This document shows, one piece after another, positions 1 through 64,000 of a stretch of DNA of 64,000 bases. The number at the start of each line of letters is the position of its first letter. Position 1 is the stretch's first letter. The position numbers were made by a program, and so were the translations under genes. Below the pieces are notes generated by a model. The model was not told where the DNA came from. It did no database searches and saw nothing but the letters and a program-made list of their open reading frames with translations. Source of the stretch: Jannaschia maritima (GTDB lineage: Bacteria > Pseudomonadota > Alphaproteobacteria > Rhodobacterales > Rhodobacteraceae); assembly GCF_030973515.1 (NCBI RefSeq), contig NZ_JARGZA010000006.1:124001-188000 (forward strand), given 5' to 3'.

Positions 1-1
1 T

Positions 2-1858
2 CTGCTGTCGCGCATCGTGGTGGAGGAGGCGGCGGCGGGCCGGTTCGGGTTCCTGCGCTTCTACGAACGGCGGTTCCGGCGCCTGGCCCCCGCCTTCACG
101 GTCGTCCTGCTCTCGACGGGCGCTGCGTTCGCGGCGGTGATGCTGCCGGACGACTTCGTCGACCTGGCGCGGTCGGCGCGGGCGGGGGCCTTCTTCCTCG
201 CGAATATCCACTTCCTCCATACGATCGACTACTTCAGCCAGTCGGCGGAGTTGATGCCGCTGCTGCACCTATGGTCGCTGGCCATCGAGGAGCAATTCTA
301 CCTGGCCCTTCCGGTCTGCGTCGTGGTCGCGCTGCGGATTCTGCCGCCGCGTGCGCTGCCATGGATGGTCGGGGCCGCGCTGGTGGGGTCCTTCGGGCTG
401 TGCCTGCACTACACCGCGGCCTGGCGGCCCTATGCGTTCTACATGCCCCATACCCGTGCGTGGGAGCTGCTGGCCGGAACCCTTCTGGCCACGTTGCCGC
501 GTTTGGCGGGGCCACGCCGCCTGGCGGACCTGACGGGGCTCGTGGCGCTGGCGGTGCTGCTGGCGGTCATGGCGCTCTACGACGAGCGGGACGCCTTTCC
601 CGGGTGGCGCGCCGCGCTGCCCGTGGCCGCGACCGCCGCGCTGATCCATGCGGGCGCCGCGCATCCGGGCCATTGGACGGCGCGCCTGCTGTCGACCCCG
701 CCGTTCACCTTCGTGGGACGCATCTCCTATTCGCTGTACCTGTGGCACTGGCCGGTCATGGTGTTCGCGAACTACACCGATCTGGGTCCCGAAGGCCCGG
801 TGCGCGGGCTCGCCTGCATCGCCGTGTCGTTCGCGCTGGCCACGCTGAGCTGGCGCTTCGTGGAGGAGCCGGTCCGCCGCCGCCGCGTCCTGCCCACCAC
901 GGACGGCGCGATGACGGGTGCGGTGGCGTCGACCGCCCTGGTCGCGATGCTGGCATGGGGCGTGATCGCGTCGGGCGGCAGGCCGGCCTCCGTGCCGGAC
1001 GACCTGCGGGCCTTCGTCGACGTGGACCGTCATGCGACGCCGCATCCCGAATGCTTCCACAGGGGCGACCTGACGGACGCGGTGCCCTGCCGCCGCGGGG
1101 CGCCCGGCGTGGCACCGTCGTTCTTCCTGATCGGCGACAGCCACGCCCATGCCCTGGCACCGGGCCTGTTCGACGCGGCCGCGCGGCGGGGCATGGCCGG
1201 GTTGCAGTTCACCGCCCCCGGCCTCTTTCCGGGGCTGGGGCGGCGCCCGGCGGGGGCGCGGGGCGACGACGGCCGCCCGGCCGTCATGCTGCAGGCCGTG
1301 CTGGACCGCCCCGAGATTGAAACGGTGATCGTCGCGGCCGCCTGGGGGGAGAACGCCGTCGGGACCAACTGGAAGGGCGCGCGCTGGCTCTTCGCGGATT
1401 CGGAAGGGACGGCGCGGGACGCGGCGGGCAACGCGGCCGTCTTCGTCCGCTCGCTCGACCGGCTGGCCCGGGCCCTGCCCGACCGGCGGATCGTCCTTCT
1501 GGACGACATCCCGTCGGGCGAGGTGCTGGACCTGCGGACCTATGTGCGCCACGCGATGCTGCGGGGCGCCGACCCGGAGGGCGCGGTTCTGGACCGCGAC
1601 GCGGTGGTGGCGCAGCGCGCGCGGTACGTCCCCCTGCTGGAAGACGTCGCGGCGCGCCATGCGAACGTCGCGTTCCGGCCGGTGCTGCGGGGGTTCTGCG
1701 CCTCGCCCGCGGGCTGTTCCCTCTTCATGGCCGATGGGCGGACGCCGCTCTATCGCGACGGCGACCACCTCAGCGGGCGGGGCGGCCTGTCGCTGTCCCC
1801 GCTCTTCGGTCCGCTGCTCGACGATCTGGACCGGACGGACGCCCGACCGGACGGCTGA
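2..1858 (+). CDS. Acyltransferase 3 / SGNH O-acyltransferase (5'-truncated by window edge)
   Basis: Membrane O-acyltransferase of the OafB/OatA type, expected to transfer acyl groups to surface polysaccharide. The reading frame is open to the first bases of the window (codons LLSRIVVEEA, typical of the N-terminal acyltransferase-3 region), so the true start lies upstream. The N-terminal half holds the acyltransferase-3 domain: the FLRFYERRFRRLAPAF block, a SLAIEEQFY segment and several membrane helices. The C-terminal ~280 residues form a periplasmic SGNH hydrolase-like domain with the nucleophile motif IGDSHAHAL and the terminal RDGDHLS Asp-x-x-His motif. The gene is convergent with the chemoreceptor gene, leaving 15 bp between stop codons. 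Substrate unknown. Confidence 0.85.
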   Translation: MLSRIVVEEAAAGRFGFLRFYERRFRRLAPAFTVVLLSTGAAFAAVMLPDDFVDLARSARAGAFFLANIHFLHTIDYFSQSAELMPLLHLWSLAIEEQFYLALPVCVVVALRILPPRALPWMVGAALVGSFGLCLHYTAAWRPYAFYMPHTRAWELLAGTLLATLPRLAGPRRLADLTGLVALAVLLAVMALYDERDAFPGWRAALPVAATAALIHAGAAHPGHWTARLLSTPPFTFVGRISYSLYLWHWPVMVFANYTDLGPEGPVRGLACIAVSFALATLSWRFVEEPVRRRRVLPTTDGAMTGAVASTALVAMLAWGVIASGGRPASVPDDLRAFVDVDRHATPHPECFHRGDLTDAVPCRRGAPGVAPSFFLIGDSHAHALAPGLFDAAARRGMAGLQFTAPGLFPGLGRRPAGARGDDGRPAVMLQAVLDRPEIETVIVAAAWGENAVGTNWKGARWLFADSEGTARDAAGNAAVFVRSLDRLARALPDRRIVLLDDIPSGEVLDLRTYVRHAMLRGADPEGAVLDRDAVVAQRARYVPLLEDVAARHANVAFRPVLRGFCASPAGCSLFMADGRTPLYRDGDHLSGRGGLSLSPLFGPLLDDLDRTDARPDG

Positions 1859-1873
1859 TGGCGCGACCCGGGT

Positions 1874-4699
1874 TCAGGCCCTCCGCGCCTCGCGCGCCGG
1901 CGCGGGCGCGGCGGCGCCGTCCGCGCCGGCTTGCACCGCGTTCCATTCGGCCTGCTCGACCGCGTCCTCCGCCACCTCGTCGAGGCGGGCGGACCGGTCG
2001 CGGTTCTCCCGCAGCAACTGGCTGATCTGCTGCGCCGCCTCCGTGGCCTTGTCGGCCAGGATGCGCACCTCGCCCGCGACGACCGAGAACCCGCGCCCCG
2101 CCTCGCCCGCGCGGGACGCCTCGACGGAGGCGTTCAGCGACAGGGTTCGGGTCTGATTGCCGATGTCCTGAATCGACGCCACGATCCCCTCGATCCGGTC
2201 CGTGGACGCCTGGATCGTCGCCATCGCCCCATTGACCAGGGCGTCGCGCTCCGTGGTGTCGATGCCGAACATCAGGATCTTGGTCAGCTCGCCGGCGTCG
2301 TCCTCCACGGTGTTGAAGACGGCGTCCAGGTTCATGACGCCCCCGCCCTCGCGCGGCCATTCGACCATCCGACGGATCGTCTCGCCGGACTTGACGCAGG
2401 CCCGTTCGCCCGCGGGCAGGATGACGTCGAGCCCCGATTCGAGCGCCCCGTTCTCGCGCAGGAACCGGTTCGACGTCAGCGGGCTGCCGTCCGCGTTCCA
2501 TTCCGCCACGGCGGAGGTGGACGAGATCGCCTCCAGCCGCCGCGTGAACTCCAGGCTGGCGCGCTTGGTGGCGTCGATGTTGGACTGGATCGACACGAAG
2601 CGCTGCACCGCGCCGTCCGCCCCCATCACGGGGTTGATCGCCAGGCTGATCCAATAGGGCTGGCCCGCCTTTGTGTAGTTCAGGATCTCCTCGTAGAAGG
2701 ACTCCCGGCGGTTCAGCTTGTCGCGCACGCGGGCGATCGTGGTGGGGTCGGTGTTGGGACCCTGCAGCAACTCGCCCGGACGCCGGCCCACGACCTCGTC
2801 CAACCCATAGCCGGTCAGGTCCATGAAGCCCTGGTTGACGTACTCGATCACGCCCTTCGCGTCCGTGATGATGACCGAGTTCGCCGTCTCGTCGGTGACG
2901 AGCGACAGCAGCTCGACCCGGCGGCGGTCGATCACCTCCTCCGTGATGTCGTTGGCGAACTTCACCACGCCGACCGTCTGGCCCAGGGCGTTCTGGATCG
3001 GGTTGTAGATGCCCCGGATCCAGACCTCCTCCCCCTTGCGGGCCCGGCGCGAGAACTCGCCGGCCTTGAACTGCCCTTCCCGCAGGTCGGCCCAGAAGCG
3101 CCTGTACTCCTCGCTGTCGCGGTGGGCCTTCGACACGAAGATCGAATGATGCCGCCCGATCACGTCGGCGCGGGCATAGTCCATCGCCGACAGGAACGCT
3201 TCGTTGGCATCGACGATGATGCCGTCGAGGTCGAACTCGATCATGCCCTGGCTGCGGTTCACGGCCTCCACCTTCGACGTGTCGCGGGCCGCGCGTTCGC
3301 GGTGCTGCGTGACGTCGGTGGCGAACTTCATGACGCCCACCACCTGCCCGTCCGCGGCGATCAGCGGGTTGTAGGTGGCCTGGATCCAGACCGGCTGCCC
3401 CCTCTGATCCGTGCGCATGAACTGGCCCGTGTGGAACTGGCCCGCCCGCAGCTTGCCCCAGAACTCGCGGTATTCTTCGGATCTGGCGTCCTTGTCGGTG
3501 ACGAAGATCGAATGGTTCCGCCCGACCACCTGGTCCGGCCGATCGTAGCCCATCAGGTCCAGATAGTTCCGGTTGACGCGTTCGATCGTGCCGTCCAGCC
3601 CCATGTGCATCACGGCGGTCGAGCGGTCGAGCGCCTGCAGCTCCGATCGCAGCTGCGCCGCGGTCTCCGTGCGCTCGGTGATGTCGGTCGCCATCTTGAC
3701 GATCTTGGCGATCCGCCCCCGCTCGTCGCGCACGGGCGCATAGGTCGCCTGCAGCCAGACGCGCCGCCCCGCCTTGCCGCGGCGCACGAACTTGTCCGAC
3801 GCGTGGAAGCCCTGGCAGATATTGGCCCAGAAGGTCGCATAGGACGCATCGTCCATGACGTCGGTATCGACGAACATGCGATGCGGCTGGCCCAGGACCT
3901 CGTCGCGCGCGTATCCCATCACGGTCAGGAACGCGTCGTTGACGTCCAGGATCGTCCCGTCGAGGTCGAATTCGATCCGCGCGAAGGTCGCATCCAGGGC
4001 GCGCAGCTTGGCCTGATCCTCGTGGGCGACCAGCGTGGCGGCGGCGACGGTCCGCCCGATCAGCACGACCTCCGACACGGCGCCGTCGGCGCCGCGGATG
4101 GGCGCGTAGTCGCAGCGCAGCCAGAGCGTGGATCCGTCGCGGCGCCGGTGGGCCTTCAGCCCCGTATAGGGCGCGCCCCCGCGCACTCCCTTCCAGAAGG
4201 CGCGGTGCTCGGGGGAATGCGCCTCCTCCGCGGTGAACAGGATGCCCAGGTCGTCCCCCTCCACCTCCCCGGGCTCGTAGCCGAAGAGCGTGGCGAAGTG
4301 GTCGTTGACCGCCGCGATGGTGCCGTCGGGGCGGATGGACACCAGGACCTCCCCCTGCCGCGCCGCCGCCACGACGGAGGCGTCCGAGACCGCTGGGCGG
4401 GCGTCCTCGTCCGCGTCCTCCGCCATCAGTGCGACGACGATGTCGCGCCCGCGGCGCCAGCGCCAGCGGCCCCGGCGTGCCCTGGCCCGGACGCGGCGGT
4501 CGCCCGCCCCATCCACGCGCAGAAGGACCGCGTCGCCGTCCAGCGCGGCCAGCGCACGGACGTCCAGCCGGTCGCCCGCGGCATCGACCAGATGCGGTTC
4601 GCCCGTCGCGTCGGGCCCCAGCAGGGTCCGCACCCCGGCGGTCCGGCGCACGAGGCGGCCCCTGCCGTCGAAGAACAATGCACCCGTCGTCTTCGTCAT
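1874..4699 (-). CDS. Soluble multi-PAS methyl-accepting chemotaxis protein
   Basis: A 941-residue receptor with no clear membrane segment. A divergent N-terminal ~105 residues is followed by about five tandem PAS domains (roughly residues 110-225, 232-345, 355-465, 475-590 and 600-715), each with the N-x-x-F...GY and RxFWxxLRxG-type blocks of Aer-like PAS modules. After a further PAS-like stretch comes a short signalling domain (about 830-915) with the hairpin-tip signature [19 protein letters not shown]. The domain ends soon after the tip, so the usual long returning adaptation helix is missing or very short. PAS5 has a LOV-like position but no cysteine in [14 protein letters not shown], so flavin-adduct photochemistry is unlikely. 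A cytoplasmic redox or energy sensor is the likely role. No che genes are nearby. Confidence 0.85.
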
Positions 4700-4853
4700 G
4701 GGGGATTCTCCACCTTCGTATCGCGGGATGGCCTAGCGGACGGGAAGCGAAGGAAGCGTTAACGACGACGGCCGCGCCCGCCCCCCGGGTGTTGCCCCCC
4801 GGCCGTCCCGTGGGCTAAGCCGCCGGAACTCCCGCGTCCCCCCGGAGGTCCGC

Positions 4854-5480
4854 ATGGCCGACACGTCCCACATCACGCTGCACGCGGGCGACCTGCCCGA
4901 CGGGCTGGATCTGGGACCGTCCGTCGCCATCGACTGCGAGACGATGGGCCTGAACCCCCACCGCGACCGGCTGTGCTTGGTGCAGTTGTCCGCGGGCGAC
5001 GGCACGGCGCATCTGGTGCAGGTCGCCAAGGGGCAGACCCGCGCCCCGAACCTGGAACGCCTGCTGACCGACGGGTCCGTGACGAAGCTGTTCCACTACG
5101 GTCGCTTCGACATCGCGGCGATGTACCACGCGTTCGGCGCGCTGTGCGCGCCTGTTTGGTGCTCGAAGATCGCGTCGCGCCTGGTGCGGACCTATACGGA
5201 CCGCCACGGCCTGAAGACGCTGCTGTCCGAGATGTTGGACGTGGACATATCCAAGATGCAGCAGTCGTCCGACTGGGGCGCGCCCGACCTGACGCCCGCG
5301 CAGATGGCCTATGCGGCCTCGGACGTCCTGCACCTGCACCGCCTGCGCGAGGTGCTGGATCCCATGGTCGCGCGCGAGGGACGGGCGGATCTGGCACGGG
5401 CCTGCTACGACTTCCTGCCGACGCGGGCGCGTCTGGATCTGATCGGATATCCCGATACCGACATCTTCGCCCATTCCTGA
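4854..5480 (+). CDS. rnd: Ribonuclease D (short form, 3'-5' exonuclease)
   Basis: A 208-residue protein consisting only of the DEDDy exonuclease domain, without the HRDC domains of E. coli RNase D; such short forms are common in alphaproteobacteria. Visible catalytic signatures are IDCETMG (first Asp/Glu), FHYGRFDIAAM (Asp) and YAASDVLHLHRL (Tyr and Asp of Exo III). It is expected to trim 3' ends of tRNA precursors and other structured RNAs. The ATG follows a good ribosome binding site (CGGAGG, 6 nt spacing). It is divergent from the chemoreceptor gene across about 150 bp, and followed within about 40-70 bp by lptC. Confidence 0.9.
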   Translation: MADTSHITLHAGDLPDGLDLGPSVAIDCETMGLNPHRDRLCLVQLSAGDGTAHLVQVAKGQTRAPNLERLLTDGSVTKLFHYGRFDIAAMYHAFGALCAPVWCSKIASRLVRTYTDRHGLKTLLSEMLDVDISKMQQSSDWGAPDLTPAQMAYAASDVLHLHRLREVLDPMVAREGRADLARACYDFLPTRARLDLIGYPDTDIFAHS

Positions 5481-5547
5481 CGGCCCTCGGCCCCGCCGCG
5501 CTGCGGGTCGAGGCGGGCTGCATTCGCGTCTGGTCGCATGGGCCCGG

Positions 5548-6102
5548 GTGGTCCTGCCGATCGGCGCGCTGGTGTTGATGTCCACCTTGTTCCTGCTGGC
5601 CCGCGACATCGACCCGTCCGACGCGCTGCCCTTCGCCGAACTGGATCTGACCGAACGCGCCCGCGACCTGCAGCTGACCGAGCCCCGCGTCAGCGGACGC
5701 AGCCTGGATGGCACCGCCTTCCGCCTGGTGGCCGACACCGCGCGGCCCGACCCGCGCAACGCCCGCCGCCTGACCATCGACGGCCTGCGCCTCGATTTGG
5801 ACGGGGCCGGGGGGGACATGGCGCGCATCACCGCCACGACGGGCGTGATCGACACCGCGGGCCGCACGCTGTCGCTGCGCGGCGACGTCCGGATCGCGAC
5901 TGGCACGGGGCTGGTCGTCACCACCGGTCGCCTGGACGGCAACCTGCGCCGGCTGCGCCTCACCGCGCCCGGCGCGGTCGCGGCGCGCGGCCCCTTCGGC
6001 GACGTCGAGGCGGGGGGGATGGTGCTGCAGGACGGGACGGGCGGCGCGCGGTTGCGGTTCACGGGCGGCGTCGATCTGCTATACGTCCCCCCGTTGCCCT
6101 GA
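5548..6102 (+). CDS. lptC: LPS export protein LptC (start uncertain)
   Basis: Bitopic inner-membrane component of the Lpt lipopolysaccharide export bridge, which passes LPS from LptB2FG to LptA. It has one N-terminal membrane helix (VVLPIGALVLMSTLFLLAR) followed by a periplasmic beta-jellyroll domain, with DPRNARRLTIDGLRLDL-type strands. The GTG at 5548 is the first normal start, but in-frame codons upstream read LHSRLVAWARV, which resembles the conserved LptC N-terminus. Real translation may therefore begin near 5518 or earlier on a non-canonical codon. Downstream are lptA (22 bp gap) and lptB, the usual order. Confidence 0.85.
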   Translation: MVLPIGALVLMSTLFLLARDIDPSDALPFAELDLTERARDLQLTEPRVSGRSLDGTAFRLVADTARPDPRNARRLTIDGLRLDLDGAGGDMARITATTGVIDTAGRTLSLRGDVRIATGTGLVVTTGRLDGNLRRLRLTAPGAVAARGPFGDVEAGGMVLQDGTGGARLRFTGGVDLLYVPPLP

Positions 6103-6124
6103 ACCAAGCCCCGCGAGGTCGCCG

Positions 6125-6601
6125 ATGCTCCGTGTCCTGCCCGTCGTCCTGACGCTCCTGGCCCTGCCCGCATGGGCGCAGGGAACCGGGGTGGGCTTCG
6201 GGCGCGGGGACTTCGACCGCGCCGCCCCCGTCGAGGTCGCGGCCGAGACCCTGGAGGTCGATCAGGTCACCGGACGCGCCGTGCTGTCGGGCGACGTCGT
6301 GATCGTGCAGGGCGACCTGCGCCTCAGCGCGCAGGAGGTGGTGGTCAACTATGCGGATGCGGACGGCGACCGCCGGATCGAACGCCTGGACGCGGCGGGC
6401 GACGTCCTGATCGTGGCGGGCGAGGATGCGGCCCAGGGGCAGTCGGCGACCTACGTGCTGGGCACGTCGCAGGTGCTGCTGACGGGCGACGTGGTCGTGA
6501 CCCAGGGCGGCGCGACGCTGGCGGGCGACCGGCTGGCCATCGATCTGGGCACCGGGGCGGGCACGGTGTCGGGGCGCGTGCGGACCACGCTGCAACCCTG
6601 A
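6125..6601 (+). CDS. lptA: LPS transport periplasmic protein LptA
   Basis: A 158-residue periplasmic protein that polymerises into the bridge carrying LPS between LptC and LptD. An N-terminal signal peptide (MLRVLPVVLTLLALPAWA, cleavage about residue 18-20) is followed by an OstA-like beta-jellyroll with repeated strands such as AAETLEVDQVTGRAVLSGDV and GQSATYVLGTSQVLLTGDVV. Its stop codon overlaps the first base of the lptB ATG (TGATG), so the two are translationally coupled. Confidence 0.9.
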   Translation: MLRVLPVVLTLLALPAWAQGTGVGFGRGDFDRAAPVEVAAETLEVDQVTGRAVLSGDVVIVQGDLRLSAQEVVVNYADADGDRRIERLDAAGDVLIVAGEDAAQGQSATYVLGTSQVLLTGDVVVTQGGATLAGDRLAIDLGTGAGTVSGRVRTTLQP

Positions 6602-7350
6602 TGACCGTCCTGTCGGTGATGCATGGCGACGGGGGCCTGCGGGTGGCGAACCTGCGCAAGGCCTATCGCAAGCGGCCGGTGATCCGCGACGTGTCGCTGG
6701 AACTGGCGCGGGGCGAGGTCGTGGCGCTGCTGGGTCCGAACGGGTCGGGGAAGACGACGACCTTCTATGCCATCGCGGGGCTGGTGACGCCCGACGGGGG
6801 CCGGGTCGTGCTGGACGGCACGGACGTCACCTACCTGCCGATGTACCGCCGCGCGAGGGCGGGGATCGGATACCTGCCGCAGGAGGCCAGCATCTTTCGC
6901 GGCCTGAGCGTCGAGCAGAACATCACCGCCATCCTGGAGGTGGCGGAGCCCAAGCGCCACCGCCGCCGCGACCGCCTGGAGCAGCTGCTGGGCGAGTTCG
7001 GGATCGAGCATCTGCGCCGCACCGCCGCCCTGGCCCTGTCGGGCGGCGAGCGCCGGCGGGTCGAGATCGCGCGCTGCCTGGCCGCGAACCCCCGCTATCT
7101 GCTGCTGGACGAGCCGTTCGCCGGCGTCGATCCGATCGCCGTGGGCGACATCCGATCGCTGGTGGTCCAGCTGAAGTCGCGCGGCATCGGCGTGCTGATC
7201 ACCGACCACAACGTCCGCGAAACGCTGCAGATCGTCGACCGCGCCTATATCCTGCACGACGGCGGCGTGCTGATGTCCGGCGCCCCCGACGAGGTGGTGG
7301 CCCACGAGAAGGTTCGGCGCGTGTATCTCGGCGACAGCTTCGCGCGTTAG
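6601..7350 (+). CDS. lptB: LPS export ABC transporter ATPase LptB
   Basis: Cytoplasmic ATPase (249 aa) that powers LPS extraction from the inner membrane with LptF/LptG. All ABC signatures are present: Walker A GPNGSGKTT (about residue 45), the Q-loop in YLPQEASIF, signature LSGGERRRVEIAR, Walker B RYLLLDEPFAGVDP and the H-loop ITDHNVRET. I chose the ATG at 6601, which overlaps the lptA stop by one base; the frame is open further upstream, but only as a shadow of lptA. LptF and LptG are not in the window. Directly downstream is hpf with no rpoN between, unlike many proteobacteria. Confidence 0.95.
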   Translation: MTVLSVMHGDGGLRVANLRKAYRKRPVIRDVSLELARGEVVALLGPNGSGKTTTFYAIAGLVTPDGGRVVLDGTDVTYLPMYRRARAGIGYLPQEASIFRGLSVEQNITAILEVAEPKRHRRRDRLEQLLGEFGIEHLRRTAALALSGGERRRVEIARCLAANPRYLLLDEPFAGVDPIAVGDIRSLVVQLKSRGIGVLITDHNVRETLQIVDRAYILHDGGVLMSGAPDEVVAHEKVRRVYLGDSFAR

Positions 7351-7431
7351 GGTTGCGACCGGCTTGCGGATTGACACATGCCCGGAATCCGTCGTGACCT
7401 GGGGACCGAAGACATCAGGGAAGGACCCTCC

Positions 7432-8004
7432 ATGCGCTATCAGGTGACCGGGCTGCACATCGATGTCGGCGATTCCCTCAAGGCCCATGCCGAGGCCGAG
7501 TTGGGCGCCGTGATCGAGAAGTACGCGCAGCGTCCGATCGAAGCGCAGGTCGTCTTCTCCCGTGCCGGACACGAATACGTCTGCGAGGCCACCATCCACC
7601 TGTCCACCGGCCTGAAGGCGCAGGCCAGGGGCCGGGCGGACGAGATCTATGCCGCCTTCGACAGCAGCGCCGAGAAGCTGGAGAAGCAGTTGCGCCGCTA
7701 CAAGCGTCGCCTGAAGAACCACCACCAGACCCGGGCCGACCCGGTTGAAGTCCTGGACGCTTCCTCCTATGTGATCGCCTTCGATGAGGGCGAGGAGGAG
7801 CCGGAAACGCTTCAACCCGTGATCGTCGCCGAGATGCAGACCCAAATCTCGACCCTGTCCGTGGGCGAGGCGGTGATGCGGATGGAACTGGCCAGCGCCC
7901 CGGTGCTGGTCTTCAAGAACGAGAAGGGTGGCGGCCTGAACGTGGTCTATCGCAGGGACGATGGGAACGTGGGCTGGATCGACCCCGTCACGGCGCGCGG
8001 CTGA
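7432..8004 (+). CDS. hpf: Ribosome hibernation promoting factor (long form)
   Basis: A 190-residue long-form HPF/RaiA. The N-terminal domain (MRYQVTGLHIDVGDSLKAHAEAEL) binds the 30S subunit where mRNA and tRNA sit. The C-terminal domain (about 130-190, with FKNEKGGGLNVVYRRDDGNVG) mediates 100S dimer formation during starvation. The ATG at 7432 is preceded by GGGAAGGA at suitable spacing; an in-frame ATG at 7378 gives an unlikely N-terminal extension. A TTGACA (7371-7376) lies in the 81-bp gap after lptB and may be part of an hpf promoter, but no clear -10 follows. Downstream neighbour is ptsN, the usual arrangement. Confidence 0.92.
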   Translation: MRYQVTGLHIDVGDSLKAHAEAELGAVIEKYAQRPIEAQVVFSRAGHEYVCEATIHLSTGLKAQARGRADEIYAAFDSSAEKLEKQLRRYKRRLKNHHQTRADPVEVLDASSYVIAFDEGEEEPETLQPVIVAEMQTQISTLSVGEAVMRMELASAPVLVFKNEKGGGLNVVYRRDDGNVGWIDPVTARG

Positions 8005-8073
8005 GCGGCGGCGCGCAGGCAAGAGGCATCGGACGCGCCCCTGGGGTGGGGCTTGGGACGGAGCGGGACGACT

Positions 8074-8538
8074 ATGCGGTTGAACGACATCCTGGCCCCC
8101 CGGGCCGTCCGGCACTTGCCGAAGATCTCCAGCAAGAAGCGGCTGTTCTGCGAACTGGCCGACGTCGCCGCCGACGTCCACGGCCTGGACCGGGCGTCCG
8201 CGTTCGAAGCGTTGCAGGACCGTGAATCGCTGGGACCCACGGGCGTCGGCGACGGTGTGGCGCTGCCCCATGCCCGCTTGTCCGGCCTGGACCGCGTGCG
8301 GGGGGTGTTCTTCCGCCTCGACGCGCCGCTCGACTTCGATGCCGTCGATCGCCGCCCCGTCGACGTCATCTTCGCCCTGTTCGCCCCCGAGGGCGCGGGC
8401 GTGGCCCACCTGAAGGCCTTGGCGCTCGTGTCCCGCACGCTGCGCGATGGCGCCCTGCTGGCCAAGCTGCGCGCCAACGGCGACGCCCCCCTCCTTTATA
8501 CCCTTCTGACCGAAGCGCAGACCTCCGAAGCCGCCTGA
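8074..8538 (+). CDS. ptsN: PTS nitrogen-regulatory EIIA component PtsN
   Basis: EIIA-Ntr protein (154 aa, the family's normal length) of the nitrogen-related phosphotransferase system. It takes phosphate from NPr on the histidine in GDGVALPHARLSGL (about residue 66) and regulates potassium transport, carbon/nitrogen balance and other targets through protein contacts. I took the ATG at 8074 (MRLNDILAPRAV), which matches the family N-terminus, rather than the upstream in-frame GTG/ATG region. It is the last gene of the lptCAB-hpf-ptsN series. The 180 bp after it, up to the tRNA, show no gene I can support. Confidence 0.92.
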   Translation: MRLNDILAPRAVRHLPKISSKKRLFCELADVAADVHGLDRASAFEALQDRESLGPTGVGDGVALPHARLSGLDRVRGVFFRLDAPLDFDAVDRRPVDVIFALFAPEGAGVAHLKALALVSRTLRDGALLAKLRANGDAPLLYTLLTEAQTSEAA

Positions 8539-8718
8539 CGCGGCGAAGCCGTGATCGCCGCCGGTCCGACGGATCGTCGGATGACCACCGTGCTGGGCCA
8601 GGCACGGTCACGGGAATCCCAGATATTTCGGTGAACGGACGTCACCGCACGGATGCAGGCTTCGCCACGCCCGCGGCGAAGCCGGGCCACGAACGGAGAG
8701 ATGTGGAAACGATGAAAC

Positions 8719-8795
8719 TGGTCGGGCAGAGAGGATTCGAACCTCCGACCCCCTGCTCCCGAAGCAGGTGCGCTACCAGGCTGCGCCACTGCCCG
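8719..8795 (-). tRNA. tRNA-Pro (anticodon CGG)
   Basis: Read on the minus strand, a full cloverleaf can be drawn. The acceptor stem is CGGGCAG (8795-8789) paired with CTGCCCG (8729-8723), and the D-arm is GCGC-AGCCTGGTA-GCGC. The anticodon stem CCTGC/GCAGG encloses the loop TTCGGGA with anticodon CGG. The T-arm is GGAGG-TTCGAAT-CCTCT with one G-T pair. Discriminator A is followed by an encoded CCA (8721-8719). A proline tRNA reading CCG fits the very high GC codon usage here. Confidence 0.95.
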
Positions 8796-8857
8796 ACCGT
8801 GTGCGGGGCGATACGCCGGCCCGCGCGGCGATGCAAGGGTGGCTGCGGGCCCCGCGC

Positions 8858-9835
8858 CTAGCGGGGTCGGACGGACGCGTCGCGCTCGGCCTCCGACAGC
8901 ATGGGGCCGATGCGCGGCGTGGTCCCCGTCTCGGCCCGGGACCGCGTGCGCAGGACGGGCGTGTTAGTGGACCGCCCGCCGCGACCCTCGCGGAACACGA
9001 TCATCAGGCCCGAGCCGATCACGATGGCCGCGCCGATCGCGGTCCAGAGATCCACGCTTTCGCCGAAGAAGTACCAGCCATAAAGGACGGCCCATATGAT
9101 CTGGCTGTATTGCATCGGCGCGACCAGCACGGCGTCGGCGCGGCGATAGGCCTCGATCGACAACAGCATCGCGCCGAACGCGAAGACGGCCATCAGCCCC
9201 CACAGGCCCAGATCGCCCAAGGGCATCGGCACGTAGATCAGGGGCAGCAGGCAGGCCATCACCACGACGTTCGCCATCATCGGATAGAGCATCAGGACGG
9301 CCACCCGTTCCTCGCGCCCGATGCGGCGGACGATCACGGCGGCCAGCGACGAGAAGAACGCCCCCGTCAGGGCGGCGAGGTGCCCCAGCCCCATCTCGAC
9401 GCTGCCGGGGCGCAGGACGACCAGGACGCCCACCAGTCCCACCGCCACGGCGCCCGCGCGCCAGGGACCCACGCGTTCCCCCAGCACGGGGATCGACAGC
9501 ACCGTGATGATCAGCGGCATCGAGAAGATGATCGCGTAGGTCTGGGCCAGCGGCAGGACCGAGAAGGCGTAGAAGATGCAGAACCCCGTCACCGTCGTCG
9601 ATGCGGTCCGCAACGCCGTCCACCAGGGGTGATGCGGCTTCAGCGTGTCCCGCGTCTCGTCCCGCATGACCATCAGCACGACCAGCGGCATGGTGAACAG
9701 GACGCTGAAGAACACGACCTGCACGACGTGATAGCGCCCGCCCAGCATCTTCACCGCGACGTCGTGGACGGCGAAGAGCGCGAAGGCGGCCAGCGCCATC
9801 AGGATGCCCGACAGGGCGGTGGAGCGTTCGGGCAT
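8858..9835 (-). CDS. DMT-family transporter (EamA/RhaT type)
   Basis: A 325-residue inner-membrane protein with about ten hydrophobic helices arranged as two EamA repeats, typical of drug/metabolite exporters (S-adenosylmethionine or amino-acid-type exporters belong here; the substrate cannot be told). Recognisable EamA segments are [11 protein letters not shown] near the start, [22 protein letters not shown] at the end of repeat one and [21 protein letters not shown] in repeat two. I chose the ATG at 9835 ([10 protein letters not shown]), preceded by GAAGGA, because the frame stays open upstream through the leuB shadow. The C-terminal ~35 residues are charged and cytoplasmic. It lies 56 bp downstream of leuB on the same strand. 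Confidence 0.85.
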
Positions 9836-9891
9836 GGTGGGTCCTTCGGCCGTGCCCGTCCCCTCCCCGGACGGGCGACCGTGGTTGGGTC

Positions 9892-10992
9892 TCAGGCGGC
9901 GTCGAGCTTGGCCAGGATGGCGTCGCCCATCTGCGCCGTGCCGACGGGGGTGCCGCCCTCCGGCCCCATCAGATCCCCGGTCCGCACGCCGTCCGCCAGC
10001 ACCGATTGCACCGCCCCTTCCAGCAGGTCGGCACCGTCCCCCGCATCGAAGCTGTAGCGCAGCGCCATCGCGAAGCTGAGGATGCAGGCGATCGGATTCG
10101 CCACCCCCCGGCCCGCGATGTCGGGGGCCGATCCGTGCACGGGTTCGTACAGGGCCTTGGGCCGCCCATTCGCCATCGGCGCGCCCAGCGAGGCGGAGGG
10201 CAGCATCCCCAAGGACCCGGTCAGCATCGCGGCGACGTCGGACAGCATGTCGCCGAACAGGTTGTCGGTCAGGATCACGTCGAACTGCTTTGGCGCGCGC
10301 ACGATCTGCATGCCGCCCGCATCGGCCAGCATGTGCGTCAGCTCCACGTCTCCGTACTCGGCATCGTGTACCTCCTGCACGACGTCGTGCCACAGGATGC
10401 CCGCCTCCATGACGTTGCGCTTCTCCATCGAACAGACGCGGTTCCGGCGCTTGCGGGCCAACTCGAACGCGGACCGGGCGACGCGCGCGATCTCCGATTC
10501 CGTGTACCGATGGGTGTTCACGCCGACGCGTTCGTTGCCGTCGTGGCTGACGCCCCGCGGCTCGCCGAAATAGACGCCGGACGTCAACTCACGCACGATC
10601 ATCATGTCCAGACCCGCGACCAGGTCGGGCTTCAGGCTGCTGAAGTCGGCCAGCGCGTCGAAGCACTGCGCCGGGCGCAGGTTGGCGAACAGGTCCATGT
10701 CCTTGCGCAATCGCAGCAGGCCGCGTTCCGGCTTGTCCTTAAAATCCAGGTCATCCCATTTGGGCCCGCCGACCGCGCCCAGCAGAACGGCGTCGACCGA
10801 CTGCGCGACCTCCATCGTCGCATCCGAGATCGGCGCGCCCTCCTCGTCATAGGCGATGCCGCCGACCAGGCCCTCCGACACCTCGAAGGGCATGCCGCGA
10901 TTGGCGCCGAACCAGTCGATCACGCGCCGGACCTGGGCCATGACCTCCGGTCCGATACCGTCGCCCGGCAGGATCAGCAGCGTGTTCGTCAT
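9892..10992 (-). CDS. leuB: 3-isopropylmalate dehydrogenase
   Basis: Third enzyme of leucine synthesis: NAD-dependent oxidative decarboxylation of 3-isopropylmalate. At 366 aa it is of normal length. Signatures are [14 protein letters not shown] at the N-terminus, the substrate loop with [33 protein letters not shown] (Mg2+-binding Asp residues) and [15 protein letters not shown] near the C-terminus. It lies in the roseobacter-typical block leuD - membrane protein - EEP protein - leuB, all on the minus strand. Start codon ATG at 10992. Confidence 0.96.
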
Positions 10993-11052
10993 GGGGTCGG
11001 CCCTTCGTGGATGGCATGTCGCCGCGTGGGCTAGACCCCCGCCGGGGGACCG

Positions 11053-12135
11053 TCAAGGAAGCCGCAGGTCGACCCAGACCAGGCGCCCGGTTCCGGCCGC
11101 AGCGACCGTCGTGGCGAAGGGATCGTCCGCGGCGGGCCAAGCGACGCCCGCGTCCAGCACTTGCACCTGCGACGCGACCAGGACGTAATCGACGCGCAGG
11201 GGGCCCGGCCCTTCCCATGCGGCGGTGTCCAGCCGGGGGTCGCCGCGATGTCCATCCCCGCCGCCGCCCCGCCCGCGCGGCTCCGGGTCGCGCCAGCGCG
11301 GGTGGGACAGCAGGGCGCGCATCGCGTCCCGCCGCCCCGCCCCGTCCACAGGATCGACGTTCGCCCGCCCCAGCAGGACGGGCATCGCCTCCCCCTCCGC
11401 CAGCGTGGCGGCGAGCACCAGTTCCGCGGCGTTGCGAATGCCGTTGCGGTCCTCCGGTCCGTCGAAGACGGGCGTGCCCGCGGCCAGCGTGACCAGCGAC
11501 AGCCCCGTCCCCTCCAGGGGCACGACCCATTGCGCGACGGTGGGGATCGGGATCGAAACCCCCTCGGGCACCAGGTCGCCCGCATCCGCCCAGGGCGCCG
11601 CGCTGTGGTCCGCGACCGGCCCGAGCGGGATCCGCGACAGCAGGACCAGGCCCGAATCGCCCGTGAACCGCCCATAGCCCAACGCGTCGCGCGCCGTGCC
11701 AAGACGGCCGTCGCCGTCCAGGTCCGCCCCGCTGGGCAGGCCTGCATTGGGGCGCCGCACGACATGCCAGGGATAGCGCAGGCCGTGGTCTGCCAGCCGG
11801 CGCAGAAGGGCATCCAGCCCCGCGCCGGACGCGTCCCAATCGACGTCGCCCAGAAGGATCACGTCCGGATCGGCCCATGCGATCACGTCCAACGCGGCCT
11901 CCGCCTGTGCGTCGCGACCCGACAGCAGGTCGCGCACCATCACGGCGGGGCCGCGACGGCCGAGCCCGGCATCAAACGCGGCGATGCGGATGTCCTGCGC
12001 GACGGCGCCGCCGCCCGGCAGGGACGCGGTCAGCCCAAGGCCCAGCCCCCATGCCGCGGCGCGCGCGACAGCAGCTGCGCGAGCCGGCGCAGCGCGATGC
12101 CGCGCAGGATCAGGCAGAAGGGAACGAGCACCCAC
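11053..12135 (-). CDS. Endonuclease/exonuclease/phosphatase-family protein, degenerate active site
   Basis: Member of the EEP (DNase I-like) superfamily that commonly sits beside leuB in Rhodobacterales. Fold landmarks remain: IRIAAFDAGLGRRGPAV at the mature N-terminus, DPDVILLGDVDWD, DGPEDRNGIRNAAE, PVDGAGRRDAMRALL and RVDYVLVASQVQV. Key residues look changed, however. The usual GDxN is GRAN, the first-motif Asn is Asp, and the C-terminal SRHRLVW histidine block reads GTGRLVW. The protein may be inactive or have altered chemistry. A likely signal peptide (GLGLGLTASLPGGGAVAQ) suggests export. The GTG at 12135 overlaps the upstream gene by about 105 bp, so the real start may be further in. Confidence 0.7.
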   Translation of the reverse strand: MGARSLLPDPARHRAAPARAAAVARAAAWGLGLGLTASLPGGGAVAQDIRIAAFDAGLGRRGPAVMVRDLLSGRDAQAEAALDVIAWADPDVILLGDVDWDASGAGLDALLRRLADHGLRYPWHVVRRPNAGLPSGADLDGDGRLGTARDALGYGRFTGDSGLVLLSRIPLGPVADHSAAPWADAGDLVPEGVSIPIPTVAQWVVPLEGTGLSLVTLAAGTPVFDGPEDRNGIRNAAELVLAATLAEGEAMPVLLGRANVDPVDGAGRRDAMRALLSHPRWRDPEPRGRGGGGDGHRGDPRLDTAAWEGPGPLRVDYVLVASQVQVLDAGVAWPAADDPFATTVAAAGTGRLVWVDLRLP

Positions 12136-12809
12136 AGCGATACGATCCAGATCAGCAGCAGCGGGCCGTCGGCGGGCAACCCGCCCAGGGCCATCGCCAG
12201 GGACGGGGACAGGTATAGGACCGCGAATCCTAAGGCGACGTTGATCGTGCCATCGCGGCGCAACCGGGCGACGACGTCACGGGCCTGCGGATCGAAGGTC
12301 GGCAGGTTGATCCACGGATTGAACGTTCCCTGGCGGAACGGCCACCCGTCGTCGCGTGCGGCCCGGGCGAAAGCCAGGCAGGCGGTCGCCATGACGATCA
12401 GGCCCGTGCCGCCCATCGCGGCCACGTCCCCGCGCAGGGCGGGCGGCGCCGACCCGACCATCGGCGCCAGGGGCGATCCGGCGACGTCCAGCGCCGCGCC
12501 CGCCACTGTCGCGATCGCGCGCACGAGATCCGGAAGGGGCCCCGCGCCATCCATCGAAAGGACGACGCCCACGCTCAGACAGGCCGCCAGCACGGCGAAG
12601 CGGATCCGGTTGTAGGGTGGAGCGTCGCGGAACTCGACCAGCGACGGCGCGCCGGGGGCGTATTCCAGGAACACGAACACCGCCGCGGCCGCCGCGGCCA
12701 GGAGCACCACCTCCGCCGAGCCGCCGCCGAGAAACAGGGACGGGGCCACGACAACACACGCCATCGAAAGGCCCCGCAGGGCCGCGCCAGTCAGTTTCGC
12801 CAATTCCAC
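12030..12809 (-). CDS. Conserved hypothetical membrane protein
   Basis: A 259-residue predicted inner-membrane protein I cannot assign to a known function. It has about six hydrophobic segments: residues ~10-30 (SMACVVVAPSLFLGG), ~32-52, a pair near 75-95, one near 135-155, and a C-terminal pair (NVALGFAVLYLSPSLAMALG and LLLIWIVSLWVLVPFCLIL). The GTG start at 12809 (VELAKLTGAALRG) follows AAGGA very closely, so the start is provisional. Its 3' end overlaps the EEP gene. Its place between leuD and leuB suggests only co-transcription, not a leucine role. The 232 bp between it and leuD hold no supported gene, only a weak inverted repeat (12871-12876 with 12883-12888). Confidence 0.6.
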   Translation of the reverse strand: MELAKLTGAALRGLSMACVVVAPSLFLGGGSAEVVLLAAAAAAVFVFLEYAPGAPSLVEFRDAPPYNRIRFAVLAACLSVGVVLSMDGAGPLPDLVRAIATVAGAALDVAGSPLAPMVGSAPPALRGDVAAMGGTGLIVMATACLAFARAARDDGWPFRQGTFNPWINLPTFDPQARDVVARLRRDGTINVALGFAVLYLSPSLAMALGGLPADGPLLLIWIVSLWVLVPFCLILRGIALRRLAQLLSRAPRHGGWALG

Positions 12810-13041
12810 CGTCCTTGCCTGTTGCCGCCGTCCGACCCGATACGATGCCGGGCCGTGTCCGGCGCGTGAAACCCCGGCCTCACGGGGTCGCCTCGCTATG
12901 GCCTCAATCCTGCCCCGTTTAAGGAAGACCCGCAACCCTCTGACTTTACGTAAGAACGCACGTGAAGATCGCTGTGGCGGCGGAACGACAGCACGCGGAG
13001 GAAGCACATGCGGATCAACGGGTTGCGGAAGGCGTAGGCCG

Positions 13042-13647
13042 TCAGACCCAGGGACGCTCCCCCTGCATCCGGGATTCGAAGGCCTCGATCGCGGGCGCCT
13101 TCTCCAAGGTCAGACCGACATCGTCCAACCCTTCCAGCAGACAGCGGCGCTTGAACGAATCGACCTCGAACGGGATGCGGCTGCCGTCGGTCAACCACAC
13201 CTCCTGCGCTTCCAGGTCGACGGTGATGCGCGCGTTCTCGCCGTTCCGCGCATCCTCCATGATCCGATCCACCTGCTCCTGCGGCAAGGCGATGGGCAGG
13301 ATGCCGTTCTTGAAGCAGTTGTTGTAGAAGATGTCCGCGAAGGACGGCGCGATCACGCAGCGGATTCCGAAGTCCAGCAGCGCCCAGGGCGCATGCTCCC
13401 GCGAGGATCCGCAGCCGAAGTTGTCGCCCGCGACCAGGATCTGCGCATCGCGATAGGCGGGTTGGTTCAGCACGAAATCCGGAACCTCGCCGCCGTCGTC
13501 GTCGTACCGCATCTCGTCGAACAGGTTCACGCCCAGGCCGGACCGCTTGATGGTCTTCAGGAACTGCTTGGGGATGATCATGTCGGTGTCGACGTTGATC
13601 AGCGGCATGGGCGCGGCGACGCCCGTGATGGTGGTGAACTTGTCCAT
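13042..13647 (-). CDS. leuD: 3-isopropylmalate dehydratase small subunit
   Basis: Small (swivel-domain) subunit of isopropylmalate isomerase, which with LeuC converts 2- to 3-isopropylmalate. At 201 aa it has the normal length. Conserved blocks are [22 protein letters not shown], the signature [17 protein letters not shown] and a [23 protein letters not shown]-like C-terminal region. It is on the minus strand upstream of the membrane protein, EEP and leuB genes. leuC is not in this window, so it is not immediately next to leuD here. Confidence 0.95.
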
Positions 13648-13678
13648 GTCTCGCTCCCCTCGGGTCCGGCGTCGTTGC

Positions 13679-14503
13679 CTACCCCTCCGGCACCGCGAAG
13701 GTCAACGCGGCCCAATGGGTGCCCCAGACCGGGTCGCCGTCCGCCGCGGGCTCCAAGGGTTCCAGCACGACGGCGTCCGCAAGATAGACGTGGCCCGGCG
13801 CCACGGGCAGGACCGCGACCCCGTCGGCGTCGGTGCGGTGCAGCGTGACCTCGACCGTGCCGTCGGGCCGGCGCGCGAACAGTTCAACCTGCGCGTCGGC
13901 GCGGGCCGCGCCGTCCCACAGCACGCGGACCGGCAGACCGCCCGTCACCTCGTCCGCATAGGGGTTCGCCAGCGCCACGATCTCGGAGCGCAGGCCGAAC
14001 GCGCGGTCCGACCCCGCCCCGTCGCCCACCGCCACCAGGGCCTTGGCATAGCGGCGATAGGATTCGCGCACGCCCTCGCGCGGCAGACCGCGGGAATCGT
14101 GGCGGGCGGCCAATTCGCCGAAGTCCTTGTGCGCGCCGAAGGCCAGGAACCGCTCCCACCCCGTGCGGCCGTCCTTGTCGCCATAGGTCAGCGTCGAATC
14201 GGCCGTCTCGTGAAGAATGACCAGCAGGCCGTCGGGAAGGTCCGGCACCGCGAAGGCGGGGCTGTCCCCCAGACGCGCGGGCACGGGTCGCACCGCATCC
14301 CCCACGGCCATGTCGAAGCGCACCGACCGGCGTGGGATATAGCTGAAGGCCGATCCGGCGAACTTCTCCCCGTTGCGGAAGTCGGCCGTGACCGTTCCAT
14401 TGGAGGGCACCGTCCAGTCCTCCGCGTCGATCCAGAACTCGTGACCTTGCGCCTGGAAGGCGGCGATGCACAGTGCGGCGGTCAGGATCAGGGAACGGAT
14501 CAT
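13679..14503 (-). CDS. DUF4198 periplasmic protein (probable metal-uptake accessory)
   Basis: A 274-residue exported protein. The signal peptide [20 protein letters not shown] is followed by [12 protein letters not shown], typical of DUF4198 proteins whose mature N-terminal histidine may bind metal. The body is beta-rich, ending with [20 protein letters not shown] and [14 protein letters not shown] (carboxypeptidase-regulatory-like fold). DUF4198 genes often accompany nickel/cobalt uptake genes, and here the partner is a divergent HupE/UreJ-like gene. The two ATG codons overlap in the sequence CATG (14501-14504). The ribosome binding site AGGAAG of this gene therefore lies inside the hupE-like coding sequence. 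Metal identity is an inference. Confidence 0.8.
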
Positions 14504-15668
14504 GGGGCTTCTTCCTGCACGGTTGGCGGCGGCGGCGGTCGCGGTCACGCTGGCGACCATCGGCGCTTCGGCGCACGAGGTCCAGCCCGCCGTCGCCGAC
14601 GTGACCGTCGGTCCCGACACGGTGACCATCGACCTGCGCGTCGCGGTCGAGCCGGTGCTGGCGGGCATCGACCTGGGGGCGGTGGGTGACACGGACGAAT
14701 CCCCCCTGTCCGCCGACAGCGACGCCTTGCGCGCACTGCCGCCGCAGGCGCTGGCCGACCGCCTGCGCGCGGACTGGCCCGACCTCGCGGACCGCATCAC
14801 CCTGCGGGCGGGGGACACAGCCCTCGCGCCGGAGCTGGCATCGGTCGAGGTGCCGCCGGTGGGCGACGTGGCCATCCGCCGCGACACCGCGCTGACCGTC
14901 CTGGCGCACCTGCCCGACGACGGCAGCGACGTGCGGTTCGGATGGGACCCCGAGCTCGGCGCCCTGATCGTGCGGCAGGGTGCGGGCGCTTCCTCCTACG
15001 AGGACTTCCTGACCGACGGCACCCTGTCCGAAGGGATGCCGCGCGGCGCGGTCGCCGAACGGCCCCCGGCGGAGGTGATCGCGCGCCACGTCGTGGCGGG
15101 CTTCGACCGCATCGTCCTGGAGCGTCCCGATCACGCCCTGTTCGTCCTGGGCCTGTTCCTCTACGCGCTCGCCTGGCGGCCCCTGCTCTGGCAGGTCGCC
15201 GCGTTCACGGCGGCCCACACCGCGACCCTGGCATTGGCCACGACGGGCCTGATCGCGGTGCCGGGCGGTTGGACGTGGCTGGTGGGGGCGACCATCGCCG
15301 CGTCGGTCGTCTATGTCGGGGTGGACAACATCCTGGGCGACCCTGCGCGGCGCGGCGTCACGGGGCCGCGCGTGGCGGCCGTGTCCGGCTTCGGCCTGCT
15401 GCACGGGCTGGGCTTCGCGGCCGCCCTGTCCGAGCTGGGTCCGGGCCGGCCCTCCGTCCTGTCGATCGTCGCGTTCGACGCGGGGGTCGTGTTGGGGCAT
15501 CTGGTCGTCGTCGTCGTCGCGTTCGGAACCCTCGTCGTGGCCTTCCGCCTGATGCCCGCGCCGCTGCGCGCCGGCAAGCCCGAGTTCCGGGCCGTGTCCG
15601 TGGTCGCATCCTTCCTGATCGCGGCCATGGGGCTTTTGTGGATCGTCGATCGGGTCATCTCGGTCTAG
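14502..15668 (+). CDS. HupE/UreJ-family membrane protein (probable Ni/Co transporter)
   Basis: A 388-residue protein with a signal peptide ending near residue 24, after which HEVQPAVADV begins the mature chain. A ~170-residue periplasmic domain follows, then about six membrane helices from residue ~200 on. The membrane part has family marks: ERPDHALFVLGLFLYAL, FTAAHTATLALA and VSGFGLLHGLGFAAALSEL, with the conserved histidines of HupE/UreJ proteins. It may import nickel or cobalt, needed for cobalamin-dependent steps or metalloenzymes. I chose the ATG at 14502, which follows CAGGGA by 6 nt and overlaps the start codon of the divergent DUF4198 gene. It is convergent with dddL (11 bp apart). 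Confidence 0.8.
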   Translation: MGLLPARLAAAAVAVTLATIGASAHEVQPAVADVTVGPDTVTIDLRVAVEPVLAGIDLGAVGDTDESPLSADSDALRALPPQALADRLRADWPDLADRITLRAGDTALAPELASVEVPPVGDVAIRRDTALTVLAHLPDDGSDVRFGWDPELGALIVRQGAGASSYEDFLTDGTLSEGMPRGAVAERPPAEVIARHVVAGFDRIVLERPDHALFVLGLFLYALAWRPLLWQVAAFTAAHTATLALATTGLIAVPGGWTWLVGATIAASVVYVGVDNILGDPARRGVTGPRVAAVSGFGLLHGLGFAAALSELGPGRPSVLSIVAFDAGVVLGHLVVVVVAFGTLVVAFRLMPAPLRAGKPEFRAVSVVASFLIAAMGLLWIVDRVISV

Positions 15669-15679
15669 GGGCGCCCCGG

Positions 15680-16369
15680 CTAACGCCTGCGCGGGCCGGA
15701 GAACTTCATCTCCTGACCGGCCAGGGCGCCGGGCGGGCCGATCCAGGCATAGGCGAGCAGGCAGGGCTCGCCCCCGCCGGTTGTGATCCGGTGCTCCTCG
15801 CCCGATCGGTTCAGGATCAGCGACCCCGGGGCATAGACGGCGGCGTTGTTCTCGGACCAGGCCCCCGCGATGGAGACATAGGATTCCTCGACCTCCGAAT
15901 GGCTGTGCTGCGGATAGGTCGTGTCGGGCGCGAACAGCACGATGCCCAGGATCAGCGCCTCCGACGGGACGGGACCGCGGGGGCCCAGCACCTCGGCATA
16001 GGCGTACTTGCGGGCCAGCGCGCGCGGCATCTTCTCGTACCCGTATTCCCAGGTCAGGGCATCGCGGACCTCGCGCAGGGCACGGGCCATGCCCTGCATC
16101 GCGCCGCGCTCGCCGACGTCCAGCGCGCGGGACAGGTGTCCGACCACGGGGCGGACGTCCGGCCTGCGGCTCCACACGGCGGGATCGGCGTCGAACGTGG
16201 CGGACAGGGCGCCGCGGACGGCCCGGCGATGCTGCCGGATGACCCTGCTGCCCCCGTCGCAGCCCTGCCCGTACAGAGCGTGGAACTCGCGCAACAGATA
16301 GAACCAGTCGGGCCGCTCCGACAGGCGGGGGGCGGGCGGCAGCGTGGCGACAGCCGGACCCGCGCTCAT
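15680..16369 (-). CDS. dddL: DMSP lyase, DddL type (cupin)
   Basis: Predicted dimethylsulfoniopropionate lyase, cleaving DMSP to dimethyl sulfide and acrylate. At 229 aa it has the DddL length. Family landmarks are DWFYLLREFHALY (residues 21-33), WEYGYEKMPRALARKYAY and the cupin metal block TYPQHSHSEVEESY. The metal ligands are probably His155, His157, Glu161/162, Tyr164 and His193 (GEEHRIT). The start codon overlaps the tspO stop (ATGA), so it is the last gene of crtI-crtB-tspO-dddL. This location, inside a carotenoid/photosynthesis operon, is unexpected. Other cupin functions cannot be excluded by eye, but the whole-length pattern resembles DddL. Confidence 0.82.
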   Translation of the reverse strand: MSAGPAVATLPPAPRLSERPDWFYLLREFHALYGQGCDGGSRVIRQHRRAVRGALSATFDADPAVWSRRPDVRPVVGHLSRALDVGERGAMQGMARALREVRDALTWEYGYEKMPRALARKYAYAEVLGPRGPVPSEALILGIVLFAPDTTYPQHSHSEVEESYVSIAGAWSENNAAVYAPGSLILNRSGEEHRITTGGGEPCLLAYAWIGPPGALAGQEMKFSGPRRR

Positions 16370-16830
16370 GCCGGAACGGCGTCCCGGTTGCGCCGCCAGA
16401 TGTCGAAGTTCAGCGCGCCGGCATAGCTGACCCAGACCAGATAGGGCACCGTCAGCCAGAACCCGATCCGGTCCAGGGGCCAGAGTGCCGCCAACAGGCC
16501 CGCGACGGCGAGCCACAGCACCACCAGCACGACCAGCGCCGCCCCCAAACGCCGCAATCCGAAGAAGACGGGCGTCCACAGCGCGTTGAACGCGATCTGC
16601 ATGGCCCAGAACGCTACCGCATGCGCCGAGCCGGGCAAGGGCGCGGCCCGCGCCGCCGTTACGGCCAACGCCAGGTACAGCGCCGTCCAAGCGACGGGGA
16701 ACAACCAGTCGGGCGGGGTCCAGGACGGCTTGTCCAACCGGCGGTACCAATCCCCCGGCGGGAACATCGCGCCGGTGGCGGCGGCCCCACAGCAGGCCGC
16801 GAAGAAAATCGCGAAGAGCGTCCAGTCCAT
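16366..16830 (-). CDS. tspO: Tryptophan-rich sensory protein TspO (CrtK)
   Basis: A 154-residue TspO/MBR (peripheral benzodiazepine receptor-like) membrane protein with five hydrophobic helices rich in Trp and aromatic residues. Recognisable parts are WYRRLDKPSWTPPDWLFPVAWT (split over residues ~28-50), NALWTPVFFGLRR and the C-terminal VPYLVWVSYAGALNFDIWRRN. In Rhodobacter, TspO binds tetrapyrrole intermediates and modulates expression of pigment genes in response to oxygen; the gene lies in the crt region there too. It starts 84 bp after crtB and its stop overlaps the dddL start. Confidence 0.93.
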   Translation of the reverse strand: MDWTLFAIFFAACCGAAATGAMFPPGDWYRRLDKPSWTPPDWLFPVAWTALYLALAVTAARAAPLPGSAHAVAFWAMQIAFNALWTPVFFGLRRLGAALVVLVVLWLAVAGLLAALWPLDRIGFWLTVPYLVWVSYAGALNFDIWRRNRDAVPA

Positions 16831-16914
16831 CGCCCGGGACCTAGCGCGGGGGCACGGGATCCCAAGGGGTGCTGCCACGCATCGCGGGGTCGCGGGTCGG
16901 GGACCGCATCCGGC

Positions 16915-17946
16915 TCAGACGGCCGCCCCGCCCCCGTCCACGGTCCGGTCCCGCGCCTCGAGGGTGGCGAAGACGGCGATCAGGCCTTCGCCCCAGCCGC
17001 CCCGTGCCGGGCGGGGGTCGCTGGCGGCATCCACCAGGAACGCCGTTTCCGCCAGGGGGGCGGCATGCAGGATGGGGGAACGCGGCATCGCCGTGATCCA
17101 GACGGACTGCGCCAGCGACAGGGCCAGCCAGCCCAGCTTGGCATTCCGCGACGTGATCGCGCGGCGGCTGACGCTGTCGTGCCCCTGCCGCCGCAGCACC
17201 CCGCCGATCCCGGCATAGGCATGGCGCGCCGCCAGGATGCCCGGACGCGCGGCGACGGGCAGTGCCCCCACCCCGGCCTCCGACCGATCGTACAATCGCC
17301 GCGCCTCGCCCAACAGGTCGCGCACCTGCGCGGCCACCCGCGGGTCGGGCCCGGGCGCGGCCAGGAAGGCGTCCACGTCCATCCCGTCCCGCGCCATCCA
17401 GTCGGTCGGCAGGTACAGACGCCCGGCGCGGGCATCCTCGCCCACGTCGCGGGCGATGTTCGTCAGCTGCATCGCCACGCCCAGGTCGCAGGCTCGTGCC
17501 AGCGTGTCGCGATCCCGCACCCCCATCAGCACGCACATCATCGCGCCCACGGCGGACGCGACCCGCGCCGAATAGCCCCGCAGGTCGGACAGGGTGGCAT
17601 AGCGGTGGCCGGCCGCGTCCCAGGCCAGCCCTTCCAGCAGCGCCTCCGGCAAGGCGCGGGGCATGGCATGCGCCTCGACCACGCGGGCGAAGGCGCGGTC
17701 CGCCGGCGCGTCGAAGGGGCGGCCCGCGAAGACCGCGTCCAGCCGGTCGCGCAGGCGCAGCACGGCGGTGGCCTTGTCCAACACCTCGTCCACCGCATCG
17801 TCCGCCAGCCGGCAGAAGGCATAGAGCGCGAGCGCGGGGTCGCGGACGCGGGCGGGCAGCAGGCGGCTGGCGGCGTGGAACGAATGGGACCCGGTCCGGA
17901 TCGCGTCGCGGCAATGCGCCAGGTCGGCGGCGGCCGCGGCGTTCAT
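16915..17946 (-). CDS. crtB: Phytoene synthase
   Basis: Condenses two geranylgeranyl diphosphates to phytoene, the first committed carotenoid step. The 343-residue protein has the squalene/phytoene synthase signatures: SFHAASRLLP, YAFCRLADDAVDE (first Asp-rich motif), GVAMQLTNIARDVGEDARAGR (second Asp-rich motif) and LYLPTDWM. The ATG at 17946 overlaps the crtI stop (ATGA). The C-terminal ~50 residues after the catalytic fold are less conserved and Ala/Arg-rich. It belongs to the minus-strand operon crtI-crtB-tspO-dddL. Confidence 0.95.
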   Translation of the reverse strand: MNAAAAADLAHCRDAIRTGSHSFHAASRLLPARVRDPALALYAFCRLADDAVDEVLDKATAVLRLRDRLDAVFAGRPFDAPADRAFARVVEAHAMPRALPEALLEGLAWDAAGHRYATLSDLRGYSARVASAVGAMMCVLMGVRDRDTLARACDLGVAMQLTNIARDVGEDARAGRLYLPTDWMARDGMDVDAFLAAPGPDPRVAAQVRDLLGEARRLYDRSEAGVGALPVAARPGILAARHAYAGIGGVLRRQGHDSVSRRAITSRNAKLGWLALSLAQSVWITAMPRSPILHAAPLAETAFLVDAASDPRPARGGWGEGLIAVFATLEARDRTVDGGGAAV

Positions 17947-19514
17947 TCGGCGGCCCGGCGGTACTGTTCGGCGCCGTTCGCGACCGGCTCCAACTGCGGA
18001 ACCAGCCGTTCCAGCACCTCGGCGGACGCGACGACGCCGGGCAGGCCCGCGCCGGGATGGGTGCCCGCGCCCACCAGAAACAGGCCGGGCACGTCCTCGG
18101 ACACGTTGTGGGGGCGGAACCAGGCGGATTGCAGGATCCGCGGCTCGATGCTGAACCCCGCCCCGTGGGGCGACAGATAGCGGTCGCGGAAATCCTCCGG
18201 CGTCAGGGTCATGGACGCCGTCACGCGATCGCCCAGGCCCGGCAGCAGCCGTTCCTCCAGCACCGCCTGCACGCGGGCGCGGTATTCGTCGGCCATCTCG
18301 GACCAGCGGACGGGGTCGGGGTGGCGCAGATGCGGGACGGGCGACAGGGCATAGAACGTGTCGTCCCCCGGCGGCGCCACGGCCGGGTCCGTGACGGACG
18401 GACGGTGGACGTACAGGCTCATGTCGTCGGCCAGGACTCCGCGGCGGAACACGTCGCGCAGCAGCCCGTCGTAGCGCGGCCCCGACAGGATGGTGTGGTG
18501 CCCGGCATCGGGCCACATGCCCCGCGTTCCCTCCGTCCCGAAGTACCACACGAACAGACCCATCGACAGGCGGGTCCGGTCCAGCCGGCGCCGCGACCAC
18601 CGGCGGGCCCGACCCCGCAGCAGCCGGTCGTACGTGAAGCCCGGATCGGCGTTCGACACGACGATGTCGGCGGGGATCTCGGTCCCGTCGGTCAACGTCA
18701 CCCCGCGGGCGCGCCCGGTGCGGTCCTGCGCGATGGACGCGACCTCGGATCCCAGGCGCAGGTGGCCGCCCTGCCCTTCCACGATCGCGGCCATCCGCGC
18801 GGCGATCGCGCCGACGCCGCCCATGGCGTAATGCACGCCCTCCTTCGCCTCCAGATGGCTGACGAGGGCGTACATCGACGTCACGCGCGCCGGGTCGCCG
18901 CCGATGAACAGGGGATGGAAGGACAGGGCCATGCGCAGCCGCGGGTCGCGCACCCGCGCCTTGGCCAGTGCCAGGATCGACCGATCGGCACGCAGCCGCG
19001 CGAATTGCGGCAGGACGCGGATCGTCGACCAGAGCCTGTGCATCGGCTCGGTGAGCATCCCCTCGTAGCCGACGACGTAACGGGCCGCCGAATCGGCCTG
19101 GAACCGCCGCCACCCCGCCAGGTCGTCCGGCGCCAAGCGTTCCACCTCCGCGGCCATGGCGGCGGGATCGGCGCGCGCCGGCAGCCGCGACCCGTCGGGC
19201 CAAGTGATGGTATAGAAGGGGTCCAGCGCCCGAAGGTCGATCTCGGCATCGAAGTCCCGCCCGCAGGCCGCCCACAGGCGGCGGAACACGGCCGGCGCGG
19301 TCACGATGGTGGGCCCCAGGTCGAACCGATGGCCCCGCGACGTGATGCTGCTGGCCCGCCCGCCCGGCATGTCCAGCCGGTCCAGCACGGTGACGGTCCA
19401 GCCCTTCGCGCCCAATCGCATTGCTGCGGCCAAACCGCCCAGACCGGCGCCGATCACGACGGCGTGCCGTCCGTCCGCGCCGCCGATCCGTTGTTCCGAG
19501 ATGAAATCGCGCAT
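17943..19514 (-). CDS. crtI: Phytoene desaturase
   Basis: FAD-dependent desaturase (523 aa) that converts phytoene to neurosporene or lycopene; with CrtC, D, F and A present, neurosporene is expected. The N-terminal dinucleotide-binding fold reads VVIGAGLGGLAAAMRLGAKG, followed by DMPGGRASSITSRGHRFDLGP. The C-terminal carotenoid-desaturase signature is FLVGAGTHPGAGLPGVVASAE. The ATG lies within the first half of a PpsR-type box (TGT at 19514-19516). It heads the minus-strand operon and is divergent from crtA. Confidence 0.96.
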   Translation of the reverse strand: MRDFISEQRIGGADGRHAVVIGAGLGGLAAAMRLGAKGWTVTVLDRLDMPGGRASSITSRGHRFDLGPTIVTAPAVFRRLWAACGRDFDAEIDLRALDPFYTITWPDGSRLPARADPAAMAAEVERLAPDDLAGWRRFQADSAARYVVGYEGMLTEPMHRLWSTIRVLPQFARLRADRSILALAKARVRDPRLRMALSFHPLFIGGDPARVTSMYALVSHLEAKEGVHYAMGGVGAIAARMAAIVEGQGGHLRLGSEVASIAQDRTGRARGVTLTDGTEIPADIVVSNADPGFTYDRLLRGRARRWSRRRLDRTRLSMGLFVWYFGTEGTRGMWPDAGHHTILSGPRYDGLLRDVFRRGVLADDMSLYVHRPSVTDPAVAPPGDDTFYALSPVPHLRHPDPVRWSEMADEYRARVQAVLEERLLPGLGDRVTASMTLTPEDFRDRYLSPHGAGFSIEPRILQSAWFRPHNVSEDVPGLFLVGAGTHPGAGLPGVVASAEVLERLVPQLEPVANGAEQYRRAAE

Positions 19515-19531
19515 GTCACGCCAGACTTACA
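19514..19531. promoter_or_regulatory. PpsR/CrtJ box between crtI and crtA
   Basis: Perfect TGT-N12-ACA match (TGTCACGCCAGACTTACA) overlapping the crtI start codon. A second, degenerate box with the same TGTCACG beginning (TGT-N12-GCA) lies at 19560-19577, 46 bp away. The pair sits in the crtI-crtA divergent region and should let PpsR repress both operons cooperatively. Confidence 0.75.
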
Positions 19532-19559
19532 GCACTCCCGTCCCCATTGCTATTCCATA

Positions 19560-19577
19560 TGTCACGTTCGATGTGCA
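19560..19577. promoter_or_regulatory. Degenerate PpsR/CrtJ box upstream of crtA
   Basis: TGTCACGTTCGATGTGCA has the TGT-N12 arm, but the distal half is GCA instead of ACA. It shares its first seven bases with the perfect box at 19514-19531 and lies about 20 bp before the crtA start. It could be the weaker partner of a cooperative pair. Confidence 0.45.
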
Positions 19578-19595
19578 ATCAGAGTGTATGAATGG

Positions 19596-20297
19596 ATGGA
19601 CATGCAGATCGCGACGCTGACGCTGTGCAGGTTCGACGGCTGGGCCGATCGGGTCTGGGCCTTCGCGCAGATGGGACTGGCCCGGGGCCCGTTGCGGCGT
19701 GCGCCGGGCCTGCGCTTCTTCAAGTTGCTGGGGTCGGGCGCGGGGTCGGGCTTCGCGCCCGTACCCAACACGGCGGTTTGGGCGATCCTGGCCGTATGGG
19801 ACGACGCGGACGCGGCGCGGCGCGGCCTGTCGGGGGGCGTCTTCGCGCGCTGGCATGCGCGGGCGGACGAATGCGCGCACCTGACCCTGTCCACCCTGTC
19901 CGCGCGGGGCGCGTGGTCCGGCGTGGCCCCGTTCCAGCCGGGCGCGACCGCGGATGACGGCCCGATCGTCGCCCTGACCCGCGCGACCATCCGCGCCCGC
20001 GCCCTGCCGCGCTTCTGGCGCCGGGTGCCCCACCTCGACGACCTGATCGGCGACAACGGCGACGTGCTGATGAAGGTCGGCGTGGGCGAGGTGCCGTGGC
20101 TGCACCAGATCACGGTCTCCGTCTGGCCCGACGCGGCCAGCATGGCCCGCTTCGCCCGCGTGCCTGGCCCCCATGCCGACGCCATCCGCGCGGTGCGCGA
20201 AGGCGGCTGGTTCGCGGAGGAACTGTACGCCCGCTTCCGCATCCTGGACGCCAGCGGTATCTGGCAGGGACGACCGCTGCGGGACGCGCTGACATGA
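19596..20297 (+). CDS. crtA: Spheroidene monooxygenase
   Basis: Oxygen-dependent heme enzyme that adds the 2-keto group to spheroidene (and hydroxyspheroidene), giving spheroidenone. The ~233-residue protein has family segments LTLCRFDGWADRVWAFAQMG, FFKLLGSGAGSGFAPVPN, VAPFQPG and WFAEELYARF. Start codons ATG 19596 (MDMQIATLTL) and ATG 19602 are both possible; neither has a strong ribosome binding site. The stop overlaps the bchI start (ATGA). It is first in the plus-strand operon crtA-bchI-bchD-bchO. Its presence means spheroidenone accumulates when oxygen is available. Confidence 0.92.
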   Translation: MDMQIATLTLCRFDGWADRVWAFAQMGLARGPLRRAPGLRFFKLLGSGAGSGFAPVPNTAVWAILAVWDDADAARRGLSGGVFARWHARADECAHLTLSTLSARGAWSGVAPFQPGATADDGPIVALTRATIRARALPRFWRRVPHLDDLIGDNGDVLMKVGVGEVPWLHQITVSVWPDAASMARFARVPGPHADAIRAVREGGWFAEELYARFRILDASGIWQGRPLRDALT

Positions 20298-21292
20298 CAT
20301 ACCCCTTCGCTGCCCTCGTGGGGCAGGACGAGATGAAGACCGCCATGATCCTGACGGCGGTCGATCCCGGCATCGGCGGCGTCCTGGTGTTCGGCGACCG
20401 GGGCACGGGCAAGTCCACCGCCGTGCGCGCCCTGGGCGCGCTCCTCCCCGCCATCCGCGCCGTGCGGGGTTGCCCGGTCCATTCGCCCGCCCCCGATGCC
20501 GTCCCCGACTGGGTGACGACCGCGGGGGACGACGTCGTCGAGATCCCCACCCCCGTCGTCGACCTGCCCCTGGGCGCGACGGAGGATCGCGTGACCGGCG
20601 CGCTGGACATCGAACGCGCCCTGACCCGCGGCGAGACCGCGTTCGAGCCGGGCCTCCTGGCGCGCGCCAACCGCGGCTACCTCTATATCGACGAGATCAA
20701 CCTGCTCGAGGACCACGTCGTCGACCTCCTGCTCGACGTGGCCCAATCCGGCGTCAACGTGGTCGAGCGCGAAGGCCTGTCCATCCGCCACCCCGCCCGG
20801 TTCGTGCTCGTGGGCTCCGGCAACCCGGAGGAGGGGGAGCTGCGCCCGCAATTGCTCGACCGCTTCGGCCTGTCGGTGGAGGTCGCGTCCCCCACCGACG
20901 TCGACACCCGGATCGACGTCATCCGCCGGCGCGACGCATACGACCGCGATCCGGACGGCTTCGCCCGGCGATGGGCCGACGCGCAGGACGACCTGCGCGC
21001 GCGCATCGTGGCGGGACGGGACGCGCTGGCCGGGGTCGATGCGGGCGACGACGTGCTGCGCGATTGCGCCACGCTGTGCATCGCCCTGGGCTCGGACGGG
21101 CTGCGGGGTGAGCTGACCCTGCTGCGCGCCGCCCGCGCGCTCGCGGCCTTCGACGGCGCCGACCGCGCCATGCGGGATCACGTCCGCCGCGTGGCACCCA
21201 TGGCCCTGCGCCACCGCCTGCGCCGCGACCCCCTGGACGAAGCCGGCAGTACGTCGCGCGTCGCCCGCGCGGTGGAGGAGGTCCTGGCGTGA
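20294..21292 (+). CDS. bchI: Magnesium chelatase subunit I
   Basis: AAA+ ATPase subunit (332 aa) of Mg-chelatase, which inserts Mg2+ into protoporphyrin IX together with BchD and BchH. Walker A is GDRGTGKST (about residue 36-44), Walker B is GYLYIDEINLLEDH, and the sensor region reads VLVGSGNPEEGELRPQLLDRFGL. The ATG at 20294 overlaps the crtA stop, and the bchI stop overlaps the bchD GTG. Length and motifs are typical. Confidence 0.97.
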   Translation: MTYPFAALVGQDEMKTAMILTAVDPGIGGVLVFGDRGTGKSTAVRALGALLPAIRAVRGCPVHSPAPDAVPDWVTTAGDDVVEIPTPVVDLPLGATEDRVTGALDIERALTRGETAFEPGLLARANRGYLYIDEINLLEDHVVDLLLDVAQSGVNVVEREGLSIRHPARFVLVGSGNPEEGELRPQLLDRFGLSVEVASPTDVDTRIDVIRRRDAYDRDPDGFARRWADAQDDLRARIVAGRDALAGVDAGDDVLRDCATLCIALGSDGLRGELTLLRAARALAAFDGADRAMRDHVRRVAPMALRHRLRRDPLDEAGSTSRVARAVEEVLA

Positions 21293-22881
21293 CCGCGTGG
21301 GGTGCCGCCGCCCATGCCGCGCGGTGCCTCGCCGATCCGTCGTCGAACCTTCGCGGCCTGCACCTGCGCGCGCGGGCGGGCCCCGTGCGCGACGCGTTCC
21401 TTGCCCTCCTGCCGCCGGCCCGCCGCGTGCCCCCCGGCACGGACGCGGACGCGCTGTTCGGCGCACTCGACCTGCCCGCCACCCTGCAGGCCGGCCGGCC
21501 CGTCCACCGACCGGGCCTCCTGGACGGCGGCGGCCTCCTGGTGGTGCCCTCCGCCGAACGTCTGGAGCCGGCGCTGGCGGCCCGGCTGGCCGGCGCGTTG
21601 GACCGCGGGGGCGTGCGCCTTCTCCTGCTGGACGAAGGCGACGGGAACGCGGAAGGCATCGCCCCCGCCCTGGCCGACCGCATCGGTCCCGTCGTCGATC
21701 TCGACGATCTGTCGATCCGCGACGTCGATCGGGCGGCCCCCCTGCCCTACGCCGTTCCCGACGGGGACGACGCCGAGCCCGTGGCCGTCCTCGTCGCGGT
21801 CGCGACGCGTCTGGGCGTGGCCTCCCTGCGCGCGCCGATGGCCGCGCTCGCGCTCGCCCGCGCCTCCGCCCGCCTGCGCGGCGGAACGGTGGACGCGACC
21901 GACCTGGCCTTCGCGATCGACCTGGTCCTGGTGCCACGGGCCACGCGGATGCCCGACCCGGCGGAGCCCGACGCCCCGCAGGACGCCGAACCGGACCGGC
22001 CGCGCGACGACGACCCCGCCCCCACGGGCCCCATGGCGGACCGCGTCCTGGACGCCGTCGCCGTCACCCTGCCGGACGACCTGCTGGCGCGGTTGGCGAT
22101 GCGGGCCGCGGCGCCGAAGGGGACCGGCGCCGGCGCGACCCGCAAAGGCAACCGGCAGGGCCGGCCCTTGCCGTCGCGTCCCGGCCGCCCCGACGGACGC
22201 GCGCGCATCGACCTGGTCGCCACGCTGCGCGCCGCCGCCCCCTGGCAGCGCATCCGGGGCGGTGGTCCGGGACGGCGGCCCCGGGTGCGCAAGGGCGACA
22301 TCCGTTTGCGCCGCCGCGAAAGCCGGTCCGACCGGCTGCTGGTCTTCGTGGTGGACGCCAGCGGATCGTCCGCCATGGCCCGCCTGGGGGAGGCAAAGGG
22401 CGCGGTCGAGACGCTGCTCGCCCGCGCCTATGCCCGGCGCGACCACGTTGCCCTCGTGGCGTTCCGGGGCAACGGCGCGGAGGCGATCCTGCAACCGACC
22501 CGCAGCCTGGTGCGCACGAAGCGCGAACTGGCCGCCCTGCCCGGCGGCGGGGGCACGCCCCTGGCCGCGGGCCTGCGCGACGGGGCGGCGATGGCCGCGC
22601 GGATGCGGGACCGTGGCATGGCGCCCGCCCTGGTGGTGCTGACCGACGGGCGGCCCAACGTCGCCCTGTCCGGGGAACCGGGCCGCGCAGCGGCGATGGC
22701 GGACGCGGAGGTCACGGCGCGCGCCCTGCGCGGCATGGCCCTGCCCGGGCTGGTCATCGACACGGGACGCCGCACCAGCCCCTGGCTGGCAAGCCTCGCC
22801 GCGACCATGGGCATGACGGCGATGGCGCTGCCGCGGGCGGATGCGGCGGCCCTGGACCGCGCCGTGACGGCCGCCCTATGA
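21289..22881 (+). CDS. bchD: Magnesium chelatase subunit D
   Basis: Platform subunit of Mg-chelatase (530 aa, somewhat shorter than the ~560 aa of Rhodobacter BchD). The N-terminal AAA-like half lacks a Walker A motif, as is normal for BchD. A Pro/Asp-rich linker (about residues 220-245) follows, and the C-terminal von Willebrand A domain carries the MIDAS motif VVDASGSSAMARLGEAKG and VVLTDGRPNVA. It starts with GTG overlapping the bchI stop (GTGA); the stop overlaps the bchO ATG. Confidence 0.96.
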   Translation: MTAWGAAAHAARCLADPSSNLRGLHLRARAGPVRDAFLALLPPARRVPPGTDADALFGALDLPATLQAGRPVHRPGLLDGGGLLVVPSAERLEPALAARLAGALDRGGVRLLLLDEGDGNAEGIAPALADRIGPVVDLDDLSIRDVDRAAPLPYAVPDGDDAEPVAVLVAVATRLGVASLRAPMAALALARASARLRGGTVDATDLAFAIDLVLVPRATRMPDPAEPDAPQDAEPDRPRDDDPAPTGPMADRVLDAVAVTLPDDLLARLAMRAAAPKGTGAGATRKGNRQGRPLPSRPGRPDGRARIDLVATLRAAAPWQRIRGGGPGRRPRVRKGDIRLRRRESRSDRLLVFVVDASGSSAMARLGEAKGAVETLLARAYARRDHVALVAFRGNGAEAILQPTRSLVRTKRELAALPGGGGTPLAAGLRDGAAMAARMRDRGMAPALVVLTDGRPNVALSGEPGRAAAMADAEVTARALRGMALPGLVIDTGRRTSPWLASLAATMGMTAMALPRADAAALDRAVTAAL

Positions 22882-23732
22882 GGTGGGCGGACTGGCGGGA
22901 CCGGTGGCCCCATGCGGACCGATCCCGCTTCGTGGACGCGCGCCCCTATCGCTGGCATGTCCAGCAGATGGGCGAGGGGCCGGACCTCCTGCTCCTGCAC
23001 GGGGCGGGCGCGGCCACGCACAGCTGGCGCCATCTGATGCCACGCCTGGCGGAACGCCATCGCTGCACCGCGGTCGACCTGCCCGGGCACGGCTTCACCC
23101 GCGCGGTCGCGGGCCGCTCCACGCTGGACGCCATGACGGCGGACCTGTTCGCCCTGCTCGATGCGCTCGACGTCGCCCCGGCCGCCCTGATCGGCCATTC
23201 GGCCGGGGCCGCCATCGCCCTGAACATGGCGCGGGAGCGACCCGCCCCCGTCGCATCGATCAACGGGGCCTTCGCGATGTTCGACGGTCTGGCGGGCTGG
23301 CTGTTTCCGTTCATGGCAAAGGCGTTGGCCTTCAATCCCTTGACCGTTCCGTTCTTCACGGCGACCGCCTCGCCCGCGCGCGTGGGCCGGATCCTCCGCG
23401 CGACGGGCAGCCGGATCGACCCGGACACGCTGGATCTCTACGCCGCCCTGATCGGCGACCGCGACCACGTGGCGGGCACGTTGGCGAAGATGGCGTCCTG
23501 GCGGTTGGAGGCCCTGGTCCGCGCCGCGCCCGGCATCGACGTCCCCGTCCTCCTGCTGGCGGGCGACCGGGACGGCACCGTGCCCGCCCGCGTCAGCCGC
23601 GACCTCGCCTCGCGCCTGCCCGACGCCACGTTGCAGGTCATGCCGGGCCTCGGCCACCTCCTGCACGAAGAGGCCCCCGACCGTGCGGCGGGGGCCCTTC
23701 TGCCATGGTTGGCGGACGTGGTTCGGGCCTAG
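22878..23732 (+). CDS. bchO: Alpha/beta-hydrolase BchO
   Basis: A 284-residue alpha/beta-hydrolase found beside bchID in purple bacteria; its exact role in Mg-chelation or bacteriochlorophyll synthesis is not established. Visible hydrolase features are LLLHGAGAATHSWRHL (oxyanion region), the nucleophile elbow IGHSAGAAIAL, a late Asp in LLLAGDRDGTV and the catalytic His in MPGLGHLLHEEAP. Last gene of crtA-bchIDO, with ATG overlapping the bchD stop. It is convergent with cycA, only 13 bp apart, so the two transcripts probably overlap at their ends. Confidence 0.92.
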   Translation: MRWADWRDRWPHADRSRFVDARPYRWHVQQMGEGPDLLLLHGAGAATHSWRHLMPRLAERHRCTAVDLPGHGFTRAVAGRSTLDAMTADLFALLDALDVAPAALIGHSAGAAIALNMARERPAPVASINGAFAMFDGLAGWLFPFMAKALAFNPLTVPFFTATASPARVGRILRATGSRIDPDTLDLYAALIGDRDHVAGTLAKMASWRLEALVRAAPGIDVPVLLLAGDRDGTVPARVSRDLASRLPDATLQVMPGLGHLLHEEAPDRAAGALLPWLADVVRA

Positions 23733-23745
23733 CTCGTGTTCGGGC

Positions 23746-24198
23746 TCAGCTGTCGCCTTCGCCCCCGAACTGCGCCAGGAACGCGTACAGGTTCACGGCG
23801 TCCTCCTCCTGGCGGACCTTGTAGGCCATCTTGCCCCGGCCGTTGTCGCCCGTGATCTCGCGCAGGTGCTCGGTCGGGTCCATCACATAGGCGACGAAGT
23901 TGGCCTCGTCGTAGATGGCGCCCTGCTCGCCGGCCAGGACCATGATGTCGGAATAGCGGAAGTCCTCGACCATGCCATAGCCGCGACCGACCACGCCATA
24001 GAGGTTGGGGCCCGTGCGCGCCGCGCGGCCGGCCAGGACCTCGCCGTCGGGGCTTTCGACGACGTGGCAGGACTGGCACTGGCGGAACGCGCTCTCGCCC
24101 GCGGCCGCGTCGCCGGAGGCGGTCAGGTGCGCATCGGCGAAGGCGGGGGCGGTGAACGCGGTCGCCGCGACGGCGGCGATGCTGAGATGGCGGATCAT
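23746..24198 (-). CDS. cycA: Cytochrome c (c2 type)
   Basis: A 150-residue periplasmic class I cytochrome c, the probable electron carrier between the cytochrome bc1 complex and the reaction centre. The signal peptide MIRHLSIAAVAATAFTAPAFA is followed by the mature domain with heme motif CQSCH and the Met axial ligand in GKMAYKV, plus NLYAFLAQFG at the end. ATG at 24198 follows GGGAGAGAG; an upstream in-frame start is unlikely. It is the last gene of the minus-strand bchF...hemA series, 87 bp after hemA, and may also have its own promoter in that gap. Confidence 0.9.
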   Translation of the reverse strand: MIRHLSIAAVAATAFTAPAFADAHLTASGDAAAGESAFRQCQSCHVVESPDGEVLAGRAARTGPNLYGVVGRGYGMVEDFRYSDIMVLAGEQGAIYDEANFVAYVMDPTEHLREITGDNGRGKMAYKVRQEEDAVNLYAFLAQFGGEGDS

Positions 24199-24285
24199 GT
24201 GGCTCTCTCCCTTTGAGTCCTGGGGAAAACTAACACTCCCGCGGGTGCGTTCCACCCCATTTCGCGCGGTCGCCATTGTGTCGCG

Positions 24286-25503
24286 TCACGCCGTCGCGCG
24301 GGCCACGGCGCATTGCTTCCACAGCACGTTCAACGCATCGACCAGGTGGTCGATATCCGCGTCCGAATGCGCGGGCCCCGGCGTGAAGCGCAGCCGTTCG
24401 GTTCCCTTGGGGACGGTGGGATAGTTGATGGGCTGCACGTAGATGCCCCATTCGTCCATCAGATAGTCCGACAGCATCCGCGTCTTGACCGGGTCCTTGA
24501 TCAGCACGGGCACGATGTGGCTGTCGTTGGCCATGTGCGGGATCCCGTGTCGGTCCAGCCCCGCGCGCAGGCGCGCGACCTGACGCTTCTGCAGGTCCCG
24601 CTCCGCGCGGCTCTCCTTCAGGTGTCGGATCGACGCGGTGGCGGCCGCCGCGATGGCGGGGGGCAGCGCGGTGGTGAAGATGAAGCCCGACGCGAAGGAC
24701 CGGATGAAGTCGCAGACCTCCGCCGACCCGGCGATGTAGCCGCCCATCACGCCGAACGCCTTGCCCAGCGTCCCCTCGATCACGGTCACGCGGTCCATCA
24801 GCCCGCGTTCCTCGGCCACGCCGCCGCCGCGGGGGCCATACATGCCGACGGCGTGGACCTCGTCGAGATAGGTCATCGCGCCGTACGTCTCGGCCACGTC
24901 GCAGATCGCCTCGATCGGCGCGATGTCGCCGTCCATCGAATACACGCTTTCGAAGGCCACGATCTTCGTGGCGTTGGCCGGCAGGGCGGCCAGCTTGCGT
25001 TCCAGGTCGGCCACGTCGTTGTGGGCCCAGATGACCTTGCGCGCCTTGGAATGGCGGATCCCCTCGATCATGCTGGCGTGGTTGCCCGCATCCGACAGGA
25101 TCACGGCATTGGGCAGCCGCGAGCCCAGCGTCGACAGCGTGGCCCAGTTCGACACGTAGCCGGACGAGAAGATCAGCGCCGCCGCCTTGCCGTGCAGGTC
25201 GGCCAGCTCCGCCTCCAGCTCCAGGTGCTGGTGCTGGGTGCCGCTGATGTTGCGCGTGCCCCCCGCGCCCGTGCCGCAGGTCTGCGCGGTCCGGGCCATG
25301 GCGGCCACGACGTCGGGGTGGTGGCCCATCCCCAGATAGTCGTTGGAGCACCAGACCGTGACCTCGCGCGCGACGCCGTCCTCCGTCGTGTTGGTCGCCC
25401 GGGGATGGGCGCCGCAACGGCGGGTCAGGTCGGCGAAGTAGCGATAGTTGCCCTCGGCCTTCAGGGTGTCCAGTTGATCGCGGAACAGTCTATCGAACGG
25501 CAT
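24286..25503 (-). CDS. hemA: 5-aminolevulinate synthase
   Basis: PLP enzyme condensing glycine and succinyl-CoA to 5-aminolevulinate, the entry to heme and bacteriochlorophyll. At 405 aa it has the alphaproteobacterial length. Signatures are [46 protein letters not shown] and the PLP lysine in [18 protein letters not shown]. Its ATG overlaps the end of puhE by 14 bp. Placing hemA within the photosynthesis operon ties precursor supply to pigment-gene expression. Confidence 0.97.
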
Positions 25504-26299
25504 CCTCGTCCTCCCCCGTGGTCGTCATCGTTGCGGGCGCGGGTGCGGGCAGCATCCAACGCCAGAGTTTCTCGTCCGGCAGCGGCACGATCATCAGCCA
25601 GTGCTCCAATAGGGCCAGCGCCGTCAGCGTCGCAAGTAAGGCGAACCCCACCGCCTGCGCCGGATCCCCCGCCTGGACCGCGCGCTCCAGCCAGCAGGCC
25701 GTGGCGAAGGTCAGCGCCGTGACAGAGGTCGGGAACAGCCAGTTGATCCGCGCCACGCGGAAGTGGCTGGGCAGGTGGCGCAGGGGCGTGGGGATGAACT
25801 CGACCGCCACCTTGCGCACGCCCAGGTACAGGTTCAGCTTCGCGCTGATCCGCGCGGCATAGAGGATCGCGAAGGTCCACAGCCCGAAGCGGTTGGGCGC
25901 GCCATGCGCCATCGCCGCCAGGCCGATCAGCGCGGCCGTCAGCGTCATCTCGTGATAGGCCACCGTGCCCCAGGCCCGCACGAAGCGTTCCCATTCGGGC
26001 ACCCCGGGCCGGGCGGGCCGGTCGTTCGGCCCCGTGATGACGCCCGTCAGGAAGGCCAGCTCGATCCAACCCCACACGGCCAGCGCCGCGAAGAATGCGC
26101 CATACACGGCCCCCGCCTGCCCGGCCGTGACGTGGAACGCCCACAGTCCCGCCCCCATCACGGGCAGCGTGGCTAACGTCGCGGCCCCGTGCAGCCCGCG
26201 CCTGTCGGCGGTGCGGACCAGCGCCAGGATCGCCCCGGTGGAGGCCCACCAGGCCAGGCACGCGACCGCGCCGGCGATCAGGGCGGGCGTCAGTAGCAC
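25490..26299 (-). CDS. puhE: Photosynthetic complex assembly protein PuhE
   Basis: A 269-residue membrane protein with about seven hydrophobic helices, of the putative photosynthetic complex assembly protein 2 family. In Rhodobacter capsulatus PuhE moderates pigment production and reaction-centre assembly. Recognisable stretches are [36 protein letters not shown] and [16 protein letters not shown]. It starts with GTG at 26299, overlapping acsF by 10 bp, and its end overlaps hemA by 14 bp, pointing to coupled translation. Confidence 0.9.
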
Positions 26300-27390
26300 G
26301 GGTCCAGCCGCGGGGACGCGGGCACCGCGTTCCGCTTCGCCGGGATCGCATAGAGCCGGGCGAAGGCCGCCGCGGCCCGGATGCGCCCGCCCAGCTTGCC
26401 CAGGGGCCCCGTCGCCGCGTCGATGTCCCGGTTCGCCCGGTTCAGCCGGCGCAGCGTCGGCAGCCAGGCGGGGTGGTCGATGTCCAGCACGACGGGGAAG
26501 ATCTGGCGCGTCAGCGCGTTGGTCTTCTCGAACACGGACTGCGCGTACCATTCCTCGTCCACGCCCAGGGCGCGGTGGAACGCGGGCCGCTGATGGTCGC
26601 GCACGAACATCGTCCCATAGACGGCGGTCAAAAAGAACTTGATCCACCAGACGTTGCGGCCCCGGGTCAGCTTTGGGTCCGTCTTCATCAGCAGGGCGAA
26701 GGCCTCGCCATGGCTGAACTCGTCGTTGCACCATTCGCGGAACCACTTGAAGATCGGGTGGAACCGCTTGTCGGGGTTCGCCTCCAGGTGGCGGAAGATG
26801 GTGATGTAGCGGGCGTATCCGATCTTCTCGGACAGGTACGTGGCGTAGTAGATGAACTTCGGCCGGAAGTAGGTGTACTTCTTCTGCTGGGTCAGGAAGC
26901 CCAGGTTCACCGACACCCCGGCCTCGCGCAGCGCGTCGTTGATGAAGCCCGCATGCCGCGCCTCGTCGCGCGCCATCAGCTGGAACAGCGTGACGATGTC
27001 CTCGTTCGACCCCCGCCGCTTCATCTCCTTGTAGAGCACGCAGCCCGAGAACTCGGCCGTGCACGACGATATCAGGAAGTCGACGAACTCGCGCCGCAGC
27101 GCGGGGTCCATCCCCTCCCAGTCGGCGTCCCAGTCGTCGTTCTTCTTGAAGTGCCCCCGGTTGGGGTCGGCCTTCATCCGCGCGATCAGGTCGTCCCATT
27201 CGGCGCGGACGGGCGACACGTCGATCGCGTCCATCTCGTCGAAGTCGGTGGTATAGAAGCGCGGCGTCAGCAGGGTGTTCTGCATCGCCACCGCGGTGGC
27301 CTGCTCGTTCGTGGTGACCTGCTGGTTCTCGGCGGCCAGGGCCTCCTCGACGGTGGCGGCGTCGGCGGAATGGGTGACGTGGGCATTCAT
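26290..27390 (-). CDS. acsF: Mg-protoporphyrin IX monomethyl ester oxidative cyclase (aerobic)
   Basis: Diiron, oxygen-dependent cyclase forming the fifth ring of protochlorophyllide. The 366-residue protein has ferritin-like diiron signatures: EFSGCVLYKE, DEARHAGFIND (ExxH-type) and NDEFSHGEAFALL. The ATG at 27390 overlaps the stop of the 98-aa gene upstream and follows GAGGTCCTGGA. No bchE (anaerobic radical-SAM cyclase) is in the cluster, so bacteriochlorophyll synthesis here would need oxygen unless bchE lies elsewhere. Part of puhABC-acsF-puhE-hemA-cycA. Confidence 0.96.
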   Translation of the reverse strand: MNAHVTHSADAATVEEALAAENQQVTTNEQATAVAMQNTLLTPRFYTTDFDEMDAIDVSPVRAEWDDLIARMKADPNRGHFKKNDDWDADWEGMDPALRREFVDFLISSCTAEFSGCVLYKEMKRRGSNEDIVTLFQLMARDEARHAGFINDALREAGVSVNLGFLTQQKKYTYFRPKFIYYATYLSEKIGYARYITIFRHLEANPDKRFHPIFKWFREWCNDEFSHGEAFALLMKTDPKLTRGRNVWWIKFFLTAVYGTMFVRDHQRPAFHRALGVDEEWYAQSVFEKTNALTRQIFPVVLDIDHPAWLPTLRRLNRANRDIDAATGPLGKLGGRIRAAAAFARLYAIPAKRNAVPASPRLDPCY

Positions 27391-27683
27391 TCCAGGACCT
27401 CCCCGCTGAACGAGAACTCGCACAGCTCCATGAACTCCGTGTCGCCGGTCAGGCGGGTCCACCACCGCTCCAGGGCGCCGGCGCGCGTGATCACGGCGGT
27501 GCGCGCCTCGCGGACGACCTCGCCGAAGGGGGCCATGATCTCGGGGCCCTCGACCTGCACCGCGTCGCCGGGATGGACGACGCTGCCGTCGTCGAAGCGG
27601 ACATGCGCCGACAGTTCCTCGAAGCGGTGCGAGATCTCGACGGTGCAGGGCACCCGTTCGGTCGTTCTGGTCAGGATGGGCAT
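27387..27683 (-). CDS. Conserved 98-aa protein between puhC and acsF, function unknown
   Basis: Small soluble acidic protein (98 aa) without signal peptide or membrane helix. It looks beta-rich in the first half (CTVEISHRFEELSAHVRFDD, GDAVQVEGPEIMAPFGE) with a short helical and beta tail (FMELCEFSFSGEVLE). A protein of this kind commonly sits between puhC and acsF in phototrophic alphaproteobacteria, but I know of no assigned function. Its stop overlaps the acsF start (ATGA), so it is made in step with the cyclase. An AcsF-associated or assembly role is an inference from position only. Confidence 0.75.
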   Translation of the reverse strand: MPILTRTTERVPCTVEISHRFEELSAHVRFDDGSVVHPGDAVQVEGPEIMAPFGEVVREARTAVITRAGALERWWTRLTGDTEFMELCEFSFSGEVLE

Positions 27684-27704
27684 GGTCGTTCCCCCTTCAC
27701 GGTT

Positions 27705-28172
27705 TCAGTCGAGCAGTCTGGCGAAGACGGCGGCGTTGTCTGCGCCGAACCCGATCAGTTCGGCACGCCACCCGGTCGTGTCGTCGCGCAGCGACAGTTG
27801 TCCGCTGTCGAAGCGGATCAGGCGGACGGGGCGGGTCACGTCCGCCCCCCGCCGCGTGCGTTCGAAGGTCAGCGCGCGGTGGACGCCGGCGACGAAGCCC
27901 CCGGTCTCGGCGTCGAAGGACGCGATCACCGTGCCGTCGGCCCCCAGCACGCGCGCGGCGCCCGTCGTCCCGTCGGCGTCGATGAAGATCGACCGCTGCG
28001 CGGCCACGCCCGACGTCTCGTCGAGCACGGGCATCGCTTCCAGCGGGCGGTCGGTCAGGCGGGCATAGCCCACGATGAACAGCGCGCACACGACCAGCGT
28101 GGCCAGGGCGCGCAGCAGCACGGTGGGGACCATCTCGCGGTCGCGGGCCCGCAGGCGGTTCTCGGGGGTCAT
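27705..28172 (-). CDS. puhC: Photosynthetic complex assembly protein PuhC
   Basis: A 155-residue membrane-anchored protein with a charged N-terminus, one helix (TVLLRALATLVVCALFIVGYA) and a periplasmic beta-rich domain (FIDADGTTGAARVLGADG, IASFDAETGGFVAGVHRAL). In Rhodobacter, PuhC is needed for efficient assembly or reorganisation of the RC-LH1 core. Four bp separate it from puhB and 21 bp from the next gene. Confidence 0.92.
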   Translation of the reverse strand: MTPENRLRARDREMVPTVLLRALATLVVCALFIVGYARLTDRPLEAMPVLDETSGVAAQRSIFIDADGTTGAARVLGADGTVIASFDAETGGFVAGVHRALTFERTRRGADVTRPVRLIRFDSGQLSLRDDTTGWRAELIGFGADNAAVFARLLD

Positions 28173-28176
28173 GGCG

Positions 28177-28824
28177 CTACTCCGCCGGAACGGCCAGGCC
28201 GCCCGGATGCTGGGGTTCGGACGGGTCCGCCGCCGCCGCGCGGGACGGGACCGCGCCGGCCGCGTCGGCGATCAGGCGCGCCACGGACGCGGCGTCGGGG
28301 ATGCAGCGCAGGGCGGGCTGCGTCGGGTTGAACCGCCAGGGCCGGACGTGCGGCCAGGTCATCAGGTACGACATCCGCGTCCGGCCCAGCGTTTGGAACG
28401 CGACCGTGCCCGTTCCGTCCGCGGCCAGCTTCAGATCCGCCGCCCCGATCCAGCGGTACGGGAACTGCAGCGTCATCGTCAGCGCTGCGCCGATGCGCAT
28501 CACCACCCGCCGGTCCGTCACCGTGTACACCGTGGCCTTCGCCTGCGCCCAGGCGACGGCCCACAGCAGCGCCGCCGTCACCCCCCACAGCACAAGGAAG
28601 AACGACGCCTCCCCGGCGGCCGCGGCCCAGGGGATCGCGGCCGCCGCGTCGACCGTCTTCCAGGCGAACAGCACCAGGAAATAGGCCGACACCCAGCGGA
28701 TCCGCAGCGCGTCGCGCAGCAGCGCCCGGACGTCGGGCGCCCCCTGCCACAGGATGCGCTCGCCCGGGGGCAGCATCTCGGGCAGGCCGCGGATGGGTTC
28801 GTGCTCGAAGTCGTCGTGGTCCAT
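28177..28824 (-). CDS. puhB: Photosynthetic complex assembly protein PuhB
   Basis: A 215-residue inner-membrane protein with helices near residues 45-60 and 70-95 and a bacterial PH-like domain (KATVYTVTDRRVVMRIGAAL, FPYRWIGAADLKLAADGTG). PuhB is a dimeric reaction-centre assembly factor in Rhodobacter. The N-terminus MDHDDFEHEPIRGLPEMLPPGERILWQG is typical. It lies 39 bp after puhA. The C-terminal ~25 residues are Ala/Pro-rich. Confidence 0.93.
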   Translation of the reverse strand: MDHDDFEHEPIRGLPEMLPPGERILWQGAPDVRALLRDALRIRWVSAYFLVLFAWKTVDAAAAIPWAAAAGEASFFLVLWGVTAALLWAVAWAQAKATVYTVTDRRVVMRIGAALTMTLQFPYRWIGAADLKLAADGTGTVAFQTLGRTRMSYLMTWPHVRPWRFNPTQPALRCIPDAASVARLIADAAGAVPSRAAAADPSEPQHPGGLAVPAE

Positions 28825-28863
28825 GGTCGGTCCCTCCCAGGCGGGGTCGCGCGGCTGCCGGCC

Positions 28864-29631
28864 TCAGCCGAGCTGCGGCTCCTGCCGGTCCCAGTTCGCG
28901 TACAGCTTGCCGCCGCCGACGAAGGCGGTGATCTTGTCCTCCTCCAGCAGGGTGACCTGGCTGGACGACTTGGTCTGCGGGATCTGCGCGAAGTGGCGCT
29001 CGTGCAGCGCCTTCACCTCGACCTCCGTCTGGAACACGCGGACCAGCTGAATGGGGATCAGGTGCTTCGTGCCGGCCGGCACCTTCACCTCGATGTAGCG
29101 GACGTGCTGCTCGGGGGCGTCGATCCACATGTCGCTGACCACGCCCGCGACCTTGTCGTCCGCGCCGCGCACCTCCAGGCCGCGGGGGTCGCGGCCCGCG
29201 CTGACGCGGAAGTCGGGCATCTTGTCCATCGGCACGATCTTGGGATGGCCGTGGCCGTCCAGCTCCGGCACGTCGCGGCGCGGCGCCCAGCTGGCGGCAC
29301 CCACGCCGTCCAGCATCGGGTCGCCCGTCGGCTCGAACGGGAAGCCGTTGGGCACGGCGGTCTTGTGCATCGCGATCTCGCGCCCCTCGGGGTTCATGTC
29401 GGGCACCGTGACGGTGCCGCGGCCATGCGGCAGCACGAAGGTCTTCTGGCTGGGCAGGGGAAACGGCCCCTGGTTGGGCGCCAAGGTCCCGTCGTCGTTC
29501 TCGAGCGGATAGCCTTCGCGCATGTTCTCCGTCTGCAGGTAGTACACCAGGAGCGCGAAGAACCCGAAGAACAGCCAAAGGCTGAGGCTGGCCAGGTCGA
29601 AGTTGGCGAAGAAGGCGTCCACCTGTTGCAT
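28864..29631 (-). CDS. puhA: Photosynthetic reaction centre subunit H
   Basis: The H subunit caps the cytoplasmic face of the reaction centre and shapes proton delivery to QB. At 255 aa it has one N-terminal transmembrane helix ([29 protein letters not shown], split across residues ~14-42) and a PRC-barrel cytoplasmic domain ([35 protein letters not shown]). It starts 24 bp after lhaA; a puhA promoter inside lhaA is known in Rhodobacter but cannot be shown here. Confidence 0.97.
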
Positions 29632-29655
29632 GGGATGTCCTTTCGGGGCTGGCGA

Positions 29656-31068
29656 TCAGGTCGGGAAGTCGGCCAGGCCGATCCGACTCGGTGGTTGCGA
29701 TTGAGGGCGGGTTTCGGTGCGCCGGACCAGGGGGCCCAGCGCGATCAGGGTCAGGAACAGCAGCCCGACCTCCAGGTGATAGACGACGGAATAGCCGGTG
29801 GCGGGATCGTCCAGGGCCGGTCCCAGCGCGCCCGACCGGGCGAGCGTGTCCACGCCGTCCCGCAGGCCCCCGCCGACCGCCGTGGCCAGGCCCTGGGCCG
29901 ACGCCTGCGCCGCGCCCCAGACGCCCAGCGCCAGGCCGCGGCCCGCGATGTCGGTCACGGGCAGGGTCATGGCCGTCGTCAGCGTGGCGACCGCGAACAG
30001 CCCCCCGCCGAAGCCGATGCCCAGGCTGCCGGCGAAGAACAGCGCGGGCGAGCCCAGGGGCGCCGCGAAGATCACCGCGCAGAACGCGGCCAGCCCCGAC
30101 AGCACGCCCCGCGCGGCCAGCCGCGTCGCGTTCATGCCGCCCGCCAGGGCCTTCGCCGCCAGGCCGAACGCGGCCAGCGCGCCCACGGCCCAGGACGCGG
30201 TCAGCAGCGTGGTCGCCGACACCGACAGGCCCAGGATCTCCCCGCCATAGGGTTCCAGCAGGACGTCCTGCATCGTGAACGCCATCGTGCCCAGGAACAC
30301 GGCGGCGATCAGGCGGCCCGCCGTGCCGCCCCGGGTCAGGTCGGCCCAGGCATCCGCGAAACGGGGCGCGGGGGCGGCGCGCTCGGCCGCGGTCGTGGTC
30401 CGCAGCGCCTCCTGCCGCCACAGGGCCACCAAGTTCAGGACCAGCGTCGCCACCGCCGTGCCCTGGATCACGCGGATCAGCAGCACACCGTCGAAGTCCC
30501 GCAGGAGCCAGCCCAGCAGCAGCGACGACACCAGCATGCCGCCCAGGAACGCCACGTACAGCAGCGCCACCACCTGCGGCCGCGTCGCGTCGTCCGCCCG
30601 GTCGGCGGCCAGCGCCAGCCCGGCGGTCTGCGTCATGTGCATGCCGATGCCCGTCATCAGGAACGACAAGGCCACGGCCACCTCGCCCGCGAAGGGCACC
30701 TCGATCCGGTCGTAGCCGCCCAGGATCAGCAATGCGAAGGGCATGATCGCCAGGCCCCCGAACTGCCACAGCGCCCCGAACCACAGATAGGGGATGCGGC
30801 GCACACCCAGCGCCGACCGCCGGTTGTCCGACCGGAACCCCAGCAGCGCGCGGAACGGCGCGATCAGCACCGGCAGCGCGATCATCCCCGCCACCAGGAA
30901 GGCCGACAGGCCCAGTTCCACGATCATCACGCGGTTCAACGTGCCCAGCAGCATCACCGCCGCCATGCCCACGCTGATCTGGAACAGCGACAGCCGCAGC
31001 AGCTGCGCGATCGGCAATCCGGCCGACCCCGCATCCCCGAAGGGCAGGATGCGCTGCGCCAGCCTCAC
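29656..31068 (-). CDS. lhaA: LH1 assembly factor LhaA (PucC-family MFS protein)
   Basis: A 470-residue, ~12-helix major-facilitator-type protein of the BCD (bacteriochlorophyll delivery) family, required for LH1 assembly. Family marks are LGTLNRVMIVELGLSAFLVA, FRALLGFRSDNRRSALG, IPYLWFGALWQFGGLAIMPFA and VFLGTMAFTMQDVLLEPYGG. It starts with GTG at 31068, overlapping the bchM stop (GTGA). A second, shorter PucC-like paralogue is at 43162-44412 next to bchG/bchP. Confidence 0.93.
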   Translation of the reverse strand: MRLAQRILPFGDAGSAGLPIAQLLRLSLFQISVGMAAVMLLGTLNRVMIVELGLSAFLVAGMIALPVLIAPFRALLGFRSDNRRSALGVRRIPYLWFGALWQFGGLAIMPFALLILGGYDRIEVPFAGEVAVALSFLMTGIGMHMTQTAGLALAADRADDATRPQVVALLYVAFLGGMLVSSLLLGWLLRDFDGVLLIRVIQGTAVATLVLNLVALWRQEALRTTTAAERAAPAPRFADAWADLTRGGTAGRLIAAVFLGTMAFTMQDVLLEPYGGEILGLSVSATTLLTASWAVGALAAFGLAAKALAGGMNATRLAARGVLSGLAAFCAVIFAAPLGSPALFFAGSLGIGFGGGLFAVATLTTAMTLPVTDIAGRGLALGVWGAAQASAQGLATAVGGGLRDGVDTLARSGALGPALDDPATGYSVVYHLEVGLLFLTLIALGPLVRRTETRPQSQPPSRIGLADFPT

Positions 31069-31727
31069 GCCCGCAACTCCAGGCAGGTCGAGATGTAGAA
31101 GCCCGACACGACCCGCTCGATCACCGCCAGCTCGCCCCGGACCAGGCGGGCGAGGCGGGCGGGGTCCTGCGGCACCATCGCGGGCGAGCGATCCGCGCGC
31201 GGGAACGCCTTGCCCGCCAGGAACATCGCCATCAGCAGGGGCGTGCGGGGGGCCGCGGTGAACACCACCTGCGGGGCGCGCGCCGACCATGCGTCCAGCT
31301 TCGCGGCCAGATCGGCGGTGGCATAGTAGATGGTCGAATCCTGCGCCACGACCGCGTCGAACGACCCCAGGCTTGCATCGAACATGTCGCCCGCCCGGAA
31401 CGTCACCCGGTCCGCTAGCGCCGGGTCCAAACGCCGCCGCGCCACGTCCAGGATGCCGGGTGCCACGTCCACCGCCACCACGTCCGCGCCCCGCAGGGCC
31501 AGCGCGGCCGTCTTGGCCCCCGTGCCGCAACCCGCGTCCAGCACGCGGCAGCCGCGCAGGTCGGCGGGCAGCCGGTCCAGCATCGCCGCCCGCATCCGGT
31601 CCCGCCCCGCGCGCACGGTCGCGCGCACGCGGCTGACCGGCGCGTCCGACGTCAGGTCGGCCCACACCGTCTTCGCGGTGCCGTCGAAGTATCCTTCGAC
31701 GCGGGAACGGGTGGCGGCATAGTCCAT
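31065..31727 (-). CDS. bchM: Mg-protoporphyrin O-methyltransferase
   Basis: SAM-dependent enzyme (220 aa) methylating the C13 propionate of Mg-protoporphyrin IX, the step before the AcsF cyclase. The SAM motif is VLDAGCGTGAKTAALAL (about residue 60), preceded by the family N-terminus with YFDGTAKTVWADLTSDAPVS; FDAVVAQDSTIYY is motif II. One base separates its start from the bchL stop, and its stop overlaps the lhaA GTG. Confidence 0.95.
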   Translation of the reverse strand: MDYAATRSRVEGYFDGTAKTVWADLTSDAPVSRVRATVRAGRDRMRAAMLDRLPADLRGCRVLDAGCGTGAKTAALALRGADVVAVDVAPGILDVARRRLDPALADRVTFRAGDMFDASLGSFDAVVAQDSTIYYATADLAAKLDAWSARAPQVVFTAAPRTPLLMAMFLAGKAFPRADRSPAMVPQDPARLARLVRGELAVIERVVSGFYISTCLELRA

Positions 31728-31728
31728 G

Positions 31729-32732
<1,004 letters not shown>

Positions 32733-32758
32733 GCGTTTCATTGTGGCGCGCTCGAAGG

Positions 32759-35700
32759 TCATTCCGCGGCGATCCCCTCGACCCGGTCTTCCAACTCGTC
32801 GGCCGCGTCCTGCAACGCGGCCAGCGTGGCGTCGTCGGGCGTCCAGAACCGGCGGTCGCCCGCTTCCAGCAAACGGTTCGCCATGCGCGCCGATGCCTTG
32901 GGATTCAGCTCCGCCAGCCGCCGCCGCATCGCGTCGTCCAGCACGAACGTTTCCGACAGGCGCTGATACACCCAAGGCTCCACGGCACCCGTCGTCGCCG
33001 ACCAGCCCAAGGTGTTGGTCACCTGGCTCTCGATGTGGCGGACCCCTTCGGCTCCGTGCTTCAGCATGCCCTCGAACCAGCGGGGGTTCAGGCTGCGGGA
33101 CCGCGTCTCCAACGCGACCTGCTCCTCCAAGCGCCGGACCTTGGCCGCGCCCGTGGTGGCGTCGCCGATGAAGACCGGCGCGTCGGCCCCCTTCGCCCGC
33201 TTCACCGCCCGGCTGATGCCGCCCAGCGTGTCGAAGTAATGATCGACCGTCGTGACCCCGAGCTCCACGGATTCCAGGTTCTGATAGGCCAGATCGACCT
33301 GACCCAGGGTCGCCTGCAGCAGCTCGGGCTGCGCCGACGGCTTGCCGTCCCGGCCATAGGCGTGGCCCTTGCGCGCCTCGTACGCGTCGGCCAGCTCGCC
33401 CTCGTCGTCCCAGGCGCCCGAATCCACCAGCATGTTGACGTTCGACCCATACGCCCCTTCGGCGTTGGAGAAGACGCGCAGCGCCGCCTGCTCCAGACCG
33501 CATCCGGTCAGCGCGGCATGGGCCAGCGCGTTGGCGCGCAGGGGGTTCAGATGCGCGGGCTCGTCCGCGTTGGCGGCCAGCCACGCGGCCTCCGCCAGCA
33601 TCCGCGTCTGGAGCGGCAGCAGGTCGCGGAAGATGCCCGACAGGGTCATCACCACGTCCACCCGCGCCCGGCCCAGCTCGTCCAGCGGCACCAGCTCAGC
33701 GCCGCAGAGCCGCCCATAATGGTCGAACCGGGGCCGCGCGCCCATCAGCGCCATCGCCTGCGCGATGGGCATGCCGTCCGACTTGATGTTGTCGCTGCCC
33801 CACAGGACCAGGGCCACGCAGCGCGGCACCGATTCGTAGGTCCGCAACAGCAGGTCGGCCTGGGCCTGCCCCTGCCGCATCGCGTGCGCGGTGGGCATCC
33901 GGAACGGGTCGAAGGCGTGGATGTTGCGCCCGGCGGGCAGGATCTCGGGCGACCGGATCAGGTCGCCGCCGGGCACGGGCGCCACGAACCGGCCCCCCAG
34001 CGCGGCCATCAGCCCGTCCAGTTCTGCAGGCGATTCCAGGGCGGCCGTCATCGCGTCGCGGTCGCCGCCTTCGACATGGGCCAGATAGGCGTCCGCATCG
34101 ACCGCCCCGCCCACGACGTGCAGCCCGTCGGGGATCAGCGCGTCCTGCGTTTCCAGCAGCGTCAGCCACAGGTCGTCGGGGTCGCCCGACAGGTCCACCG
34201 CCGTCGCCTGATCGGCGATCAGGGCGGCCAGGTCGTCGCGCGCCGCATCGGGCGGCAGCGCGCGCCATGCCGCCAGGCTGTCCTTCAGATCGGCCAGCCC
34301 GCGATACAGCCCCGACGCCGCCAGGGGGGGCGTCACGTGGCTGACCGTCACCGCGTTCGAGCGCCGCTTGGCCAGCGTCGCCTCGGACGGGTTGTTGGCC
34401 GCGTACAGGTACACGTTGGGCATCGCGCCGATCAGCCGGTCGGGCCAGTCCGACGCGCCCATCCCCGCCTGCCGGCCCGGCATGAATTCCAGCGCGCCGT
34501 GCATCCCGAAATGCAGCACCGCGTCCGCGCCGAAGTCGCGGTCGATCCAGCGATAGAACGCGCCGAACGCATGGGTCGGCGCGAAGCCCCGCTCGAACAG
34601 CAGCCGCATCGGATCGCCCTCGTAGCCGAAGGCGGGCTGGATGCCGACGAAGACGTTGCCGAAGGTCGCGCCCAACACGAACACGCCGCGCCCGTCGGTC
34701 TGGTGGCGCCCCGGCGCGGGGCCCCACGCGGCCTCCGTCTCGGCCAGCCAGGGATCCTCGGCCACCAGGCGGTCGGCGGGGACGTGCGCCGCGACGTTGG
34801 CGTCCTGCCCGAAGCGTTCGGCGTTGCCCCCCAGCACCGCGCGGCGCAGCGCGTCCACGTCCGCGGGCACGTCCACGGCGTAGCCGTCCGCCGCCATCCG
34901 CCGCAGCGTGTTCAGCAGGCTTTCCCACACGCCCAGATGCGCCGCCGATCCGGTCGCGCCGGCATTGGGCGGGAAGTTGAACAGCACCACCGCGACCTTG
35001 CGGTCCGCCTGCCGCGACCGGCGCAGGCGGGCCAGGCGCGCGGCGCGGTCCACCAGCCGCCCGATCCGCTCCGGGCAGGGCGCCATGGCCCGGCTGTCGT
35101 CGCCCCGGCATCGCAGGGGGCAGCCGTCGCAACCGGTCGCGTCGTGGCGTCCCGCGAAGACGGTCGGGTTCGTCGCGCCGTCGATCTCCGGCAGGGCGAT
35201 CAGCATGGTGGTCTCCACCGGCCCCAGCCCGTGCTTCGACGCGCCCCACTGCCCCAGGGTCTGGAACTCCAGCGGATGCGCGGCCAGGTACGGCACGTCC
35301 AGCGCGCGCAGGACCTCCACCGCCGCGTCGCTGTCGTTGTAGGCCGGTCCCCCCACCAGGCTGAACCCCGACAGGCCCACGAGCGCGTCGATGCGCCCGC
35401 CCGCGAAGTATGCCTCGATCGCGGGCCGCGAATCGAGCCCGTGCGCGAAGGCCGGCAGCACCCGGCATCTCGCCGCCTCGAACGCGCGGATCACCGCGTC
35501 GTAATGCGCGGTGTCGCCCGCCAGCACGTAGGACCGCATCAGCAGCAGCCCGATGGTGGGTCGGCTATCCGTGCCCCGGACTTGATCCGGGGCCGCGTCG
35601 TTCTGGGCCGAACCGCTCGCGACCGCTTCTGTAGATCCCGGTTCGAGTCCGGGACCCGGCATATACCCCCCGCCTGACAGGCGTTCCCCTTCGGACCCGA

Positions 35701-36587
35701 TGGTGTACGGGGGGGCGGAGGGCCGGTCCGCAGGACGGGTCGATCCAGTGGATCGAGCCGAGGTCCGAAGCGCGGTTCGCCCGAGCGAACCGCCGGACGC
35801 ACCCCCCGGTCGGACCGGTTCTGCATCGCGTGACGCCCGCCCGGAAGACTGCCCTGCGTATGCACGGGGGGTGTACGGGGGGTGTACGGGGGGTGCATGT
35901 GACAATTCGGTCACGATGCCATGGTCGGGATGGTACAATCCGACCGCCGGATACTCGACCGGCGCCGGCACGGGCGCGCCCGTTCCCGGACCGTATCGGT
36001 CCAGCAACATCCGCAACAGCCCTTCGAAGTTGTCGTCCGATCCGCCCAGCCAATACTGCATCGACAGGAACCAGGCGCGCAGATCCTGCGCCTTGCCGGG
36101 AACGAACCGCAATATCTTGGGCAGGCGGCGCAGCATCCGCATCTGCGCCTCGCCCGTCTTGGGCGCCGCCCCGTCCGAACCGCCGCCGCGCAGCTTCTTC
36201 AGCAGTTGCATGGCGCCCGAGGCGGGCTTGGCCATGTCCAGGTCGCCCATCCTCGTCAGCCGCACGACCGACGGGTCCGACACCATCCCGACCAGCGCGT
36301 CCAGCCCGTCCCGCCGCGCCCGCAAGGCGGGCAGCACGGCCTGCAAGTGCTCGTCCAGGAACAACAATCCGCAGACCACGATGTCGGCCGCGGCGATCGC
36401 GTCGCGCGCCGCCTGCGCCTTCGCGGGCGCCTCCGTCCATTCGGCGGCGGCGTGGACCGACAGCTCCAACCCCGGCACGTCCACCGCCAGTCGCGCGCCC
36501 GCGCGCGCGATGGGACCCGCCGCGTGGGCGTCCAGCGTGACGATCGCCACGCGGTAGGGCCGGGCCGCCATTCGGGGGATGGGTCCG

Positions 36588-36598
<11 letters not shown>
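32759..36598 (-). CDS. bchH: Magnesium chelatase subunit H with in-frame repeat insertion
   Basis: Porphyrin-binding catalytic subunit of Mg-chelatase. The frame encodes 1279 aa, against about 1190 aa for Rhodobacter BchH. Normal regions include [16 protein letters not shown] at the N-terminus, [55 protein letters not shown]-like sequence and [16 protein letters not shown]. The excess is a ~110-residue low-complexity stretch (about residues 234-345, DNA 35564-35898) encoded by palindromes and a tandem repeat, between [14 protein letters not shown] and the RPTIGLLL block. The frame stays open, so the protein may work if the linker tolerates the insert. ATG 36598 overlaps the bchB stop; ATG 36571 (MAARPYRVA) is an alternative. 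Confidence 0.93.
35573..35660. repeat. REP-like palindromic element within bchH
   Basis: GCCCCGGA-CTTGA-TCCGGGGC (35573-35593, perfect 8-bp stem) and TCCCGG-TTCGAGT-CCGGGA (35636-35654) match the two arms of the bchH-bchL intergenic element (CCCCGGACTTGATCCGGGG ... GATCCCCGGGTCGAG). On the bchH strand it is translated as [11 protein letters not shown]...[13 protein letters not shown], a typical read-through of such repeats. Confidence 0.8.
35864..35896. repeat. 11-bp x3 tandem repeat within bchH
   Basis: Three head-to-tail units ACGGGGGGTGT, ACGGGGGGTGT and ACGGGGGGTGC at 35864-35874, 35875-35885 and 35886-35896. The unit length is not a multiple of three, but three copies make 33 bp and keep bchH in frame ([13 protein letters not shown]). 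A related GTGTACGGGGGGG lies at 35702-35714. Confidence 0.85.
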
Positions 36599-39926
<3,328 letters not shown>

Positions 39927-39966
39927 TTCGGAGGGAGGAACCGGTCCATTCCGTTTGACGTCCATG

Positions 39967-39984
39967 TGTCAGGGCGCATTGACA
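39967..39984. promoter_or_regulatory. PpsR/CrtJ box 2, bchF-ppaA region
   Basis: Perfect TGT-N12-ACA with symmetric outer bases (TGTCAGGGCGCATTGACA), about 54 bp upstream of the AerR/PpaA start. It could control bchF, the antirepressor gene and, through it, ppsR itself. Confidence 0.85.
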
Positions 39985-40037
39985 TTTCGGGGGAATGGCC
40001 GGACACTTGACCGACACCGGAACGCGGGGGCGGGATC

Positions 40038-40775
40038 ATGGACATCCACGTGATGGACGGCCGAAGCGGGGTGGCGTCGCCCGACATGGCCTTGGCTGCC
40101 CTCCGGCACCCCGATCGGGGCCGCGGTCCGGCCACCGTCCTGCGGGACGTGCTGCACGCCCCCGACGACGAACCCTGGCGCGTCCTGACCGACCGCGCCC
40201 TGCGCGATCCCGCTACGGCGGCCGCGATGCTCGACGCCATTCCCGCGCTGGCCGCGGCGATGGGCGACGGCTGGATGGACGACGCGCTGTCCTTCGTGGA
40301 CGTCTCCATCGGGGCGACGCGGTTGCACGCGGCCCTGCGCCGGCTGGGGGCCCCCGCGGCACGGGCGGCGACCACGCCCGCGATCCCCGTCCTCGTGCCC
40401 CCGTGGGAGCAGCACCTGCTGGCCGCGTCGCTCGCGGCCCATCGCCTGTGCGCCGCAGGACGCCGGGCCGTCGTCCTGACCGACCTGCAGCCCGCGCAGG
40501 CGGCGCGGATGCCGCTGATCCAGGCGGCCCCGGCGCTGATGGTGTCGTGCACGCGCGATCCTTCCCCCCGCCGGTTGGAGGATTATCTCCATCGCCTCAG
40601 GACGGCGCTCCGGGGCGCCGTTCCGATCGTGGTCGGGGGACCGGGATTCGGAACCGATCCGGCGGATCGCGCCGTTCCGACGGACGCGTCCTGCGTCGCG
40701 ACCGACCCCGCCGCCGCGCTGCGGTCCTTCGGCATCGCGGTCGGCGGCGGCGCGCACGCGACCAACGGGGATTAG
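40038..40775 (+). CDS. ppaA: PpsR antirepressor of the AerR/PpaA family (B12-binding)
   Basis: A 245-residue cobalamin-binding regulator. In Rhodobacter, AerR/PpaA binds B12 in the light and blocks CrtJ/PpsR repression. The N-terminal helical part (about 30-110) precedes a B12-binding-like domain. Its hallmark is PPWEQHLLAASLAAHRL, in which His126 is the likely cobalt ligand (AerR has an EQH motif); PIVVGGPGFG follows later. It lies 9 bp before ppsR on the same strand, the standard antirepressor-repressor pair. ATG at 40038 follows GGGCGGG. Confidence 0.85.
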   Translation: MDIHVMDGRSGVASPDMALAALRHPDRGRGPATVLRDVLHAPDDEPWRVLTDRALRDPATAAAMLDAIPALAAAMGDGWMDDALSFVDVSIGATRLHAALRRLGAPAARAATTPAIPVLVPPWEQHLLAASLAAHRLCAAGRRAVVLTDLQPAQAARMPLIQAAPALMVSCTRDPSPRRLEDYLHRLRTALRGAVPIVVGGPGFGTDPADRAVPTDASCVATDPAAALRSFGIAVGGGAHATNGD

Positions 40776-40784
40776 GCGGACCAT

Positions 40785-42194
40785 ATGGCCACGCGGGAAA
40801 TCGACTTCTGGAACGAACGGGCCGGACCACGCATCGCGCCGGAATACCTGGGCGACATCCTGTCGACCGCCGCGGATCTCGCGCTGATCGTCGGTCCCAC
40901 GGGCCTGGTGCATTCGACGACCACGAACCCCCTGAACTCGGCCATCGGCAAGATCGACCACTGGGTCGGTCGCGACATCCGTGACTTCCTGATGCCCGAC
41001 AGCCGGGTCAAGGTGATGCGCCAGATCGCCGCCGTGGCGGGCGGCGATGCGACGCGGCGCGACACGATCGAGGTCAACCACCACGACGGCGCCGCCTGGG
41101 ACGCGCCGATCCGCTACACCTTCCACCTGACGGGGCGCGAAGGGCGCGTCCTGATGCTGGGCCGCGACCTCGGCCCCGTGGCGGAGCTGCAGCAGCGGCT
41201 GATCCGCGCCCAGATGGCCTTGGAGCGCGACCACGAGCATCAGCGCGTGTACGAGACGCGGTTCCGCGTTCTCCTGGACGAGACGGCGGAGGGGTTCGTG
41301 CTGCTCGACGTGGCGAACGGCCGGATCCTAGACGCGAACCGCCGCGCCGGCGAACTCTTGGGACACCGGCCCGACGCGCTGCAGGGCACGTCGCTGGCGC
41401 AGGAGCTGGACGGGCGCCGCCGGGGTGAGCTGATCGATGCGCTGTGCGCGGCGGGCGGCCGCGACCGGCGCGACGTGGTGCGGGTCCGCGCGACCCGCAG
41501 CGGCGCCGACCTGCGCCTGCGTCCGCGGCTGTTCCGCGGGGGCGGCGAGCGGGTGCTGCTGTGCCGGATCGAACCGGCCGACGGCGTCGAGGCCGCCCCG
41601 GCGCGGACGGCGACCGACGGACGCCTGCGCGACCTGTTCGACAACGCCGCGGACGCGATCGTCACCCTGGACGCCGACGGCATGATCACGGATGGGAACG
41701 AGGCGCTGCTGTCGCTCCTGGACGTCGACGCCGCGGCCGACCTGCACGGGCGCTCGATGACCGACTTCCTGGTCCGCGGCCTGGTGGATCTGCGCGTGCT
41801 GACGGGTTCGGACGGCGTCCGCCTCTATGCCACGCGCGTCGTGTCCGCCTTCGGCACCCAGGTCGGGGTGGAGGTGACGCCCGTACCCCTGTCCGACGGC
41901 GGCCACGCGCTCCTGATGCGGGAAGCCGACCGCACCCTCGCCATGCGGGAGGCCGCGCCGAGCGCGGGCGTGCCCGGCCCCACCGTGGACAACGCCCGCG
42001 CCCTGGTCGGCACCGAGCCCCTGCGCGACATCGTGGCGTCCATGACCGACGTGATCGAGAAGGAATGCATCGAGGCCGCGGTCGAGCTGACCAGCAACAA
42101 CCGCGTCGCGGCCGCCGAGATGCTGGGCCTGTCGCGGCAGAGCCTGTACGTCAAGCTGCGCAAGTACGGCCTCCTGCGGCGGGACGAGGGCTGA
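40785..42194 (+). CDS. ppsR: Photosynthesis-gene repressor PpsR/CrtJ
   Basis: A 469-residue redox- and light-linked transcription repressor. Layout: N-terminal domain (about 1-130), Q-linker helix (PVAELQQRLIRAQMALERDH), PAS1 (about 155-262), PAS2 (about 275-390) and a Fis-type helix-turn-helix (about 426-465) with AAAEMLGLSRQSLYVKLRKYG. Cysteines are at 221, 260 and 428. Cys428, in the DNA-binding domain (EKECIEAAVE), matches the conserved redox cysteine of CrtJ/PpsR; which other Cys could pair with it is unclear. The seven TGT-N12-ACA boxes in the window are its expected targets. Confidence 0.95.
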   Translation: MATREIDFWNERAGPRIAPEYLGDILSTAADLALIVGPTGLVHSTTTNPLNSAIGKIDHWVGRDIRDFLMPDSRVKVMRQIAAVAGGDATRRDTIEVNHHDGAAWDAPIRYTFHLTGREGRVLMLGRDLGPVAELQQRLIRAQMALERDHEHQRVYETRFRVLLDETAEGFVLLDVANGRILDANRRAGELLGHRPDALQGTSLAQELDGRRRGELIDALCAAGGRDRRDVVRVRATRSGADLRLRPRLFRGGGERVLLCRIEPADGVEAAPARTATDGRLRDLFDNAADAIVTLDADGMITDGNEALLSLLDVDAAADLHGRSMTDFLVRGLVDLRVLTGSDGVRLYATRVVSAFGTQVGVEVTPVPLSDGGHALLMREADRTLAMREAAPSAGVPGPTVDNARALVGTEPLRDIVASMTDVIEKECIEAAVELTSNNRVAAAEMLGLSRQSLYVKLRKYGLLRRDEG

Positions 42195-42244
42195 ACGCCC
42201 GCCCGCGACGACCGATGTGTAAACCCCGCTTGCCGGGCCGCATC

Positions 42245-42262
42245 TGTCTGGTCTAGCTTACA
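42245..42262. promoter_or_regulatory. PpsR/CrtJ box abutting the bchG start codon
   Basis: Perfect TGT-N12-ACA (TGTCTGGTCTAGCTTACA) ending 3 bp before the bchG ATG (42266), in a 71-bp gap after ppsR. No ribosome binding site fits in the remaining bases, which suggests a leaderless bchG transcript or a downstream start. A possible -35 TTGCCG lies near 42230, with TAGCTT inside the box as a weak -10. Confidence 0.75.
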
Positions 42263-42265
42263 CTC

Positions 42266-43165
42266 ATGGACGCGACCATCCCTTCGCCGGGGCGTGCCTG
42301 GCCCGCACCGGGCGCGCTGCTGCAACTGCTGAAACCGGTCACGTGGTTTCCGCCGGTCTGGGCGTATTCGTGCGGCGTCGTGTCGTCCGGCGCGGCCTGG
42401 GGGGCCGACCCCGCCGCGGTCGCGCTGGGCCTGGCGCTGGCCGGCCCGATCGTCTGCGGCATGTCCCAGGCCGCGAACGACTGGTGCGACCGCCACGTGG
42501 ACGCGATCAACGAACCCGACCGTCCCATCCCGTCGGGCCGCGTGCCGGGCCGCTGGGGCCTTTGGGTCGCGCTGGCGATGACCGCCCTGGCGCTGGTCCT
42601 GGCCCTCCGGCTGGGCCCCTGGGGCTGGGGCGCGACCGCCCTGGCCTGCGCGGCGGCCTGGGCCTATTCCGCCGAACCCGTCCGCGCGAAGCGCTCCGGC
42701 CTGTGGGGACCGGGCCTCGTCGGCCTGTCCTACGAGACCCTGCCCTGGATCACCGGCGCCGTCGTCCTGTCGGCGGGCACGCCCGACCCCCGCATCGTCG
42801 CCGTGGCTCTCGCCTACGGCATCGGCGCGCACGGGATCATGACCTTCAACGACTTCAAGGCTGTCGAAGGCGACCGCGCCACCGGGATCCGCAGCCTGCC
42901 CGCCACGCTGGGGCCCCGCCGTGCCGCACGGATCGCCTGCACGGTCATGCTGATGCCGCAGGGCGCGGTGATCGCGATGCTGGCCCTTTGGGATCAACCC
43001 ATTCACGCCGCACTGATCGGGCTGCTGGTCCTGGCGCAGCTGGCCGCGATGCGACGCGTGCTGCGCGACCCCCTGCGCCTGGCGCCCTGGTTCAACGCGA
43101 CCGGCGTCGCCCTGTCGGTGTCCGGCATGATGGTGGCGGCCTTCGCCCTGCGGGGGCTGGCGTGA
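42266..43165 (+). CDS. bchG: Bacteriochlorophyll synthase (geranylgeranyl transferase)
   Basis: UbiA-family prenyltransferase (299 aa) esterifying bacteriochlorophyllide a with geranylgeranyl diphosphate. The Asp-rich substrate motif is NDWCDRHVDAINEPDRPIPSGR, spread over residues ~70-92; LLQLLKPVTWFPPVWAYSCGVVSSG marks the N-terminus and TFNDFKAVEGDRATGIRSLP the second Asp motif. About eight to nine membrane helices. The ATG has no ribosome binding site upstream. Its stop overlaps the GTG of the PucC-like gene. Confidence 0.95.
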   Translation: MDATIPSPGRAWPAPGALLQLLKPVTWFPPVWAYSCGVVSSGAAWGADPAAVALGLALAGPIVCGMSQAANDWCDRHVDAINEPDRPIPSGRVPGRWGLWVALAMTALALVLALRLGPWGWGATALACAAAWAYSAEPVRAKRSGLWGPGLVGLSYETLPWITGAVVLSAGTPDPRIVAVALAYGIGAHGIMTFNDFKAVEGDRATGIRSLPATLGPRRAARIACTVMLMPQGAVIAMLALWDQPIHAALIGLLVLAQLAAMRRVLRDPLRLAPWFNATGVALSVSGMMVAAFALRGLA

Positions 43166-44412
43166 CCGGCTGGGGCACCCTGGTCCGCCTGGCCTTCGTG
43201 AACGCCGCGATCGGCGCGCTGACGGCCCTGCCCGTCAACCTGTTCAACCGACTGATGAACGTGGAGCTGGGCCTGCCCGCCACGCTGGCGGGCCTGTTCG
43301 TAGCTCTGCACTACGGGGTGCAGCTGTCGCGTCCGGTCTGGGGCCATCGCGCCGACGCCGCGGGGCGGCGCACGCCCGTCATCCACGCGGGCCTGGCCGT
43401 GCTGTCGGCGGGCATCGTCGCGGCCGCCTGGGCCATGACCCTGCCCCTGGGCGCGGCCCTGGCCGTCTGGACGCTGGCCTACGTCGCCATCGGCCTGGGG
43501 GTGGGCGCGGCGGGGACGTCGTTCCTGGCGCTTCTGGCGGTCGCCACGCCCAACGGGCGCAAGGGGGCCGCCGCCACGATCGCCTGGCTGACCCTGATCG
43601 CGGGCGCCATCGCGGCCAGCGTGGGCGCCAGCGTCATGCTGGGCGACTACGACCCCGCGCGGCTGACCGGCATCGTCGCCACGATCGCCGCCGCCGCGAT
43701 GGGCGTGGCCCTGCTGGCCACCTGGGGGGTGGAACGCCGCCTGCCCGCCGCGGGCCCCGCCCCGCGCGAGGTGTCGGACGGCCTGCGCGCCGCCCTCGCC
43801 GCCACGTGGTCCGATCCGACCGCGCGGCGGTTCACGGGCTTCGTGTTCCTGTCGATCCTGGCCTTCTACGCCTCCGAGTTGATCCTGGAGCCCTTCGCCG
43901 GGCACGTCCACAGCCTGGCCCCCGATGCTTCGACCGCGCTGTCGGGCGCGAAGGACGGGGCCGCGCTTCTGGGCATGGTCTCGGCGGGCGTCCTGGCGAC
44001 GCTGGGCGTGGGCACCTTGCGCGCCTGGGCCGTGACCGGATGCGCGGTCTCCGCCACGGGACTGATCGCCTTGGCGATGCAGACCCCCATCACGCCCGCC
44101 ACCCTGACGCTGGGGTTGGGCAACGGCCTGTTCGTCGTGGGCGCCGTGGGCTCCATGATGCGCCTGGCCGCCCGCCGCGCGGGCGCCGCGGGCACCCGCA
44201 TGGGCGTGTTCGGCGCGGCTCAGGCCGTGGCCGCGGGGCTGGCCGGGCTAATCGCCACCGCCACGGTGGACCTGCTGCGCCTGACGCTGCCCGATGCCAC
44301 CGCCTACGGCACCGTGTTCGTGGCGGAAGCCGTCCTGTTCCTGGCCGCCGCCGCAATGGCCGCCGCCATCCTGACCCGGTCCGACGACCCGGTCGCCATC
44401 CCGGGGGAGTAG
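43162..44412 (+). CDS. PucC-like (BCD family) MFS protein between bchG and bchP
   Basis: A 416-residue, ~12-helix membrane protein related to LhaA/PucC and equivalent in position to the ORF428-type protein of Rhodobacter. Family features are VNLFNRLMNVELGLPATLAGLFVALHYG (split), QLSRPVWGHRADAAGRRTP and FYASELILEPFAGHVHSLAP. It is thought to help handle or deliver bacteriochlorophyll during complex assembly; exact function unproven. GTG start overlaps the bchG stop (GTGA), and the bchP ribosome binding site overlaps its TAG. Confidence 0.88.
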   Translation: MTGWGTLVRLAFVNAAIGALTALPVNLFNRLMNVELGLPATLAGLFVALHYGVQLSRPVWGHRADAAGRRTPVIHAGLAVLSAGIVAAAWAMTLPLGAALAVWTLAYVAIGLGVGAAGTSFLALLAVATPNGRKGAAATIAWLTLIAGAIAASVGASVMLGDYDPARLTGIVATIAAAAMGVALLATWGVERRLPAAGPAPREVSDGLRAALAATWSDPTARRFTGFVFLSILAFYASELILEPFAGHVHSLAPDASTALSGAKDGAALLGMVSAGVLATLGVGTLRAWAVTGCAVSATGLIALAMQTPITPATLTLGLGNGLFVVGAVGSMMRLAARRAGAAGTRMGVFGAAQAVAAGLAGLIATATVDLLRLTLPDATAYGTVFVAEAVLFLAAAAMAAAILTRSDDPVAIPGE

Positions 44413-44417
44413 AGGGA

Positions 44418-45608
44418 ATGACGCAAGACTACGACGTCGTCGTCGTGGGGGGCGGCCCCTGCGGCGCCACCGCGGCGGAGGATCTGGCCCGCGCGGGACA
44501 CCGCGTCGCCCTGATCGACAAGGCGGGCCGCATCAAGCCCTGCGGGGGCGCCGTGCCGCCCCGCATGATCCGCGACTTCGCCATCCCCGACGATCAGCTG
44601 GTCGCGCGCATCGACACCGCGCGCATGGTGTCACCCACCGGTCGCCACGTCGACATCCCCATCGAGAACGGCTTCGTCGGCATGGTCGACCGGGAGCATT
44701 TCGACGAGTTCCTGCGCGCCCGGGCCGCCACCGCCGGCGCCCATCGCCACACCGGCACGTTCCTGCGCGTCGAACGCCCCCAGGGCACGCCCGTCGTCCA
44801 TTACCGCGACAAGGCCACCGGCGCGGAACGCGCCCTGCCCTGCCGCCTGGTGATCGGGGCCGACGGCGCGCGGTCCGGCGTCGCCCGCGCGGAGGTGCCA
44901 GGCGGCAAGGACATCCCCTACGTCATCGCCTACCATGAGATCGTGGCCGCTCCCCCGCGCAGCGCGGACTACGACCCGCATCGCTGCGACGTCGTCTACG
45001 ACGGGCGCATCAGCCCGGACTTCTACGGCTGGGTGTTCCCGCACGGGGGGCAATGCTCCGTCGGCATGGGCACGGGCCGCGACGGCTTCGACCTGAAGGC
45101 CGCCACGGCCGACCTGCGCCGCAACGCCGGCCTGGAGGGGGCGGAGACGATCCGCAGGGAAGGGGCGCCCATCCCGCTGAAGCCGCTGGACCGCTGGGAC
45201 AACGGCCGCGACGTCGTGCTGGCGGGCGACGCGGCGGGCGTCGTGGCCCCGTCCTCGGGCGAAGGGATCTTCTATGCCATGGCCGGCGGGCGCGTGGCGG
45301 CCGAGGCTTGCGACAAGGTCCTGGCCACCGGCCGCGTGGCGCATCTGGCGAAGGCCCGCAAGCGGTTCCTCAAGCAGCACGGCGCGGTGTTCCGCATCCT
45401 GGGCGCGATGCAGGACGCGTATTACCGCAGCGACGACCGGCGCGAGCGCTTCGTTACGCTGTGCCACGACGTCGACGTCCAGCGCCTGACCTTCGAAGCG
45501 TACATGAACAAGGAACTCGTCCACGCCCGGCCCCTGGCCCACATCAAGATCGGCCTGAAGAACCTGGCGCACCTGTCGGGTCTGGTATCGGCCACCGGAC
45601 GGGCATGA
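44418..45608 (+). CDS. bchP: Geranylgeranyl reductase
   Basis: FAD-dependent reductase (396 aa) that reduces the geranylgeranyl tail of bacteriochlorophyll to phytyl. The N-terminal FAD fold is YDVVVVGGGPCGATAAEDLA, followed by KPCGGAVPPRMIRDF, a conserved block of this family. FYGWVFPHGGQCSVGMGTG and VLAGDAAGVVAPSSGEGI (second FAD motif) follow. The ATG at 44418 is preceded by AGAGGGA. The stop overlaps the idi ATG. Confidence 0.95.
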   Translation: MTQDYDVVVVGGGPCGATAAEDLARAGHRVALIDKAGRIKPCGGAVPPRMIRDFAIPDDQLVARIDTARMVSPTGRHVDIPIENGFVGMVDREHFDEFLRARAATAGAHRHTGTFLRVERPQGTPVVHYRDKATGAERALPCRLVIGADGARSGVARAEVPGGKDIPYVIAYHEIVAAPPRSADYDPHRCDVVYDGRISPDFYGWVFPHGGQCSVGMGTGRDGFDLKAATADLRRNAGLEGAETIRREGAPIPLKPLDRWDNGRDVVLAGDAAGVVAPSSGEGIFYAMAGGRVAAEACDKVLATGRVAHLAKARKRFLKQHGAVFRILGAMQDAYYRSDDRRERFVTLCHDVDVQRLTFEAYMNKELVHARPLAHIKIGLKNLAHLSGLVSATGRA

Positions 45609-46153
45609 CGACGATCCTCGTCCCGGCCTGGGACGGGGACGCCCTGGTCCCCGTCGAGAAGCTGGAGGTGCATCGCCGCGGCCTGCGCCACAAGGCGGTG
45701 TCCGTCTTCGTGCGGGACGGGGCGGGCCGCATCCTGCTGCAGCAGCGGGCCGACGCGAAGTACCATTGCGGCGGCCTGTGGGCCAACACCTGCTGCACCC
45801 ACCCCGCCTGGAACGAGTCCGGCATCGACTGCGCGCGGCGCCGGCTGGCCGAGGAACTGGGCATCGCCGGCCTGACCCTGCACCCCCGCCCCGCCATCGA
45901 GTACCGCGCCCGCGTCGGCCCCGACATGGTCGAGCACGAGGTGGTGGAGGTGTTCACCGCCGAAGCCGCGGCCGACCTGGCACTCGCACCCGACCCGGCG
46001 GAGGTGCAGGCCGTTCGGTGGATCGACCTGCCCGCGTTGCACGCCGAACTGTCCGCCTATCCCGACCGCTTCACCCCCTGGATGCGGATCTACATGGCCG
46101 ACCACGCCCCGGCGATCCTGGGGGAACGGGTCGGCGACCGCCTGACCGGCTGA
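45605..46153 (+). CDS. idi: Isopentenyl-diphosphate delta-isomerase (type I)
   Basis: Nudix-fold isomerase (182 aa) interconverting IPP and DMAPP, raising the supply for carotenoids and the bacteriochlorophyll tail. The active-site Cys is in LWANTCCTHPAWNES, the Nudix-type acidic block is ARRRLAEELGIAG, and the second catalytic Glu is in VGPDMVEHEVVEVFTAE. ATG overlaps the bchP stop (ATGA), so it is the last gene of ppaA-ppsR-bchG-PucC-like-bchP-idi. It is convergent with the MFS gene, 6 bp apart. Confidence 0.95.
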   Translation: MTTILVPAWDGDALVPVEKLEVHRRGLRHKAVSVFVRDGAGRILLQQRADAKYHCGGLWANTCCTHPAWNESGIDCARRRLAEELGIAGLTLHPRPAIEYRARVGPDMVEHEVVEVFTAEAAADLALAPDPAEVQAVRWIDLPALHAELSAYPDRFTPWMRIYMADHAPAILGERVGDRLTG

Positions 46154-46159
46154 ACCGGG

Positions 46160-47311
46160 TCAGGCCCCGCGCCGCGTCCATCGGACGCCCGATGCGAGCA
46201 GCACGGAACCGGCGATGCAGGCCGCCCCGCCCGACGCCAGGGCCCCGAACCCGGACCCGGCATAGAGCGTGCCCAGACCCAGCGGACCGGCCAGCGCGCC
46301 TAGATAGGTGACGGCCGTGTTCAGCCCCAGCACGGCCCCGCGCATCGCCCCGCGATCCGCGCTCAGCCGCAGGACGGTCAGGTTCAACGCGGCGTGGTTC
46401 ACGAACCCCCACGCGAAGGCCGCGGCGAACGCGCCCACGGGGGCGGTCACGACGAACGGCATCGCGGCATAGACCGCGCCGACGCAGGCCAGCGCCAGGG
46501 GCAGCGCGCGTCTCGGATCGATCCGCGTGACGGCGCCGTCCCCCAGCGCGGCCAGGCCGAACCCCACGCCGTAGGCCAGGACGACCGCGCCCGCCGCCGC
46601 CGTCGATAGGCCCAGCCCCGTCTGCAGATGATCCCCGAGGAACGCATAGACGCCGTAGAACGCCGCCATGAATAGGAACTGCACCAGCAGCAGGACGGCC
46701 ACCCCCGGAAGTCGGATGGCCGCGATCGGACCGTCCGCCGCCGCGGCCGACGCGGCGGGACGCGAGCGACGGGGAAGGCGCAGGAAGCCGATCAGGGCGA
46801 TCGACGCCAGCGCCCCGAGCAGCACGTAGGCCGCGCGCCATCCGAGCTGCGACGCCGCGAAGGCCGACAGCGGCACGCCCGCCACCAGGGACACGGACCA
46901 TCCCGTCAGGACGCGGCCCAGGATGCGCGCGCCCTCCGCCGGGGTGCCGGTCGTGGTGGCCGACGCGTAGATCGCGGGCAGCATGACGCCCGCCGCCAGT
47001 CCGGCCAGGACCTGCCCGGCGGCGAGGATCGTCCAATGCCACGCCGCGGCGCTGCCGAACGTGCCGATCGCCAGAAGGACGGTCCCGCCCGCCAGCGTCG
47101 CCCGGACGCCATGACGGTCGACCACGAATCCCAGTGTCGACGCGGACAGGGCCGTCGCCCCGCCATAGGCGGCGATGGCGCGCGCCACGGCCGCGGGCGT
47201 CGCATCCAGGGCGGCGGCGACGTCGGGCAGGATGGGGGACAGCACCAACCCGTTCGAACCGATCACGGTCACTCCGAGCATCAGCAGGAGGGTGAGGGAA
47301 CCATTGGACAT
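46160..47311 (-). CDS. MFS transporter (drug/metabolite efflux type)
   Basis: A 383-residue, 12-helix major facilitator protein of the sugar-efflux/multidrug (AraJ/CmlA-like) group. It has the N-terminal SNGLVLSPILPDVAAAL pattern, a motif A-like GFVVDRHGVRATL and ILGRVLTGWSVSLVAGVPLSAF (motif C region). Substrate unknown. ATG 47311 (MSNGSLTLLL) is used; the frame continues upstream without a good start. It is divergent from the Lrp-type regulator across about 85 bp, a layout typical of a regulator controlling its neighbour exporter. It marks the left side of a non-photosynthetic segment within the cluster. Confidence 0.82.
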   Translation of the reverse strand: MSNGSLTLLLMLGVTVIGSNGLVLSPILPDVAAALDATPAAVARAIAAYGGATALSASTLGFVVDRHGVRATLAGGTVLLAIGTFGSAAAWHWTILAAGQVLAGLAAGVMLPAIYASATTTGTPAEGARILGRVLTGWSVSLVAGVPLSAFAASQLGWRAAYVLLGALASIALIGFLRLPRRSRPAASAAAADGPIAAIRLPGVAVLLLVQFLFMAAFYGVYAFLGDHLQTGLGLSTAAAGAVVLAYGVGFGLAALGDGAVTRIDPRRALPLALACVGAVYAAMPFVVTAPVGAFAAAFAWGFVNHAALNLTVLRLSADRGAMRGAVLGLNTAVTYLGALAGPLGLGTLYAGSGFGALASGGAACIAGSVLLASGVRWTRRGA

Positions 47312-47395
47312 CGTTCTCGATACCGGCCTTATGGCATTCGTCGGTGTCGGGATCAGCCGCACGCGGTTCGCTCGCAAGACATGGGGAGCGTCGGA

Positions 47396-47886
47396 ATGTC
47401 GGAAACGAACGGGGTTCGACGCAAGGTGGCGCCCGCCCCGGCGCTCGACGACAGGGACCGAACGCTGTTAGCCCTGCTCGCCGAGGACGCGACCCGATCC
47501 TACGCAGCGCTCGGCGCCGCCGTCGCCCTGTCGCCGCCCGCGGTGCACGAACGGGTCAAGCGGCTGCGGCGGACCGGCGCCATCGCGGGCACGGTCGCCC
47601 GCTTGGACGGACCCGCGATCGGCCGCCCCCTTCTGGCCTTCGTCCATGTCGACACCGCCGGGTGGGGGGCAAAGGGCGCGTTCCTGTCGATGGAGGGGGA
47701 GCCCGACGTCGAGGAGGTCCACACCGTGGCGGGCGACGCCTGCATCCTGATGAAGGTGCGCTGCCGCGACGCGCAGGCGCCGGAGGACCTGCTGGCGCGC
47801 ATCCACGCGATCGAAGGGATCCGCGGTCCTACATCGCGCTCTCGACCTATCTGGAACGCGGCCCCCGGCCCCTGTCCGAGGACTGA
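47396..47886 (+). pseudogene. Lrp/AsnC-family regulator with C-terminal frameshift
   Basis: Starts MSETNGVRRKVAPAPALDDRD, with the AsnC helix-turn-helix (LLALLAEDATRSYAALGAAV, LSPPAVHERVKRLRRTGAI) and most of the ligand-binding RAM domain (HVDTAGWGAKGAFLS, VHTVAGDACILMKVRCRD). At about 47821 the frame breaks. The expected ending SYIALSTYLERGPRPLSED is encoded in another frame and stops at 47886. In the original frame there is no stop, and translation would run on through the next gene to 48526. Loss of about 7 bp between two CGCGG copies (CGCGG at 47820) would explain it. Either a real mutation or an assembly error. Confidence 0.75.
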
Positions 47887-48034
47887 GGCGGGGACCGCCG
47901 CCCAGCCGGTCGACGCCCCCCGGTCCCGCACGACCTCGCGCCACCGTGAACGCGGCCCCATGCCATATCTGCCGGACGCCACCATATCGGGACCATCGAC
48001 CCCGTCGCATCCCGCCCATCCGAAAGGACACGCC

Positions 48035-48526
48035 ATGCCCCGACAGACCCGACGCTCGATCCTCGCCACCGGCGCCGCCGCGGTGCTCGCCGCGCCGATG
48101 CTGATCCGGCCCGCCGCCGCGCAGACGCTCGCGCCCACGCCGACCATGCGCGGCGGAGCCAACAACTACCGCCCCGGCGCGCCGATTGTGGAGCGCATCG
48201 GCGGGGGCGGGTTCTGGACCTCGGGCACCGTGCGCCGCGCGTCCGACGGAGCACCCCTGCCGGGTCGCCGCATCCAGGTCTGGGCGCACACCACCGAAGG
48301 TCACGAACGCGACGCCCGCTCCCACGGGGCGACCCGGACCGACGCCGACGGCGTGTTCCGCATCGAGATGCCGCAGATCGTTCCCGCCTTCGGTCAGCCG
48401 CACGGGCACCTGGCCTACGACGCCGACTACGACGACGGGGGCTTCCGGACCGTGTTCCTGCGGCCCGTGATGCCGTCGGCCGCCGACACGACCCTGCGGG
48501 TCGACTTCGTGCTGGTGCCCGCCTGA
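48035..48526 (+). CDS. Tat-exported intradiol-dioxygenase-like protein
   Basis: A 163-residue protein with a twin-arginine signal (PRQTRRSILATGAAAVLAAP, cleaved near PAAAQ at about residue 32). The mature beta-sandwich domain resembles protocatechuate/catechol dioxygenase folds: GFWTSGTVRRASDGAPLPGRRIQVWAH, ATRTDADGVFRIEMPQIVPA and a His-x-His in GQPHGHLAYD. The two tyrosine iron ligands of true intradiol enzymes are not evident (TTEGHERD and the VPAFGQP region lack Tyr), so classical ring cleavage is doubtful; it may bind metal for another role. Its stop abuts the next membrane protein gene, suggesting a pair. Confidence 0.7.
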   Translation: MPRQTRRSILATGAAAVLAAPMLIRPAAAQTLAPTPTMRGGANNYRPGAPIVERIGGGGFWTSGTVRRASDGAPLPGRRIQVWAHTTEGHERDARSHGATRTDADGVFRIEMPQIVPAFGQPHGHLAYDADYDDGGFRTVFLRPVMPSAADTTLRVDFVLVPA

Positions 48527-48546
48527 ACCGGCGCCGCCGCGCTGCC

Positions 48547-49131
48547 GTGGCGCTGGGCGCGGTCCTGCTGATCGGGGCCGCGCTGTGGCAGGCCGGGACC
48601 AGTCCCCTGCTGGCGTGGCGCGATCCGCTCTACGTCGCGGCCGGCCTGGCGGGCGTCGCGGGCCTGGCCCTGCTGCTGGCACAGCCCCTCCTGATCGGCG
48701 GGGCCGTGACGCCCCGGCCCGCGCGCCGCCTGCACGCCATGGCGGGTGCGGCGCTGGCCGCGGCCGTGGCGCTGCACGTCGCGGGCCTGTGGGTCACCAG
48801 CCCGCCCGACGTGGTGGACGTGCTGCTGTTCCGCTCGCCCACGCCCTTCGGCGCGTGGGGGGCGGTCGCGCTGTGGGCGGCGGTTGCGGCGGCCCTCCTG
48901 GCGCTGGCCCGCCACCGCCTGCCCCCGCGCCTGTGGCGGGTGGGGCACGTCGCCTGCGCCGGCGTCCTGGTCGTGGCGACCGTTCTGCACGCCTGGCTGA
49001 TCCAGGGCACCATGGGCACCGCGTCGAAGGCCCTGCTATGCGTGCTGGCGCCCGCCGCGACGGTGTGGGCGGTGCGCCGCCGGGGCACGTGGCGCCTGCT
49101 GATGCGCCCCCGGCGGTCCCGCACCCCCTGA
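48547..49131 (+). CDS. Ferric-reductase-like heme membrane protein (start uncertain)
   Basis: A ~194-residue integral membrane protein with about six hydrophobic helices and spaced histidines in RRLHAMAG, AVALHVAGLW, RVGHVACAG and TVLHAWLIQG. This is the pattern of bis-heme b ferric-reductase-like/MsrQ-type transmembrane domains. GTG 48547 is the first accepted start, but the frame upstream reads NRRRRAAVALG from a CTG at 48523 that overlaps the preceding stop (CTGA), a plausible real start. Next to a Tat-exported metal-site protein, this resembles the MsrP-MsrQ layout: a membrane heme protein feeding electrons to an exported partner (inference). Confidence 0.65.
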   Translation: MALGAVLLIGAALWQAGTSPLLAWRDPLYVAAGLAGVAGLALLLAQPLLIGGAVTPRPARRLHAMAGAALAAAVALHVAGLWVTSPPDVVDVLLFRSPTPFGAWGAVALWAAVAAALLALARHRLPPRLWRVGHVACAGVLVVATVLHAWLIQGTMGTASKALLCVLAPAATVWAVRRRGTWRLLMRPRRSRTP

Positions 49132-49146
49132 CCCCCCGGATGCGAA

Positions 49147-49176
49147 GCGGCGCGCCCGGTTCCCCGGACGCGCCGC
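49147..49176. terminator. GC-rich hairpin between convergent ends of the heme protein gene and pufC
   Basis: GCGGCGCG (49147-49154) pairs with CGCGCCGC (49169-49176). A second stem inside, CCGG-TTCC-CCGG (49156-49167), is separated only by a C/A mismatch. No T-run follows on either strand, so it may act as a transcript-end stabiliser or a bidirectional weak terminator for pufC and the opposing gene. Confidence 0.5.
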
Positions 49177-49211
49177 CCCGCGTGCCTCGTCCCGTCGCGT
49201 CGACGGCGACC

Positions 49212-50357
49212 CTACCGGACCACCGCGGCCGTTTCCTCCACCAGGAACGCGGAATAGTCGGGCACCCCCGGCGCCGCCAGCTCCGGCCAGTCGGCGATCG
49301 CGTTCAGCCCCTGCATCGGCTTGTGATATCCCTTGTGGCAGGTCTTGCAGGCGGCCTTGGGCGCGTCCGCATAGATCGGGCCCAGACGGACGGGCGGATA
49401 CACGTCGACCAGCGGTTCGAGATAGATGGTGTTCAGGTCGCGCACCATCTCGATCGCCAGGGACGCGTTGGCCCATTGCGGCGTGTACTGCGACGGGTCG
49501 TAGAAGGCACGTGAGTTGTGGCAGAACACGCAGTTCACGCCCAGGCTGTTGGAGAAGTAGTTCATCAGGCTGAACGTCCGCTCCGTGTCCTGCCAGGTCG
49601 GGCTGTCGGGATCCGACGGCCAGTCGCCCACGCGGCTCTCCAGGTCGTGCACGCTGATCCGCGCGTCCTCGTAGAGGTAGCGGTACAGCGCGTCCGACGG
49701 CAGCGAGGTGAATTGCGACTGCGCGGTGACGCGGTTCTGCACGCCGCCCCACCCTTCCATCACGTCCACGGCCGGGTCGATGCGGAACCAGATCTCCGTC
49801 GGCACGGGCTGCCCGCGATGGCAGGAATAGCAGTTCACCCCCACTTCCGCGTTATAGTTCACGTGCCCCGACCACTCGTCGTTGATGGTCTGCGTCATCT
49901 GGATCATGCGGCGGCTGACGACCTTCGTGTACAGGTTGTCGTCCGCATAGAGGCCCTCGTCCGCCTGCGCGTGGCAATACGCGCAGCCCTGCTCCGGGCT
50001 GACCCACTGGGTGATCGCGTTCATCACGCGAAGGAAGTTGGCCTCCGTCACCGCGCCCAGGACCTGCACGTTCTCGTACACCTCGCCCGCCAGCGGCTCG
50101 CCCGGCTCGGGCGGGTACGGCGCTTCGGTGTAGTACTCCGCCAGGGTCGGGTCGGGGCCGCGGAAGTCGAAGTCCGCGACCATCATGCCGATCCCCGGCG
50201 GGCCGGTCTGCACCGCCTCCACGCGGTAGGGCGTGCCCCAGCTGACCAGCACCGCGGCCGCGACGACCGCCCCGCCGATGGCCCCGAAGATCACGACCGG
50301 CTTGTAGATGTCGACCGGGTTCTCCCGGTTCCACTGGCTGAACCACTTGGGAAACAT
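49212..50357 (-). CDS. pufC: Reaction-centre tetraheme cytochrome c subunit
   Basis: Periplasmic tetraheme cytochrome (381 aa) that re-reduces the photo-oxidised special pair. Four heme motifs are visible: CAYCH (about 125-129), CYSCH (176-180), CVFCH (276-280) and CKTCH (337-341), with Met axial ligands upstream of each. An N-terminal transmembrane helix (VVIFGAIGGAVVAAAVLVSW) anchors it instead of a lipobox cysteine. It starts directly after the pufM stop and is the last gene of the puf operon. There is no pufX. Confidence 0.97.
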   Translation of the reverse strand: MFPKWFSQWNRENPVDIYKPVVIFGAIGGAVVAAAVLVSWGTPYRVEAVQTGPPGIGMMVADFDFRGPDPTLAEYYTEAPYPPEPGEPLAGEVYENVQVLGAVTEANFLRVMNAITQWVSPEQGCAYCHAQADEGLYADDNLYTKVVSRRMIQMTQTINDEWSGHVNYNAEVGVNCYSCHRGQPVPTEIWFRIDPAVDVMEGWGGVQNRVTAQSQFTSLPSDALYRYLYEDARISVHDLESRVGDWPSDPDSPTWQDTERTFSLMNYFSNSLGVNCVFCHNSRAFYDPSQYTPQWANASLAIEMVRDLNTIYLEPLVDVYPPVRLGPIYADAPKAACKTCHKGYHKPMQGLNAIADWPELAAPGVPDYSAFLVEETAAVVR

Positions 50358-51368
50358 TCACTCCCCTCCCGCGATCTCGGCACCGCGGAGGTCGAACTCG
50401 CCGGTCCCATAGTACTCGTAGCCATAGGGCTCCAGATAGGTCGGCGCGAAGTTGCGCTCCTGGGCCCAGATGAACCAGTTGTCGACGACCGTGCCGGTCA
50501 GCAGGATCCCGATGCCGCCCGTGATCGGCGTCAGCACCGCGAACCACCACGCCCAGCGGTGGATCCCCTCCATCGTGGCGTTGAACCCCATGGTCCAGCG
50601 CCAGAACAGCGACGCCCGCTCCGTGGCCGTGCCCCGGTCGTAGATCTGCTCCAGCTCCCGGTCGCCGCCATAGCGGGTCACCGCCAGGATCGTGCCGCCG
50701 TGCATCGCGAAGAGCAGCACGGAGCCGTACAGGAACACGATCGAAAGGCAGTGGAACGGGTTGTAGTAGAGGTTGCCGTACCGGATCGAGAACGCGGTGG
50801 TCCAGTCCAGGTGCGGGAAGATGCCATAGGGCACCATCTCGGACCACGACCCCATCAGGATGGGGCGGAACAGGCCCAGCACCAGGAACAGCCAGATCGC
50901 GGCCAGGAACGCCCAGGCGACGTGCTTGCCCATCTTGTGCTGCTTGGCGAGGCTGTAGGACCGCACCCACCAGGACATGACCGACACCAGCAGGAAGAAG
51001 GAGGCGATCATGTACCAGCCCCCGTCGTACAGGGGCGGCATCCGCAGCCCGTATTCGGGGCTGGGCGGCTCCAGCGACAGCCAGAACAGCTGGCGGATGA
51101 ACTCCGGGATCGACCAGTCGACCTGCGCCAGCATGTTGAAGCCGATGATGTTCAGCCACAGCGTGCCCGTGGCCAGGCTGACCACGCCGTAGATCCCCAG
51201 ATAGATGGGGCCCAGCTGCGCGTTGCCGACCAGGCCGATCAGCGTGCTGATCGACGTGCCGCGCGTGCGGTCGCGGATGTCCATGTCGTCGGGCTGCACG
51301 CCCATCTCGGGCGGGCCTGCGACCTGCACCTGGGTGAAGATGTTCTGATATTCGGGCCACCAGCTCAT
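50358..51368 (-). CDS. pufM: Photosynthetic reaction centre M subunit
   Basis: A 336-residue, five-helix membrane subunit binding, with PufL, the special pair, bacteriopheophytins and quinones. Typical regions are [20 protein letters not shown] at the N-terminus, [30 protein letters not shown] (split), [22 protein letters not shown] with the special-pair His, and [26 protein letters not shown] (split; non-heme iron His). Three bp after pufL. The C-terminal tail beyond residue ~310 is slightly extended, as in pufC-containing species. Confidence 0.98.
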
Positions 51369-51371
51369 GGC

Positions 51372-52223
51372 TCAGATCCCCCCTACGGGCAGTTGCTCGC
51401 CCGGCCAGATCGGCAGCTGCAGCCACCAGTTCCACCATTCCGGCCAGCCTTCGGCCCACAGGGGCCCGCTGATGATGATGCACACCGCCGACCAGAAGCC
51501 CGCGTTGATCGCCAGGAGGAAGCCGAGCCGGTGGATGCCCAGCGTCCCGATCGAGTACCCGATGAAGTCGCGGAAGAACGTGTCCTCCATGTCGGGCAGC
51601 TTCGCCTCCTCGCCCTTCTCGGGGTTGGCGGCCGACAGGATCAGCGCGCCGTGCAGCGCCAGCGCCAGCGTGGTGGTGAAGAACAGCGTCACCGCCAGCA
51701 TGTGCGCCGGGTTGTAGTGGAAGTGCAGGTACGCATAGCCCGTGTTCGACACCCAATCGAGGTGGGAGAAGATGCCATAGGGGAACGCATGCCCCCAGGC
51801 CCCCATCAGGATCGGGCGGAACACGTTCAGCGTCACGAAGGCGAAGATCGCCACGCCGAAGGCGAACGGCACGTGATAGCCCATGGCCAGCTTGCGGCAG
51901 ATCTCCACCTCGCGCAGGGCCCAGGACACGAAGGCGCCGACCGCGCAGATGGTGATGATCTGCCACAGCCCCCCCTCGCGCAGGGGCGCCATGCCCAGCC
52001 CGTACGCGATGTCGGGCGCCTGGATGTGGATCAGCCAGGGATTGAACGTGCCCTGCCAGGACGCCCCGATCAGGATCAGGATCGTGCCCAGGGCGGAAAA
52101 GAAGATCGTCGTGACCCCGAAGAATCCGACGTAGAAGGGACCGACCCAGAAGTCGAACAGGTCGCCCCCCACCAGGGTCCCGCCGCGGACCCGGTATTTT
52201 CTCTCGAAGCTCAGCACCGCCAT
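51372..52223 (-). CDS. pufL: Photosynthetic reaction centre L subunit
   Basis: A 283-residue, five-helix subunit. The N-terminus [20 protein letters not shown] is characteristic. [20 protein letters not shown] holds pigment- and iron-liganding His residues; [19 protein letters not shown] holds the QB-site and iron His residues. It is separated from pufA by 121 bp containing a strong RNA hairpin, which should make pufBA mRNA more abundant than pufLMC. Confidence 0.98.
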
Positions 52224-52299
52224 GGGTGATCCTCCGCTTGGGGACGGCGGGTGGGCCGGCGTTCAGGCGGCGTCCGTCGTCGGGTTGTGATGTCGGATG

Positions 52300-52326
52300 G
52301 TCGCGGGCGGTGCGCCCGCCCGCGAC
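52300..52326 (-). promoter_or_regulatory. pufA-pufL intercistronic RNA hairpin
   Basis: On the minus-strand transcript GTCGCGGGCGG and CCGCCCGCGAC form a perfect 11-bp stem around the 5-nt loop GCGCA. In Rhodobacter, a hairpin at this position protects pufBA mRNA from 3' decay and sets the high LH1:RC ratio; the same role is expected here. Confidence 0.8.
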
Positions 52327-52344
52327 GATGGTCGTGCGGGTGGG

Positions 52345-52527
52345 TCAGTCCACGATCACGGCTCTCGCACCGGGCAGCGCCCCGTTCGAAAGCTCGAACC
52401 AGTTGAAGCCGTCATGCGACAGCAGCACCAGGTGGATCATGACGGCCAGCAGGAACAGGAAGACGCCCTGCGCGACGAAGACGCGGCGCGGGTCGAAGAC
52501 CAGCCAGATCTTGTAGAATTTTGCCAT
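52345..52527 (-). CDS. pufA: Light-harvesting LH1 alpha subunit
   Basis: A 60-residue LH1 alpha polypeptide. [21 protein letters not shown] is the cytoplasmic start; one transmembrane helix carries the bacteriochlorophyll-binding His in [17 protein letters not shown]. The C-terminal tail is ~15 residues longer than the helix end. Six bp after pufB. Together with PufB it forms the ring around the reaction centre. Confidence 0.96.
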
Positions 52528-52533
52528 GATCGA

Positions 52534-52692
52534 TTACCCGAAGCTGAACCAGGGGAACACGATGTACGTCAGGAGGTGCGCGAGCACGGCCACGGCCGTG
52601 AACAGCATCGCCCCACTGATGTATACCGCATGCAGTTCCTGGGCCTGCTCATCGGTGAGACCTGTAAAGGACAGGTCGGTTCTGTCAGCCAT
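52534..52692 (-). CDS. pufB: Light-harvesting LH1 beta subunit
   Basis: A 52-residue LH1 beta polypeptide, [20 protein letters not shown] at the start. The bacteriochlorophyll His is in [13 protein letters not shown], and the other conserved His in [12 protein letters not shown] 52692 follows GGAG at proper spacing; the upstream in-frame ATG gives a non-conserved extension. The 214-bp gap back to pufQ holds a 7-bp-stem hairpin (52835-52841 with 52853-52859), which may be an mRNA processing site. Confidence 0.96.
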
Positions 52693-52834
52693 TGGAATAC
52701 TCCCATGAAGCCGACGCCGCACACCCTGCGGCCGGGCCCCGACGCGGGCTCATTCCCACGCCGGCCGTCCACCCCCGACGGGGATGAATGTCCGCTCCGC
52801 ACCGCCCGGCCACGGGGGTGGAGCCTGTCTCGAC

Positions 52835-52859
52835 CCCCGCCGTGTCTGACGTGGCGGGG
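52835..52859 (-). promoter_or_regulatory. Hairpin in pufQ-pufB leader
   Basis: CCCCGCC pairs with GGCGGGG around an 11-nt loop, about 50 nt after the pufQ stop and about 140 nt before pufB. Possible RNase E processing or 5'-stabilising element of the pufBA segment; no direct promoter sequence was seen in this gap. Confidence 0.45.
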
Positions 52860-52906
52860 TATGGGTCACCGCCCCCGCGGGGGACGGATCGGGATCGGCG
52901 CGGTCC

Positions 52907-53128
52907 TCAGACCGAGCAGATGGTCGTCGTCACGTCGCGCGCGCGGGTCCAGGCATCCGCGAGGATGCCGGGGCGCGGGGTCGCGTCGGACCGCACCACC
53001 GCCATCGCGGCGCGCAGCGCCGACAGCGGCACGGACACGGCCAGGATGGGCGCGAAGTACATCCAGTATTCCAGACCCGGCTCGCGGCGGTTGCGCGCGA
53101 GGGGCGAGTTCGAGGTCATGTCAGACAT
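52907..53128 (-). CDS. pufQ: PufQ (bacteriochlorophyll-complex formation protein)
   Basis: A 73-residue protein with one membrane helix ([21 protein letters not shown]), matching the size and location of PufQ, first gene of the puf operon. PufQ influences bacteriochlorophyll synthesis or handling in Rhodobacter. Its ATG overlaps the end of bchZ by 8 bp, so any puf promoter lies inside bchZ or further upstream, which is the superoperon arrangement known from Rhodobacter. Confidence 0.88.
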
Positions 53129-54644
53129 GGGCGTTCTCCTTCGACTCGGGTGGGGTGGTCGCCCGCGCGTCGGGCGCGGGCGGGGTGCCGCGGGCGGCGG
53201 CGGGGTGCAGCCGCGCCATCAGATCCGCGTCCACCGCGTCCGCGCCCGCCGCCAGCGCGGCGCGCTCGGCGGCATCGCGCAACGACTTCGCGGCGGAGAT
53301 GCGGGTCAGCACGGGGTGGCCGTCCACGATGCGGTCCAGCATCGACTGCGCCGCCGCCGACCAGGGCAGGTCGCGGGTCAGGCGCGCGGGCGTGGCGGCC
53401 GCGTCGTCCAGCCGCGTCCCCAGGGGCAGGATGTGGAACAGCGCGTCGAACAGCCCGTTGCAGATCTCCTGCAGCAGATAGGTCGCGCCGGCATAGCCCA
53501 TGAACGGCGTGCCCGTCGCCCGACGGATCGCGGCGCCGGGGAAGCTGGCGGGGATGAAGGACGGCGCGGGGCCATGCCCGCCTGCCAGCTCGGCCAGGTA
53601 CATCTTCTCGTTGATCGACCCCAGCACCACGGTCGGCCGGGTCGCGGCCATCGCGTCGCGCACGGCGTCGTTGTCGGTCTTCTTCCCCGCGACGCGCGCG
53701 GTGGCGAAGGCGCAGGGCAGGCCCAGGTCGTCCTCCAGGAACATGCGGATCCCGCGGGTGTACGTCTCGTTCGCGACGATGCCGAAGCTCGCCGTGGCGA
53801 AGAAGTCCTGCGTCACCGACCGCCACAGGTCCCAGACCGGCTTCAAGGTCGAATGCTTCTCGCGCGCGATGAAGGGCTCCGGGTCCAGGCCCGTCAGCTC
53901 GCCCAGCTTGCGCAGGAACAGCGTGGTCGATTCCACCCCGATGGGGGCCTGCAGGTACGGCTTGCCCAGCACCTCGGCCAGGCCGCGCCCGAACTCGCGG
54001 TACATCACGACGTTGACGTCCGCGTTCACCAGGTCGCGCATCTCGGCCAGATGGGCGCCCAACGGGAACACCATGTTGACCTCGGCGCCGATGCCTTCGA
54101 CCAGGCGCCGGATCTCGGCCAGGTCGGAGGGCATGTTGAACGTGCCGTACATCGGTCCCAGGATGTTGACGCGGGGCGGGGCATCCGGGTCGCACTTGGC
54201 TTCCCGCGGCATCCGGCCCTTCGTCTGGCCCCATTCCGTGAACAGCCAGGTCATCGCGCGGTCGGCGGCCTGCCACTGATCCTCGTCGATGGTGCGCGGC
54301 AGGAAGCGCTGCAGGTTCGTGCCCTGCGGCGTGACGCCCCCTCCGATCATCTCGGCGATGGACCCGGTGACGACGACGGACGGCAGTGCGGGGTCCAGCG
54401 TGTTCCAGGCCCGCTTCATGGCGCCTTCGGTCCCGTCGCGGCCCAGCTCCTCCTCGCCAAGGCCGGTCGTGACGATGGGCAGCTCGTGAGGGGGCAGCGC
54501 GTCGGTGTAGTGCAGCACGGAGGTGACGGGCAGGTTCTCGCAGCCTACGGGCCCGTCGATGACGACCTGCAATCCCTTCACCGCGCAGAACGCGTACACC
54601 GCGCCCCAATAGCCGCCGGCGCGGTCGTGGTCCTGGATCAGCAT
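53121..54644 (-). CDS. bchZ: Chlorophyllide a reductase subunit Z
   Basis: NifK-like catalytic subunit (507 aa) of chlorophyllide oxidoreductase, which reduces ring B to give the bacteriochlorin. Conserved parts are [41 protein letters not shown] (cluster Cys), [18 protein letters not shown] and [20 protein letters not shown]. The C-terminal ~35 residues are Pro/Ala-rich. ATG 54644 is used; an upstream GTG at 54689 would add unconserved residues. It lies 145 bp after bchY; that gap contains 11-bp phased repeats. Confidence 0.95.
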
Positions 54645-54671
54645 GGCGCGCCCCCAACCCGTCCGACGGAC

Positions 54672-54756
54672 GTCGCATGCAGGTCGCACGCGGGTCGCGC
54701 CGCCGCCGGGGGGCAGACGCGGCGCAGACGGAACGCAGACGCGGTGCAGACACGGG
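54672..54756. repeat. 11-bp phased repeats between bchY and bchZ
   Basis: Two adjoining families with the same 11-bp period. GTCGCATGCAG, GTCGCACGCGG and GTCGCGCCGCC fill 54672-54704. GCAGACGCGGC, GCAGACGGAAC, GCAGACGCGGT and GCAGACACGGG fill 54713-54756. On the transcript strand the second set reads as recurring GTCTGC about once per helical turn. The region is non-coding (145-bp gap). Function unknown. Confidence 0.75.
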
Positions 54757-54789
54757 GCCGCACGGGACGGGCGGGCGTCGGACAGCGGG

Positions 54790-56286
54790 TCATATCATCG
54801 CCTCCGCCGCCTTGGCGCGGGCCTGCTTGGCCATCTTCTTGGCGTTCATCGCACGGAAATCCGGCCGCAGGTTCGGGTCGCCCGACCAGATTCCGGCGGT
54901 GTCGCCTTCGCCCACGCCTTCGAAGAAGGCGCGCATCCGGCCCATGCGGTCGCGGTTGCCGATGGCGGCGTTCACCACCTGCGCCAGGCTTCCGGCGCCC
55001 GCCGCGCCCATCAGGGGGCGGGCGGAAATCAGGTTCGTGAAGTAGAGGCTGGGGATGCCCAGCTCCTTGGCACGTTGGACGACGGGCGTGGTCCCGATGG
55101 CCAGGTCCGGCTGCAGCCCTTCCATCGCCGACAGGTCGTCCTCCAGCGAGGCGCGGAACCGCACGGTCGCGCCATGCGCCTCCAACCATTCGGCATCGGC
55201 CGTGCTGAACTCGGTCTTCGGGCAGGCGGTGCCGACATACTTGACCCGTGCCCCGCTCTCGATGAGAAGCCGGGCGGTGATCAGTTCGGACCCTTCGTAG
55301 CCCGACACCGTGATCACGCCGTCGATCGGCGCGTTGGCCAGAGATTCTTTTATCTGCCGCACCGCAGCATCCTGCGCCGCCGCGACCTGCTTGGCGGGCA
55401 CGCCGAACGCATCGCCGATCGACGCCAGCCAGGCATGCGTCCCCTCGACGCCCACGGGGGCCGACCCGACCACGTCGCGCCCGGCCGCGCGGAACTCGCG
55501 CACGGCGCTCGTGTAGAACGGGTGGATCGCGGCGACGGCGCCGCAATCCAGGGCTGAATATAGCTCGCGCCACTCACGGCAGGGAACGACCGGACCTGCC
55601 GCCAGACCGAGTGGCGCGAGCATTCCGGCTATCCCCAAGGGGTCGGCCGGAAACATTTCGCCCAACAGCGTCACCGTCGGGCGATCCGATTTGCCCGCGA
55701 CGGGGGCGGGCACCGGACCGGCGGCGACCTCCTCGCGGGCGAATTTCAGCATCGCGGCGGCCAGGACGTCCTTGGCCTCCGCGTGGGTGGGGATGCCGAA
55801 CCCCGGCACGTCGATGCCGATGATGCGCACACCATTGATCTCGTTCGGCAGCAGCCGAAGCGGCACGCCCGACGCGGTGGGCACGCACAGGTTCGTCACG
55901 ACGATCGCGTCGAACTTCGCCGGATCCGCCATCGCATGGACCGACTCGCGGATGTCCTCGAACAGCTTGCCCGTCACCAGCGTCTCGCTGTCGAAGGGCA
56001 CGTAGCCCACCGATCGCCGCGCGCCGTAGAAGTGGCTGACGAAGGTCAGGCCATAGACGCAGCAGGCCGACCCCGACAGCACGGTCGCCACGCGGCGCAT
56101 CCGCAGGCCGGTCCGCAGGCTGCCGAAGGCCGGGCACATGCTCTGCGGCTTGTCGTGGGGACCCACCGGATAATCCTCGCGCAGGCGGTCCATCAACGCG
56201 CCCTGCCCCGCGCGACGCGCCGCATCCTCCATCCCGTTGGGATCGGAACAGGCGGCCGCCTCCATATGCGCCAGGTCGTCAGGCAT
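54790..56286 (-). CDS. bchY: Chlorophyllide a reductase subunit Y
   Basis: NifD-like subunit (498 aa) partnering BchZ. Conserved features are [30 protein letters not shown] (split; cluster Cys residues), [36 protein letters not shown] and [23 protein letters not shown] 56286 overlaps the bchX stop by 8 bp. COR of this type often also reduces the 8-vinyl group, which fits the absence of a separate 8-vinyl reductase gene here. Confidence 0.95.
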
Positions 56287-57277
56287 CGTCGTAGACGACC
56301 TCCAGGCTGACCTTGGGGGCGGCGTCCTTGCCGCGCATGTCGGCGTCGGTGGCCGGTTCCAGCACGAAGCCCGCACCCGTCTCGGACCCGTCGAACAGAG
56401 CCAGCAGCCCGTCCTGGTCCACGGGCGTGGGCCGGACCGGTGGGGCGATGGCGACCGCGTCGCCCAGGCCCGCGAACAGCGCGCCCCACTGCGATTCGGC
56501 GGTGCCCACGATCTGGTAGTTCGCCGACTTCTTGCGCAGGTCGTCGTCCTGCGGGATCGACGCCAGGATCGGAATGCCCGCGACTTCCGCGAAGGCCTGC
56601 GCCTCGCCCGAGCCGTCGTCCTTGTTCACGACCAGCCCCGCGACGCCGACGTTGCCGCCCAGCTTGCGGAAGTACTCGACCGCGGAACACACGTTGTTCG
56701 CGACATACAGCGATTGCAGGTCGTTCGACGCGACCAGGATCACCTTCTGCGCCATGTCCCGCGCGATGGGCAGGCCGAAGCCGCCGCAAACCACGTCGCC
56801 CAGGAAGTCGAGCAGGACGTAGTCGAAGTCCCAGTCGTGGAAGCCCAGCTTCTCCAGCAACTCGAAGCCGTGGATGATGCCGCGCCCGCCGCAGCCGCGC
56901 CCGACCTCCGGGCCGCCCAGCTCCATGGCAAAGACGCCGCCGCGCTTGAAGCAGACGTCCCCGATGGCGACCTCCTCGCCGGCGAGTTTCTTGCGGGTCG
57001 AGGTCTCGATGATGGTGGGGCAGGCCTTGCCGCCGAAGAGCAGCGAGGTCGTGTCGGATTTCGGGTCGCAGCCGATCAGCAGCACGCGCTTGCCCTGCTC
57101 GGCCATCATGTGGCTGAGGTTCGCCAAGGTGAACGACTTGCCGATGCCGCCCTTGCCGTAGATCGCGATGATCTGCGTCTTCTTCGTCGCCTCCGTGGGG
57201 ATGACGTCGGCCAGGTCGGCGTTCGCCTCGTCCCGCAGACGGTCCGAGAAGTCCTTCAGGTCCGGTATGTCCTTCAT
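56279..57277 (-). CDS. bchX: Chlorophyllide a reductase iron protein BchX
   Basis: NifH-like ATPase (332 aa) feeding electrons to BchYZ. The P-loop is [17 protein letters not shown] (SFT is usual for BchX), the switch region is [17 protein letters not shown], and the [4Fe-4S] Cys residues are in [12 protein letters not shown] and [12 protein letters not shown]. It starts by overlapping the bchC stop (ATGA). Confidence 0.97.
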
Positions 57278-58203
57278 CGGACGCCCTCCCAGTTCAGGAC
57301 CATCTTCAGGCAGTCCGGGTCGGTGAACGCGGTCGCATAGGCCGCGCGGGCGTCCGCCGCGGCGCTGCGATGCGTGATCAGGTCGTCCAGCCGCAGAAGG
57401 CCCGCCTCGACCAGGTCGCGGGTCGCGCGCAGGTCGTCGCGGGTCCATTCGGCGCTGATGCGCAGCCGTGCCTCGCGCAGGAAGGCGGGCGGGTACGCGA
57501 AGGACAGCGGACGGGCGTAGAAGCCGGCCAGCACGATCTCGCCCCCCTTCGTCAGGCGGGGGATCACCGTGTCGAGGATCCCGTCCGCGCCGGAGGCGTC
57601 GTAGATGGTGGCATAGGTCGCGTCGTCCGCGCCCGGGTCCCGCACCTCGTAGCCCTGCGCGCCTGCGCGGCGGGCCGGATCGGTGTCCCACACCACGGGG
57701 GCGCCCCCGGCGGCGACGGTCAGGCGAGCCAGCAGGCGTCCGAACGCGCCGTGGCCCACGATCAGGTCGGGCAGGGCACGGCCCACGCCCGCGATCGCAT
57801 GGCGGGCCGTGGCAGCCAGGGCCAGCAGGGCCGCCGATTCGCCGTGTCCCGCGTCGATCCGGACGAGCCGGTCCGCATCCGTCACCGCGGTCGCGGCCGC
57901 GGCGCCGAACAGGCCGCGCGCGCCGTCGAACCGATCGGATCCGGGAACGAAGACGGTATCGCCGGCCTTCAGGTCGCCGGCCGCTTCCACGACCTCGCCC
58001 ACCGCCTCGTAGCCGGGGACCAGGGGATACCCCATTCCGGGGAAGGGCGGCATGTCGCCCGACCAGAGCAGGCGTTCCGTGCCGGCGGAGATGGCGGAAT
58101 GGCGCATCGCGACCACCGCCTCGTTCGCCCGCGGTGCGTGAAGGCCCACGGTGCGGCGCGCGATGTCATGCGGCCCGGCAAGGATGATCGCTTCGGTCTG
58201 CAC
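57274..58203 (-). CDS. bchC: Bacteriochlorophyllide a dehydrogenase
   Basis: Zinc-type alcohol dehydrogenase-like enzyme (309 aa) oxidising the C3 1-hydroxyethyl group to acetyl, completing the bacteriochlorophyllide a macrocycle. Features are [37 protein letters not shown] and [20 protein letters not shown] favour GTG 58203 ([13 protein letters not shown]), which follows AGGAAGG and matches the family N-terminus; ATG 58242 is an alternative. First of bchCXYZ, after an 88-bp gap from crtF with a PpsR box and a good -35. Confidence 0.93.
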
Positions 58204-58255
58204 AGGCGGACCCTTCCTCCCACTCGGCGACGATGTCGCCATCCACCGTCACCTT

Positions 58256-58278
58256 ACCCGGACATCGTATGTTGTCAA
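58256..58278 (-). promoter_or_regulatory. Possible bchC promoter
   Basis: Minus strand TTGACA (58278-58273) is a perfect -35. A -10-like TAAGGT follows with about 16 nt spacing, near 58256-58251. The -35 is embedded in the PpsR box 58273-58290. It should allow bchCXYZ-puf expression independent of crtEF read-through. Confidence 0.5.
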
Positions 58279-58290
58279 TCAGGCTGGACA
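58273..58290. promoter_or_regulatory. PpsR/CrtJ box upstream of bchC
   Basis: Perfect TGT-N12-ACA (TGTCAATCAGGCTGGACA) immediately after the crtF stop and about 70 bp before bchC, overlapping the -35 TTGACA on the minus strand. Confidence 0.85.
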
Positions 58291-58291
58291 C

Positions 58292-59419
58292 TTATTGTGT
58301 AACGCCAGCGGACAGCACGTGGGTGACGAACGGCCTCGCGCTGCCGTGGTCCCGCGGCGCGGCGAACCCCGCCTCCCGCAGCATCGCGGTGATCCGCGAC
58401 GGCGCGCGTGCACGTCCCGTTCCCATTGCGAGCGTGTAGAACGCGAAGTAAGCGTCGCCCGCCCGGTGCGGCCTGTCCCCCCCGGTCATCGGCTCGGACA
58501 CGACGACGCGCCCGTCCGGGGGCAATGCCGCGCGGACGGCCTGCAGGAGGGCCATCGCCGTGACGTCGTCGTGGTCGTAGAGGATCCGCACCAGCGTCAC
58601 CACGTCGGCGCCGGTCGGCAGCGGGTCGTCGCGGAAGCTGCCCGCCGAAACGGTGGCCCGCCCCTCCAGGCCCGCCTCCGCGAAGCGGGCCCGCGCGCCG
58701 GGCACCACCGCGGGCAGATCGAACAGGTGGAGCGCGGGTCCCGGATGCGCCCGGCCCAGCGCGATCAGGAACGCGCCCGTCCCACCGCCGACGTCCAGCA
58801 CGCGGCGGGCCCGGGACAGGTCGACCCGCGCCAGCGTGTCCTGCGCCACGAGGGTCTGGCTGTCGGTCATCAGTTGCGAATAGGTCGCGGCCCGCTGCGG
58901 GTCGGCGGCCGCGCCTGCGCCGAACACATAGGGCCAGAAGGCACTCAGTTCGGTATCGGCCCCCTGCAGCAGGGCGACCGGATCCGCCATGTCGCGATAA
59001 AGGACGGGGTGGTGCAGGATCATCCCCTCCAGCCCCGGCACGCCCAGAAGCGCCGCGCCGCGCCGGGCGATCGCGTACCCTTTCCTGCGGCGTCGCATCA
59101 GGGACAGAGCGCAGGCGGCGTCGCACAGCACGGCCATGCGACGGGCATCGATCCCCGTTCCGTCGGCCAGCGTCGCGGCATCCGCGGGACCATCCATCAA
59201 CCGATTCAGGAGGCGCAGGCGGACCACGGCCAGGAGGACCTGGCTGTGCACGAACCCCGCCACCAGATCCATCAGGGCGTCCCCGTCCCGCCGCGCGAAG
59301 CGGCGCAGGACGGGCACGCGCGCCACCGCGGCCTGGACCCGGGGGTCGGCCACCATGCGCACCCAAGTCGGTCCGCGCGGCGTCCGACGTGGCGGAGGGC
59401 CTGCGTCGACGACCGCCAC
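58292..59419 (-). CDS. crtF: Hydroxyneurosporene / demethylspheroidene O-methyltransferase
   Basis: SAM-dependent carotenoid O-methyltransferase (375 aa), methylating the C1 hydroxyl in the spheroidene pathway. The winged-helix dimerisation region (about 40-110) precedes the methyltransferase domain with VLDVGGGTGAFLIALGRAHPG (motif I), HLFDLPAVVPGAR, ILYDHDDVTAMALLQAVRAAL and GRVVVSEPM. It starts with GTG 59419, 2 bp after the crtE stop. Ends two bases after the bchC PpsR box. Confidence 0.92.
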   Translation of the reverse strand: MAVVDAGPPPRRTPRGPTWVRMVADPRVQAAVARVPVLRRFARRDGDALMDLVAGFVHSQVLLAVVRLRLLNRLMDGPADAATLADGTGIDARRMAVLCDAACALSLMRRRRKGYAIARRGAALLGVPGLEGMILHHPVLYRDMADPVALLQGADTELSAFWPYVFGAGAAADPQRAATYSQLMTDSQTLVAQDTLARVDLSRARRVLDVGGGTGAFLIALGRAHPGPALHLFDLPAVVPGARARFAEAGLEGRATVSAGSFRDDPLPTGADVVTLVRILYDHDDVTAMALLQAVRAALPPDGRVVVSEPMTGGDRPHRAGDAYFAFYTLAMGTGRARAPSRITAMLREAGFAAPRDHGSARPFVTHVLSAGVTQ

Positions 59420-59421
59420 GG

Positions 59422-60288
59422 CTATTCGGCGGGGGTGCGGCGATGCGCGGGGGTCAGGGCCTGTGCGGTGCGCCGCACCATCGCGGCCAGCGCCGCCTCG
59501 CCCGGGCAGGCGGGGATCGACGCGATGGCGCCCGACAGCGTGTCCTCCAACAAGCGGGTGGCGCCGTCGATGCCGTGCTCGACCACAGCCGAGGGGCGGC
59601 CCCGACGTTCGTCCTGGCCGGCGGGCTTGCCGGTCTCCGCTTCCGGACGCAGCACGTCCAGCAGGTCGTCGGCGACTTGGAACGCGCGCCCGATGCGGGA
59701 ACCCAGTTCGGTCCAGGGCTCCGGGTCGTGACCCGCCGCGATGGCCCCCATGCGCGTCGCGGCGATGAACAACGCGCCGGTCTTCGCCTCGTGGTAGGTC
59801 GCCAGGTCGATGGCGGGCTCCGATTCCCAGCCCTGGCCCGCGCAGATGCCGCCCGGCATGCCGGTGCGATGCGCCAGCTCCATCACCAGCGGCAGCGCAC
59901 GGGCAGGCGCCGCGCGGCCCGCCGCCTCGAACCCCGCGACGATAAGGCTGTCGCCGGCCAGCACGGCCAAGGGCTGGCCGAAGGCCACGTGAACGCTGGG
60001 CTTGCCGCGACGGACGGAGGCGTCGTCGAAACAAGGCAGGTCGTCGTGGACGAGGGACGCGCAGTGGATCAACTCGATCGCCACGCCAGCGGCGTCGGCA
60101 TCGGCGCGGTCGGCCCCGCAGGCGGCCGCCACCGACAGGCAGATCGTCGGACGGATCCGCGCGCCGCCGGGCTTAACGGCGTGGATCATCGCCGCCGCGA
60201 GACCGGCGGGGGCCCGACGGGCGGTCGCGCGGTCCAACGCGGCGTCGATCGCGCCTTCGATCCGGGTTGACAGGTCGCCTGGAGTCAT
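59422..60288 (-). CDS. crtE: Geranylgeranyl diphosphate synthase
   Basis: Prenyltransferase (288 aa) making geranylgeranyl diphosphate for carotenoids and the bacteriochlorophyll tail. The first Asp-rich motif is SLVHDDLPCFDDASVRRGKPS (split) and the second is FQVADDLLDV; GGARIRPTICLSVAAACG matches the family N-terminal block. It is first of the superoperon crtEF-bchCXYZ-pufQBALMC. Upstream lie a TTGACA-N17-CATCAT promoter and two PpsR boxes. Confidence 0.95.
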   Translation of the reverse strand: MTPGDLSTRIEGAIDAALDRATARRAPAGLAAAMIHAVKPGGARIRPTICLSVAAACGADRADADAAGVAIELIHCASLVHDDLPCFDDASVRRGKPSVHVAFGQPLAVLAGDSLIVAGFEAAGRAAPARALPLVMELAHRTGMPGGICAGQGWESEPAIDLATYHEAKTGALFIAATRMGAIAAGHDPEPWTELGSRIGRAFQVADDLLDVLRPEAETGKPAGQDERRGRPSAVVEHGIDGATRLLEDTLSGAIASIPACPGEAALAAMVRRTAQALTPAHRRTPAE

Positions 60289-60307
60289 TCCGTCACCTCC
60301 GCCGATA

Positions 60308-60325
60308 TGTCATTGAAAGATGACA
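60308..60325. promoter_or_regulatory. PpsR/CrtJ box 1, crtE-crtD region
   Basis: TGTCATTGAAAGATGACA, a perfect TGT-N12-ACA with symmetric arms TGTCAT/ATGACA, 20 bp upstream of crtE. The most symmetric of the boxes in this window. Confidence 0.88.
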
Positions 60326-60330
60326 GATGG

Positions 60331-60348
60331 TGTTCCATGATGTTGACA
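60331..60348. promoter_or_regulatory. PpsR/CrtJ box 2, crtE-crtD region
   Basis: TGTTCCATGATGTTGACA, a perfect TGT-N12-ACA, 23 bp from box 1 (start to start) and overlapping the crtE -10 hexamer. Close spacing suggests cooperative repression of both crtE and crtD. Confidence 0.82.
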
Positions 60349-60365
60349 CTGGCCTATCCTGTCAA
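60337..60365 (-). promoter_or_regulatory. crtE promoter (sigma-70 type)
   Basis: On the minus strand TTGACA (60365-60360), a 17-nt spacer, and CATCAT (60342-60337, 4/6 to TATAAT). The -10 lies inside PpsR box 2. It would drive the crtEF-bchCXYZ-puf superoperon. Confidence 0.65.
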
Positions 60366-60379
60366 CGGGGGTGGACGGC

Positions 60380-61891
60380 ATGACCCGCATCGTCGTCATC
60401 GGGGCCGGCATCGGTGGCCTGACCGCCGCCATGCGCCTCGCCCATGCGGGGCTGGACGTCACCGTGCTGGACGCGGCGGAGGCACCGGGCGGCAAGATGC
60501 GCACCGTGCCGTCCGCTGCCGGTCCCGTGGATGCGGGACCTACGGTGCTGACGCTACGCGACTACTTCGCGGGGGCCTTCGATGCCTCCGGCGCCTCGTT
60601 GGAGGCGGAGGTGTCCCTGACGCCGTTGGACACGCTGGCACGTCACCATTGGAATGACGGATCGCCGCTCGACCTCCATCCGGACGCGGACCGATCGCGC
60701 GACGCCATCGGCCTATGGGCCGGCGCGGGGGCGGCCCGCGACTTCGCGCGGTTCGACGCCACCGCCCGCGCCCTGTTCGACGCGTTCGAGGGGCCGATGA
60801 TGCGCGCGGTGGACCCCGCGCCCCTGCGGGCGGCTTGGCGGTCCGCCGTCCGCCCCGCCACCCTGCCCCCGCTGCGCCCCGGCTTGTCCCTGGCCGCCCT
60901 CCTGCGCGCCCGCTTCCGCGACCGGCGATTGCAGCAGTTGTTCGGCCGCTACGCCACTTATGTCGGCGGCGATCCCAGGCAGTCGCCCGCGGTCCTGTCG
61001 GTGATCTGGCATGCGGAGTCGCGCGGTGTCTGGGCGGTCGAGGGCGGCATGCACGCCCTGGCCCACGCAATGCGGCGCGTGGCGGAACGGGCGGGGGCGG
61101 CGTTCCGCTTCGGCACGAAGGCCGGGCGGATCGTTCTGCGGGACGGTCGCGTGACGGGCGTCCTGACCGACGGGGGCGAGGTGCCGGCCGACGTCGTCGT
61201 CCACAACGGCGACCCCAACGCCCTGCGTACCGGCCTGCTGGGGGATGCGGTGGCGGGCGCGGCGCTGGACCGGGGCACGCAGCCGCGCAGCCTGTCGGCC
61301 TTCGTGTGGTCCTTCGCCGCGCGCGCGGCGCAGCCCCCCGGACAACGCCATTCCGTGTTCTTCGCCCGCGACCCGGAGGCGGAGTTCGAGGACATCGCCC
61401 GCGGCCGCCTGCCGCGGGATCCGACCCTGTACGTCCATGCGCAGGACCACGGACACCCGCCCGGCGCCCGCGCCCGGTACGAGATCATCGTCAACGGGCC
61501 GCCCCGCCGCGGCACCACACCCGACCCCGAGGAGGCGACGCAATGCCAGAGGATCACGTTCGACATGCTGGACCGGATGGGGTTGCGCTTCGCGGAACGG
61601 CCCGACCCGACCGCGCTGACGGCGCCGGAGGACTTCGGCAGGATGTTCCCGGGGTCTATGGGGTCCCTGTACGGCCGCAGCCCGCACGGAACGCTGGCGC
61701 CGTTCCACCGCCCCAGGGCGCGGACGAAGGTGCCGGGGCTGTACCAATGCGGGGGGGGCATCCATCCGGGGCCTGGGATCCCGATGGCCTCCCTGTCCGG
61801 CCAGCACGCGGCCGCGGCGATCATGCGGGACCGCGCTTCGACGCGACGGTTCCGCCCGGCGGCTATGGTTGGTGGTACGTCGACGGCCTGA
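60380..61891 (+). CDS. crtD: 1-hydroxycarotenoid 3,4-desaturase (methoxyneurosporene dehydrogenase)
   Basis: FAD-dependent desaturase (503 aa) acting on hydroxy-/methoxy-neurosporene in the spheroidene branch. The N-terminal FAD fold is [21 protein letters not shown], followed by [20 protein letters not shown]; the C-terminal motif is [23 protein letters not shown] used ATG 60380, after GGGGGTGG; an in-frame GTG lies at 60371. Its last ~45 codons overlap the 5' end of crtC in another frame. It is divergent from crtE across ~90 bp with two PpsR boxes. Confidence 0.94.
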
Positions 61892-62757
61892 GCGCGGACG
61901 GCAGCCGCGCCATATCGGTCATCGCGTTCATCGGGTCCGTCTTCTCGCCCTGGTACGGATGGTCGGGCCGGACGGACCCGACGAACAACGTCTGCGTCAA
62001 CGTCCTGATGTCCGGCCCCGGCGGGCGGTGGACGATGACGGACCGGGGCCGGGCCGCCCTGCACCAGGCGCCCGAGCGCATCGAGATGGGCCCGTCGTCG
62101 CTGCACTGGGACGGGACACGGCTCGCCATCGAGTTGGACGAGGTCGCGACCCCGCACCTGACGCCGATCAAGGGTCGGGTCACGATCACGCCCCGCGGCG
62201 TCACGGGGATCGAGGCCGCGCTGAAACCCGATGGCAGCCACGTCTGGCGACCCCTGGCGCCCGCATCGGACATCCGGGTGGAGATCGACCGCCCCGGCTG
62301 GACCTGGGACGGCCACGGCTATCTGGACAGCAACTTCGGCACGGCGCCACTGGAGCAGGACTTCGCCTATTGGCATTGGGGCCGGTTCCCCGTGCCCGAC
62401 GGACGCGTGATCTTCTACGAGTCGGAGCTGCGCGACGGGACCGAGACGCGGATCGCGCTGCACTTCGACGACCACGGCAACGCGCGCGAGATCGAGGCCC
62501 CACCGTTGCAAAGGATGCCTCGGTCCGCCTGGGCCCTGCGGCGCGAGACGCGCTGCGACACGGGCCATGCGCCCCGCCCGGTGCAGTCCATGATCTCCGC
62601 CCCGTTCTACCAGCGCGCGGTCGTCGATACCGTGATCCACGGGCACCGCACGCAGGGTGTTTGGGAAGCGTTCGACGGCGATCGGTTCCAGGCCTGGTGG
62701 ATGAAGCCCCTGCTGGCCCTGCGCGTGCCCCGGCGGGCGGGGTGGCGCCGGGACTAG
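61747..62757 (+). CDS. crtC: Carotenoid 1,2-hydratase (hydroxyneurosporene synthase), start uncertain
   Basis: Adds water to the 1,2 double bond of neurosporene, opening the spheroidene pathway. The conserved region begins [20 protein letters not shown], then [60 protein letters not shown] (split) and [10 protein letters not shown] near the end. The only ATG in frame is at 61747, which would give a 336-aa protein with an unconserved ~25-residue leader overlapping crtD by 145 bp. The real start is probably closer to 61820, possibly on a rare codon. Confidence 0.85.
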
Positions 62758-62798
62758 GGCTTCCCATATGGGGTCCTGACGCGAGCGAGGGGCACGAC

Positions 62799-63362
62799 AT
62801 GGGCGAACACAACGACTTTCCGGGCTGGCACGGGACCACCATCGTCGGGGTGAAGCGCGGGGGCCGGGTCGTGATCGCGGGCGACGGTCAGGTCACGCAG
62901 GGCCAGGCCACCGTGATGAAGGGCAACGCCCGCAAGGTGCGTCGCCTGTCACCGGGCGGCCACGACGTCGTGGCGGGCTTCGCCGGATCGACGGCCGATG
63001 CCTTCACCCTGCTCGAGAAGCTGGAGGCGAAGCTGGAAGCGCATCCGGGCCAATTGCAGCGCGCCTGCGTGGAGCTGGCGAAGGATTGGCGCACGGACAA
63101 GTACCTGCAGAAGCTGGAGGCCATGCTGATCGTGACGGACGGCACCGAGCTTCTGGTCGTGACCGGCGCGGGCGACGTCCTGGCGCCCGAGCACGACGTG
63201 GCCGCCATCGGGTCGGGCGGAAACTACGCGCTGGCCGCCGCGCGCGGGCTGATGGCCACCGACCTGGATGCCGAAGCCGTGGCCCGTCGGGCCATGGCGA
63301 TCGCCGCCGAGATCTGCGTCTATACGAACGGCACCCTGACGATGGAGGCGATCGGCGGATGA
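62799..63362 (+). CDS. hslV: ATP-dependent protease subunit HslV
   Basis: Proteolytic subunit (187 aa) of the HslUV protease, a threonine peptidase. The catalytic Thr is in [16 protein letters not shown] (about residue 13-14, after propeptide removal). [26 protein letters not shown] (split) and [16 protein letters not shown] are conserved. It is the first housekeeping gene beyond the photosynthesis cluster. Its stop overlaps the next gene's ATG (ATGA); hslU is not yet reached at the window end. Confidence 0.95.
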
Positions 63363-64000
63363 TCGACCGCGACGACCTGCGTGCCGCCGTGGCCGCGGGC
63401 ACGATCACGGAAGCGCAGGCCGCCCGCATCGTCGACCTGTCCGCCATGCGGCGCGACGCGCGCGTGGGCGCGTCCGGCGCGGACGAACCCTTCGCGCTGT
63501 TCCGTGGGTTCAACGAGATCTTCATCCTGGTGGGACTGGCGATCCTGGGCTTCGGCTGGCTGGGCTTCTGGGCGATCGCGGCGGGCACGTCGAACGGCTT
63601 CGGCGCGGTATGGACGATCGGCACGCTCTGCACTTTCGTGGTGGTCGGCCTGCTGTCGGAATACTTCGTACGCCGCCGCCGCATGGTGGCCCCCGCCATA
63701 GCACTGTCTATCGCCTGGACCGTCGCGGCCGGCTGGCTGTGGCTGGTGCAGCTCGAGTCCTTCACCATCCTCGGCGGCATCAGGCCGGGACGGGTCGCCC
63801 TGGTCGCCGCGCTGACGGGGGCGACGGTATTCGCGTACTGGCTGCGCTACCGCGTGCCCTTCGCGATGGCGCTGATCGCGCTCGCCGCCTTCGCCACGGT
63901 GCTGTTCTTGCTGTCCGCCGTCTCGGGCGAGACCATCGCGTCGGCCGAGGTCTTCCTGCTGTCGGGAACGGGACCCTTCGCGTGGGGCACCATCCTGCTG
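63359..64000 (+). CDS. Membrane protein of unknown function (3'-truncated by window end)
   Basis: Open from the ATG at 63359 to the window edge (at least 213 codons, no stop). A soluble N-terminal ~45 residues ([33 protein letters not shown]) is followed by repeated hydrophobic helices ([54 protein letters not shown] and more). The layout, with a short helical region that begins by counting back from an IT/EAQA motif and then many helices, resembles DUF2157-type membrane proteins, but I am not sure. Coupled to hslV by a 4-bp overlap. Confidence 0.7.

Follow-up and report, generated by a model that had tools for sequence, protein, structure and literature searches.

Overlapping start codons and promoter-like sites at a conserved divergent junction of DUF4198 and HupE genes in Rhodobacteraceae

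In the 64,000-nucleotide stretch of DNA analysed here (the window), the divergent genes for a DUF4198 periplasmic protein and a HupE/UreJ-2 membrane protein form an interlocked pair with zero intergenic DNA, and this junction is conserved. The start codons of DUF4198 (minus strand) and HupE (plus strand) overlap by two bases within one CATG, exactly at the positions that an earlier note on this DNA had given for both ATGs (Table 1). Lying on opposite strands with 5' coding ends that overlap by two bases, the genes are a divergent overlapping pair by definition. From the comparison of related junctions we consider it reasonably probable that this is a conserved arrangement in which the genes share CATG, carry their promoters in the opposite signal-peptide codons and have outputs that are likely tied together by polymerase collision.

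Table 1 Coordinates of features at and around the DUF4198/HupE junction in the window
Feature	Positions	Strand	Basis
leuD, directly downstream of DUF4198	13042-13647	-	NF002458, E 4.1e-91
DUF4198 periplasmic protein, 274 aa, signal peptide 20 aa, mature N-terminus HEFW	13679-14503	-	PF10670, E 3.1e-25
DUF4198 signal-peptide codons; contain candidate HupE promoter and SD	14444-14503	-	sequence
Candidate HupE promoter, TTGCGC (14447-14452) N16 CACAGT (14469-14474), inside DUF4198	14447-14474	+	genus pattern
AGGGA, SD-like, upstream of HupE ATG, inside DUF4198 codons	14490-14494	+	by eye; scoring counted AGG (3 bases) only
Overlapping start codons, CATG	14501-14504		minus ATG 14503-14501, plus ATG 14502-14504
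HupE/UreJ-2 membrane protein with N-terminal Ang-1-type domain, 388 aa, signal peptide 24 aa, mature N-terminus HEVQP	14502-15668	+	PF13795
HupE signal-peptide codons; contain DUF4198 SD and, in relatives, DUF4198 promoter	14502-14573	+	sequence
AGGA, DUF4198 SD, inside HupE codons, nine bases before DUF4198 ATG	14513-14516	-	SD scoring
Degenerate remnant where relatives have the DUF4198 promoter, GTGACC (14548-14543) N18 AACCGT (14524-14519)	14519-14548	-	score -1.6
DMSP lyase cupin, convergent with HupE	15680-16360	-	PF16867, E 6.1e-44

The shared start and its conservation

The DUF4198 protein scores 90 bits against PF10670, above the curated cut-off of 34, and has a conserved HEFW at its mature N-terminus, with H21, E22 and W24 invariant among 16 aligned relatives; signal-peptide cleavage and nickel binding are predicted. 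In HupE, the PF13795 (HupE_UreJ_2) domain spans residues 198-348 (E 1.4e-29, 103.2 bits against a cut-off of 24.5) and follows a periplasmic domain with an N-terminal His, and the signal peptides of both proteins end just before His-Glu. The solved structure of a HupE N-terminal domain (RbAng-1a, 9gce_A) aligns from HupE residue 25, which corresponds to its own residue 1 (E 7.4e-16), and the HupE start must therefore be upstream of residue 25. Passages of PMC12537917 describe the Ang-1 domain as a Cu- and Ni-binding anglerase and DUF4198 as a Ni-binding secreted protein, and place the latter among the frequent neighbours of Ang-1, in accord with the earlier description of the two genes as a metal-uptake pair.

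Relatives that carry a name belong mostly to Jannaschia and other Rhodobacteraceae, most likely the window's own family. DUF4198 was present in 19 and HupE in all 20 of the genomes drawn from the window's genus, and in 154 and 187, respectively, of 295 genomes drawn from the family. The DUF4198 and HupE match lists supplied the family loci, apart from a few weak or fragmentary matches (for example G097, G183, G084, G102 and G158), and 98 stretches of the family census were taken by computed coordinates. With each distinct junction counted once, the census comprises 171 junctions, 158 of them at the level of Rhodobacteraceae. Both genes are present in 111 of the first 129 loci and are divergent and adjacent in all 111; HupE is not beside DUF4198 in 25/156 family loci.

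An in-frame CATG is the start common to both genes in 129 of the 158 Rhodobacteraceae-level junctions, among them 91/118 from the family draw and 19/19 in the window's genus. The overlap, for which the earlier note had proposed a check of conservation, is thus kept across much of the family. Other overlaps or spacers take its place in 29/158 junctions, and in junctions that do not share CATG the best pair of starts usually lies no more than about 30 bases apart. In 147/158 junctions, the mature His codons of the two proteins are separated by a gap of 1 mod 3. In the same stretches, CATG occurs 173 times in phase against 14 and 10 times in the other two opposite-strand phases, which excludes a chance overlap; judged by these counts, the shared CATG is more than coincidence. 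A tree built from 171 mature HupE sequences requires at least 26 changes of the 'shared CATG' label, compared with 35.7 when labels are shuffled. Hence the label is clustered, yet often lost or regained, and exact sharing is not obligatory.

Outside the family, HupE lies divergently beside DUF4198 in 14 of the 16 DUF4198 genomes of a class draw, mostly with longer spacers; a shared in-frame CATG occurs in 3 and an in-frame GTCAA in 0 of the 13 resolved junctions there. Two AT-rich genomes, each from another alphaproteobacterial family, have tight junctions, possibly through independent tightening: the starts share CATG in one (L141) and touch as CATATG in the other (L146).

Each gene's ribosome binding site had been placed by the earlier note in the other's coding sequence, and ribosome-site-like sequences are indeed found there: the AGGA of DUF4198 was scored as such, and on the HupE side a three-base AGG was scored and read by eye as AGGGA. 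Over the 129 shared junctions, SD matches of at least four bases occur in 82 for DUF4198 and 86 for HupE, compared with 44.2 and 48.5 in synonymous controls. Around CATG, RNA folding is weaker than in synonymous controls on both strands (-6.2 vs -10.1 and -4.8 vs -9.5 kcal/mol), as expected for two real starts. A conserved RNA hairpin between the two SD sites was considered and, in view of this weak folding, rejected. A search for plasmid copies with annotated starts yielded only one distant HupE.

Promoter-like sites in the opposite gene's codons

Upstream of the DUF4198 ATG, 121 of the 129 shared junctions have TTGAC at a distance of 25-75 bases, most often 53, 56 or 59. In 112 of these 121 it is followed at exactly N16 by a -10-like hexamer (A at position 2, T at position 6), mainly CACCCT or CAGCTT, and each of the eight other spacings tried accounts for at most four junctions. 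The resulting consensus, TTGACA-N16-CA[CG]C[CT]T (CANCNT), lies inside the HupE signal-peptide codons, and the first position of its -10 is C, not T. A TTGACA-like -35, a spacer of 15-18, -11A and -7T occur together on the DUF4198 side in 112/129 shared junctions, the window not being among them, which suggests use of a sigma-70-type factor. Among relatives that have the canonical site are Jannaschia donghaensis and J. helgolandensis (loci L004 and L006). Operator-like repeats were not seen beside the site. Passages of PMC8407463 describe some Rhodobacter promoters without the last T of the -10; unlike these, the DUF4198 site retains it. In three junctions (L013, L078 and L128) just 35 bases separate the -35 from the ATG, so that the start of transcription would coincide with the start codon and give a leaderless mRNA.

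The HupE text under this site is constrained at the level of codons. Under the -35 it reads Leu/Val-Ser, with the serine written TCA and followed by A, and under the -10 it reads Arg/Lys (AGG, AAG, AAA) followed by an NTG codon. In-frame GTCAA, which fixes the TCA serine, is present in 122/129 junctions as against 4.8 ± 2.1 expected by synonymous resampling, and TCA is rare in the mature part (31/464 Ser codons). Six-base words over-represented in the HupE region include TGTCAA (115 vs 5.0) and AGGGTG (39 vs 1.1). The codon that comes first under the -10 is AGG in 45 junctions; elsewhere in these regions it makes up 50/820 Arg codons. Among HupE genes that do not face DUF4198, none of the 15 that could be read has the site (20 were fetched, and 5 without a readable anchor were left out), and the same promoter pattern lies upstream of 2/25 DUF4198 genes without HupE compared with 110/129 paired ones. 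Measured from the -35, the DUF4198 ATG lies at a distance of 2 mod 3 in 120/121 junctions; the stretch from CATG to the core of the HupE signal peptide hence changes by whole codons only, and a HupE frame kept from CATG on favours translation of HupE from CATG and speaks against an inner start.

On the HupE side, a weaker, mirror-image site lies in the DUF4198 signal peptide in the window's genus. Of the 19 genus junctions, 15, the window's included, have the pattern TTGNNN-N16-YANNNT at a distance of 55-70 bases before the HupE ATG, and a HupE promoter within the DUF4198 codons is likely in the genus. TTGAA-type words are over-represented in DUF4198 codons of the whole set (TTTCAA 15 vs 1.6, TTCAAG 17 vs 2.9); outside the genus, TTGAA/TTGAT sites are only partially enriched, at distances that differ between clades. 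Over all 129 shared junctions, occurrences of TTGNNN-N16-YANNNT do not cluster in a single distance bin, and a uniform family-wide HupE promoter was not found, the genus pattern alone being convincing. Gapless motif sampling on this side returned the conserved HEFW codons only. The claim that both promoters lie within the opposite gene is thus well supported family-wide for DUF4198, through TTGACA-N16-CANCNT in HupE, and moderately, within the genus, for HupE.

In the window's species the predicted canonical DUF4198 promoter is lost. The best match in the window scores -1.6, whereas the median among relatives is 21.8; TTGAC is likewise missing from 7 other shared junctions. A promoter scan of the window with a consensus of E. 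coli type returned no site, and a looser scan of the gene pair returned one poor site, 977 bases upstream, so that neither scan gave another good DUF4198 promoter in the window. The arrangement may therefore be lopsided towards HupE in this species, as its DUF4198 promoter appears degenerate.

Directly downstream of DUF4198, in the window as in 19/19 genus loci (L029-L047), is leuD, and the DUF4198 promoter may also feed this leucine-synthesis gene. The one congener of 20 without DUF4198 (G009, locus L066) also lacks the Ang-1 part of HupE; its remaining HupE permease has a new N-terminus and faces leuD (1465-2379 minus, 2279-2884 plus), as if one deletion had taken both N-terminal halves. On the other flank, the DMSP lyase cupin is followed by TspO/MBR (16366-16878) and then by squalene/phytoene synthase (to 17889).

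Proposed working and alternative readings

If the junction works as we propose, the -35 box of DUF4198 would dictate the Leu/Val-Ser(TCA) pair in HupE and the -10 box the Arg/Lys(A..)-NTG pair. The promoters would point at each other, with start points that the -10 positions place, in the genus, about 18 and 23 bases either side of CATG. With start points about 40 bases apart, each transcript would cross the opposite promoter, and the 5' ends of the two mRNAs would be complementary over about 40 bases. Polymerase collision and occlusion would then, as the most likely working, tie the outputs of both promoters together, and any benefit would presumably lie in a ratio or mutual limit between the Ni-binding periplasmic protein and the metal-capturing permease. 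Interference or joint antisense control, which the earlier note had read from the overlap, would follow from the face-to-face geometry, the regulation itself being a proposal. A more far-reaching version, in which colliding promoters, each in the other gene's signal-peptide codons, dictate residues and act as a ratio control or switch for metal capture throughout the family, is one that we put forward only tentatively.

It is also conceivable, if not the reading we would choose, that the compact junction is frozen and without regulatory meaning, its signals having been embedded in the family ancestor, with few single mutations that separate the genes harmlessly. The longer-spaced divergent pairing in other alphaproteobacterial families would agree with this, as would the tendency of family junctions to remain within tens of bases even after loss of CATG and the lack of a visible operator-like repeat beside the promoter. 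However, a label that changes at least 26 times on the tree does not describe a trap, and the window and 7 others retain CATG despite a lost -35 box. We regard as unlikely the idea that TTGACA-N16-CANCNT is the binding site of a metal regulator controlling both genes, and not, or not only, the DUF4198 core promoter. Such a site could explain why the C at the first -10 position and the fixed N16 are so unusually strict, and both genes are metal-related, but the site has the sequence and spacing of a sigma-70 core promoter, including -11A and -7T, shows no dyad symmetry and lies upstream of the start, in a position that fits a promoter.

Two alternatives remain. One of the genes might start elsewhere, for HupE at 14466 or at an inner GTG/TTG, which would make the CATG overlap an annotation illusion. 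Candidate codons are common: the window's upstream ATG at 14466 is preceded by an SD-like GGAAGG, an upstream ATG of some kind occurs in 75/129 junctions, and an inner NTG-type start leaving at least 17 residues is available in 111/129 HupE signal peptides. This alternative is nevertheless very improbable: no start pair other than CATG is conserved across genera, the spacing of CATG and promoter keeps to whole codons in 120/121 junctions, and both sides show SD enrichment and low RNA structure. The start further inside, named in the earlier note as the counter-case, was looked for and is not supported by the 2 mod 3 spacing; inner HupE starts are excluded through arguments of frame and charge, not through an absence of candidates. 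Hardly credible at all is a Leu-Ser pair kept for signal-peptide function with the TTGACA match as a by-product: Leu/Val-Ser does recur among HupE signal peptides, but the serine is TCA with a following A in 122/129 junctions even though TCA is so rare a codon, and HupE genes not facing DUF4198 are without the site. We retain the interlocked pair with probably collision-tied outputs as our preferred reading.

Relation to known systems

Both protein families, their association, and divergent overlaps as a rare class were already known; the interlocked junction is apparently new. A literature search, with most subscription journals outside its reach, returned no description of a shared start or embedded promoter at the DUF4198/HupE junction. 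The closest account of the proteins, PMC12537917, treats the same two families, as Ang-1/HupE anglerase and DUF4198 nickel protein, and its structure (9gce) came from a Rhodobacteraceae HupE; it differs in that its section 8 part 1 and further passages make no mention of a shared start or embedded promoters. The junction ties DUF4198 and the Ang-1/HupE permease together as a physically joined metal-capture pair. It would also show that a gene's codons can harbour, and be shaped by, a promoter directed away from that gene, and here silent codon changes alone would suffice to test for transcriptional interference between face-to-face promoters.

The scbA-scbR pair of Streptomyces coelicolor resembles the proposed arrangement in its divergent genes, face-to-face promoters and overlapping 5' transcripts (53 bp there), and passages of PMC3134472 model its collision or interference together with antisense pairing as a switch. 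That system serves a butyrolactone signalling switch, and the passages do not describe a shared start codon. Here, unlike in scbA-scbR, the starts overlap by two bases, and a putative promoter lies in signal-peptide codons family-wide.

Surveys of overlapping genes include opposite-strand genes with overlapping 5' ends like these. In passages of PMC2478687, divergent overlaps make up 1% (457) of 42,055 overlaps, in line with the earlier note's view that face-to-face starts are rare, and PMC2174442 has 331 of 14,958 by its counts. According to passages of both surveys, such overlaps are under-represented, and those of more than 60 bp are deemed misannotation. Divergent overlaps are thus the rarest overlap class, often blamed on bad annotation; this one is conserved family-wide, with more than 100 distinct junctions that can be compared. 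Unlike the survey cases, this overlap of two bases is kept in many genera, and the codons themselves bear evidence of embedded signals.
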